NCBI GenBank assembly: GCA_020341835.1
Contig: CP070838.1
Coordinates: 1,153,310-1,195,426 of the forward strand
Reading direction: 5' to 3'
DNA: 42,117 nt
Source of the DNA: Thiotrichales bacterium
GTDB lineage: Bacteria; Pseudomonadota; Gammaproteobacteria; SZUA-229
Shown piece by piece: positions 1-42,117 of this stretch. A program made the translations under genes and the position numbers. Under the pieces are notes generated by a model. It made no database searches and had not been told where the DNA came from. It was given only the letters and a program-made list of their open reading frames with translations. How positions within the stretch are numbered: the stretch's first letter is position 1; every line of letters starts with the position of its first letter.

Positions 1-326
1 TCCAGGGCGGTAAATTCGGGCAGTAAATGATGGAACTGGTAAATAAAGCCAAGATGCTCGTTGCGTATCGTGCAGCGCGCCTTTTCGTTGATGTCAAACA
101 GGTTATCATCGTTGATCAGTACCTGTCCGGACGTTGGTTTATCGAGACCACCAAGCAGGTTTAGCAAGGTGGATTTGCCCGAGCCGGAAGTACCGATGAT
201 GGCTGCTGTTTCACCCGCCTTCAAGGTGATATTGATGCCCTTGAGCACGTGCAGGGCTTCACCGCTGCCTTCGCGGTAATCCTTGCCGAGTCCGAGGGCC
301 TGCAGGCTGAAACCGGCACTATTCAT
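1..326 (-). CDS. lolD: LolD, lipoprotein-release ABC ATPase (partial, C-terminus outside window)
   Basis: ATP-binding subunit of the LolCDE machine that extracts lipoproteins from the inner membrane for transfer to LolA. About 108 N-terminal residues are visible; the gene runs off the left edge. The Walker A motif GTSGSGKST lies near residues 45-53, and the Q-loop region [14 protein letters not shown] near residues 95-108 is typical of LolD. The ATG lies inside the end of lolC (ATGAATAG, 8 bases shared), so translation is probably coupled. Family assignment rests on these motifs and on the lolC neighbour. Confidence 0.93.
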
Positions 327-1569
327 AACGCAAGGCCTCCGCGGGCATGGTCCGCGACGCACGCCAGGCCGGATAGATCGTGGCGAGTATCGTGATGACA
401 AAGGCCGATACAGCATAGGTGAGGACTTCTTTGGGTCGCACATCCGCGGTGATGTCACTGATGTAGTAGACATCGGACGGCAGGAAGTCGGTCTGGAAAA
501 GTTGCTCCAGCCAGGAAACGATCTCGAATACATTCAGTGCAACCGGCACCCCGGCGGCAACGCCGATCAAGGTGCCGAACATTCCGATCACCGTACCCTG
601 GATGATGAAAATCGTCATTATGCTGCCTGGTCTCATACCCAGTGCACGCAGGATCGCGATGTCCGCCTCCTTGTCAGTGACAGTCATCATCAGGGTAGAA
701 ACAATATTCAGTGCCGCCACCGCAATGACCATCAACAGAATGATGAACATCACGGTTTTTTCAGTCTTGAGGGCCTTGAAAAAATTACGGTGTTGCCTGG
801 TCCAGTCACGAATCCAGTATTCTTCCCCGAACGTCTTGTCGAGCTGGTAGGTCACCTTTTGTGCTTCGAACAGATCAACCAGCTTGAGTCGAATGCCATT
901 GACCTTGCCTTGATCGAGCTGAAACAGCTTTGCGGCATCCTGGATATGTATGTACGCCATGGCGCTGTCGAACTCGTGCATGCCCACCTCGAATACACCG
1001 ACGACCTTGAAACGGCGAAGCCTTGGCATGACGCCAACCGCCGTTACACTGGCCTGTGGCGTAATCACGGTAATCTTGTCGCCTTCATAAACGCCGAGTG
1101 AATTGGCCAGTTCGCGGCCCAGTACAATGCCATATTCTCCGGCCTGCAGGTCGGTCAGTTCACCGGAAACCATCTTGCTCGCGACCGTCGACACCGTTTT
1201 CTCGGCGTGCGGTTCGATACCCCGGACCAGCGAACCGCTGACACGTCTTCCGTTTGACAACATGACTTCCTTGCGAATATACGGTGCCGCACTGATGACA
1301 TTACTGTTCTGCTTCGCGATTTCCGCATTCTGTTGCCAGTTGCTCATGGTGCCGTCAAAACCGGTAATCGTTGCATGTGAGGTCATGCTCAGGGTGCGGT
1401 CACGCAGTTCGTTGCCGAAACCGTTCATCACCGAAAGTACAACGATCAGCGCGAAGACGCCGAGCGAAACCCCGGCGATAGAAATAAAGGCGATAAATGA
1501 GACAAAATGCGTTTTGCGCCTGGCGCGTGTATAGCGCAGTCCGATAAATAGCTCTTTAGGTTGGAACAT
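319..1569 (-). CDS. lolC: LolC/LolE family lipoprotein-releasing permease
   Basis: Inner-membrane subunit of the lipoprotein-release ABC transporter, 416 residues, the usual LolC/LolE length. The N-terminus carries a first membrane segment around residues 25-50, ending in [13 protein letters not shown], the conserved LolC/E segment. A long periplasmic domain follows, then three membrane segments in the last third (about 270-400) in the FtsX-like arrangement; the protein ends ALRYE. It sits upstream of and overlaps lolD, the usual lolC-lolD order. No strong ribosome site is seen before the ATG. LolC and LolE cannot be told apart from sequence alone; the position before lolD favours LolC (or the fused-role LolF). 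Confidence 0.92.
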
Positions 1570-1597
1570 GGCGCGGATTTAAGCAGGATTGCCTGAA

Positions 1598-1614
1598 GAA
1601 TTCCATTAGAATTC
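1598..1614. promoter_or_regulatory. Paired GAATTC motif between divergent lolC and CbiM-like gene
   Basis: Two GAATTC hexamers are separated by CATTA, so their centres lie 11 bases apart, about one helical turn. They sit in the 114-base gap between two divergent start codons. A regulator site is possible, but short palindromes of this kind also arise by chance. Confidence 0.2.
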
Positions 1615-1683
1615 ACGAATAATGTTCAGCACGTTTGGCTGTACCGGCATGACGCCTGTCCACGCCAGATTCATGGCAATTTG

Positions 1684-2382
1684 ATGAACCTCGATATTCC
1701 CTGGTTGATTGGTCTTTATATCCCCGCCGAACTGTTACCGGCAGCCCTGGTATGGGCAGGCAACCTCGCTTTTTTACTGCTACTGTTGCAGGCAATCAGA
1801 CTGGCACCGTGGCGGGCACTGCTCAGTCAGTCAGAAAAACAGCATGTATTTCTCGGCGCCGTGGTGACTCTGTTGATCATCTGGGGTATCAGGGCCGGTC
1901 TTTCGCCCGGTCTCGGTTTCCATCATCTCGGGGCGACCCTGTTCACCCTGATGTTTGGCTGGCCGCTGGCGCTGATCGGCCTGACCATAACCATGACGAT
2001 CTCGATCCTGTTACAGGCCGCTGACTGGGCCAGCCTGGGTATCAACGGCCTGTTGAGTATCGCAATACCGGTCTTCGCCAGCTACGGCATTCTCAGGCTT
2101 TCGCAGAGCAAACTACCGGATAATTTTTTTATCTACATTTTTGTCTGCGCTTTCTTTGGCGCCGGCGCCGCAGTCGCGATCAGTCGGCTGTGCGCAATCG
2201 GCCTGCTGGCATCGGTCAACGCGTATCCCGATGAACAGCTGATCGAAGAGTCCCTGCAATACCTGCCGATGTTCATGTTCCCTGAAGCATTTGTCACCGG
2301 CATGTTGACGACTATCTTCGTCGTTTATCGACCTGCATGGGTGGCAACGTTTGATGATGAGCGTTATATCCGGGGGAAATAG
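1684..2382 (+). CDS. CbiM-like (ECF-type) integral membrane protein
   Basis: Very hydrophobic protein of 232 residues with about six membrane segments. The block GLGFHHLGATLFTLMFGWPL (about residues 78-97) and the later GINGLLSIAIPV segment resemble the CbiM/energy-coupling-factor permease family, which binds metal or cobalamin-pathway substrates in ECF transporters. The usual CbiM N-terminal MHIPDG metal site is absent, and no ECF ATPase or CbiQ-like partner is nearby, so it would be a solitary S-component-like protein of unknown substrate. ATG at 1684 is chosen over the TTG at 1681; neither has a good ribosome site. Divergent from lolC. Family call is moderate, function inferred. Confidence 0.65.
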   Translation: MNLDIPWLIGLYIPAELLPAALVWAGNLAFLLLLLQAIRLAPWRALLSQSEKQHVFLGAVVTLLIIWGIRAGLSPGLGFHHLGATLFTLMFGWPLALIGLTITMTISILLQAADWASLGINGLLSIAIPVFASYGILRLSQSKLPDNFFIYIFVCAFFGAGAAVAISRLCAIGLLASVNAYPDEQLIEESLQYLPMFMFPEAFVTGMLTTIFVVYRPAWVATFDDERYIRGK

Positions 2383-2433
2383 CCTGGTTCAACGGCTAAG
2401 ATCAGGGAGTTCCGGGAATATCAATTTAGCCAA

Positions 2434-2662
2434 GCGGCTTCAGCCGCGAATCGAACCCGCCAGGTGTTCAGGTTAACTGGTCCACAGATGAACACAGATT
2501 AACGCGGATGCACGCAAATGTTTTCGCTGTGTGATCAAGCAACGACACGCGCTAGGTTTCAAACAACTCACAACATCTGTGTTTATCTGCGTTCATCTGT
2601 GGACTTAAATATCAACTGAAGATTGGTGCCGTCAGGGAACTGAAATTCGCGGCTGAAGCCGC
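2434..2662. repeat. Nested inverted-repeat element (REP-like ends, 30-bp inner arms)
   Basis: Fills most of the 320-base gap 2383-2702. Outer arms are a perfect 18-bp inverted repeat, GCGGCTTCAGCCGCGAAT at 2434-2451 and its complement at 2645-2662; each arm is itself a small hairpin (GCGGCT-TC-AGCCGC). Inner arms at 2480-2509 and 2575-2604 are 30 bases each, starting GTCCACAGATGAAC, with about four mismatches when one is complemented. No reading frame was credible inside. It looks like a non-coding, MITE-like or REP-like dispersed element. Confidence 0.85.
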
Positions 2663-2702
2663 TGCTACATGTAATGCCGGTTCTCTGCGGTTATTTTTGC
2701 TG

Positions 2703-3842
2703 CTAGAACATAATCCGGTCGTAGGTCCAGTACAGACCAATAACCGATATGATGGCCGAACACGGTACTGTTATTCGCTGGTGATACCAGGGCTTTTTGC
2801 GGAACCAGATGCCTATCAACAGGTAGGCGGCAACAATCACCGCAATCTGACCCAGTTCAACGCCAATATTAAAGCTGATCAGTGCGGTAGCAAATGCATT
2901 CGGCGGCATGCCGAACTCTGCGAGCACATCCGCAAAACCAAGTCCGTGTAACAGTCCGAACAGAAATACAAGGACCAGTCTGCTTTTGTGCAATGATTTT
3001 GCAAAAATATTCTCGATACCGACATAGGCGATCGACAGTGCAATCAAAGGCTCAACGATGCTGGACGGCAGGCTGATGATACCTTTCATCGACAGCGCCA
3101 GAGTCAGTGTATGCGCCACGGTAAACATCGTGACCTGCCATAGCAGCGGTCTCATCCGGGTACTGAGCAGGAATATGCCAATGATGAACAGGATATGGTC
3201 AATGCCCCTGGGGACAATATGCTCGAATCCAATGACCATGTAGGACCACACAACTTCGCTGACGGGCCTGCGGGTAAAGAGCTCCTCAAGCGAAAACGAC
3301 TGACTGGGTTCGTCCTTGCGTAACCATTGCCATTCCGACCAGTGCCATTGCTGGTTGTCTTCATCGACCTGGCGTACACGCACCGCGTTATCACCGAATT
3401 GCGCCGGGTAGTACCATTGTAATGTCCGGCTGCGCTGGTCAAGTTCGCCGGCAAGCGTAATCACGCTGATTCGAGGTACCTTGGTGTATCCCGGCTCGGG
3501 GATCCAGACATCAACAATGTCCAGCGGGACAATGACATCATCAGCTTTCAGATAGATCTGGCCAAGGAATTCCTGCTTGAACGGCTCGAATTCTGTATGG
3601 AGCTGCCCGGATTGCAGGACGCGCAATGCATCGTATTCTTCGGCGGTGGGAGCATCCTGGGTGTTTTTGTAGCGGGCATTGATACCGGTCAACAGCGCTT
3701 CGATACTTGCACGGACTTCGATTCGGACGCTGCCGTTGGTATTGGCGCTGATTTCAACCAGCGCCGGCTTCACGACATCGGCACCGGCGGTAGCGGACAG
3801 CGTGCACGCAACAATAATCAACAGAAAAATGCGAAATCTCAT
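2703..3842 (-). CDS. HupE/UreJ-family membrane protein with extracytoplasmic N-terminal domain
   Basis: 379 residues. A signal peptide (about 1-21, cleavage near ATAGA) leads into a 190-residue beta-rich exported domain, followed by a C-terminal region of about six membrane segments from about residue 205. The segment GIDHILFIIGIFLL and a later LFGLLHGLGFADV are hallmarks of HupE/UreJ proteins, thought to move nickel or related metals. This is the long HupE/UreJ_2 form rather than the short UreJ. It is divergent from soxB across a 188-base gap, and no hydrogenase or urease genes are present, so its substrate here is unknown. Confidence 0.85.
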   Translation of the reverse strand: MRFRIFLLIIVACTLSATAGADVVKPALVEISANTNGSVRIEVRASIEALLTGINARYKNTQDAPTAEEYDALRVLQSGQLHTEFEPFKQEFLGQIYLKADDVIVPLDIVDVWIPEPGYTKVPRISVITLAGELDQRSRTLQWYYPAQFGDNAVRVRQVDEDNQQWHWSEWQWLRKDEPSQSFSLEELFTRRPVSEVVWSYMVIGFEHIVPRGIDHILFIIGIFLLSTRMRPLLWQVTMFTVAHTLTLALSMKGIISLPSSIVEPLIALSIAYVGIENIFAKSLHKSRLVLVFLFGLLHGLGFADVLAEFGMPPNAFATALISFNIGVELGQIAVIVAAYLLIGIWFRKKPWYHQRITVPCSAIISVIGLYWTYDRIMF

Positions 3843-3992
3843 CGGTTGCGGATGTTATCGCAGTTCTCCGAGGAATGAGAGTCTATTGTTATTTCCGTGA
3901 ATAAAATCAGGACTTTTACGTCATCTGTACATTAAGCAATGCTAATTAACATTTTCGTCAAAACTGCGATATCATCTTGTCATTTAACAAAA

Positions 3993-4006
3993 ATAATGCG
4001 CATTAT
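3993..4006. promoter_or_regulatory. Perfect 14-bp palindrome upstream of soxB
   Basis: ATAATGCGCATTAT is its own complement and ends 24 bases before the soxB ATG, in the leader between divergent hupE-like and soxB genes. Size and symmetry suit a dimeric repressor such as an ArsR-type sulfur regulator; no such regulator gene lies in the window, so this is inference. Confidence 0.4.
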
Positions 4007-4030
4007 CGCCGCAGAAGAGAGGTCTATAAC

Positions 4031-5944
4031 ATGTCGCGAATTGATCGCCGAGAATTCCTTAAATTATTGAGTGCCGGAGCTGTTGCCGGATCAGTTCCGT
4101 GGTTGTCAGCATGCAGCAAATCGGCTGATGCAGGAATTCTTCCGAAGGACTTCTACTCCATTCCAAAGCGCGGCAATGTGCGTGTATTGCACTGTACCGA
4201 CTTTCACGGTCAACTTAACCCGGTCTTCTTCCGTGAACCGAACGTCAATCTCGGTATGGGTGATGCCTTTGGACGCCCACCGCATATGGTCGGCAAAACC
4301 TTTCTGAAGGAAATGGGCCTGCAGCCGAACACACCTGAAGCCCATGCCTACACCTACCTCAATTTCAACGAAGCTGCGAGGAAATTCGGGCGCATGGGCG
4401 GCATGGCGAACATGAAGACGCTGTGTGACCAGTTGCGCGAACAAATGGGTGGTCGCAAGAACACGCTGATGCTCGACGGTGGTGACCTGTGGCAGGGTTC
4501 CGGCACATCGTTATGGACGCGCGGTGTCGACATGGTGGAGGCCTCGAACATTCTCGGTATTGACGTGATGGTTGGCCACTGGGAATTCACTTACCGTGAA
4601 AATGAAGTATTGAGCAACGTCGCACTGTTCAAGGGTGATTTCATCGGCCAGAACGTTCGCGTGAAAGAAGACTCACTGATGGACGACGGCTATGCCAAGA
4701 TGGTCGAAACCTATGATGGTCGCGGCCTCTATGACGAAGATACCGGCCATGCATTCCAGCCTTATGTGATCCGCGAAGTCGGCGGTGCCCGCATCTGTGT
4801 TGTCGGCCAGGCCTTCCCACGCACCGCCAATGCCAACCCGCAGGAGTTCTTCCCGGACTGGTCCTTCGGCCTGCGTGAAGATGACATGATCGAACTGGTC
4901 GAAGGCATTCGTGAAGACGAGAAACCGGATGCCATTGTTTTACTGTCGCACAACGGCATGGACGTGGACATCAAGATGGCCGAACGCGTTCCGGGCCTCA
5001 ATGCCGTGTTTGGCGGACATACGCATGACGGCGTACCGAAACCGGTGAAAGTCAAGAACGTCGAGGGCAATCAGTGCCTGGTTACCAATGCAGGATCCAA
5101 CGGTAAATTCCTCGGCGTGATGGATTTCGATATCGATGGCGGCAAGATCAAGTCGATGAACTATGAAATGCTGCCGATCTTTGCCGATGCACTACCGGCC
5201 GACAAGGAGCTGCAGGCCTACATCGACCAGATGCGCAATACCAAGTACGACGAAAACATTATCGAAAGCCGCGTCAAGAAGCTTTACTACAACAAGAGCC
5301 GCGTGGGTAAAACCTACAAGCAAATCCTCGGCGAAAAGCTGGCGATTGCTGATCGCACCCTGTACCGCCGCGGCAATTTCATGGGTACCTGGGACCAGGT
5401 GCTATGCAATGCGCTGCGTGAGGAATACAAGGCGGACGTCGCATTATCAGCCGGTGTGCGCTGGGGTACGAGTACGCTGGAAGGCGACTGGATCACGATG
5501 GAAGACGTGATGACACAATGTTCAATGACCTACGCCGAGACCTATGTATCGGAAATGACAGGTCATGATCTGTTGAACGTCCTCGAACAGGTAGCAGACA
5601 ACCTGTTCGATCCCGACCCCTATCTGCAATCAGGCGGTGACATGGTGCGCGTTGGTGGCCTGGACTACACCATCGATCCGTCAAAGCCCCTGTACGAGCG
5701 TATTACCGATGCGCGTCTGGACAACGGCCACCTGATCGAGGCCGATACCAAATACAAGGTTGCCGGCTGGGCACAGGTAAACCGCACACCGGAGGGCCGG
5801 TTGATGTGGGACGTAGTACGCGACTATATCGTCAACAACAAGGGCAAGGATAATGTATTGCGCCTGCCCAAGATCAATCATCCAAAACTGGTTGGTGTAA
5901 TGAAGGATCCGGGCATCGCCGATTATCCGGGCGAAGCCAGCTAG
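4031..5944 (+). CDS. soxB: SoxB, thiosulfohydrolase (di-manganese, Tat-exported)
   Basis: Periplasmic enzyme of the Sox thiosulfate-oxidation pathway; it hydrolyses the sulfone group from the cysteine-bound intermediate on SoxYZ. 638 residues. The Tat signal DRREFLKLL has twin arginines at 6-7 and is followed by LSAC (Cys28), a possible lipoprotein site. Metallophosphatase motifs in order: CTDFHGQL (Asp57, His59), LDGGDLWQG (Asp149), VGHWEFTY (His183, the SoxB variant of GNHE), LLSHNGMD, and GGHTHD; the 5'-nucleotidase C-terminal domain follows. The ATG at 4031 is preferred over an upstream TTG at 3977 because AGAGAGG lies 9 bases before it and the Tat signal starts there. No soxXYZA genes are in the window. 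Confidence 0.97.
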   Translation: MSRIDRREFLKLLSAGAVAGSVPWLSACSKSADAGILPKDFYSIPKRGNVRVLHCTDFHGQLNPVFFREPNVNLGMGDAFGRPPHMVGKTFLKEMGLQPNTPEAHAYTYLNFNEAARKFGRMGGMANMKTLCDQLREQMGGRKNTLMLDGGDLWQGSGTSLWTRGVDMVEASNILGIDVMVGHWEFTYRENEVLSNVALFKGDFIGQNVRVKEDSLMDDGYAKMVETYDGRGLYDEDTGHAFQPYVIREVGGARICVVGQAFPRTANANPQEFFPDWSFGLREDDMIELVEGIREDEKPDAIVLLSHNGMDVDIKMAERVPGLNAVFGGHTHDGVPKPVKVKNVEGNQCLVTNAGSNGKFLGVMDFDIDGGKIKSMNYEMLPIFADALPADKELQAYIDQMRNTKYDENIIESRVKKLYYNKSRVGKTYKQILGEKLAIADRTLYRRGNFMGTWDQVLCNALREEYKADVALSAGVRWGTSTLEGDWITMEDVMTQCSMTYAETYVSEMTGHDLLNVLEQVADNLFDPDPYLQSGGDMVRVGGLDYTIDPSKPLYERITDARLDNGHLIEADTKYKVAGWAQVNRTPEGRLMWDVVRDYIVNNKGKDNVLRLPKINHPKLVGVMKDPGIADYPGEAS

Positions 5945-6010
5945 GCTGCCTTCAGGGAACAGTATTCCTGTTTCACTGAAACAATCTATGCCGGTCTGAG
6001 GTATTTATTT

Positions 6011-6402
6011 CTCGCAAACGCGCAAAGCACGCAAAGGTTTTTCGGGTAGACCTAACAAACAAAAAATGTCCTTGGCGAGCTTTGCGCCTTTGCGAGAGTA
6101 AAATCCTGAAACCGCGAACAACATCCCTGCTGTCAGAAACGCAAGCGTTTGGTTCAGCGTTATCAAACAACAGTCCCTGATTTATCTTTTCGTGTTGTTG
6201 GTTCTTTTGCTCTCGCAGAGACGCTGAGTACGCAGAGAATTTATAATGTTTTTTACGACCGCAAAAGCCTCTGCGTTCCCTGCGCCTCCGCGAGAAAAAG
6301 ATTTTTATACAGCTGCTAACAATCAAACTAACAGGTATACCGTCTCCGTATTGATTATTACATCTACCTGAAATACCTTTGCGTGCTTGGCACCTTGGCG
6401 AG
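6011..6402. repeat. Cluster of five CGC-rich inverted-repeat arms
   Basis: Lies in the 547-base gap between soxB and the DUF302 gene. Arms of about 27 bases: 6011-6037 and 6070-6096 pair with about three mismatches (CTCGCAAA..GCGCAAAGC core); 6211-6237 and 6269-6295 form a second pair (TCTCGC..GAG type); 6376-6402, complemented, matches the first arm at 23 of 27 positions, so an outer pair encloses the inner ones. All arms show a 9-10 base rhythm of CGC followed by AAG or GAG. No coding signal inside; apparently a nested dispersed repeat. Confidence 0.85.
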
Positions 6403-6430
6403 AGACAATACTTCTCAAAACAGTATCAGC

Positions 6431-6463
6431 AAAAAAAAGCGAGCGGTAAAAAACCGCTCGCTT
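6431..6463 (-). terminator. Rho-independent terminator of the fccA-fccB-DUF302 unit
   Basis: An 11-bp perfect stem, AAGCGAGCGGT paired with 6453-6463, encloses a five-base loop; read on the minus strand it is followed by a run of eight T (6431-6438). It lies 29 bases past the DUF302 stop codon. Confidence 0.93.
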
Positions 6464-6491
6464 ATTTATGAATTGGCCTGATGGCTCTGAA

Positions 6492-6986
6492 TTATTTACT
6501 GAGGTTGACCATTGCCTCCATTTGCGGCGCAAGTTCCGCAGCAATATCGGTGACGACGCCGCCGTAGATCATCCCGAGCATTTCCATGTTCATCACGGAA
6601 ATGTAGGTCTTGCCATCCGATTTCTCGTAAACAGCAATCGTGCATGGCATCATGGTAGTCAGCTTCTTGAGCTCATCATTGACCAGTATCTTCACGGCGG
6701 CCTCAGGTTCGCACATCTTCAGGACCTGGTTCTTGCCGATATCCTTGCCGGTGGTTTTCATCAGATTCTTCTGGAAGTTCACTTTCCACTTGTTCGGCAC
6801 CTTCCAGCCTTCATAACGTGCATTTTCTTCGATCTTCTCCAGGGTTTCGTCAAATCCCAGAGGACTCTCAACTTCGATCAGCATCTGTGAGCCCAACGAC
6901 TGACCAATTTTCTGCTGCACTGCCGGAATTTGCAGTGAGCCTACGCCAACAATGGCGCCGATGATAAAAGCTACGATGATTTTCAT
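6492..6986 (-). CDS. DUF302 family exported protein
   Basis: 164 residues. An N-terminal hydrophobic segment (about 3-22) anchors or exports the protein. The DUF302 domain covers most of the rest, with MCEPEAAVKIL and the MMPCTIAVYE block typical of the family. Its function is unknown; DUF302 genes are often seen beside sulfur-oxidation and cytochrome genes. It follows fccB by 71 bases, with an intercistronic hairpin and a strong GAGGAGG site 11 bases before the ATG, so it is probably co-transcribed with fccAB yet translated strongly in its own right. A terminator follows. Confidence 0.88.
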   Translation of the reverse strand: MKIIVAFIIGAIVGVGSLQIPAVQQKIGQSLGSQMLIEVESPLGFDETLEKIEENARYEGWKVPNKWKVNFQKNLMKTTGKDIGKNQVLKMCEPEAAVKILVNDELKKLTTMMPCTIAVYEKSDGKTYISVMNMEMLGMIYGGVVTDIAAELAPQMEAMVNLSK

Positions 6987-7008
6987 AATTTAATTCCTCC
7001 TCAAAGGA

Positions 7009-7032
7009 AAGGGTCCGCTATTGCGGACCCTT
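7009..7032 (-). other. Intercistronic hairpin between fccB and DUF302 gene
   Basis: 10-bp perfect stem AAGGGTCCGC with a four-base loop. Read on the minus strand it is followed only by TTTCCTTT and then the DUF302 ribosome site, so it is a weak terminator at best. An attenuator or an RNA-stability element that sets the fccB:DUF302 ratio is more likely (inference). Confidence 0.7.
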
Positions 7033-7057
7033 GATCACTTATTGAAGTTAAGTGGTA

Positions 7058-8338
7058 TCAGCCACCAAAGGCATCATGGGTGATGTTGTTGAACCAGCTG
7101 TACGCGTACTGAACTTCACGTGCGCGGTCACCGGCCGGGCTATCCTTGCTGGTCAGGCCACCTGAGCCCTTGACCTTGGCAACCTTGCCATCAACCAGGT
7201 TGTAAACCATGGCAACGGATATACCGTCTTCAGGTGCGACAATACTGTAGCAGGTGTTGACCCATGACGGCTCGCCAGGCTCACGACCGTTGACCAGATC
7301 GACAACCGCTGCGGCGGTTACCTTGGCTTCAGAGTTCGCAGCATAGCCGGACTTGGGCAGCGGCTTCTGGATTGCAGCGTCGCCGATCACATGAATACCC
7401 TTGTGAATCGTCGACTCGAAGGTCTTGTGTTCAACGGGACACCAGCCGGAGTCGTTGGTCAGGCCGGCGATCTCTGCGATCTTGCCTGCTTTCTGTGCCG
7501 GAATGATATTGGTCACATCACCCTTGTGGGTATTGCCGTCACCGGTTTTAACCGTGCCGGCCCCGACGTCGACGCTCTTGACGCCACCGCCGGTGTCTTT
7601 CGCCGCAACCCATTCGATGTGATCCGGGTAATGGCGCGAGAAGGCCTGCTTGAACAGTCCGAATTTGGAGAACTTGTCCTTGGCATCGAGTATCAATACC
7701 TTGGATTTCGGCTTCTTCGCCTGCAGGTAGCTGGCGATCTGGCAGGCGCGTTCGTACGGTCCCGGTGGACAGCGGAACGGGTTTGGCGGAGGCGCAATCA
7801 ATACCGTGCCGCCATCGGCCATGCCTTCGAGCTGTTTGCGCAATAAGGAGGTTTGATCACCCGCTTTCCACGCGTGCGGCATTTTGTCATGGGCCGCATC
7901 GTTGTAGCCAGCGATATTGTCACGAAACGAAATGCCTGGCGCGACCACGCAGCGGTCATAACTGAAGGTGTCACCACCTTTGGTCATCACCTTACGTCCA
8001 GCAGCGTCGATACCGGTAACCGTATCATGCACAACCTTGACTCCATGGCTGGCCAGCCCGTCATAGCCGAACTTGATCGAGTTGATGTCCCGGCGTCCGC
8101 TCAGCACTTCGTTGCTCATGTAGCAGGTATAGTAGTTCTTGTTCGGCTCGATCAGGGTTACTTCGACTGAAGCATCGGCCATGCGGATGTACTTCGCACA
8201 GGTAGCGCCACCGGTGCCACCGCCAACGATCACTACTTTCTTGGAAGCCGCATTGCCGATAACCGGAAATCCAAGCGCACTTACTGCAGCAGTCGTGCCA
8301 GCGACCTTGATAAAATCTCTACGATTCAACTTTTTCAT
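7058..8338 (-). CDS. fccB: FccB, flavocytochrome c sulfide dehydrogenase, flavoprotein subunit
   Basis: Periplasmic FAD subunit that oxidises sulfide and passes electrons to the cytochrome FccA. 426 residues. A Tat signal (NRRDFIKVAG) leads to a GGGTGG dinucleotide fold at about 39-44. Cys72 in YYTCYMSNE matches the covalent FAD attachment site (position 42 after a 30-residue signal). Cys190 (FRCPPGPYERA) and Cys300 (GWCPVEH) match the redox-active disulfide. The C-terminal FCSD domain ends YSWFNNITHDAFGG. The ATG at 8338 is chosen over the track-length start because AGAGGA lies 7 bases upstream and the Tat signal begins there. 13 bases after fccA. Confidence 0.97.
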   Translation of the reverse strand: MKKLNRRDFIKVAGTTAAVSALGFPVIGNAASKKVVIVGGGTGGATCAKYIRMADASVEVTLIEPNKNYYTCYMSNEVLSGRRDINSIKFGYDGLASHGVKVVHDTVTGIDAAGRKVMTKGGDTFSYDRCVVAPGISFRDNIAGYNDAAHDKMPHAWKAGDQTSLLRKQLEGMADGGTVLIAPPPNPFRCPPGPYERACQIASYLQAKKPKSKVLILDAKDKFSKFGLFKQAFSRHYPDHIEWVAAKDTGGGVKSVDVGAGTVKTGDGNTHKGDVTNIIPAQKAGKIAEIAGLTNDSGWCPVEHKTFESTIHKGIHVIGDAAIQKPLPKSGYAANSEAKVTAAAVVDLVNGREPGEPSWVNTCYSIVAPEDGISVAMVYNLVDGKVAKVKGSGGLTSKDSPAGDRAREVQYAYSWFNNITHDAFGG

Positions 8339-8351
8339 CTCATATCCTCTC

Positions 8352-8936
8352 TTAATCCTGGCTGGCAAAGAACTGCAATACCGCTTCTATTTGAGCGTCA
8401 TCCAGCTTGTCGACTTTCTTCTTCATCTTCTTGGTCATTTCCTGGCGACCATCCCGGTAGTCCTGCATCGTGTACTGCAGGTAGGGCAACCATTGACCAC
8501 CGAGAATGCCTGAATCATCATCCGGCAGCCTGCCGTTCTCGTCGTGGCACTTGGCGCAGTTCTTCTTGTAGACTTTTTTACCCGCCTTGATCTTGTCAGC
8601 ATCCAGTTTCTGTTTGGGCGCAGCACTGACGAATTTCTGTTTGGCGTAATAATCAGCCATCAACGCAACCTCTTCATCCGAGTAGCCTTTGGCAATTCGG
8701 CCCATAATGGTGCTGTGGCGGGAGCCGTCTTTGTAGTATTCCATCACTTCCTTGATATATTCTGCTGACTTACCAGCAATCGTAGGCGCGGCGGGCCCGG
8801 TGCTCACTCCGTTGGTACCGTGGCAACCGGCACAGGTATTGGCCAGCATACTTGCGCTTGGTGCAGCCATAAGCTGTGAACTACCAAGCAGCAGGACTGA
8901 CCCCATTAACATGGCATGCGATTTCTTGGCAGGCAT
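8352..8936 (-). CDS. fccA: FccA-like dihaem cytochrome c subunit of sulfide dehydrogenase
   Basis: 194 residues with a Sec signal peptide (about 1-24, ending LMAA) and two haem c sites, CAGCH (35-39) and CAKCH (127-131), in a duplicated cytochrome c4-like layout. It should accept electrons from the FAD of FccB and pass them to soluble cytochromes. First gene of the unit fccA-fccB-DUF302, with a good AGAGGAG site 7 bases before the ATG. FccA naming rests on the adjacent fccB; on its own it could only be called a class I dihaem cytochrome. Confidence 0.92.
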   Translation of the reverse strand: MPAKKSHAMLMGSVLLLGSSQLMAAPSASMLANTCAGCHGTNGVSTGPAAPTIAGKSAEYIKEVMEYYKDGSRHSTIMGRIAKGYSDEEVALMADYYAKQKFVSAAPKQKLDADKIKAGKKVYKKNCAKCHDENGRLPDDDSGILGGQWLPYLQYTMQDYRDGRQEMTKKMKKKVDKLDDAQIEAVLQFFASQD

Positions 8937-9011
8937 GTTGTGTCTCCTCTCTTTGCTAAGTTAACAATTCATTTTACGGTGGATCCACAGTAGTCTGTGT
9001 TTCTAACCGGT

Positions 9012-9031
9012 GTTGATCGTTTATGATCAAC
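9012..9031. promoter_or_regulatory. Inverted repeat in the fccA upstream region
   Basis: GTTGATC and GATCAAC are separated by six bases, a perfect 7-bp dyad 76 bases upstream of the fccA start. It lies in a 423-base gene-free gap (8937-9359) whose left third is otherwise unremarkable and whose part from 9110 to 9250 is notably AT-rich. The half-site TTGAT resembles FNR half-sites, but the spacing (8 rather than 4) is wrong for FNR. Candidate operator for sulfur-inducible expression; no other feature was seen in the gap. Confidence 0.35.
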
Positions 9032-9359
9032 TTCAGTTGTTTTCAGAGCCTGTGTTTGTGATGAAATCACAGTCAAGCCGCAGGCGTCATCGTAAGACTC
9101 TAATAACAAAAACTACCCGCGTCAAAGGTTTAATAAGATTTTTTATTCTTTTTTTTAGAAGAACTGATTAATGATGTGTTTTTGTGTCAGATTGTCAGTT
9201 ATTAATTTGATTAATCGCGGTTCGCTCTAATATATCAGTATATAATGAATTAGGCATATAGCACCCAGGTACAGTTAAAAGTGATGAAGTTACACTCGTA
9301 ACATTGGTGTTTCTCGGTTTTATACAAACGTAAAACGCAATCCCGATCATTTGCATATG

Positions 9360-11816
9360 TTAATTGGATCGATCTATGTTCGCCGATTGAAGACGCAATG
9401 CATTCATCACCACGATTAAGGAACTGAGCGACATACCGATCGCCGCACCCCATGGCGGGATATAACCGGCCGCTGCAAACGGGACCGCGATCAGGTTATA
9501 ACCGCCTGCCCAGGCAAAGTTCTGCAATATATTCTTTCGGGTTTTGCGTGCCAGCGTCCGTGCAAGCGACAACGATCTCGGATCATCCCCGAGAAGTATA
9601 AAATCGCTGCTGACATTGGCCAGGTCGGTTGCATCAGAAAAGGAGACCGAAACATCGGCAGCAGCCAGTGTCGGTGCATCATTGATGCCATCGCCAAACA
9701 TTGCAATCCGATGTCCCTGTCGTTGGCGAGATTGAGTAAAGGCAAGCTTGTCGTGGGGCGACATGTCGGCGTGACATTCGCTGATACCCAGATGTTCACA
9801 CAACCTGGATACATTCCTGCGCGCGTCACCGCTGAGAACCACAAGATGGCTGACCCTGGATTTCAACAGGCGCGCCAGCATATCACCGACGCCAGGGCGA
9901 ACCGGATCATCGAAACTCAGCACGGCCTGCACGCCATCCGGATTTGCCAGCAAGGACACCAGCTCTCCCCTGTCGCTGCATGCCTCCAGCAACGATGCGG
10001 TATCGCCTGTGAGTTCGTTTCCCTGCAATACAAACCCGGCCTTACCCAGGCGCCATTCCCTGCCATCGATCTGTGCGATCACACCGGCACCGGGTACGTT
10101 GGTCAAGCTCGCCGGTTCGGTCCCGCCATCAGCTGTGCTCGATTGCACGGCTTTCGCGAGTGGGTGTTCAGAATCGCGTGACAGCGCGGAGGCATACGCC
10201 AGGCACTGGTCATGACCAAGGTCGCCGACCGGATAGACTTTTGATAACGCAGGGCGGCCCTGAGTCAAAGTCCCTGTCTTGTCGAACACGAAGGTATCAC
10301 TGCCTGCCAGATCATCGAGTGAGCGCATGCGCAGCGGCAAAACACCCAGTTCCATAAAGCGGCCTGCGCTAACCGCGAGCGCCACCGGTGTTGCCAGCGC
10401 CAGCGCACATGGGCAGGTTACGATCAATACCGCGATCGTATTGGGCAGCCAGACATCCGGGTCGTTTTGCAGCCAGTACCCTGCGGTCGAAACCGCAATG
10501 ACCAGGATTGCCGCGACAAACCAGCCGGCGGCCTGTTCTGCGAGGACCGCATAACGTGGCCGCTGTTCCAGGCCGCGCTCGACGAGCTGCTGGATTTCGC
10601 TCAGGGTGGAAGACTGCAGGGTTCGTGTGACGCGCAGTACGACCGGCTGCTCGCCATTGACCGACCCTGCAACAACGTGATCGCCGTGTTGTTTCAACAC
10701 GGGATGCGCTTCACCGGTTATCAATGACTCGTCGAAACTGCTGCTCCCACGACTGATCGTGCCATCCACAGGAACGGTTTCACCCGGTACCAGGCTGATC
10801 AGATCACCAGGTAACAGGGCTTCAATGGCAGTGGCCTCACGGCTGCCGTCGCTTTCAATGCGTTGAGCCGTTCTGGGTGTGAATCGTGACAGCCTGTCGA
10901 GGTGGTTGGCTGCGCGGAGTTTACCGCCAAGTTCGTACCTGCGTGCGAGCAACAGCAGGAACACGAACATCGCGATGGAGTCATAATACACGTCGCCGCT
11001 GCCGCTCAGTGTGGCATGCAGACTGCCTGCATAGGCGAACACCAGACCAAGGACCACGGGTATGTCCATACCCAGGCGCCGGTTGCGCAGATCGCCCCAG
11101 GCGCCTGCAAAAAATTCCTGCCCCGGATAAGCCAGCAACAGTGTCGCCAGCACCAGGCTGGTCCAGCGACCGATGCTGACCCACAGCGGCAGCCCGGTGG
11201 CTGCAGTTGTATCAGCCATAAAGTAGCTGGCCAGCGAGAAATTCATTACCAGCATGCCGACGGCGCCGGCAAAAATCAGTCGCTCGGTACTGCGGCGGCG
11301 GCGCAGTTTCTGCAACAACGCATTGCGCGAAGCATCGTAGGGATGGGCGATATAACCGATGTCGGCAATCGCACCGAGTATCTGACTTAAGCGGATCGAT
11401 TCCGTTTGCCAGCGCACGCGCGCTCGCTGGGTAATATCGTCGATATGGACGTCAATGATTCCCGGCAGACTGCGAAGGTGTTTTTCGTTCAACCACAGGC
11501 AGGCGGGACAGCGTATATTCTCCAGCAGCAGAGTCGCCTCGCTCCACTCGTTCTGAGTTGAAACAAACCCCTGCTGAATCTCAGGTCGGTCATAAAGCGT
11601 GAGCTGTTCGAGAAAATCGGGCAGGACCTGCTGATTGGCGGTTACCGCCTGCTCGGTACGATGCTGGTAATAGTCAGCCAGCCCGGCATCGATGATTGCC
11701 TTGCAGACAGCGCGGCAACCGTGACAGCAAAACGCTCTGGGCTGCCCGTCTACCTCCAGTGCCGGTACCTGCTGTGTTTCAGGAACCGGCAGACCACAGT
11801 GAAAGCAGGTGCTCAA
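9360..11816 (-). CDS. ccoI: FixI/CcoI-like copper-transporting P1B-type ATPase
   Basis: 818 residues. N-terminal cysteine-rich module typical of FixI/CcoI (CFHCGLPV at 4-11, CCHGC at 30-34), then a metal-binding HMA-like domain with CPACL at 103-107. Membrane metal site TCPCALA (467-473), phosphorylation site DKTGT at Asp512, and GDGINDAP near the C-terminus complete the pump. CcoI proteins supply copper for haem-copper oxidase assembly. Here the gene is last in the operon of a ba3-type oxidase rather than of a cbb3 oxidase, 28 bases after the cytochrome gene. No ccoG, ccoH or ccoS is nearby. Confidence 0.93.
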   Translation of the reverse strand: MSTCFHCGLPVPETQQVPALEVDGQPRAFCCHGCRAVCKAIIDAGLADYYQHRTEQAVTANQQVLPDFLEQLTLYDRPEIQQGFVSTQNEWSEATLLLENIRCPACLWLNEKHLRSLPGIIDVHIDDITQRARVRWQTESIRLSQILGAIADIGYIAHPYDASRNALLQKLRRRRSTERLIFAGAVGMLVMNFSLASYFMADTTAATGLPLWVSIGRWTSLVLATLLLAYPGQEFFAGAWGDLRNRRLGMDIPVVLGLVFAYAGSLHATLSGSGDVYYDSIAMFVFLLLLARRYELGGKLRAANHLDRLSRFTPRTAQRIESDGSREATAIEALLPGDLISLVPGETVPVDGTISRGSSSFDESLITGEAHPVLKQHGDHVVAGSVNGEQPVVLRVTRTLQSSTLSEIQQLVERGLEQRPRYAVLAEQAAGWFVAAILVIAVSTAGYWLQNDPDVWLPNTIAVLIVTCPCALALATPVALAVSAGRFMELGVLPLRMRSLDDLAGSDTFVFDKTGTLTQGRPALSKVYPVGDLGHDQCLAYASALSRDSEHPLAKAVQSSTADGGTEPASLTNVPGAGVIAQIDGREWRLGKAGFVLQGNELTGDTASLLEACSDRGELVSLLANPDGVQAVLSFDDPVRPGVGDMLARLLKSRVSHLVVLSGDARRNVSRLCEHLGISECHADMSPHDKLAFTQSRQRQGHRIAMFGDGINDAPTLAAADVSVSFSDATDLANVSSDFILLGDDPRSLSLARTLARKTRKNILQNFAWAGGYNLIAVPFAAAGYIPPWGAAIGMSLSSLIVVMNALRLQSANIDRSN

Positions 11817-11844
11817 TTAGCGTCGGTCTGTCCAGGTTAACGCT

Positions 11845-12534
11845 TTACTCTTCTTCCTCTTCATCCTCGTCCTCATCCGGAAGATAAGTGGCGTAATAGT
11901 CGGCCAGCGCTTCGATCTCGTCTTCGGTCAGGGACTTGCTGATATCCCGCATGCGTCCGTAGATGTCGTTTTCACGGTCTTCTTCCTGGAAGGCGACCAG
12001 GCTGTCGACCAGGTAGGTCCGGTTCTGTCCGGCCAACGCGGGATGATCAAACTGTCCACCCTGACCTCGGCGACCATGGCAGGATGCACAGGCTTTAAGC
12101 AATCGCTCGGGGTCACCGTAAAAAACCAGCTTGCGTACTGCGTCTGTCAGAACCCTGTCCGGATTTGCCGGTGCCGGCGACAGTGAAGCAAACCAGGCGG
12201 CCAGGTCAGCCATCTGTTCATCTTCAAGCTCCCTGACGTTCTTGTACATATCGCGGTCATCACGCTTCTTGTCCTTGTAGTCCCTGAGTTGCTTGAACAG
12301 ATAGGAGGCGCTCATGCCGGCGATATTGATATCGTCCGGATCATCAGACACCCCGGCATCACCGTGACACTTGGCGCACTTGCTTTCTTCAGCCAGCGCC
12401 TTGCCTGCTTGCGGGTCCGCTGACTTCAACAACTTGATCGTGGCCAGATCGAACGCAACCGCCGATGAAGGTTCCGCGTTTACAACGGGAGTAAAAAGTA
12501 GCAGTGCCGTGATTACAGAAATATAAGGTTTCAT
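11845..12534 (-). CDS. Dihaem cytochrome c (c4-like) with acidic C-terminal tail
   Basis: 229 residues. Signal peptide about 1-20 (VVNAEP). Two haem sites, CAKCH (53-57) and CASCH (149-153), each in a class I domain, as in cytochromes c4. The last dozen residues are almost all Asp/Glu, an unusual feature that may bind lysine-rich partners or metal. Probably the electron donor to the adjacent oxidase. ATG at 12534 is preferred to 12549 because the reading begins with a proper signal peptide and GGAG is 9 bases upstream; subunit I ends two bases before it. Confidence 0.9.
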   Translation of the reverse strand: MKPYISVITALLLFTPVVNAEPSSAVAFDLATIKLLKSADPQAGKALAEESKCAKCHGDAGVSDDPDDINIAGMSASYLFKQLRDYKDKKRDDRDMYKNVRELEDEQMADLAAWFASLSPAPANPDRVLTDAVRKLVFYGDPERLLKACASCHGRRGQGGQFDHPALAGQNRTYLVDSLVAFQEEDRENDIYGRMRDISKSLTEDEIEALADYYATYLPDEDEDEEEEE

Positions 12535-12536
12535 CT

Positions 12537-14162
12537 TTATATACTCCATGGCACAGTACCGTAGGTATCCAGCAGGAAGAACTGAAGGATCGGATAACCG
12601 TAGCTGGCCACCATGTAGACCACAATCAGTCCCACCCAGAATCCAAAGCTGTTCATCAGGTGCGGCATGCGCGCAACAGGATGCAGCGGCTCGGCGTACT
12701 CGACTTCGGGATTGTCGACCGGCTGGCTGTTGCCATGCGTCCCGAACAGAACCATGACCAGCATCAATGCCGAGACCACCAGTATTGCGCCGCCGACGAT
12801 CATCAGCATCTCCGATGTGATCCAGGACTGAACCAGTGACTCATCATAGGGTGTCGACGAGACGCGTCGTGGCTGACCTGCAATACCTATCTGGTGCCAG
12901 GGCAAGGTCAGCGTCAACATGCCGACAAACCACAGCCATAACTGGGCATTGGCCAGTTTGACCGAAGACAACGCCTTGCCCGTCATTTTCGGCCAGATGT
13001 AGTAGGCGGCACCGAAGTACATGATCACTGTGGTGCCGGCGAAGATCAGGTGAAAATGGCCCGTTACCCACTGGGTGTTATGCACCATCGCGTTCATCGA
13101 ATAGCTCGCGTTGATCATGCCGCCGAAACCGCCGAAGATCAGCATCAGCATCGCCAGGCACGCCGCAAGCACGATCGGATTGTTCCAGGGTAACGCAGCT
13201 ATCCAGCCGAACAGGCCCTTGCCGCCGCGGAGCCGGCCCGCAACCTCCAGTGATGCGATTACGGTAAAACCGGTAATCAGGGTTGGCACCGCGACCATGA
13301 AGGTGCCGGTCATGTGAAGGAATTTCCAGCCGGCTGCCTGGAAGGGATCCATGTAGAGGTGGTGGAAACCGATCGGCACCGAGAACACCAGTAGCAGTAT
13401 AAAGGCGAAGCGTCCCATCTGATCGCTGAACAGCCTGCCCCCTGCGGCACTCGGAACCAGGGTATACAGTGCTATGTAGGCCGGGAACAGCCAGAAATAC
13501 ACGATCGCATGCAGTGTCCACGAGAACAGCGTGCGCGCCAGACCGACATCAACGGTATCAATCAGACCCAGTGACCAGGGTATCAACTGGAACAGCACTT
13601 CCGATGCAACGCCGAGACTGGTGATAAACCACAGAATTGCATTCGCAGTCGTTCCATACATCGCAAGTGGCACGGTCTCGCCCGGATGTGCTTTTTTCCA
13701 GACCGCCAGCATCATCACCATCTCCAGGCACCAGACCCAGGAGCCGACCACCAGCAGTGCCGCACCGATATAAAACGCCGGGTGCGCCATCAGCGGCGGA
13801 TAGAAGGTATAAAGTACCGAGGCATTACCCGTGAGTAACGGCACTGCTGCCAACACGACACCGGCCATACAGAGCCAGAAGCCAAACCACGCCAGCGGTT
13901 TGTTCCAGATATCCTGCTTGAGGCTGGTTGATGCCGTGTAATAACCGAAACCGACGATAAAGAAGGTTGTCAGCACGAAGCCCATCAACACACCATGCGT
14001 GGATACGCTGCCGAAATACAGTTCGGGCGATTTCAGTGCCGGCACCAGGTCGATTCTTTCGATCACCTGGTAGAGGCCGAGCAACGCCGCTGCTGTAAAT
14101 GCCGTGAAAGCAACCCACATATTAGCCAGCCCGAGGCTGACTGCTTTTGTAGAGTGACTCAT
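12537..14162 (-). CDS. cbaA: B-family (ba3-type) haem-copper oxidase subunit I
   Basis: Catalytic membrane subunit that reduces O2 to water. 541 residues with about 13 membrane segments. His56 (STHGVLMGF) and His371 (WVTGHFHL) suit the low-spin haem; His369 suits the high-spin haem; His218, His267 and His268 suit CuB. Tyr222 in LHAIVYFWLFPAY is four residues after His218, as in the crosslinked His-Tyr pair, but HAIVYFW replaces the HPIVYFW form usual in ba3 oxidases. Lack of the A-type proton motifs and presence of the IIa-like peptide favour class B. Start at 14162 overlaps the subunit II stop (TGATG) and has GGAGGTG upstream. Confidence 0.93.
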   Translation of the reverse strand: MSHSTKAVSLGLANMWVAFTAFTAAALLGLYQVIERIDLVPALKSPELYFGSVSTHGVLMGFVLTTFFIVGFGYYTASTSLKQDIWNKPLAWFGFWLCMAGVVLAAVPLLTGNASVLYTFYPPLMAHPAFYIGAALLVVGSWVWCLEMVMMLAVWKKAHPGETVPLAMYGTTANAILWFITSLGVASEVLFQLIPWSLGLIDTVDVGLARTLFSWTLHAIVYFWLFPAYIALYTLVPSAAGGRLFSDQMGRFAFILLLVFSVPIGFHHLYMDPFQAAGWKFLHMTGTFMVAVPTLITGFTVIASLEVAGRLRGGKGLFGWIAALPWNNPIVLAACLAMLMLIFGGFGGMINASYSMNAMVHNTQWVTGHFHLIFAGTTVIMYFGAAYYIWPKMTGKALSSVKLANAQLWLWFVGMLTLTLPWHQIGIAGQPRRVSSTPYDESLVQSWITSEMLMIVGGAILVVSALMLVMVLFGTHGNSQPVDNPEVEYAEPLHPVARMPHLMNSFGFWVGLIVVYMVASYGYPILQFFLLDTYGTVPWSI

Positions 14163-14680
14163 CAGGATGCACCTCCGGCTGACTTCGGCAACACAATCAG
14201 GCGCGACCACATGCTGTCATGACCCAGACCGCAGTATTCGTTACACAGAAAGGAATATTTTCCGGGTGTCGGGAAAGAGGTATTCACCTCCGAGATATAA
14301 CCGGGAACCACCATCGTCGCGGCATTGGTGAACGGCACATGAAAACCGTGCAGCACATCGGCACTGGCCACCCTGAACTTGACCGGGGTGTCGGCTGGTA
14401 CTTCGATCACCGACGGATAGAAACCATAGCGGGCCGCAACCATGGTGACCGTCAGGCTGCCGTCATCATTTTCCTTCACACCCAGGTTATCTTCGGCAAA
14501 CTCTTCGGTCAGGTGTAAACGTGACGAGTCGATGGTTTCAACATTACTCGGCGGGTGCATGTTGCTGGCGACTGCATACAGGCCGAGCAGACCACCCATT
14601 ACAAATGCCATGATGATGGAAATCCAGATCCAGCGTCTTTCCAGATCATCATCGCATATCGCCTTGAATGGATCGTGCAT
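14162..14680 (-). CDS. cbaB: Haem-copper oxidase subunit II with CuA site (ba3-type)
   Basis: 172 residues, short as in ba3-type subunit II, with a single membrane helix at about 17-39. The cupredoxin domain carries the full CuA set: His111 (VLHGFHV), Cys146, Glu148 and Cys150 in CNEYCGLGH, His154 and Met157. It receives electrons from cytochrome c. AGGAG lies 6 bases before the ATG; the stop overlaps the subunit I start by one base, so synthesis of the two subunits is probably coupled. Confidence 0.94.
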   Translation of the reverse strand: MHDPFKAICDDDLERRWIWISIIMAFVMGGLLGLYAVASNMHPPSNVETIDSSRLHLTEEFAEDNLGVKENDDGSLTVTMVAARYGFYPSVIEVPADTPVKFRVASADVLHGFHVPFTNAATMVVPGYISEVNTSFPTPGKYSFLCNEYCGLGHDSMWSRLIVLPKSAGGAS

Positions 14681-14691
14681 CCTGATCTCCT

Positions 14692-14841
14692 CTAGCTAAC
14701 CGGGCCATGTGTCAGAAACATGAAAAAGAACATGAACGCCCAGCCACCGGCCAGTGCGACGGCCAGTAGTATCATCAGCGCAAATGTACCTTTCGGTGCA
14801 TCCTTTATGGCTTCCTGTTGTTCTTGCGTTAAATTGCTCAT
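14692..14841 (-). CDS. Small membrane peptide, probable oxidase subunit IIa
   Basis: A 49-residue frame, MSNLTQEQQEAIKDAPKG followed by one hydrophobic helix (about 19-42, rich in Leu, Ala, Phe, Met) and a short tail. AGGAG lies 9 bases before the ATG, and the gene ends 11 bases before subunit II. Size, single helix and position match the subunit IIa (2A) peptide of ba3 oxidases, which replaces a missing helix of subunit II. It is shorter than usual gene-calling cut-offs and easy to miss. First gene of the operon. Confidence 0.82.
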   Translation of the reverse strand: MSNLTQEQQEAIKDAPKGTFALMILLAVALAGGWAFMFFFMFLTHGPVS

Positions 14842-15248
14842 ACGCGATATCTCCTGGTCTTTATCAGGTTCGCAATGTTTGTTCGATTGTGTAGACCAAC
14901 AGATCTACGCATTACGGCGGCTCATTACCAGCATGCTTATTCGCACCCGCCTGGTGAGCGAAATGCGAATAATAATAATGCAGATATCCGATTGTGTGAA
15001 TAACTATTTGATAAATAGGTGGTTAGCAAGCCAGAAATGCGACAAATTGACAGGAATTTGGCGGTTTTCAATCACTGGATTACAGAACACATTCATGTGT
15101 TCTGTCCTTCGGGCCAGCCTGAAGCTGCTCAAATCTGCTCCAGGCAGATTTAGTTCAGCTAACAACGTGCTGGAATGACGATGTGGGGCACAACGGGTTT
15201 GCCATACCCTGTGTGGGGGCAGGAGTTTTGCGCTGACAAAGCGACTGG

Positions 15249-15326
15249 ATTCCAGCTGACAGCATGCTGGAATGACGGAGAAATGTACGTAATTAATTGT
15301 CATGTCATACCTGCGAAAGCAGGTAT
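15249..15326. repeat. REP-like hairpin units in a 555-base gene-free gap
   Basis: The gap 14842-15396 upstream of the oxidase operon has no credible gene. It holds hairpins of a REP-like type: ATTCCAGC (15249-15256) with GCTGGAAT (15266-15273), and ATACCTGC-GAAA-GCAGGTAT at 15307-15326, the familiar form of TGCGAAAGCA-centred repeats. A third fragment, GTGCTGGAATGACGA, lies near 15164-15178, and AGAACACA-TTCA-TGTGTTCT lies near 15075. The oxidase promoter must lie in the right-hand part near 14850-14950 but was not identified. Confidence 0.7.
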
Positions 15327-15396
15327 CCAGCGTCTATTCAATGTCCGGCTTTCCGCTAATTACGTTCAGGTAAATCGCTCCAACGCACATGCGGCG

Positions 15397-15996
15397 CTAA
15401 CCGGTTCTCTGCAGGTAGGCACGGTAGCCCAGCAGCACCAGTAAAATGCTCGCATAAATCAACGGTTCGAGCGTGTCCGCCTTGACCAGCCAGAGAAAAT
15501 GCAGAACGCCCAGCACGGCGATCACGTAGACCAGCTTGTGCAACTTGACCCAGTTCTTTTTCAATCGACGCATCATGCTGTTGGTCGATGTTGCAGCCAG
15601 CGGTATCAGCAGTACAAAAGCGATGAACCCGACGGTGATGAACGGACGTTTGGGAATGTCCTTCACGATTTCGATCCAGTCGAAATAATGATCAAACCAG
15701 ATGTAGGTCAGAAAATGCAGGCAGGCATAGAAAAATGTAAACAGACCGAACATGCGTCGCAATTTGATCAGCCAGCTGCTACCGGTCAGACGCCGGAAAG
15801 GCGTAATCGTCAGCGTAATCAACAGAAAGCGTAAGGTCCAGTCCCCGGTCTCGTGCGTGATTCTCTCGACCGGATTGGTACCGAGGCTGTCATTGACCAG
15901 CCCAACCACCAGCAACGCAAACGGAACCAGGCAAAGAATAAATAACGCTGGTTTGATGACATATGAAACCGTCTTGTCAGCAGGTCGCACAAACAT
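15397..15996 (-). CDS. msrQ: MsrQ, haem-binding membrane subunit of the periplasmic methionine sulfoxide reductase
   Basis: 199 residues, about six membrane helices (ferric reductase-like fold). Histidines in ACLHFLTYIWFDHYFD and in KLHKLVYVIAVLGVLHFLW suit b-haem ligation. MsrQ passes quinol-derived electrons to MsrP, which repairs oxidised methionine in periplasmic proteins. In most genomes msrP and msrQ are nearly contiguous; here a repeat element fills the 166-base space between them. Confidence 0.93.
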   Translation of the reverse strand: MFVRPADKTVSYVIKPALFILCLVPFALLVVGLVNDSLGTNPVERITHETGDWTLRFLLITLTITPFRRLTGSSWLIKLRRMFGLFTFFYACLHFLTYIWFDHYFDWIEIVKDIPKRPFITVGFIAFVLLIPLAATSTNSMMRRLKKNWVKLHKLVYVIAVLGVLHFLWLVKADTLEPLIYASILLVLLGYRAYLQRTG

Positions 15997-16020
15997 TCTG
16001 ATATCTGTGAAATAGTTATC

Positions 16021-16106
16021 TAGCTGCGAAGAACGCGAAATACGCGAATTGTCTTATGTAAATATTTCATATCCAGCTATTGCGCTGTCTGCGTTGTTCG
16101 CGGCTA
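16021..16106. repeat. CGC-rich inverted repeat between msrP and msrQ
   Basis: Arm 16021-16048 (TAGCTGCGAAGAACGCG start) pairs imperfectly with 16080-16106 (ending GTTCGCGGCTA). Arm length, terminal TAGCCGCGAA form and internal CGCGAA rhythm match the element at 34113-34324. It is inserted inside what is normally a tight operon. Confidence 0.78.
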
Positions 16107-16162
16107 AAACAGCCTTGGTCTGCTGTGTTAATAATTCGGTTTAACTGAAAGGAATGTAAGAA

Positions 16163-17113
16163 TCAGAAGTTTTTGACCAGGTCCATGCCCTGATACAAAT
16201 GCGCCACCTGTTCGCCGTAACCGTTGAACATCAGGGTATCGATTTTCGGTTTCCAGATCGGCGCGCCGATGCGACGTTCCTTTTTCTGGCTCCAGCGCGG
16301 ATGATCGACATTCGGATTCACGTTTGAATAGAAACCGTATTCCCTGGGCGCCGACTCGTTCCATGTGGTTCTCGGCTGCGTTTCCATGAAGCGGATCTTG
16401 ACGATCGATTTAATGCTCTTGAAACCATACTTCCAGGGTACCACCAGCCTGATCGGTGCGCCGTTCTGGTTGGGCAGGATTTCACCGTACAGACCGACTG
16501 CCATTATCGGCAGTTCGTTCATCGCTTCATCGATACGCAGCCCCTCGACATAGGGCCAGTCGAGTACACGCCGTTTCTGTCCCGGCATGCGCGACTTGTC
16601 ATACAGCGTGGTGAATTCGACATATTTCGCATTCGCATTCGGTTCAAACGTCTTCAACATGTCCGCCAGCGAAAAACCGACCCAGGGTATGACCATCGAC
16701 CAGCCTTCAACGCACCGGAGCCGATAGATATATTCCTGTAATGCGTAGGGTTTGATGAAATCTTCGAGATCGAAGGTACCGGGTTTGCTGCATTCACCTT
16801 CTACCGTGATACTCCAGGGTTTCGGATCAAAGTTAACGGCGTTCTTCGCCGGATCTGATTTGCCGGTACCGAATTCATAGAAGTTGTTATAGGTCGTAAT
16901 GTCTTCAAAACTGTTGAGTACTTCATCCGTACTGTGCGGGCTTTTTGCCAGCTCGGGCCAGCGTTTGGCCCATGCCGGCAGCATCGCATCGCCCGCAAGC
17001 AGAACACTGGCACCCAGCGCATGCTGCATAAACCTGCGGCGATCCAGGTAAACCGATCGCGGTGTGATTTCCGAGGGTTTGATATCCGTTGCTTTTCTGA
17101 TCAGTATGGCCAT
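16163..17113 (-). CDS. msrP: MsrP, molybdopterin methionine sulfoxide reductase (Tat-exported)
   Basis: Catalytic subunit of the MsrPQ periplasmic protein-repair system. 316 residues. Tat signal with DRRRFMQ (arginines 25-27) and a hydrophobic stretch, then a sulfite-oxidase-type fold; Cys134 in [10 protein letters not shown] is the expected molybdenum ligand. [16 protein letters not shown] is a typical family block. The ATG at 17113 is used because AAGGA lies 7 bases upstream and the usual MsrP N-terminus begins here; a start 33 bases earlier is possible. Confidence 0.96.
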
Positions 17114-17172
17114 ACCTTTTTCCTTCCGGGTTTTCAGTGTGGACAAACTTAACGCCAGCGAGTTCGCTGGCT

Positions 17173-17282
17173 AATGAATAATGAAAAATGAAAAATGAAT
17201 TATTAAAAATTTATACCAGGAAAATTGCGTGCAGAAAGCCAGTTATTATTCATTCTTCATTATTAATTATCCATTGTTAATT
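17173..17282. repeat. AT-rich inverted repeat at the purL 3' end
   Basis: Left arm 17173-17206 (TAATGAATAATGAAAAATGA start) and right arm about 17242-17282, whose complement contains TTAATAATGAAGAATGAATA. The right arm reaches into the last codons of purL and includes its stop codon. A second copy of the same type lies at 27582-27670. It may act as a bidirectional hairpin 3' of purL. Confidence 0.72.
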
Positions 17283-20200
17283 AACCCAGACCCTCGCATT
17301 GCGGAACAACCTCATCCACGGTGCATCCTCGCCCCACTCATCGGGGTGCCAGGAGTTCTGCACGGTTCTGAAGACGCGCTCCGGGTGCGGCATCATGATG
17401 GTGGCGCGGCCGTCATCGCTGGTGAAGCCTGTCAGACCCTCCGGTGAGCCGTTCGGATTCAGCGGATAGTTTTCGGTGGGTTTGCCATCGTGGTCGATGT
17501 ATCGAATCGCTGAATGCAGACCTTCGGGTTTACTGCCCTGTTTGTATTCGGCGCGGCCTTCGCCGTGGGCAACTGCGATCGGCATACGCGAGCCCTGCAT
17601 ACCCGCCAGCAGTATCGACGGCGAGTCCGTCACCTCAACCAGGCTGAAGCGCGCTTCGAACTGCTCGGAGCTGTTGCGTACAAAGTGCGGCCACAGCTCG
17701 GCGCCGGGAATCAGTGATTTCAGATTGGCCATCATCTGGCAGCCATTACAGACACCCAGGCTGAAGGTGTCATCACGGTTGAAGAAAGCAGCGAAGGTAT
17801 CGCGGGCGCGGCTGTTGAACAAGATGGTTTTCGCCCAACCCTCACCGGCGCCCAGAACGTCACCGTATGAGAACCCGCCACAGGCCACCAGCCCCTTGAA
17901 CTCATCAAACTGCAGACCGTGCTCGATGATATCGCTCATGTGCACATCGATGCACTCGAAACCGGCACGGTCAAAGGCTGCCGCCATCTCCAGCTGTCCG
18001 TTAACACCCTGTTCACGCAGTATTGCCATTTTGGGCCGGGTTGCGCTGGCAATATACGGTGCGCTTATATTCTCATCCGGATCGAAATCCAGGCTGATAT
18101 TGATACCGTGATCATAGGCCGCGATGGCATCAAACTCCTGCTGTGCACAGACCGGATTGTCGCGCAATGCCTGGATGCGATAACTGGTTTCACTCCAGGT
18201 CTGCTGCAGTACGTCCCGGGTGGCAGCAAATACCAGGCGCCCGCTTCGGTACATGCTGATATGACTGTTTGCCGTGACGGTGCCGAGCATATGGGTGCAT
18301 GCCTCGAGCCGGTGAGACGACAGTATGGCATTGACCCGGTCGGCATCCGCCGACTTGATCTGGATTACGCCACCCAGCTCTTCACTGAACAGCGCCGCAA
18401 CCGTATCCGCCGCCAGTGAATCGAGTTCGATTTCCAGCCCGCAGTGGCCGGCAAACGCCATTTCACACAGGCAGGCCAGCAAGCCACCATCGGAGCGATC
18501 GTGCCAGGCGAGTATCAGGCCTTCACGATTCAGCTGCTGCAGCGCGGTGAAGAAAGATTTGAACTGCTCGACGTCATCGAGATCGGGCGGTTCATCGCCG
18601 ATCTGCTTGCAGGATTGCGCCAGTGCAGAGGCACCCAGCCTGTTCCTGCCATTGCCGAGGTCGATCAACAGGACCCCGGTCGCCCCTTTATCGGTTCGAA
18701 GCTGCGGCGTCAGTGTGTGTCTGACATCATTGACAGGCGCGAACGCCGAAATGATCAACGACAGTGGTGCGGTAACGGCTTTCTGTTCACCGTCCTGCTC
18801 CCACACGGTTTTCATCGACATCGAATCCTTGCCCACCGGAATTGCGATGCCGAGTTGTGGACATAACTCCATGCCCACGGTTTTTACCGTATCGTAAAGT
18901 TTTGCATCTTCACCGGGATGCCCTGCCGGCGCCATCCAGTTGGCCGAGAGTTTGATATCCGAAAGCTGGCTGATGTCCGCTGCAACCATATTGGTCAACG
19001 CTTCGGCGATCGCCATGCGGCCGGACGCGGGCGCATTGAGCAAAGCTATCGGTGTGCGCTCGCCCATAGCCATTGCTTCGCCGGTATAGGTTTCAAACGA
19101 GGCTGTCGTCACAGCGACGTCCGCGACCGGGACCTGCCAGGGGCCGACCATCTGGTCACGTGTCACCATACCGGTCACCGAGCGGTCACCGATGGTGATC
19201 AGGAACGCCTTGCTGGCGACCGAGGGCATGCGCAGGACATCGAAAGCCGCCTGTTTGATATCGATCCCGGAGGTATCGAAACCCTTGTGCCGGACTTCGA
19301 GCCGCTGGACATCTCGCAGCATTTTCGGCGGCTTGCCCAGCAGCACCTCCAGCGGCATATCCACCGGTTTATTATTGAAATGGCTATCGGTGACCGTCAG
19401 CTGCAAGGCTTCTGTTGTTTCGCCGAGGATGGCGTAGGGGCAGCGCTCACGCTCACACAGGGTCTTGAAGTTTTCCAGCTTGTCGGGGTCGACTGCGATG
19501 ACATACCGTTCCTGGGATTCATTGCACCAGATCTGCATCGGTGTCATGCCAGGCTCGTCATTGTGCACCTCGCGCAGTTCGAATTCGGCGCCACGGCCAC
19601 CGTCATGCACCAGTTCGGGCAGGGCATTGGAAAGCCCGCCGGCGCCGACGTCGTGGATCGAGAGAATCGGATTGTCGGCGCCCTGCTTCCAGCAACCGTC
19701 GATGACTTCCTGGCAGCGTCTTTCGATTTCAGGATTGCCACGCTGCACCGATGCAAAATCGAGGTCTTCGGCACTGGCACCGCTGTCCATCGAAGAGGCT
19801 GCACCGCCGCCCAGTCCGATCAGCATCACCGGCCCACCAAGCACGATAATCGGCGTGCCAGGGGGAAGCGGCAGTTTTTCGATATGCTGTTCGCGGATAT
19901 TGCCGTAGCCGCCGGCCAGCATGATCGGTTTGTGATAGCCGCGCACTTCCTCGCCGTTTTCAGCGGGTACGGTTTCCTCGAAGGTGCGGAAGTAGCCGGC
20001 GATATTGGGTCGCCCGAACTCGTTGTTGAAGGCGGCTGCGCCGATCGGCGCTTCGATCATGATATCGAGCGCAGATACAATGCGCTCGGGCTTGCCGTGA
20101 TCCGTTTCCCACGGCTGTGCAAACTCCGGGATATTCAGGTTCGAGACCGAAAACCCGCAGAGGCCGACCTTCGGCTTGGAGCCCCTGCCGGTCGCTCCTT

Positions 20201-21158
20201 CGTCCCGTATTTCACCGCCAGAGCCCGTGGCCGCGCCGGGGAACGGGGAAATCGCAGTCGGATGATTATGCGTCTCCACCTTCATCAGCATAGCGATGTG
20301 CTCTTCGGTGTAGACATAGCGGTTGTCGGCATCGGTCATCCAACGCTTGCCGTGATGCGAGCTGATTACCGCCGAATTATCACTGTACGCGCTGAGAACG
20401 TTGTCGGGGTGCAGGTCGTGTGTATTGCGAATCATCCTGAACAGGGAACGGTCCTGTTCGACCCCATCGATGATCCAGTCGGCATTGAAGATCTTGTGCC
20501 GGCAGTGCTCGGAATTGGCCTGGGCAAACATCATCAGTTCAGCGTCACCTGGATTACGCCTGATCGACGTAAAGTAATCGACCAGGTATTCGATCTCATC
20601 GGGAGACAGCGCCAGCCCCATGGCCGCGTTGGCTTCCACCAGGGCTTGCTTGCCACCGTTGATCACATCAACCGTCTCACCCGGTTGAGGTTCGGCATGA
20701 GAGAACAGGATCGACGCGTCGTCATAGCTTGTCAGTACCATTTCAGTCATTCGATCATGCAGCGCATGCGCGACGATGCGTCGTTCGTTATCGCTGAATT
20801 CGTGCCCGTCGGTAGCGCCAACCGTATAGGCTATGCCGCGTTCCAGGCGGAGAATCCTGTTCAGTCCGCAGTTGTGGGCGATGTCGGTCGACTTCGATGA
20901 CCAGGGAGAAATCGTGCCTGCGCGCGGGGTTACCAGGAACAGCTCGCCATCGCACGCGCTGTCACTGATTGCCGGGCCGTACTCGAGCAGCCTGTGCAAA
21001 ACTTTGCTTTCATCCTGCGTTAGCTCGCCCTCAATATCGACAAAATGGATGTAATGTGAAGCGATGCAGCTGACGGTCGGAATCTGTTGTTTGATCTCGG
21101 CGAGCAGTTTTTCCAGGCGAAAACTGGACAGCGCGGGGGATCCGGTAAAAAACTGCAT
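17277..21158 (-). CDS. purL: PurL, phosphoribosylformylglycinamidine synthase (single-chain)
   Basis: Cytoplasmic purine-biosynthesis enzyme converting FGAR, glutamine and ATP to FGAM. 1293 residues, the full length of the large proteobacterial form. The FGAM synthase core has [14 protein letters not shown] (about 210-223) and glycine-rich ATP-site blocks such as [14 protein letters not shown] and GVAGLS-like [13 protein letters not shown]. The C-terminal glutaminase has the nucleophile in [10 protein letters not shown] (near 1136) and the later catalytic MMPHPERVF. Divergent from ssrA across 171 bases. Its stop lies in an AT-rich repeat. Confidence 0.98.
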
Positions 21159-21289
21159 TCTTGCGATGCCTTGTCGATAGGAAAGAAAGCGGGGATTCTA
21201 ATGCAATCCAGAGGCCGAGAAAACCTTCCAGCCAGACCACGGCAAAGCACCCTGCCAGGGAACTTGTAGCAGGACTGGCGGTCAGAGCG

Positions 21290-21295
21290 TATAAT
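21290..21295 (+). promoter_or_regulatory. Probable -10 box of ssrA
   Basis: A perfect TATAAT lies 35 bases before the mature tmRNA 5' end, which leaves room for a short leader removed by RNase P. A clear -35 box at normal spacing is not seen (TTGTAG is 20 bases upstream). The same 171-base region must also hold the divergent purL promoter. Confidence 0.55.
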
Positions 21296-21329
21296 TGCAG
21301 AGTGGCTTGACCAGCCAGCAACAATCTTC

Positions 21330-21689
21330 GGGGGTGACACGGCTTCGACGTGGGTAGTGAAACCGGAGGTGCATGCCGAGGTGCGATGACCTCGTAAATC
21401 CAACCGCAAACTTTATAGTTGCCAACGACGACAACTACGCTTTAGCAGCTTAATAACCTGCGTAAAGCCCTCGGCCTGATGCGTGCCTGTACGCTCAGTT
21501 AACCGGGGTCGCTAATACAGGATCGCGATGAAGCATTTCCGGTGTGGATTCGTTAAAACTCATCCGGAATCGCTTTGTATTTTCCCTGCCCGTCGGGTAA
21601 TACATAGTTAAACTAATAGGCGGAATAAGCATGTAGAGCCGATGGCGGAGGACTTGCGGACGCGGGTTCGAGTCCCGCCACCTCCACCA
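21330..21689 (+). ncRNA. ssrA: Transfer-messenger RNA (tmRNA)
   Basis: 360-base one-piece tmRNA that rescues stalled ribosomes. The 5' end GGGGGTGACACGGCTTCGAC and 3' end CACCTCCACCA pair into a seven-base acceptor stem with a G-U at the third pair, the alanine identity element. The T-arm CGGGTTCGAGTCCCG precedes it. The tag frame starts with resume codon GCC at 21421, after TAGTT, and reads ANDDNYALAA then tandem TAA TAA (21451-21456). Pairings suitable for pseudoknots flank it. Followed by a terminator. Confidence 0.98.
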
Positions 21690-21697
21690 GACCAGAC

Positions 21698-21728
21698 AAA
21701 AGCCACCTTCAGGGTGGCTTTTGTTTTT
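21698..21728 (+). terminator. Rho-independent terminator of ssrA
   Basis: Stem AAAAGCCACC with GGTGGCTTTT, five-base loop, followed by GTTTTT. It starts nine bases after the tmRNA CCA end. The remaining 110 bases to the hemG stop hold nothing notable. Confidence 0.92.
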
Positions 21729-21838
21729 CCTGTCGGCCATCAACCTTTGCCTTATGTCACCCGGATTTTCCTGATACGAACGCGTCGCAGATACAGGCTT
21801 AACAGCATCATCAAGGTAACAAGGTAAATCTCACCGCT

Positions 21839-22366
21839 TTACATCTCGCCGATTACTCGCCCAAATGCCTCGACCTGCTGCCAGTCGGTAAACTCGTTCA
21901 CCGTGGTTGGATCGGTGGGACCTTTGGTCATCCACATGATGAAACGGATGATCGTTCGGTCCATGAAACTGTATCTCGGGTAATCGATCTTGCCGGCAAA
22001 CACGGCGAGTTTCATTGGCTGCCAGGGAATCTGCTTGAGGAATTTCTTCAGATAGGGATTGGTATCCGGGTCGCGTTTTTCCGGTTTTCGCGCGACCACA
22101 TTGACCGAAAAGAACGCATTCGGCTTGCTGTCGAGTATGTCCCGATACCGGTTGATGAATTCGTAGACCTGCTTGCTGTGTTTGCCGTAGCGGATGCTCG
22201 CACCGACAATAATCTTGTCAAATGCGGTCAGATCGATCTTTGGGTCGTCGTCGAGACGCACGACATCAACCCGGTGATCTTGCTGTGCGATCACCTGCTG
22301 CAAACGATGACTGATTTTGGCCGTGTGACCATCGGTGGTCGAATACAGAATCAGAACACTGGCCAT
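21839..22366 (-). CDS. hemG: HemG-type flavodoxin, protoporphyrinogen IX dehydrogenase
   Basis: 175 residues, the usual HemG length. Flavodoxin-like FMN site at the N-terminus (LILYSTTDGHTAKI, residues 5-18), then GASIRYGKH and the HemG-typical FFSVNVVARKPEKR followed by NPYLKKFL. The enzyme oxidises protoporphyrinogen using the quinone pool, the penultimate step of haem synthesis; haem demand fits the many cytochromes here. It starts two bases after the stop of the CNNM/CorC-like gene, so the two form an operon. Confidence 0.93.
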   Translation of the reverse strand: MASVLILYSTTDGHTAKISHRLQQVIAQQDHRVDVVRLDDDPKIDLTAFDKIIVGASIRYGKHSKQVYEFINRYRDILDSKPNAFFSVNVVARKPEKRDPDTNPYLKKFLKQIPWQPMKLAVFAGKIDYPRYSFMDRTIIRFIMWMTKGPTDPTTVNEFTDWQQVEAFGRVIGEM

Positions 22367-22368
22367 GT

Positions 22369-23604
22369 TTATGCCTGGTGTATTCGCCGTACGCTCACCT
22401 GCTCAATGCTGCGGCTGGTTGCCTGCAGGATCTTGACCTCGAGATCGTCGATCACAAAGACTTCATCCACACGCGGAATTTTTTCGGTATGACTGAGGAT
22501 CCAGAATCCGACCGTATCGGTCGGCTTGCCCGGCAGATCGATTTCAAACATCGACTCGATAACTCTGAGTTCGGCTGAGCCGGCAACCTTTAATTCATCA
22601 TCGGAAATGACCTCTGCCTCGGTTGGTGCAAGATCACTCTCGTCGTAAATCTCACCGACCAGCTCTTCCATCACATCTTCAAGCGTGACGACACCGCGTT
22701 CTTCACCAAACTCGTCGACGACAATCGCAAAGATGCGGTTGTGGCGCTTGAACTTGGCAAACAAATCGTCGATGGCGAGATACTGGGGCACATAAAGCGG
22801 TTCGTGTGCGATACTTTCGATGGCCTTGTCGTGGCTTTCATTGGCCGATGCTTCCAGCAGGTCTCTCAGATGAAGCAGCTTGTAAAAATGATTGGTTTCC
22901 TTGTTCAACAGCGGAATACGTGAATACGGTTTGCGGATCACAATCGGCAGTACTTCGGCGACCGTCTGGCGACCATTGAGTGAAAATACATCACGCATCG
23001 GCGTCATCACGTCCCGGACAGTCAGATCGTTGAAACTGAAGACACGCTCGATGATCTCCTTCTCCCCGTGCTGGATTTCGCCTTCCTGCACACCATAGCC
23101 GAGCATGCTGATCAGTTCGGACTCGGTGACCGTCGGCTCTTCCTTGCCGCCGGTCAGCTGGTAAACCCAGGTGGTAAACTTGCTGAACATCCATACCAAC
23201 GGATAGATCAGGCGCATGAATGTCAGTAACGGCAATGCAATGAACAGCGAGATACGTTCGGGATAACGTGTTGCCAGACTCTTGGGTGTAATCTCGCCGA
23301 ACACGAGGATGAACAGCGTCAACAGCCCGACCGCAATCCCCGGCCCGACACTGCCTAACTCCCGGGTAGCAATGACGGTCGCCATCGCCGACGCGGCGAT
23401 GTTGACCAGGTTGTTGCCGATCAGGATCGTGGTCAACATCTGCGATGGATCCTGCTTCAGCCGGTACAGTGCAGCCGAGCCGACACGTCCTTCTTTCACC
23501 AGTGCCTGCACACGTCCCATCGACAATCCGATCAGCGCAGTCTCTGATCCGGAAAATACACCGGAAAGAATCAGCAGCCCGAGCAGTATCGCAAATTCAC
23601 CCAT
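22369..23604 (-). CDS. CNNM/CorC (HlyC/CorC) family membrane protein
   Basis: 411 residues: an N-terminal DUF21/CNNM transmembrane domain (about 1-170, SGVFSGSETALIGLS and ILIGNNLVNIAASA typical), a CBS-domain pair (about 190-330, VTLEDVMEELVGEI) and a C-terminal CorC_HlyC domain ending in an acidic-basic tail. Related proteins are implicated in magnesium or cobalt resistance and ion efflux; several are annotated YfjD or YtfL. The specific ion is not shown. Operon with hemG downstream. Confidence 0.92.
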   Translation of the reverse strand: MGEFAILLGLLILSGVFSGSETALIGLSMGRVQALVKEGRVGSAALYRLKQDPSQMLTTILIGNNLVNIAASAMATVIATRELGSVGPGIAVGLLTLFILVFGEITPKSLATRYPERISLFIALPLLTFMRLIYPLVWMFSKFTTWVYQLTGGKEEPTVTESELISMLGYGVQEGEIQHGEKEIIERVFSFNDLTVRDVMTPMRDVFSLNGRQTVAEVLPIVIRKPYSRIPLLNKETNHFYKLLHLRDLLEASANESHDKAIESIAHEPLYVPQYLAIDDLFAKFKRHNRIFAIVVDEFGEERGVVTLEDVMEELVGEIYDESDLAPTEAEVISDDELKVAGSAELRVIESMFEIDLPGKPTDTVGFWILSHTEKIPRVDEVFVIDDLEVKILQATSRSIEQVSVRRIHQA

Positions 23605-23717
23605 GAGTCATTGAATACCTGAATAGCACCAAGTCATTGTCTGTAATGTGGATATTACCAATATTAGCGAATAATCCGGGACAGCCCAACAAAATTGCTA
23701 TCGGGTTTTGATCGGTA

Positions 23718-26249
23718 TCAGCTTGTGCCTTCACGTAATGTCCTCACCGGCGGATGGGCCAGTACGCTGCGCGTACCCAGCAGACCGGCGCTGGCAACGA
23801 TGACGATGCCGCTCAATAAGCCCGTCAACGCAACCGTGACATCAAGCTGGTATTCGAACTTGAAAATGGTCTCGGCCAGCACCCAGGCCAGCGTGGTTGC
23901 CGACAGGCCGGCGAGCAATCCGGACATTGCACCCAGGGTGGTGAACTCCGCAAACAGGCCGAGTATCAGCGTTTTCTTTTGCGCGCCCAGTGTCCGCAAT
24001 ACTGCATTCTCAAAGCGCCGCTCATCCTGGTTGGCCTGAATCGCGGCATACAGTACCGCCAGTCCCGCCAGAATCGTGAACAGGAAGATAAACTCGACCG
24101 CGAGCGAAACGCGGTCCATGATGCCGCGCACGCGCTGCATGATGGCATCGACATCGATCAAGGTGATATTGGGATACTGACGCACCAGCTGATCCAGCTG
24201 TCGGCGCTGCTCAGCGTCCAGGTAAACGCTGGTGACCCAGTTTGCCGGCTTGTCTTCCAGTATGCCCGGTGGAACAACCGTAAAGAAATTGATATTGAAC
24301 GTATCCCAGTCGACGGCGCGAAGGCTGGTGATGGTGAACTCGATAATCGATCCGTTGACGTCGAACCCGAGCACATCGTTCAGTGAAAGACGCAATGTAT
24401 TGGCCAGTTTTGCTTCCAGCGATAACATCGGTGCACCGAAATCCGCTCTGCTCCACCAGGCACCGGCAACCATCGTGTTATCGACCTGCATGTGTTCAGC
24501 CCAGGATAGATTGAATTCACGGGTGATCATGTGCCTGGCACGCTCGGTTTCGTAATCGGATGTGCGTACCGGTAAACCGTTGATCTCGACCAGCCGTGCC
24601 CGCACCATCGGATAGAGCCGGGTGTTGCGTACACCGCGCTCCCTGAAATAACTACTGATACCCTCGACCTGATCGGGCTGAACATTGATCACAAAATGAT
24701 TCGGTGCATTCGCCGGCAGGCTGCGTTGCCAGTCGTCGAGCAGGTCGGAGCGTACCGTCGACAACAGCAGCATCACCATGATGCCCAGTCCGAACGCCAC
24801 GATCTGAATCACGCTGCTGGCCGGTCGCCTGGCGATGTTGGCCAGACCGAATCGCCAGGCCACACCGACCCTGCTGCGCAAACGATTCAGTGCCAGGATC
24901 AGCAGGTACGCCGCCAGCGCAAGCAGCGCCAGTGTCGTCATGATACCGCCGAGTACGGTCGCGACCAGTCTGATGTCGCCGATCTGCCAGTACAGCAGCA
25001 AGGCCATACAGGCAATGACGCTAAGATAAATGATCCAGCCGCTGACGGGACTGACCGGCACATCCTTGCGCAACACCCGTAAGGGTGGAACCCGCTTCAG
25101 CGACAACAGGGGCGGGATCGCAAAGCCGGTCAGCATCACGATACCTGTGGCATAACCCAGCAACAACGCCTTGAACGATGGCGGCGGCAAATGCGCCAGA
25201 ACCAGCTGATCGAGCAGTTCGGTGATTACAAACTGGGTCAACAAGCCGAGCAGACAGCCGACACTGCTGGCTAACAGCGACAGCCACAGCATCTCCAGGG
25301 TAAACAAACGGATGATGACCTGTTGCGGCAGACCCAGGCAGCGCATCATCGCACCGGTGTCGAGATGTCGACTGGTGAAGCGGTACGCGACCGTGGCAAC
25401 CGCGACACCGGCGAGCAATACGCTGATCAGGGCGGCAAGGCCGAGAAATTGCTGTGCCCTGTCCAGTGCGGTATTGAGCTCGGGGCGCCCTTCTTCCACC
25501 GTCAGGATCTGCTCACCCTGCTGCAGGCTGTCCTCGATCGCATCGCGATAGCTGTCGATACGTTCACGCGCCCCGGCTATCAACACCCGGAAACTGGAAA
25601 GCGCCCCGGTCGTGATCAGGCCGGTGTCATCAAGGTCGGCCCGGTTCATCATCACGCGCGGCGCAACACTGAACATGTCACCGGCACGGTCGGGTTCATA
25701 ACGCAGTACCTTGCGTATCGTGAACGCCGAGTTGCCCAGGCTGACCTGATCGCCCACCTCGACATCCAGCCGCTGCAGCAGGCGCGCTTCGACCCAGACG
25801 TCCCCGGCAACCGGAATCTCCGTGGTGGCTTCATCATCGCCGAAAGGCGTATCACTGATACGCAGCACGCCGCGCAACGGGTAAGCTTCGCTGACCGCCT
25901 TGACCTCCGCCAGTTGCAGCCGTTCTGCGTGCAACACGATGCTGCGGAATGTGGTCGTGGTCGCGACCTGAAAATTATTTTCCCGTGCACCTGCGATATG
26001 ATCGGTCACATCCTGACGGGACGAACTGATCACCAGGTCTGCGCCGATCAGTTCGGCTGACTGCTCCTTCAGGCCACGCTCGATCCGGTCGGTGAAGAAG
26101 CCGACCGCGGTGATACTGGTCACCGCGATGATCAGGCCAATTGCAAGAATCGTGAGTTCGCCGCCACGCCAGTCACGCCATAGCATGCGCCATGAATTGA
26201 ACCAGAGAAACCTGAAGCCGCTGTGCGAGGCCCGCCCGGACATGGTCAT
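23718..26249 (-). CDS. ybbP: YbbP-like FtsX-family ABC permease
   Basis: 843 residues with about ten membrane segments: an N-terminal one (about 28-50), a central set, and a C-terminal FtsX block, giving two FtsX domains around large periplasmic loops. The layout is that of YbbP, predicted partner of the YbbA ATPase in an exporter of unknown cargo that is usually beside tesA. The start overlaps the ybbA stop by four bases (ATGA). A 113-base gap before the next gene holds nothing notable. Confidence 0.9.
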   Translation of the reverse strand: MTMSGRASHSGFRFLWFNSWRMLWRDWRGGELTILAIGLIIAVTSITAVGFFTDRIERGLKEQSAELIGADLVISSSRQDVTDHIAGARENNFQVATTTTFRSIVLHAERLQLAEVKAVSEAYPLRGVLRISDTPFGDDEATTEIPVAGDVWVEARLLQRLDVEVGDQVSLGNSAFTIRKVLRYEPDRAGDMFSVAPRVMMNRADLDDTGLITTGALSSFRVLIAGARERIDSYRDAIEDSLQQGEQILTVEEGRPELNTALDRAQQFLGLAALISVLLAGVAVATVAYRFTSRHLDTGAMMRCLGLPQQVIIRLFTLEMLWLSLLASSVGCLLGLLTQFVITELLDQLVLAHLPPPSFKALLLGYATGIVMLTGFAIPPLLSLKRVPPLRVLRKDVPVSPVSGWIIYLSVIACMALLLYWQIGDIRLVATVLGGIMTTLALLALAAYLLILALNRLRSRVGVAWRFGLANIARRPASSVIQIVAFGLGIMVMLLLSTVRSDLLDDWQRSLPANAPNHFVINVQPDQVEGISSYFRERGVRNTRLYPMVRARLVEINGLPVRTSDYETERARHMITREFNLSWAEHMQVDNTMVAGAWWSRADFGAPMLSLEAKLANTLRLSLNDVLGFDVNGSIIEFTITSLRAVDWDTFNINFFTVVPPGILEDKPANWVTSVYLDAEQRRQLDQLVRQYPNITLIDVDAIMQRVRGIMDRVSLAVEFIFLFTILAGLAVLYAAIQANQDERRFENAVLRTLGAQKKTLILGLFAEFTTLGAMSGLLAGLSATTLAWVLAETIFKFEYQLDVTVALTGLLSGIVIVASAGLLGTRSVLAHPPVRTLREGTS

Positions 26250-26941
26250 GCAGTCCCGCTGTCAACCAGCCTGCCGGCATCGAGCCGCAGGCGACGATCG
26301 CACAAGCGTGACAGTTGATCATCGTGTGTCGCCATGATCAGCGTTGTGCCATGCTCGGTGTTTAGCTCGAACAGCAGCTCGATGATGCGTTTGCCGGTCT
26401 CGCTGTCCAGGTTGCCGGTGGGCTCATCCGCAAACAAACAGCGCGGCTGTGTCGCGAACGCGCGCGCGATCGCACAGCGTTGCTGTTCGCCACCGGACAG
26501 CTGGTTTGGATAGTGATGGATGCGCTCACCGAGACCGACGCGGTCGAGCAGTTCTTCAGCCGTCCTGCGTGGATGGGGTGCCTGCGCCAGCTCCAGCGGC
26601 AGCATCACGTTTTCCAGCGCGGTCATACCGAACAGCAGCTGGAAATTCTGAAACACAAAGCCGACCAGTTCGGCCCTGATCTGTGCACGACCGTCTTCAT
26701 CGAACTCATTCAGCTTGCGATTGTCCATGATGATATCTCCGCGGGTCGGGGCGTCGAGACCGGCAAGCAGTCCCAGCAGCGTGGTTTTACCCGATCCCGA
26801 AGCACCCAGTACCGCCACCGATGTCCCCGCATCTATCTGAAAATTGATATCATCAAGCAGGGTCAGTACACCTTCACGGGTGGTGACCTGTTTGCCCAGC
26901 TTGCGGGCCTCGACAAAGGTGTTGGATGTGTTCTCAGCCAT
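26246..26941 (-). CDS. ybbA: YbbA-like ABC transporter ATPase
   Basis: 231 residues of the LolD/MacB ATPase group. Walker [11 protein letters not shown]-loop [10 protein letters not shown], signature LSGGEQQR and Walker [12 protein letters not shown], then a switch histidine in MATHDDQ. Pairs with YbbP. The start at 26941 gives the expected YbbA N-terminus ([16 protein letters not shown]); a longer upstream frame would run through tesA. Its ATG shares the CATG with the divergent tesA start, so promoters of both must lie inside the opposing gene or act from farther away. Confidence 0.92.
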
Positions 26942-27584
26942 GAATCCAGGAATCTCCGGTTTTATACTGACGCTGTTACTGGCGGTTGTGCCCGCGCATA
27001 ACCATACTGTGTTTGCCGCGAATATAACACCGCAATCGATTCTGGTTTTAGGCGACAGCCTCAGCGGCGCCTGGGGCATCGATACCGATGCAGGCTGGGT
27101 CGCGCTGCTGCAGCAGCAGGTCACTCAACAGGGCTACAACTATCGGGTGATCAACGCAAGCGTCAGCGGCGACACCACGCGCACCGGCCTGGGCCGGATT
27201 GATAACGCCCTGCAACAGCACCAGCCGGCAATCGTGATTGTCGCGCTGGGCGGCAACGACGGCCTGCGCGGTCTGGCATTCGCTGAAATCGAAAACAGCC
27301 TGGCGAACATCATTCAAAGCTGCCAGCAACAGAACGCACAGGTACTTTTGGCCGGCGTGCGCCTGCCGCCCAACTACGGGCCCGTTTACAATGAAAAATT
27401 CGTCGCGATTTACCGCAGCCTGTCAGAGCGTTACCAGATCCCGCTGGTCCCGCGCATGCTCGACCAGGTCGCCGGTAATCCGGCGATGATGCAGGAAGAC
27501 GGGATTCATCCGAGAGCGGTTGCACAGCCGCAGATCATGAAGAACGTCTGGGCAGGTTTGCAGCCAATGCTTGAAAAACAATGA
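26940..27584 (+). CDS. tesA: TesA, periplasmic multifunctional esterase (thioesterase I / lysophospholipase L1)
   Basis: 214 residues. Sec signal peptide (about 1-27, ending VFAAN). SGNH-hydrolase motifs: GDSLSGAWG (nucleophile Ser), GGNDG, and the C-terminal DGIHP with catalytic Asp and His. The ATG at 26940 overlaps the divergent ybbA start codon; no clear ribosome site is visible, and no better in-frame start exists with an intact signal peptide. The stop codon is the TGA inside the first repeat unit of an AT-rich element. Confidence 0.94.
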   Translation: MNPGISGFILTLLLAVVPAHNHTVFAANITPQSILVLGDSLSGAWGIDTDAGWVALLQQQVTQQGYNYRVINASVSGDTTRTGLGRIDNALQQHQPAIVIVALGGNDGLRGLAFAEIENSLANIIQSCQQQNAQVLLAGVRLPPNYGPVYNEKFVAIYRSLSERYQIPLVPRMLDQVAGNPAMMQEDGIHPRAVAQPQIMKNVWAGLQPMLEKQ

Positions 27585-27670
27585 ATAGTTAATAATGAAT
27601 AATTAATGATGTAACAAGACTATTTCCAACCCCATACATTTTTCATTCTTCATTCTTCATTATCAACTTT
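27582..27670. repeat. AT-rich inverted repeat between tesA and DUF6279 gene
   Basis: Left arm 27582-27610 (ATGAATAGTTAATAATGAA) and right arm about 27638-27670, whose complement reads AGTTGATAATGAAGAATG. Same sequence type as 17173-17282. It fills the whole space between two convergent genes, whose stop codons lie at or within its edges. Confidence 0.75.
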
Positions 27671-27672
27671 CA

Positions 27673-28524
27673 TCACCGGTTTTCGGCCAGTTCGATAAAC
27701 ATGCGGATATAGTCGCTGGTCTTGTCGATAAAATAGGCTTTCTGTTCGTCCGTCATCGTGTGCGAAATCTGCAGGGTCAAACCGACCAGGATGCCACGGT
27801 TGATACCGGATTTTGCTTTGAGGGCGTCATCTTCATCCTGTTCGAAACCGGCAAACAAGTCGCGCAGGCGTTTACGCTTGTGCTGCGGCGTGTCTTTGTC
27901 GTCCAGTATCTGCCGGATGCCCTGCTGCCATTCGAGCCGCCTTTCCAGCCGCAGTTCAGCCGTGTTGATCAACCTGGCAGCAGCCGACTCGATCATTTGT
28001 TGCTGTTCGTCGGTGAGCTCACCGATCCAGTTTGCGAATGTTTCGCTCAGGCGCTCGCTGTAATCGGCGATTCGATCCTGATCAACCAGATCGATGAATT
28101 CATCGTGAAATTCTTCATTGCTATCTTCGAGATAGATGTATAGCTCCTGCCGCTGCTCACTGTCCAGCAGGGGCAACAGGTAGGCCATCTCGTCGTTGAG
28201 CTTGATATAGAGCGACAGCCAGAAGGCTTCCATCCGGTTGATATATTGCTCCAGCTCTTTTTCGGTCAGCCCCGCACCCACGTCCTGCTGCATGTCGCTT
28301 AACCATTCGGCATACTGCTTCAGCTGTGTATTACGGTGCCAGTCGAGCAGCACGATCGTTCTTTCATCCAGCTGGTCTTCGAGGACTCCGTCGAGTGTGA
28401 CCACACCCTCGACATATTGCGGTATCAGGTCATCCAGCTTGTTGTATACAGTTTTGAAGGAACAGGCTGCAACCAAACCGACCAGCACTGCAGTAACAAC
28501 ATGCCGAAACCGGTGGCTGATCAC
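27673..28524 (-). CDS. DUF6279 family lipoprotein
   Basis: 283 residues. Lipoprotein signal with LVAAC (Cys21), then FKTVYNKLDDLIPQYVEG, the start of the DUF6279 family (VYN..D..P.YV). The rest is predicted almost entirely helical, rich in Glu, Gln and Leu. Function unknown. The ATG overlaps the stop of the amidohydrolase gene by four bases, so it is translationally coupled to it and is probably the last gene of the ABC cluster. Confidence 0.85.
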   Translation of the reverse strand: MISHRFRHVVTAVLVGLVAACSFKTVYNKLDDLIPQYVEGVVTLDGVLEDQLDERTIVLLDWHRNTQLKQYAEWLSDMQQDVGAGLTEKELEQYINRMEAFWLSLYIKLNDEMAYLLPLLDSEQRQELYIYLEDSNEEFHDEFIDLVDQDRIADYSERLSETFANWIGELTDEQQQMIESAAARLINTAELRLERRLEWQQGIRQILDDKDTPQHKRKRLRDLFAGFEQDEDDALKAKSGINRGILVGLTLQISHTMTDEQKAYFIDKTSDYIRMFIELAENR

Positions 28525-29327
28525 CGCGGAAACAGGCGGTCGAGGTTGTTGCGTGAAATATCGGCAGCAACATCTTCCGGCAACTGGGCCAGCCAGTGGC
28601 GTGTTTCGGCGGCGATCTCGGGCAGGTCGGCCCAGCGGCTGGGTTTATAGGTGTCCATGCCGGCGAGAAAACGCTTTCGGTAGTCCGTCAGCAGCTGTTT
28701 CCATTGCGCGGTCAGTTGCTGTTCGTCATCGAGCATACCTTCGCGCAGTGACAGTTCGATATATAACATCGGATAGTCGTCAAGCAATTGCTTCAGCGTT
28801 GCAACCGGCACGTTGAAACCACCGTGTGCCCAGAGCACAGGGATATCCGGCGCTTTCTGGAGAAAAATGCGCATCCCCTCAAGGTCGGTATGTGGGTGCA
28901 GCGCGAGTTTGCGTTCACGCGCGAGCTCGATCATTTCCTCGATCGGTATCGAGTCAGCGTCTTCACCGAAAACGTGGAATTCACCGAATCCCCGGTAAGG
29001 CGCACGCGCCATGTGTTCCAGCAGGTATTCCCTGAGTTCGGGGTCATTAAACCAGAGATAGCGATGGCGCCAGCTCTTGTAGGGCCGCAGCATCGGAATC
29101 ACCAGGTCGGGTGCTTCCCTGTAGAGCAATTCAGCGCCTTCGGTGGGTGTGCCTGAAACCAGTGCGCGCGTTATGTTCTCCGACTTGAGCAGGTCGATGG
29201 CTTCTGTCGGCGGCAAGGTCTCCCAGACATCTTCGTCATAATGGATGTGCCCGTCATGAATATCGCCCGCATTCGCGATGACCGGTAACGCAGTCAGTAA
29301 CCATGTTATCAATCGATGCTTTCTCAC
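28521..29327 (-). CDS. Secreted amidohydrolase-family (TIM-barrel) metal-dependent hydrolase
   Basis: 268 residues. Signal peptide about 1-20 (VIANAGD). The amidohydrolase-2 metal motif GHIHYD lies near 26-31, with LHPHTD near 143, AHGGFNV near 168 and MDTYK near 220 as further metal-site candidates. Probably periplasmic. Substrate unknown. It follows the ZnuA-like gene by 17 bases and overlaps the DUF6279 gene. A secreted hydrolase encoded between a binding protein and a lipoprotein is unusual. Confidence 0.82.
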   Translation of the reverse strand: MRKHRLITWLLTALPVIANAGDIHDGHIHYDEDVWETLPPTEAIDLLKSENITRALVSGTPTEGAELLYREAPDLVIPMLRPYKSWRHRYLWFNDPELREYLLEHMARAPYRGFGEFHVFGEDADSIPIEEMIELARERKLALHPHTDLEGMRIFLQKAPDIPVLWAHGGFNVPVATLKQLLDDYPMLYIELSLREGMLDDEQQLTAQWKQLLTDYRKRFLAGMDTYKPSRWADLPEIAAETRHWLAQLPEDVAADISRNNLDRLFPR

Positions 29328-29344
29328 TGGCTGCCTCGGGTAGC

Positions 29345-30244
29345 TTACGGTTGATAGGCTTGTTCCAGCTCCATGATATTGTTTTTCATCACGGAGATAA
29401 AATCACCATCGTCAGGGACATTCGCGCCGGGCTCGAAGACCAGACTGTTCAGTCCCATCGCCTGCAGTCGTTTCACCGATTCAGCATTGGGTTGCCCCTC
29501 CCAGATCATCCAGGCCACAGGGTTTGTTTCGAGCCGTTGCTGCAGCGCTCGCCATTGTCCCGGTTCCGGTATGACATCGGGTTCCCACATCAGGCTGTCG
29601 AGTTTGATCTGATAACGTCGGGCGAGGTATTGATAGACCGGATGTGATGCCATGAACGGTTTCTCGGGAGCAGTGCTGACGATCGCCCGCATTGATTGAT
29701 CGAGTGCCAGCAGTTCCTGCTCGAGGACCGCGAAATTCTGCCTGAAAAGCGGCTGATGCTCCGGCCGCTTCTTTTCCAGCGCTGCCCGGATCGTGGCAGC
29801 CTGTTTTACTGCCTGGGTAAAATCGAGCCAGGTTGTGAATGCGGTACCGGCATGGGAATGTTCACCGCCGGGTCCATGCTGATGAGTAAGCGTTGCCTCG
29901 ACGCTGATGTAGTCCTGCTGGAATGCAGCGGAGGTATTGACAAGCTTGCGCTGCGGCAGGCTGGCCTGCTTCAGCCATTTTGCATAGTCTGCTCCGTTCA
30001 GCAGGATCAGATCAGCTCGCTGAAATGCCGCGATCTCGTCGGCACCCGGCTGCCAGAATGCCGGATCGACATCAGGCGGCACCGGAAAATGAACATCGAT
30101 GTGTTCTGCGCCAATGCGTTGTGCGAAGTAAGCCAGCGGGTAGTTCACGGCAAAGACCTGCAGCCTGTCTTCCGCACTTGCCACGCTGACCAGAACCAGC
30201 AGCACCATGGCGGATAATCTTGATAGTGTTTTCATGACCTTCAT
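29345..30244 (-). CDS. ZnuA-like (cluster A-I) metal-type solute-binding protein, divergent
   Basis: 299 residues with a Sec signal (about 1-24, SVASAED). Overall fold blocks match ZnuA-type binding proteins: NYPLAYFAQRIG, ADLILLNGADYAKWL, a His-rich loop (HQHGPGGEHSHAG, 121-133), SHPVYQYLARRY with His201, and a C-terminal DFISVMKNN with Asp281. However DPAFW replaces the usual DPH-x-Y (Ala62) and TTWLDF replaces the HxWLDP site (Thr137), so two of three expected zinc-binding histidines are absent. It follows an FtsX-type permease by 15 bases. ATG at 30244 chosen; 30235 is an alternative. Substrate unknown. Confidence 0.85.
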   Translation of the reverse strand: MKVMKTLSRLSAMVLLVLVSVASAEDRLQVFAVNYPLAYFAQRIGAEHIDVHFPVPPDVDPAFWQPGADEIAAFQRADLILLNGADYAKWLKQASLPQRKLVNTSAAFQQDYISVEATLTHQHGPGGEHSHAGTAFTTWLDFTQAVKQAATIRAALEKKRPEHQPLFRQNFAVLEQELLALDQSMRAIVSTAPEKPFMASHPVYQYLARRYQIKLDSLMWEPDVIPEPGQWRALQQRLETNPVAWMIWEGQPNAESVKRLQAMGLNSLVFEPGANVPDDGDFISVMKNNIMELEQAYQP

Positions 30245-30259
30245 ATCAACCCACAATCT

Positions 30260-31438
30260 TTAACTGAAAATCAACATTGTTACCAGCATCTCGGCGTTGG
30301 TATCGATCACATACAACAGGCCTGCGCTGATCACGGCGCTGGCGAACGCAATAATGATAATCTCCGAGGCAATCAGGTTCACCGCCGTCATCCGGCTGCA
30401 GCCCAGCCTGAAAATCGTATTCAGTTCACTCTGACGGAGTCGTATCGACAAGGCGAACACCAGTATGATTGCCAGCACGGTCGCCAGCGTGACGATGGCA
30501 ATCACTGAATCAATCACGCTCTTGATGCGAAAGATGTTCTGCATCAACCCATCGATAACTTCAGTCGGACGCACAAGGTGGTATTGTGGATGCTCGAGGT
30601 ACCGGCCGCGCAGCAGGGTGCCCGACTTGGCGTCGTTGGGAACCGCGAGCAGTGCAGTCAGCGGATATCCCGACAGGTCTCCGTGAAAGTGAAAACTGCC
30701 GATATTCTCATCGGTAATTTCGGTGAATTGAAATAACTTGGCATTGGCGGTGATCGTATCCCGGGTACGCTCGAGTATGACGCTGCGATCCGATGGGTTT
30801 TTCAGGTCCTCGTGACCATGCCCCAGCCCTTCGATCACCCAGGCGGTCTTCAGGTCGACAAACACGGCGCGGTCATCTGCTGTGTGATTGCGTTGCAGGA
30901 TACCGCTGATCGTCATTTTCAGTGGATAGACACCGGCCAGATCGAACAGGGTTTCCGGTGAAGAAACAATAGTATCACCCGGTTCAAGCCCGTAGGCATC
31001 GGCTATATCAGCTCCGAGTACACATTCGCCTAGCACGGTGAACAGCCGCCCCTGGTCGATCTGTATATTATGAAAATCAAAGTAATCGATGGTCGTAGCG
31101 ACTATCGGATGGTTACGGGCCTGAAAACGTATATATAAAGGTATTGCATAGGCCAGCCCGCTATCCGAGACTTCATCGGCAGCCTGCATCGTAAAAATCC
31201 CGGGCGTTTCGTCGTCAAAATAAAGGCTGTTCATGACAAGGTCCAGAGCGGAGCCTCGGGCACCGAGCAGCAACGGCGTCGAGTCGGCACGCGACTGTAA
31301 CAACTGCTGGCTCTCGGCCAGCAACAACTGTAATGCCAGGGGCAGGAATGCTATCAGGGTTATGCAGGCAACCAGCGTCGCCGTACGCAGCTTGTTGAAG
31401 GCGAGATAACGCAACGCGATATAAAAGCTGCTGATCAA
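30260..31438 (-). CDS. MacB/FtsX-type ABC permease
   Basis: 392 residues. One N-terminal membrane segment (about 17-37), a large periplasmic domain of about 270 residues, then an FtsX-like membrane block near 305-390. This is the four-helix type VII layout of MacB/LolC, used for mechanotransmission or export rather than metal uptake. The start is TTG, overlapping the ATPase stop (TTGA); no nearby in-frame ATG exists, and a GAGGG lies a few bases upstream. Its partner proteins are the ATPase before it and the ZnuA-like protein after it. Confidence 0.86.
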   Translation of the reverse strand: MISSFYIALRYLAFNKLRTATLVACITLIAFLPLALQLLLAESQQLLQSRADSTPLLLGARGSALDLVMNSLYFDDETPGIFTMQAADEVSDSGLAYAIPLYIRFQARNHPIVATTIDYFDFHNIQIDQGRLFTVLGECVLGADIADAYGLEPGDTIVSSPETLFDLAGVYPLKMTISGILQRNHTADDRAVFVDLKTAWVIEGLGHGHEDLKNPSDRSVILERTRDTITANAKLFQFTEITDENIGSFHFHGDLSGYPLTALLAVPNDAKSGTLLRGRYLEHPQYHLVRPTEVIDGLMQNIFRIKSVIDSVIAIVTLATVLAIILVFALSIRLRQSELNTIFRLGCSRMTAVNLIASEIIIIAFASAVISAGLLYVIDTNAEMLVTMLIFS

Positions 31439-32103
31439 CTCGCGCCCTCGTTTCGGTAATCGAGAAAATCGATCACTCGGTCAAAACGTGATAACAAATC
31501 ATGGTCGTGGGTTACCGCGAGCAAGGTCGCCTCGCTCGAGTCGACGCTGTCGAAGAGTAAATCGAGGATCTTGCCCTTGTTGCGCGGATCCAGATTACCC
31601 GTCGCTTCATCGGCAAGAATCAAGCCGGGTTGCGGCAACAGAGCACGACAGATCGCAGCACGCTGTTGTTCCCCCTGTGAAAGTTCACCAGCGTGATGTT
31701 TCAATCTGTCGCCGATACCGAGCCCGTCTGCCAGGTCGATCGCGCGTTGCTGCACCTCGCGAGTCAGATTCAGTGCGCGCGTGATGCGATACGGGTGCAG
31801 GATATTGTCGAGTACATTCAGGTAATCAAGTAAACCGAAATCCTGAAACACAAAACCGATATTGCTGATTCTGAAATCCCGGCGTTTCGCATCACTGCTC
31901 GAACTGACTTCCATATCAGCAACGCTGACTTTGCCCCGTTGCGGCGTGATGATGCCTGCAACCAGGTTCAGCAAGGTTGTTTTGCCCGAACCGCTGGGTC
32001 CAATCACGGCAACTTTTTCCCCCTGTGCCACGGACATCTGTGGGATCGACAGACTGAACTCACCCTGGGGGTAGCTGAACTCGACGGCCTCAATCCGGAT
32101 CAT
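31435..32103 (-). CDS. LolD/MacB-type ABC ATPase
   Basis: 222 residues. Walker A GPSGSGKTT near 35-43, Q-loop FVFQDFGLLDY, signature LSQGEQQRAAI (Gln where Gly is usual), Walker B LILADEATGNLD, switch His in VTHDHD. Belongs to the lipoprotein-release and macrolide-export ATPase group, not to the ZnuC group expected beside a ZnuA-like protein. Overlaps the permease gene by four bases. 51 bases downstream of the large membrane protein gene. Confidence 0.92.
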   Translation of the reverse strand: MIRIEAVEFSYPQGEFSLSIPQMSVAQGEKVAVIGPSGSGKTTLLNLVAGIITPQRGKVSVADMEVSSSSDAKRRDFRISNIGFVFQDFGLLDYLNVLDNILHPYRITRALNLTREVQQRAIDLADGLGIGDRLKHHAGELSQGEQQRAAICRALLPQPGLILADEATGNLDPRNKGKILDLLFDSVDSSEATLLAVTHDHDLLSRFDRVIDFLDYRNEGAS

Positions 32104-32154
32104 GATCGCATAGCGGTTGAATGTGTCTGTACATCAGATGGGTATTCTGCAAGG

Positions 32155-33996
32155 TCATGATGGCCCGTTTCCTTTCGTTTCAGCTCCGGAAAATGGATCG
32201 AGACGTTTTTCTTCGAGTAGCTCCACGCCGGTTATTTTCCAGTGGTCATCGATCACCTCGACCGTTACCAGCGCATCGTAATAATTTTTGCGCGTGTGTA
32301 TATGGCCCCAGTGTCCGACCGTACCCTGTGCGGTCCATTTCGCCTGCAATTCGAATCCCTTGTTCTGCGATTGCGTCGGTTCGGCCTGTGCCTGAATGAT
32401 CTCGATGTCCTGTACACGTGCCTGCGCACCACCAGCCTTTTTCACGGCGAATGACTTGCGGTTCTGTAGATAGATTTCCTCCAGCAAATCACCCTGCACA
32501 CTCAGGGCCAGCTTGTCATACACGTCTGACTCGCTTCTAAAATCAAACGAGCGGTATACATTCTTGAGCAAACTGTGCATGACCCGTTCCGATTCGTCGG
32601 GTGAAAGCCCGCTAACCAGCGCGACCGGCCGGTTGAATTTTACGTTCAGGTAAGGGAACGCGATCACCGCAACTGCCAGGCCGGTTATTGCTGTAAACAG
32701 CGGTATTCGGTAACTCCGTTGCTGACGGCGGCGCTGCCACAGCCACCACAGGGACATCACGGTTAACAACACGCCTGCGACGCTGAGCAGCGGTATCGGT
32801 AGATGATTGACGGTTTCCTTAACCGACACCTGCGCAACCGTTGGTGGCGTATAGGTTTTCAGATAATTCGTCCAGGTATGGATGTTGTCATCGGGCGTCA
32901 GGTAGGTCGGTAATGGCCCGGCCGGATCGGTGGCAGTCGCCGGTACGCGCTGCACCTGTTCGGTGAACAGTTCCCAGTCAACCGTCACCTGCTGCGGGAT
33001 ACCTTCGGTCAGGTATGCGAGAATTACACCGACAATCGCGGTAGATATTTCCAGTCTTTGTGGCTGCTCGAGTATCTGTATGCCGGCGATACCGACAGTG
33101 ACATAATTGCTGCGGTCCAGGATCGGTTTGAGCGCTTTGCCATCGACCACGACCGGATTCTTTGCCAGCAAAAACTCACCGATACGCTGCTTTAAAACGT
33201 CGAGCTCATCAGCTTCGATATATTCATCGCCGCGTAAACCCAGATCCATCCATTCTTCCAGGTCTTTGACGCGAATCAGGATTTCATGGCGGACTTCGTG
33301 CGGTTCGATATATAAAAAAGACATCATCGCCGATTTGTGATGACGTTTCAGATTGGGATTATCGAACTTTGAATACCAGGGGTCGCCCCAGTCGAGGTTC
33401 AGTTTTGCCGGTGCGCCCAGATAACGGAAATCGATCACAGGTACTGCCTTGTGGTAGGCAATAAAACCCAGCGTCACCTCGGCTCTGCCTTCCTCATCCT
33501 GTGGAGGCACCATGGTAACGTGCCGGGGTTTGCCATCGAAGGGATAGATCAACTCGGCATAAAGTACACGTTTGTCATCCGGTGGTTCAGGCACGCGCTG
33601 GCGCGTATAGGGATTGATCATGCCCGCGAACGGTGAGCGACGGTCGACACGCATCCTTGGTTCCACCAGCACCAGTTCTGCAGGCAGGGCATTGCCATCT
33701 TCATCCTTGAAGACCAGCGTTTTGGTCGCAAAGTCTTTGACCCGCTGAGCGAGTGGTTCGCGCTCGATGTCCTTGTCTTCTATCCAGTCGTCCGGGATCA
33801 GTTGCTCGAAGGTCTGGAGATCACCAACGTAGACCTCCAGCTTGACCTTGACGTGGTCATCGAGGACGTAGATTTCGGCGATATTGGGCGATGTTTCTGC
33901 ACCGGTCAGGTTGATCCAGTCAGACTGTGCTGTGAAGGAAAAAACGGTAACAAAGACAAGTAGTGCCAGGGTGGGGAGATGTTTGACTGGATTCAT
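32155..33996 (-). CDS. Large exported membrane protein, unrecognised
   Basis: 613 residues. Signal peptide about 1-24 (TAQSDW), an extracytoplasmic region of about 375 residues, two membrane helices (about 400-420 and 431-450) joined by a basic loop (QRRRQQRSYR), and a C-terminal domain of about 160 residues. The C-terminal domain (about 540-600, including GHWGHIHTRKNYYDALVTV and DDHWKITG) has the look of an NTF2-like fold. The N-terminal part has a beta-rich pattern recalling the exported domain of the HupE-like protein at 2703-3842, but that is only an impression. First gene of the ABC cluster; start at 33996 chosen for the signal peptide. Function unknown. Confidence 0.8.
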   Translation of the reverse strand: MNPVKHLPTLALLVFVTVFSFTAQSDWINLTGAETSPNIAEIYVLDDHVKVKLEVYVGDLQTFEQLIPDDWIEDKDIEREPLAQRVKDFATKTLVFKDEDGNALPAELVLVEPRMRVDRRSPFAGMINPYTRQRVPEPPDDKRVLYAELIYPFDGKPRHVTMVPPQDEEGRAEVTLGFIAYHKAVPVIDFRYLGAPAKLNLDWGDPWYSKFDNPNLKRHHKSAMMSFLYIEPHEVRHEILIRVKDLEEWMDLGLRGDEYIEADELDVLKQRIGEFLLAKNPVVVDGKALKPILDRSNYVTVGIAGIQILEQPQRLEISTAIVGVILAYLTEGIPQQVTVDWELFTEQVQRVPATATDPAGPLPTYLTPDDNIHTWTNYLKTYTPPTVAQVSVKETVNHLPIPLLSVAGVLLTVMSLWWLWQRRRQQRSYRIPLFTAITGLAVAVIAFPYLNVKFNRPVALVSGLSPDESERVMHSLLKNVYRSFDFRSESDVYDKLALSVQGDLLEEIYLQNRKSFAVKKAGGAQARVQDIEIIQAQAEPTQSQNKGFELQAKWTAQGTVGHWGHIHTRKNYYDALVTVEVIDDHWKITGVELLEEKRLDPFSGAETKGNGPS

Positions 33997-34112
33997 TAAC
34001 GGGAACGACCACAAGCTTGTTAGTGTGGCAATTATAGCCTGTTGCCAGACGGTAGAATAGTTCGCCGCATCCTGTGCAGACAAGAATTCACATCCGCAGG
34101 AGCGATTTTGTT

Positions 34113-34324
34113 TAGCCGCGAAAAACGCCAAAGACGCGAATGTAGATAGACATCTCGGCGTTAGGTACTCTGCGTAAAAGAAACTGCGTTATGCAAATAT
34201 TGCGACATTCGCGGCTAACGCCGCGCCTACGGTTCCAATTCAGTCATCGACCTGAGCTGATGATGGTTCGGAAATAACAAAACCGGGTGTAATCGTTTTG
34301 CGTACTTTGCGTTATTCGCGGCAA
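34113..34324. repeat. CGC-rich inverted repeat with internal REP-like hairpin
   Basis: Fills most of the 345-base gap 33997-34341. Outer arms 34113-34140 (TAGCCGCGAAAAACGCC start) and 34298-34324 (ending TTATTCGCGGCAA) pair imperfectly. Inside is GCGGC-TAAC-GCCGC at 34211-34224 within ATTCGCGGCTAACGCCGCGC, the same type as the outer arms of the element at 2434-2662. No coding signal. Confidence 0.78.
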
Positions 34325-34341
34325 TTGCGATTCAGGCAATC

Positions 34342-34719
34342 CTACTGATCCGTCTTTTGAAAAACCTTGTCCCATTGCTCACGGGACATAGTGTTTTTTA
34401 GCTCGAAGCGCAGCGCCAGCATTGCCTGTTGATATTGAATGCGTTGATCGTAAGACGCATCCAGGTTGCGCTGCAATTCGGCGGTCGTGGTTTCATAGCG
34501 GTGAATCAGCTTGAGCAGGTCTTCTTCTCCATCACCGTCAGCATCGGCGTGGTCTTTCGTTGTATCTTCCATTCTGTCAACGATATCCAGCGCAGCCTTG
34601 CGGGTATCTTCATTCTGGATCTGTGACTTGATGTTGTCTTCCATTTGATCGATACCGTCCAGCATCAGGCCGGCTTCGGAACCGAGAAACAAGAGTGCGA
34701 GCAAAGTAGCAATTAACAT
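34342..34719 (-). CDS. Small exported protein with DxDxDGxxD calcium-type loop
   Basis: 125 residues, not recognised. A short N-terminal hydrophobic segment (about 1-18) suggests export or anchoring. The middle carries DADGDGEED (near 60-68), fitting the DxDxDGxxD calcium-loop pattern. The rest is charged and helical, ending in SREQWDKVFQ. It follows the next lipoprotein gene by 14 bases, with AAGGA 6 bases before the ATG, so the two form an operon. The two proteins look distantly related (similar length of helical domain and an E-W-D near the end). Confidence 0.75.
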   Translation of the reverse strand: MLIATLLALLFLGSEAGLMLDGIDQMEDNIKSQIQNEDTRKAALDIVDRMEDTTKDHADADGDGEEDLLKLIHRYETTTAELQRNLDASYDQRIQYQQAMLALRFELKNTMSREQWDKVFQKTDQ

Positions 34720-34733
34720 GTTATATCCTTTTA

Positions 34734-35180
34734 TTACATATACTTAAGATCTACTTTTAAAGCTTTTTCTCGTGCTTTTTCAAGTGCATCCCACTCATTG
34801 GCGGTCAACAGCTTCTGCATTTTGGCGTGAATTTCGAGCACCCGCTTCTGCCGCGCCCTGGCCTGGTTATTCATGGTCATGAAGAAACCCTGGAACGCTG
34901 ATTCCCTGGCGTCATAGTTTGCATTCAGAGAACGGAAGGTTTCAAAATCCTTTTTATGTTGCTTTTCTGCATCTGCAAACAGTTCTCTCAATCGGTCTGC
35001 CAGTTTAGCCACCTTCTCTGCCCGCTCAGGATCGGTCACCGTGTTGAGGATTTCCTGGCGGAACTGTTCAGTCATCTGGTCCGGTGTATCCACTGTCCTG
35101 TCTTTACCTGCGCAGGCAGATAGTCCCAGTGCCAGCAACAAAACCATTGCAACTTGACGAGTAGTATTTAAAGCAGTCAT
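34734..35180 (-). CDS. Small helical lipoprotein
   Basis: 148 residues, not recognised. Lipoprotein signal with LSAC (Cys23), then a charged, helical domain ending near TANEWDALEKA. The start at 35180 (giving a compact signal peptide) is preferred to 35207; neither has a clear ribosome site. First of two genes with the exported protein at 34342. The 288-base region upstream (35208-35495) shows only short dyads such as GCTAA-TCA-TTAGC near 35262 and no gene. Confidence 0.78.
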   Translation of the reverse strand: MTALNTTRQVAMVLLLALGLSACAGKDRTVDTPDQMTEQFRQEILNTVTDPERAEKVAKLADRLRELFADAEKQHKKDFETFRSLNANYDARESAFQGFFMTMNNQARARQKRVLEIHAKMQKLLTANEWDALEKAREKALKVDLKYM

Positions 35181-35495
35181 TAAATTGAACCAGATTTGAT
35201 CGTTCATCTAGATAAAAACGCCGTATGTAAAATGCGCAGACAGGATCTTTTTCGGTTATCAGCTAATCATTAGCCAAAACGTGTTTATTCTGCTTCCAGA
35301 GGCCATATATTATCAGCTTGCTGATGATGAGCCAATTTCATGGGTTTCCAGCACGCGGGTAATCACCAGCGCGATGCTAATTCAGCTTGTTTTCGTTTTT
35401 GAACCTTTCAACCCCGTCACTCTTCGCATCAATTGCTGGCGGCAGTGAGGAGGCTGCGGCTCGAGAAATGACAATGTTTGCAAAAAACTTCTGGT

Positions 35496-35942
35496 TTATT
35501 GAGTAATATCCAGCGGTTTGACCGGCGCTTCTATCCAGCCATCGTCATTTTTCCAGTCATAGTCCGGGTTATCCACGTACAGCTCAACTTCATTACCGTC
35601 CGGGTCTCTTAAATAGATGCTCTGGCTTATCGTGTGGTCGGATAGACCATCAACCGGATAATCGAGTTCGTTGAGCCGACCGTACGCCGCTCTTAATGCT
35701 TCAAGTGAATCGCCGACCTTCCAGCCCACGTGGTACAGACCGATGCGTCTGCCGTGCATCGGTCCCTGGGCCTCGCCAACCTGGATCAGCAGCAACTCGT
35801 GGTGCGTGCTGCCGCCGCTCAACACAGCAGCGCGGTTATTGAAAATTCGGCCTTTGAGATCCAGCCCGACGATTTCAGTGTAAAACTTAACCGAGCGATC
35901 AAGATCGCGAACGTAGAACACCACATGACCCAGATTCGTCAT
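35496..35942 (-). CDS. VOC-family (glyoxalase/dioxygenase-fold) protein
   Basis: 148 residues, two beta-alpha-beta-beta-beta modules. LGHVVFYVRDLDRSVKFYT opens the first; HHELLLIQ, LYHVGWKV and NEVELYVDN provide the His and Glu residues expected at the metal site. The family includes extradiol dioxygenases, glyoxalases and resistance proteins; the reaction here is unknown. ATG at 35942 has GAGGGG six bases upstream and is preferred to GTG at 35945. Divergent from phrB across about 150 bases. Confidence 0.9.
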   Translation of the reverse strand: MTNLGHVVFYVRDLDRSVKFYTEIVGLDLKGRIFNNRAAVLSGGSTHHELLLIQVGEAQGPMHGRRIGLYHVGWKVGDSLEALRAAYGRLNELDYPVDGLSDHTISQSIYLRDPDGNEVELYVDNPDYDWKNDDGWIEAPVKPLDITQ

Positions 35943-36096
35943 CACAGCCCCTCAAGCAGTCGTTCGGTGTTAATAACCATCGAAATCTTAACAGTTATAT
36001 CCCGGTCATTTGTTTAAAATTAGCTGTTGTGCTTGTTTTCAATATTTACCCTTACAGTGGATGACGTCGTGCTCAGGGAAATCGTCGGTGTAAGCA

Positions 36097-37557
36097 ATGA
36101 CTGAAGCCGCAATCGTCTGGTTCCGCCAGGACCTGCGCCTTGCCGATAATCCCGCGTTAAGGACAGCACTGGAAAATCATCAGCAGGTCATTCCAGTCTA
36201 TATATATGCCGATGACGGCGCGTCTGAATGGCTGGCGGGTGCTGCCTCGCGCTGGTGGCTGCATCACAGCCTGCAGGCACTGGATCAGTCGCTAAAAAAA
36301 CTTGGGTCGCGCCTGATTATCCGTTGTGGCCAAAGCAGCCAGAGCATACTGGAAGAACTGCTGCAGCAGACCGGTGCGCAATCTGTTTACTGGAACCGCC
36401 AGTACGAGCCTCACCCTATCGAACGTGACAGTCTCATCAAACAGGCACTTCGGGACCGCAATATTGCAGTTCACAGCTTTAACAGCACACTGCTCCATGA
36501 ACCCTGGGAAATCACGAAGACGGACGGCGGACCCTACCGGGTTTTTACACCTTACTGGAAAGCCTGCATCAAGGCCGGCATGGCCGGCAGTTTTTCCGCG
36601 TCGCCTGAGCACATGCCGGCTGTCAGCAAGAAGATCAAGTCGGCGAAAATAGAATCGCTGGAACTGTTGCCGAAAATCGGCTGGGCTGCATCCTTTGCCG
36701 ATTACTGGCAACCCGGTGAAGCGGGTGCGCATCAATCGCTCGACAGATTCCTTGAAAATACGGTGAACAATTACGGCGATGATCGTGACCGGCCGGACCT
36801 CGATGGCACTTCCAGGCTCTCGCCTCACCTGCATTTCGGTGAAATCAGCCCGCAGCAGATCATTGAGAAAACCACGATGGCGGTCAGTCTCGACAGCCAG
36901 CCGGGCATGGTGACCGGTACCGATGCCTTCGTACGCGAGCTCGGCTGGCGTGAATTTGCCTATTACCTGCTGTATCACTTTCCCCATTCGATCGATCGCC
37001 CGCTGTACGACCGTTTCGACGATTTTCCCTGGGAAAAAGACTATGCGCAGCCATTGCACGCCTGGCAACAGGGTCAGACGGGCATCCCGATCGTCGATGC
37101 CGGCATGCGCGAGCTCTGGCATACAGGCTGGATGCACAACCGCGTGCGCATGATCGTCGCATCCCTGCTGACCAAAAACATGCTGATTCCCTGGCAGGAA
37201 GGTGCGCGCTGGTTTCGGGATACACTGGTTGATGCCGATCTTGCCAGCAATACGCTTGGCTGGCAGTGGAGCGCGGGCTGCGGCGCCGACGCGGCACCCT
37301 GGTTTCGCATCTTCAATCCGGTCACGCAGGCTGAGAAGTTCGATCCGGCCGGTCGTTACATCCGGCAGTGGGTGCCTGAAATCGCCGCCCTGCCGAACAA
37401 GTATCTGTCCAGACCCTGGGAGGCTTCAACCCGCGTGTTGAACGAGCATGGAATCAGACTTGGCAGTGATTATCCGCAGCCGGTGCTCGACCTGAAAGCA
37501 ACCCGCGAGCGCGCGCTGGATCGTTACCAGTCATTCAGAAAATCCGCGGCAGGCTGA
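36097..37557 (+). CDS. phrB: PhrB, class I deoxyribodipyrimidine photolyase
   Basis: Light-driven repair of UV pyrimidine dimers. 486 residues. N-terminal antenna domain begins AAIVWFRQDLRLADNPAL; C-terminal FAD domain has GWREFAYYLLYHFP, GWMHNRVRMIVASLLTKN and WQWSAGCGADAAPWFRIFNP. The ribosome site is weak. It converges with the fatty-acid methyltransferase gene with no space: its TGA is directly followed by the complement of the other stop. No terminator separates them. Its placement beside a lipid-modification operon matches light-stress regulons of other proteobacteria. Confidence 0.97.
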   Translation: MTEAAIVWFRQDLRLADNPALRTALENHQQVIPVYIYADDGASEWLAGAASRWWLHHSLQALDQSLKKLGSRLIIRCGQSSQSILEELLQQTGAQSVYWNRQYEPHPIERDSLIKQALRDRNIAVHSFNSTLLHEPWEITKTDGGPYRVFTPYWKACIKAGMAGSFSASPEHMPAVSKKIKSAKIESLELLPKIGWAASFADYWQPGEAGAHQSLDRFLENTVNNYGDDRDRPDLDGTSRLSPHLHFGEISPQQIIEKTTMAVSLDSQPGMVTGTDAFVRELGWREFAYYLLYHFPHSIDRPLYDRFDDFPWEKDYAQPLHAWQQGQTGIPIVDAGMRELWHTGWMHNRVRMIVASLLTKNMLIPWQEGARWFRDTLVDADLASNTLGWQWSAGCGADAAPWFRIFNPVTQAEKFDPAGRYIRQWVPEIAALPNKYLSRPWEASTRVLNEHGIRLGSDYPQPVLDLKATRERALDRYQSFRKSAAG

Positions 37558-38829
37558 CTAGAGGACAACCGGCTCACGCCGGTTTTCCGGCCGGCTCAAC
37601 AGCAGCTGCACGGTACCGATATCACGTTCTGTAAAGCCGCCCTCGCAGTAGCAGAAATAGTATTCCCACAGGCGAATGAATTCGTCGGAATACCCCAGCG
37701 CGCGGATTTCCTCAATTTTGTTGAAAAAGCGTTCTCGCCAGTCTGCTAACGTGCGTGCGTAATGCGGACCGATGTCCTGCAAATGGAATACTTTCATATC
37801 CGTGTATTGACCGATTGCCCGGGACATCGCCGATATGGACGGCAGAAATCCGCCGGGGAAAATGAATTTCTTGATGAAATCGACATCCTTCAAGGCGCTT
37901 TTGTACAGCTGGTCCTTGATGGTGATGGCCTGAATCAGCATCATGCCGTCGGGTTTGAGCAGGCTGCAGCATTTCTCGAAATAAGTGTTCATGTACTGGT
38001 GGCCGATCGCCTCGATCATTTCTATCGACACCAGTTTGTCGTACTGTCCGCCAAGATCACGATAATCCTGTTTCAGGACCGTGATCCTGTGTTCCAGACC
38101 TGCATCCCTGACGGACTCTAATGCCAGCCGGTACTGTTCATCGGATATGGTTGTTGTTGTCACCCTGCAGCCGTACTTGGCGGCGGCATGAACAGCCAGG
38201 CCACCCCAGCCGGTGCCGATTTCCAGCAGGTGGTCTTCAGGGCGCAAGTCGAGTTTCCTGCAGACCAGATGGAGTTTCGCCACAGCTGCCTCGTCCAGCG
38301 TCGTATCCGTGTTCTCGTAATAGGCACTCGAATACATCATGGTCTGATCAAGAAACAGTCTGAACAGATCGTTGCCAATGTCGTAATGCGCACTGATATT
38401 TTTCTTGCTGCCGGCCCTGGTATTTCGGTTGAACCAGTGCGCCAGCTTGTGTAACGGCGCCTTCAGGCGTGTAAAGCCGTAATCCATCGTGTCCAGCACA
38501 TCGCGATTGCGCAGAAATATACGCACCAGTACGACCAGATTGGAACAGCTCCAGCTGCCCTTCATGTAGGCCTCACCGGAGCCTGCGCTGCCGCCGAAAG
38601 CAACATCGGTATAAAGACTCGGATGGTTTACATCGATATAAACGCGAACAGGGAACTCATCCGTGATTTTTCCAAAATAGTACTCATTATGGTTCTCGCG
38701 GAACACGATCTGGCCATTCTTTATCTTGCTTAGCTGGTTGTGAACCAGCTTCCTGGCGATGCGGGTGAGCAGCCTCCCATTATCATCGGGAATCAGGTTT
38801 GAGGGTAATGGAACAATAGATCGATTCAT
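37558..38829 (-). CDS. cfa: Cyclopropane-fatty-acyl-phospholipid synthase family methyltransferase
   Basis: 423 residues. N-terminal domain of about 130 residues, then SAM-binding LEIGTGWGGLAVHAA (about 198-212), SIEMIEAIGH and a C-terminal block with FIFPGGFLPS and DIGPHYARTLADWRERF typical of Cfa. Methylates double bonds of membrane phospholipid chains. Members beside DUF1365 and an amine-oxidase-like protein may instead make modified (for example methylated or furan) fatty acids, so the product is uncertain. Last gene of the five-gene operon, three bases after DUF1365. Confidence 0.93.
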   Translation of the reverse strand: MNRSIVPLPSNLIPDDNGRLLTRIARKLVHNQLSKIKNGQIVFRENHNEYYFGKITDEFPVRVYIDVNHPSLYTDVAFGGSAGSGEAYMKGSWSCSNLVVLVRIFLRNRDVLDTMDYGFTRLKAPLHKLAHWFNRNTRAGSKKNISAHYDIGNDLFRLFLDQTMMYSSAYYENTDTTLDEAAVAKLHLVCRKLDLRPEDHLLEIGTGWGGLAVHAAAKYGCRVTTTTISDEQYRLALESVRDAGLEHRITVLKQDYRDLGGQYDKLVSIEMIEAIGHQYMNTYFEKCCSLLKPDGMMLIQAITIKDQLYKSALKDVDFIKKFIFPGGFLPSISAMSRAIGQYTDMKVFHLQDIGPHYARTLADWRERFFNKIEEIRALGYSDEFIRLWEYYFCYCEGGFTERDIGTVQLLLSRPENRREPVVL

Positions 38830-38832
38830 GGC

Positions 38833-39618
38833 TTACCTCGTTGATATGGATTTTTCTGTTTTTTCAGGATGATCATAAAATGGGATGCGCTTCAACAGCA
38901 GGCATAGTGCCTGGTAGTAAATGCCGACCACGACTTTCATCGTAACCATCGGGTACTGAATCAGTACACGCGACATGTTCATCGAAGTCATCGGGCGGTA
39001 TTCAAGATCAAGCGTGGCGTCGAACAGCTTGATGAAATCAGTATAGTTCTGCATATGCACGGTCAGTCGCTGATCAGGCTGGTTGAAGCGCCAGTCATAT
39101 CTGATCTCCATCGGCATAAAGGGTGATACATGGAAATCCTTCAACGGCTTGTACTGTTTGTGCTTGCCCGGACCGCTCTGCTTTGAAACATTGTCAGCCT
39201 CTGTGAGCACATAACAGTACTGCTCTCCCCAGGGCGTATTATTGACTTCGGCAATGATACTCTCGACCTGTGTATCGTTCTTGTCGTAGCAGTAGTAAAA
39301 ACTGACCGGGTTGAAGCCAAACCCGAAATAACGGCAGTGAGTCAGCAGCCGGATCGGGCCCTGCGCGCGTACCCCGGTGTGCTGGTAAAGTTTTTCACGA
39401 ACCGACTCAATCAGCGGTTGTCCGGCATCACCAAAATGGTCAGAGCGCCTGAACCAGGCCAGATTGAATCGTCTGGCAGACCAGAACCAGAACCGGTCAA
39501 ACAGCTGCGGCAGTTCATCAAGGTCGAGATACATCAGGTACAACCTGTAGTTGAACTCGTGCTTCCGCGGGGAAAACCGCCGGTGCCTAACTTGCCCTTC
39601 GTAGATGCAACTCTTCAT
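38833..39618 (-). CDS. DUF1365 family protein
   Basis: 261 residues. N-terminus KSCIYEGQVRHRRFSPRKH and the blocks YFGFGFNPVSFYYCYD and EVNNTPWGEQYCYVL are the family hallmarks. Function is unproven, but it is nearly always encoded between an amine-oxidase-like flavoprotein and a Cfa-like methyltransferase. The chosen ATG (39618) lies inside the upstream gene, overlapping it by 32 bases; a longer reading is possible but lacks family similarity. Confidence 0.93.
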   Translation of the reverse strand: MKSCIYEGQVRHRRFSPRKHEFNYRLYLMYLDLDELPQLFDRFWFWSARRFNLAWFRRSDHFGDAGQPLIESVREKLYQHTGVRAQGPIRLLTHCRYFGFGFNPVSFYYCYDKNDTQVESIIAEVNNTPWGEQYCYVLTEADNVSKQSGPGKHKQYKPLKDFHVSPFMPMEIRYDWRFNQPDQRLTVHMQNYTDFIKLFDATLDLEYRPMTSMNMSRVLIQYPMVTMKVVVGIYYQALCLLLKRIPFYDHPEKTEKSISTR

Positions 39619-40861
39619 ATATGGTCTCGTTGAAATGTTCGACGGCATCCAGTGCACTGACTACACCATCTTCGTGGAAGCCATTGCGCCAGTAGGCACC
39701 ACAATACCAGGTGCGACCGGTGCCATTAATCTCGGAATGACGTGCCTGCGCCTTCACGGATTCTGGTGTGAACAATGGGTGTTCGTATTCGACACGTTTG
39801 AGGATCCTGGCCGGATCGATCGCGTCGGTGTTATTCAGCGTCACATTGAAAGTGACCGGCGTATCGATTCCCTGCAGAATATTCATGTTATAGGTAAGTG
39901 CGACCCTGTCAGTTTGCTGCCTGAGTATGTGGTAGTTCCATGCAGCCCACGCCAGACGACGCTCGGGCAACAAGCTGGCATCGGTATGCAGAACCGCTTC
40001 GTTCTTCTGGTAGGGAATAGAACCCAGTACTTCAGTTTCCGCAACGCTGGCACAATCCAGCATTCGCAATGCTTCGTTGGTGTGCGTTGCGATAAATACG
40101 GCGTCGAAGTATTCAATCCCGTGTTTCTCGGTTTCGATTTCGACGTGATCGTGATATCGACGAACATTCTTTACCGGCGTATTGAGTCGAATATTGTTCC
40201 TGAAAGATTCGATCAACGGTTCCAGGTAGCTGCGCGAACCACCTTTTATAACGTGCCATATTGGCCGATCATTCACCGTCAGCAGTCCATGGTTGTGAAA
40301 AAAGCGGATGAAAAAGCGTGCCGGAAATGTCTGCATCAATTTTGCATCGGTCGACCAGATCGCTGAACCCATCGGAATGATGTAGTGATCCTTGAATTCA
40401 TCGCCATAGCGGTGTTTATCCAGATATTCGCCCAGTGGCAGCTCGGCATCTTCGTGTTCGAGCGTCTGCACCGCCTCGCGGTTGAACCGGAGGATGTCCC
40501 TGACCATGCGAAGGAATGAAGGCCGAAACAGATTGCTTCTCTGTGCAAACAGGCTGTTGATCGTGTTGCCATTGTATTCGAGGCCGGTGAGCTCATGTTT
40601 GACACTGAAACTCATGTTGGTGGCCTGTACCTCGACATTCATCTCTTTCAACAGGCGGGTAAACTCGGGATAGGTGCGGTAGTTGAATACGATAAAACCG
40701 GTATCGATTGCGTATTGTCTGCCCTGCACTTCGATATCATGCGTGTTGGTATGACCACCGATGTAATCGTTGGCTTCGAACACGGTAACGTCGTGATCCT
40801 GACTTAGCTTGTAAGCTGCGACATTCCCGGATATACCGGTTCCTATGACGGCGACTTTCAT
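39587..40861 (-). CDS. FAD-dependent amine-oxidase-like oxidoreductase
   Basis: 424 residues. FAD-binding start VAVIGTGISGNVAAYKLSQ, then FEANDYIGGHTNTHD, the GG-motif of the NAD(P)-binding Rossmann amine-oxidase group. Later GSAIWSTD and GGSRSYLEPLIE fit the same group. Predicted to oxidise or desaturate a lipid-linked substrate together with the DUF1365 and Cfa-like proteins. Its start overlaps the lipocalin stop by four bases. Confidence 0.92.
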   Translation of the reverse strand: MKVAVIGTGISGNVAAYKLSQDHDVTVFEANDYIGGHTNTHDIEVQGRQYAIDTGFIVFNYRTYPEFTRLLKEMNVEVQATNMSFSVKHELTGLEYNGNTINSLFAQRSNLFRPSFLRMVRDILRFNREAVQTLEHEDAELPLGEYLDKHRYGDEFKDHYIIPMGSAIWSTDAKLMQTFPARFFIRFFHNHGLLTVNDRPIWHVIKGGSRSYLEPLIESFRNNIRLNTPVKNVRRYHDHVEIETEKHGIEYFDAVFIATHTNEALRMLDCASVAETEVLGSIPYQKNEAVLHTDASLLPERRLAWAAWNYHILRQQTDRVALTYNMNILQGIDTPVTFNVTLNNTDAIDPARILKRVEYEHPLFTPESVKAQARHSEINGTGRTWYCGAYWRNGFHEDGVVSALDAVEHFNETIYEELHLRRAS

Positions 40862-41418
40862 GATGGCTCGTTCTCCCCGGTGCGTTTCTCTATATCATCC
40901 GGCCAGTCATGCGGTACGCGATTCACCTTGCTGGTGTCGTAGCCGATACTGCCGATAAACTCGACGATCTCGAGGTATTCATCGTCGCTCAGCTGCGGAT
41001 CTCGGGCCATTACCCAGACATAGTCCCGTGCTTCACGCCCAATGATGGTTTTCGAATATTCATTGTCCAGGTATACGATCCTGTAATCCGCCTTGATCGG
41101 CCAGATGAACTGCATTCCCCACAGCGCATTGGTTTTGTCATCCTTGACATAGCCTGTGGGGTTGTACTGCTTGAGCTTTCCATCGAAGCCGCCAGCGCGG
41201 AACGTAAAGGTCGTGGCAATCGTGCCATCATCGTTCCTGGCGTAGGACTCGACTGCATTATGCGCCCCTTCCTCAAGAAATGTAGGAATGTTGGCAACGA
41301 CGTACCAGTCGCCCATGAAACGGTCGATATCGACATAATCAACTGTTGCCATTGGCGCGTTATGACTGCATCCATACAGGGACAAAGCCGGAACGAACAG
41401 CGTCAGTATTCTCTTCAT
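40858..41418 (-). CDS. blc: Lipocalin family lipoprotein (Blc-like)
   Basis: 186 residues. Lipoprotein signal with LYGC (Cys17). Lipocalin GxW block DRFMGDWYVVANIPTFLEEG, then YNPTGYVKDD and FIWPIKADYRIVYLD, as in bacterial lipocalins that bind fatty acids or lysophospholipids at the outer membrane. A link with the lipid-modifying neighbours is plausible. Overlaps neighbours by four bases on both sides. Confidence 0.93.
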   Translation of the reverse strand: MKRILTLFVPALSLYGCSHNAPMATVDYVDIDRFMGDWYVVANIPTFLEEGAHNAVESYARNDDGTIATTFTFRAGGFDGKLKQYNPTGYVKDDKTNALWGMQFIWPIKADYRIVYLDNEYSKTIIGREARDYVWVMARDPQLSDDEYLEIVEFIGSIGYDTSKVNRVPHDWPDDIEKRTGENEPS

Positions 41419-42110
41419 GACGATGTGTCCATAGCCAGTTCGGTTAAATTGTCCGGTAGATATCGCAGTACGGCGCCAGACTCCGTGACACTCTCGAGTG
41501 CGAGCCAGTGCATCTCGTCGTTATACCAGAGGTCGATCGTCATTTTCTCGCCCACGAGCCTGAACAGCCTTGCCTCTATCTCTTCCTCATCAACCGTCAG
41601 CACAGCTTTTCCCAGATCGCTTACTGACACCGGTTCGTACTCGCCTGTTTGCGTATTGAGCAGACGCTCACTTTTGAGCAATTCGATATCCCAGTAGGCA
41701 AAGGTTCTCACACAGCCATCCAGTGCTGTCATTCCGTCCTGTGTTTCCAGCTCGAGCTGAGCCTGATTCCGGGCGCTGCTGATAAAGTAGTCGTCACCGT
41801 TGTCGTCAGTCGTTGAGTTGATGCCGACCAGGCAGTTATCTTCCCAGTGCTCGCGGGTCTCATGCTCGTAGGAGTAAACAGGAATGAACAGAATCCGAAC
41901 GTCGAAGTTTGCCTGTGTATGGACCATCTTTCTGTTATCTTCCCTGCTGATTTTGACCCGGTGATAGCCAATCGGCGTATCGTCGAGCATGACCCTGAAT
42001 TTCCAGGTATTCGATGCCTGTTGGTTCGCCGCCGGACTGGCGAGACTGATCTCGCCCAGGACGAACACCGCGAGAAGTAGAAAGACAAACTTTTGAAACC
42101 AGTTGTACAT
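41415..42110 (-). CDS. DUF6134 family exported protein
   Basis: 231 residues. Signal peptide about 1-24 (ISLASPA), then WKFRVMLDDTPIGYHRVKIS, VRILFIPVYSYEHETREHW, and a C-terminal lipid-binding-like beta pattern. This family commonly accompanies the lipocalin/DUF1365/Cfa operon; function unknown. The start lies seven bases from the window edge, so its regulation and any further upstream gene are out of view. Confidence 0.85.
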   Translation of the reverse strand: MYNWFQKFVFLLLAVFVLGEISLASPAANQQASNTWKFRVMLDDTPIGYHRVKISREDNRKMVHTQANFDVRILFIPVYSYEHETREHWEDNCLVGINSTTDDNGDDYFISSARNQAQLELETQDGMTALDGCVRTFAYWDIELLKSERLLNTQTGEYEPVSVSDLGKAVLTVDEEEIEARLFRLVGEKMTIDLWYNDEMHWLALESVTESGAVLRYLPDNLTELAMDTSS

Positions 42111-42117
42111 GATTAAT

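Follow-up and report, generated by a model that had tools for sequence, protein, structure and literature searches.

Within the window analyzed here, a stretch of 42,117 nucleotides, four adjacent minus-strand genes encode a 613-residue membrane protein (mem613), an ABC ATPase, a MacB-fold permease and a ZnuA-like binding protein, which probably form a conserved Zrg-type ABC module that handles, in the periplasm, a scarce divalent transition metal, nickel being the most likely one. This module is an undescribed and unnamed variant of the Zrg kind. It is widely spread, and its mem613 family is absent from Pfam and from PDB sequence searches. From genomic context and motifs, on which the functional statements made below are based, we infer metal binding, the identity of the metal, the direction of uptake and helix complementation.

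A four-gene core within a six-gene run

A preliminary description of this DNA had reported six tightly spaced genes, and all six open reading frames were found on the minus strand (Table 1). From mem613 to the lipoprotein gene, they are separated by 51, -4, 15, 17 and -4 bases; these gaps and overlaps, as well as the TTG start of the permease, were confirmed as reported. The ZnuA-like gene likely starts at an ATG at position 30244, 15 bases past the permease. Pfam matches were obtained for the ZnuA-like protein (PF01297, 7.8e-44), the ATPase (ABC_tran, 1.7e-29), the permease (MacB_PCD, 4.5e-8) and the lipoprotein (DUF6279, 9e-20). Neither mem613, already described as unrecognized, nor the 268-residue protein matched a Pfam family above cut-off. 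The reading frame of the latter is present, but its designation as an amidohydrolase depends only on a DGHIHY-type motif because of this missing match. No terminator or promoter signal dividing the six genes rose above shuffled background.

Table 1. Positions of the six genes and of selected residues and motifs, numbered within the window.
Feature	Position	Strand	Basis or remark
mem613 (613 aa from ATG)	32155..33996	-	ORF; without Pfam or PDB sequence match
mem613 Asp26 codon, predicted mature residue 1	33919..33921	-	homologue comparison
mem613 His182 codon, sole invariant column of N-domain alignment	33451..33453	-	alignment
mem613 C-domain VGHWGHIHTR (H562, H565, H567 invariant)	32290..32319	-	alignment
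LolD/FtsE-type ABC ATPase (222 aa)	31435..32103	-	ABC_tran; 51-base gap after mem613
FtsX/MacB-fold permease (392 aa, TTG start)	30260..31438	-	4-base overlap with ATPase
Permease H207-G-H209 (GLGHGH), invariant	30812..30820	-	alignment
Permease H250-F-H252 (FHFHG), invariant	30683..30691	-	alignment
ZnuA/TroA-type (cluster A-I) binding-protein homologue, periplasmic	29345..30256	-	PF01297
ZnuA-like Ala66 (first canonical ZnuA metal His; DPH to DPA)	30059..30061	-	alignment
ZnuA-like His loop HQHGPGGEHSH (H125, H127, H133, H135)	29852..29884	-	invariant, 65 homologues
ZnuA-like Thr142 (second canonical metal His; HxW to TTW)	29831..29833	-	alignment
ZnuA-like His205 (third canonical metal His, kept)	29642-29644	-	alignment
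268-aa secreted amidohydrolase-like protein	28521..29327	-	17-base gap after ZnuA-like gene
DUF6279 lipoprotein	27673..28524	-	Pfam; 4-base overlap with 268-aa gene

The non-random part of this run is a four-gene core which recurs across phyla. When 84,980 genomes were scanned with the permease alignment, at least 80 loci with 46-76% identity were identified; 80 of 232 confirmed relatives were analyzed. These loci come from Gammaproteobacteria and Desulfobacterota and, on the level of MAGs, also from Nitrospinota, Myxococcota, Planctomycetota and further groups. MAG contigs make up the bulk of them, and for the rarer phyla the assigned taxon could stem from contamination. The core module was also found in Alphaproteobacteria. 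The order mem613-ATPase-permease-ZnuA-like recurs in related loci of many phyla. Among the 45 loci with enough flank on both sides, all four core genes are present in 30 and three of them in 14, and the 4-base overlap between ATPase and permease is identical in 43 loci.

The 268-residue protein and the DUF6279 lipoprotein were found by tblastn beside none of 87 related loci (downstream sequence of at least 2.5 kb was available in 51 of 80 loci), and the distribution of the two genes marks them as local passengers, riding outside the conserved module. It is therefore highly improbable that the six genes build a single envelope machine where the hydrolase is offered a ligand by the binding protein and the lipoprotein is a further component, an arrangement suggested by the tight spacing in this one genome. 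The idea that the hydrolase acts on a ligand tied to the binding protein falls as well, because hydrolase and lipoprotein lie outside the conserved module. What persists of the undescribed envelope system first put forward is the MacB-type pair with the ZnuA-like protein and mem613, whose families co-occur elsewhere, while the six-gene set does not.

The module is rare in Gammaproteobacteria, where a close permease was detected in 6 of the 274 genomes sampled and the mem613 C-domain in 5 of 321 (four permease-bearing genomes and one fragment). One family of Alphaproteobacteria carries it in 15 of 150 genera, and named plasmid copies are those of Paracoccus liaowanqingii and of the methanotroph Methylomagnum ishizawai. 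Across the related loci, neither a MacA-type adaptor nor a TolC gene is a conserved neighbor of the module. Two small proteins encoded upstream, p157 and p125, were rejected as members: a p125 homologue lies upstream of mem613 in L044 only, and none was found for p157. About 10 of 100 loci encode a FadL-type outer-membrane protein inside the operon or close to it.

Relatives and histidine motifs of the core proteins

The permease matches MacB_PCD with 34.1 bits (cut-off 27) and aligns with ZrgB-type permeases over 361 columns (hhalign probability 99.9, E 1.4e-33), the two profiles running end to end with the exception of the tail. Its next-best homologues in the host and in relatives are of the ZrgB/PA4065 type and not LolC/LolE or MacB; PDB sequence searches returned no meaningful match. 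On the strength of these profiles, the permease is a distant sister of ZrgB/PA4065. Several distant ZrgB/PA4065-type matches are adjoined by PF10986 ZrgA genes and others by DUF3299-like genes, the latter recognized by eye; PF10986 itself had no match in G000. In both the module permease and the ZrgB type, histidines occupy the same loop, after a conserved D-R/K strand. All 80 permeases keep the motifs GLGHGH and FHFHG, which were seen again in the Paracoccaceae members scanned. Beyond the coupling motif, the tail counts about 60 residues compared with about 105 in the ZrgB relatives, and the FtsX Pfam match ends at position 69 of 120. With a tail some 45 residues shorter, the fourth membrane helix (TM4) appears to be missing, membrane helices having been counted by hydropathy only.

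The preliminary description had assumed that MacB-type machines normally work without periplasmic binding proteins, a premise to which ZrgABCDE and PA4063-PA4066 are a known exception (PMC9820375, PMC11481552). The ATPase is LolD-like, and this likeness, together with the FtsX fold and the FadL-type protein in about 10 of 100 loci, would also suit a machine extracting lipoproteins or lipids in the manner of LolCDE or MlaFEDB, with the degenerate ZnuA as a structural part. We regard such a function as quite unlikely, since the closest permease kin is ZrgB, not LolC/LolE, and since the invariant histidine motifs and the metal-protein partners argue against it.

About 95% of 65 homologues in the ZnuA-like family have DPA in place of DPH and TTW in place of HxW, and the loop pattern HxHGxxGxHxH is invariant. 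Many aromatic residues are invariant as well (W68, W143, W224, W252, Y39, Y208 and Y210). Given the loss of two of the three metal histidines, canonical zinc binding by this protein was rejected, and its automatic annotation as a zinc ABC substrate-binding protein should be corrected, as the canonical zinc site is missing. The two other PF01297 proteins of the host retain the canonical histidines, and one of them adjoins a Zur gene: the host possesses a separate, canonical ZnuA-Zur-ZnuB locus, and ABC-3 genes are located elsewhere in its genome.

mem613 comprises a signal peptide, a periplasmic N-domain, a second beta domain, two membrane helices and a periplasmic C-domain containing HWGHxH. 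Its AlphaFold2 model reached a pLDDT of 83, and the N-domain alone 92. In the PDB, the whole model matched Cu-bound Ang-1 (9gce) and ZrgA/PA4063, and PARC6-type folds scored only slightly lower; for the N-domain, Ang-1 (9gce) ranked top (E 4.5e-5, with a modest TM of 0.47-0.49), followed by ZrgA (about 3e-3), the TM values being about 0.4-0.5. These fold matches are modest overall (TM 0.4-0.6). Sequence profiles of mem613 and ZrgA gave no significant match and fail to confirm kinship, so that the resemblance between the two is at fold level only. Searches by sequence returned no meaningful PDB match for mem613 and nothing convincing in Pfam for its homologues.

All full-length homologues of mem613 share Asp as the predicted first residue of the mature protein, apart from L109, where it is His. 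Asp, too, can serve as a chelating residue at the N-terminus (PMC12537917). In the C-domain, the homologues keep the motif HWGHxHxRxNxY with little or no variation, and in L102 this C-terminal part is fused behind a HupE_UreJ_2 domain, with a similar arrangement, judged by eye, in L117. By hydropathy, mem613 has two membrane helices and memC, its counterpart in Paracoccaceae-type modules, has one.

Neighbors, regulation and the identity of the metal

In all 18 permease-bearing Paracoccaceae loci searched, the module reads memC-ATPase-permease-DUF4198-small His1 protein-ZnuA-like, the small His1 protein being possibly NikL. In most of these 18 loci, the DUF4198 and the small protein carry a histidine directly after the signal peptide. 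A DUF4198 protein has been shown to bind Ni with a Kd of 18 nM, and it neighbors NikR and TonB genes (PMC12537917), while orphan NikK and NikL genes without known transporter were noted in 2009 (PMC2667541). The module may explain some of these orphan genes.

In L176, a NikR gene (PF08753) immediately precedes the module; L173, the Methylomagnum plasmid, carries one at a distance of a few genes, and TonB receptors are also found there beside the module. As a point against nickel, no nickel gene stands beside the module in the Thiotrichales host genome, which encodes a [NiFe] hydrogenase. Such a hydrogenase is present in 4 of 6 module-bearing gammaproteobacterial genomes versus 33 of 179 others (Fisher p 0.015, on a small sample of six genomes). 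In the Methylococcaceae loci L036, L087 and L173, the module operon includes CopC, and the metal may therefore vary.

Zur regulation of the module was rejected: the window contains 0 sites within 3 mismatches of the Zur box, and 2 boxes were observed upstream of the module in relatives for 0.7 expected, although the same scan retrieved, as positive control, a perfect box at the host's own znuA-zur. A scan for NikR boxes gave four single-mismatch matches in 1.35 Mb, without enrichment upstream of the module. In L173, one single-mismatch NikR-box-like site falls in the interval separating NikR from the TonB gene. No riboswitch was found near eight relatives or in the window.

The same module could also serve copper, or zinc, in place of nickel. 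CopC in the Methylococcaceae operons and the Cu-bound Ang-1 as top match of the mem613 N-domain point toward copper, and the ZrgB kinship of the permease toward zinc; the DUF4198 and NikR partners and the lack of a Zur box speak against this alternative, which we hold to be less likely than nickel, though with an appreciable chance.

A reversed direction of transport has also to be weighed. PA4064/65 has been argued to be an exporter, and export data are available for PA4065 (PMC11481552). By analogy with what has been proposed for this pair and pyochelin-cobalt, the ATPase and permease would eject a metal or a metal-chelator complex, and the ZnuA-like protein, its site opened, would bind a chelate and not the bare ion. 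The MacB fold and ZrgB kinship agree with such a role, as do the two lost metal histidines, the many invariant aromatics and the TonB receptors on the Methylomagnum plasmid. Export is nevertheless unlikely in our view, as a MacA-type adaptor or TolC gene is not conserved with the module, no chelator biosynthesis genes were noted, and the recurrent partners are nickel-acquisition genes (DUF4198 and NikR).

Proposed mechanism and comparison with known systems

For a module handling periplasmic nickel, the following mechanism can be proposed. The N-domain of the membrane-anchored mem613 would capture the metal through its free N-terminal Asp or His and His182. The metal could then be relayed along exposed histidine motifs, namely HWGHxH in mem613, GHGH and FHFHG in the permease and the histidine loop of the ZnuA-like protein, acting as a shuttle. 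The LolD-like ATPase would power the transfer for uptake by hydrolyzing ATP, the MacB-fold permease serving as the lever that passes this on, and a helix of mem613 may take the place of the fourth one that the permease lacks. Tentatively, the module might represent a new class of transporter for nickel or another transition metal, with a three-helix MacB-fold permease completed by a helix of an obligate partner protein and a ZnuA-fold carrier combining a dead classical site with an invariant histidine loop. To our knowledge, no MacB-fold transporter moves ions into the cytoplasm, and we know of no ion pathway in this fold. The module links the Zrg machines, of which little is understood, to "anglerase" and DUF4198, two recently described kinds of N-terminal-chelator proteins, and it makes testable the puzzling role of MacB-type mechanotransmission ABC systems in metal homeostasis.

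With the type VII ABC systems MacAB-TolC, LolCDE and FtsEX, the module shares the ATPase and the permease fold; it differs from them by three instead of four predicted membrane helices, a separate NBD, the absence of MacA and TolC, and partners of metal type. Compared with ZnuABC and the other cluster A-I importers, its binding protein is a true PF01297 member retaining the third histidine and a histidine loop, but has lost two of the three canonical metal histidines, and its permease is of the MacB_PCD/FtsX type and not ABC-3 (PF00950). The anglerase Ang-1 - HupE/UreJ-2 permeases resemble mem613 in joining a membrane part to a periplasmic domain that begins with a chelating residue, a putative one in mem613; the fold match is modest, and a HupE_UreJ_2 domain is fused to the mem613 C-part in L102. 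Unlike Ang-1, mem613 starts with Asp in place of His (+1) and lacks a permease domain. The NikKMLQO nickel transporters are likewise accompanied by DUF4198 and the small His1 protein, as is the module in Paracoccaceae, but there the transporter is ECF MQO whereas the module uses a MacB-fold ABC.

The closest known systems are ZrgABCDE of Vibrio cholerae, in which ZrgA is required for zinc-limited growth (PMC9820375), and PA4063-PA4066 of Pseudomonas aeruginosa. Both likewise combine a separate LolD-like ATPase with a MacB-fold permease, carry a His-rich permease loop at the same place and have periplasmic metal-protein partners. In contrast to ZrgABCDE, the module is devoid of ZrgA (PF10986), the DUF3299 gene, the Zur box and, as predicted, permease TM4, and it possesses the ZnuA-like protein and mem613.

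Genes associated with the conserved four-gene module

In about 10 of 100 loci, L060, L065, L045 and L072 among them, the module contains or adjoins a gene for a FadL-type outer-membrane protein (PF03349); in two loci this gene is placed between the gene for the 613-residue membrane protein (mem613) and that of the ATPase. The FadL-type protein could serve as an outer-membrane entry route.

In two loci (L102 and L117), a HupE/UreJ-like permease is fused with the C-terminal part of mem613, and the fusion gene is adjoined by one coding for a PpiC-type isomerase. In the methanotroph loci L173, L036 and L087, a conserved block located 5' of mem613 comprises a sialidase-like (BNR) gene, a CopC gene and a gene coding for an unknown 230-residue protein. 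A secreted metallo-beta-lactamase-fold protein is encoded no more than a few kb from the module in L044 and about 25 loci.

Coordinates of features in the window, the host genome (G000) and related loci
Feature	Location	Remark
Two small secreted proteins (125 aa, 157 aa)	window 34342-35207	upstream of mem613
LolD-like ATPase + 843-aa FtsX-type permease	window 23718-27584	divergent from TesA-like esterase gene
tmRNA gene	window 21330-21689	Rfam RF00023, 230.6 bits
Second ZrgB-like permease + ATPase in host	G000:C1:931996-934000 = L032:6996-9000	
HupE/UreJ-mem613 fusions	L102:6099-9151; L117:6341-9311	
Metallo-beta-lactamase-fold protein	L044:3834-5063	
Methanotroph block	L173:2865-6058	

Further genes of the host and the window

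For the second pair of ZrgB-like permease and ATPase genes of the host, whose 5' sequence is masked in part, no PF10986 ZrgA gene was found anywhere in the genome. Within the window, the 125-residue secreted protein has a homologue preceding mem613 only in L044. The other ATPase and permease genes, together with the TesA-like esterase gene, are reminiscent of the ordinary YbbA-YbbP-TesA arrangement.
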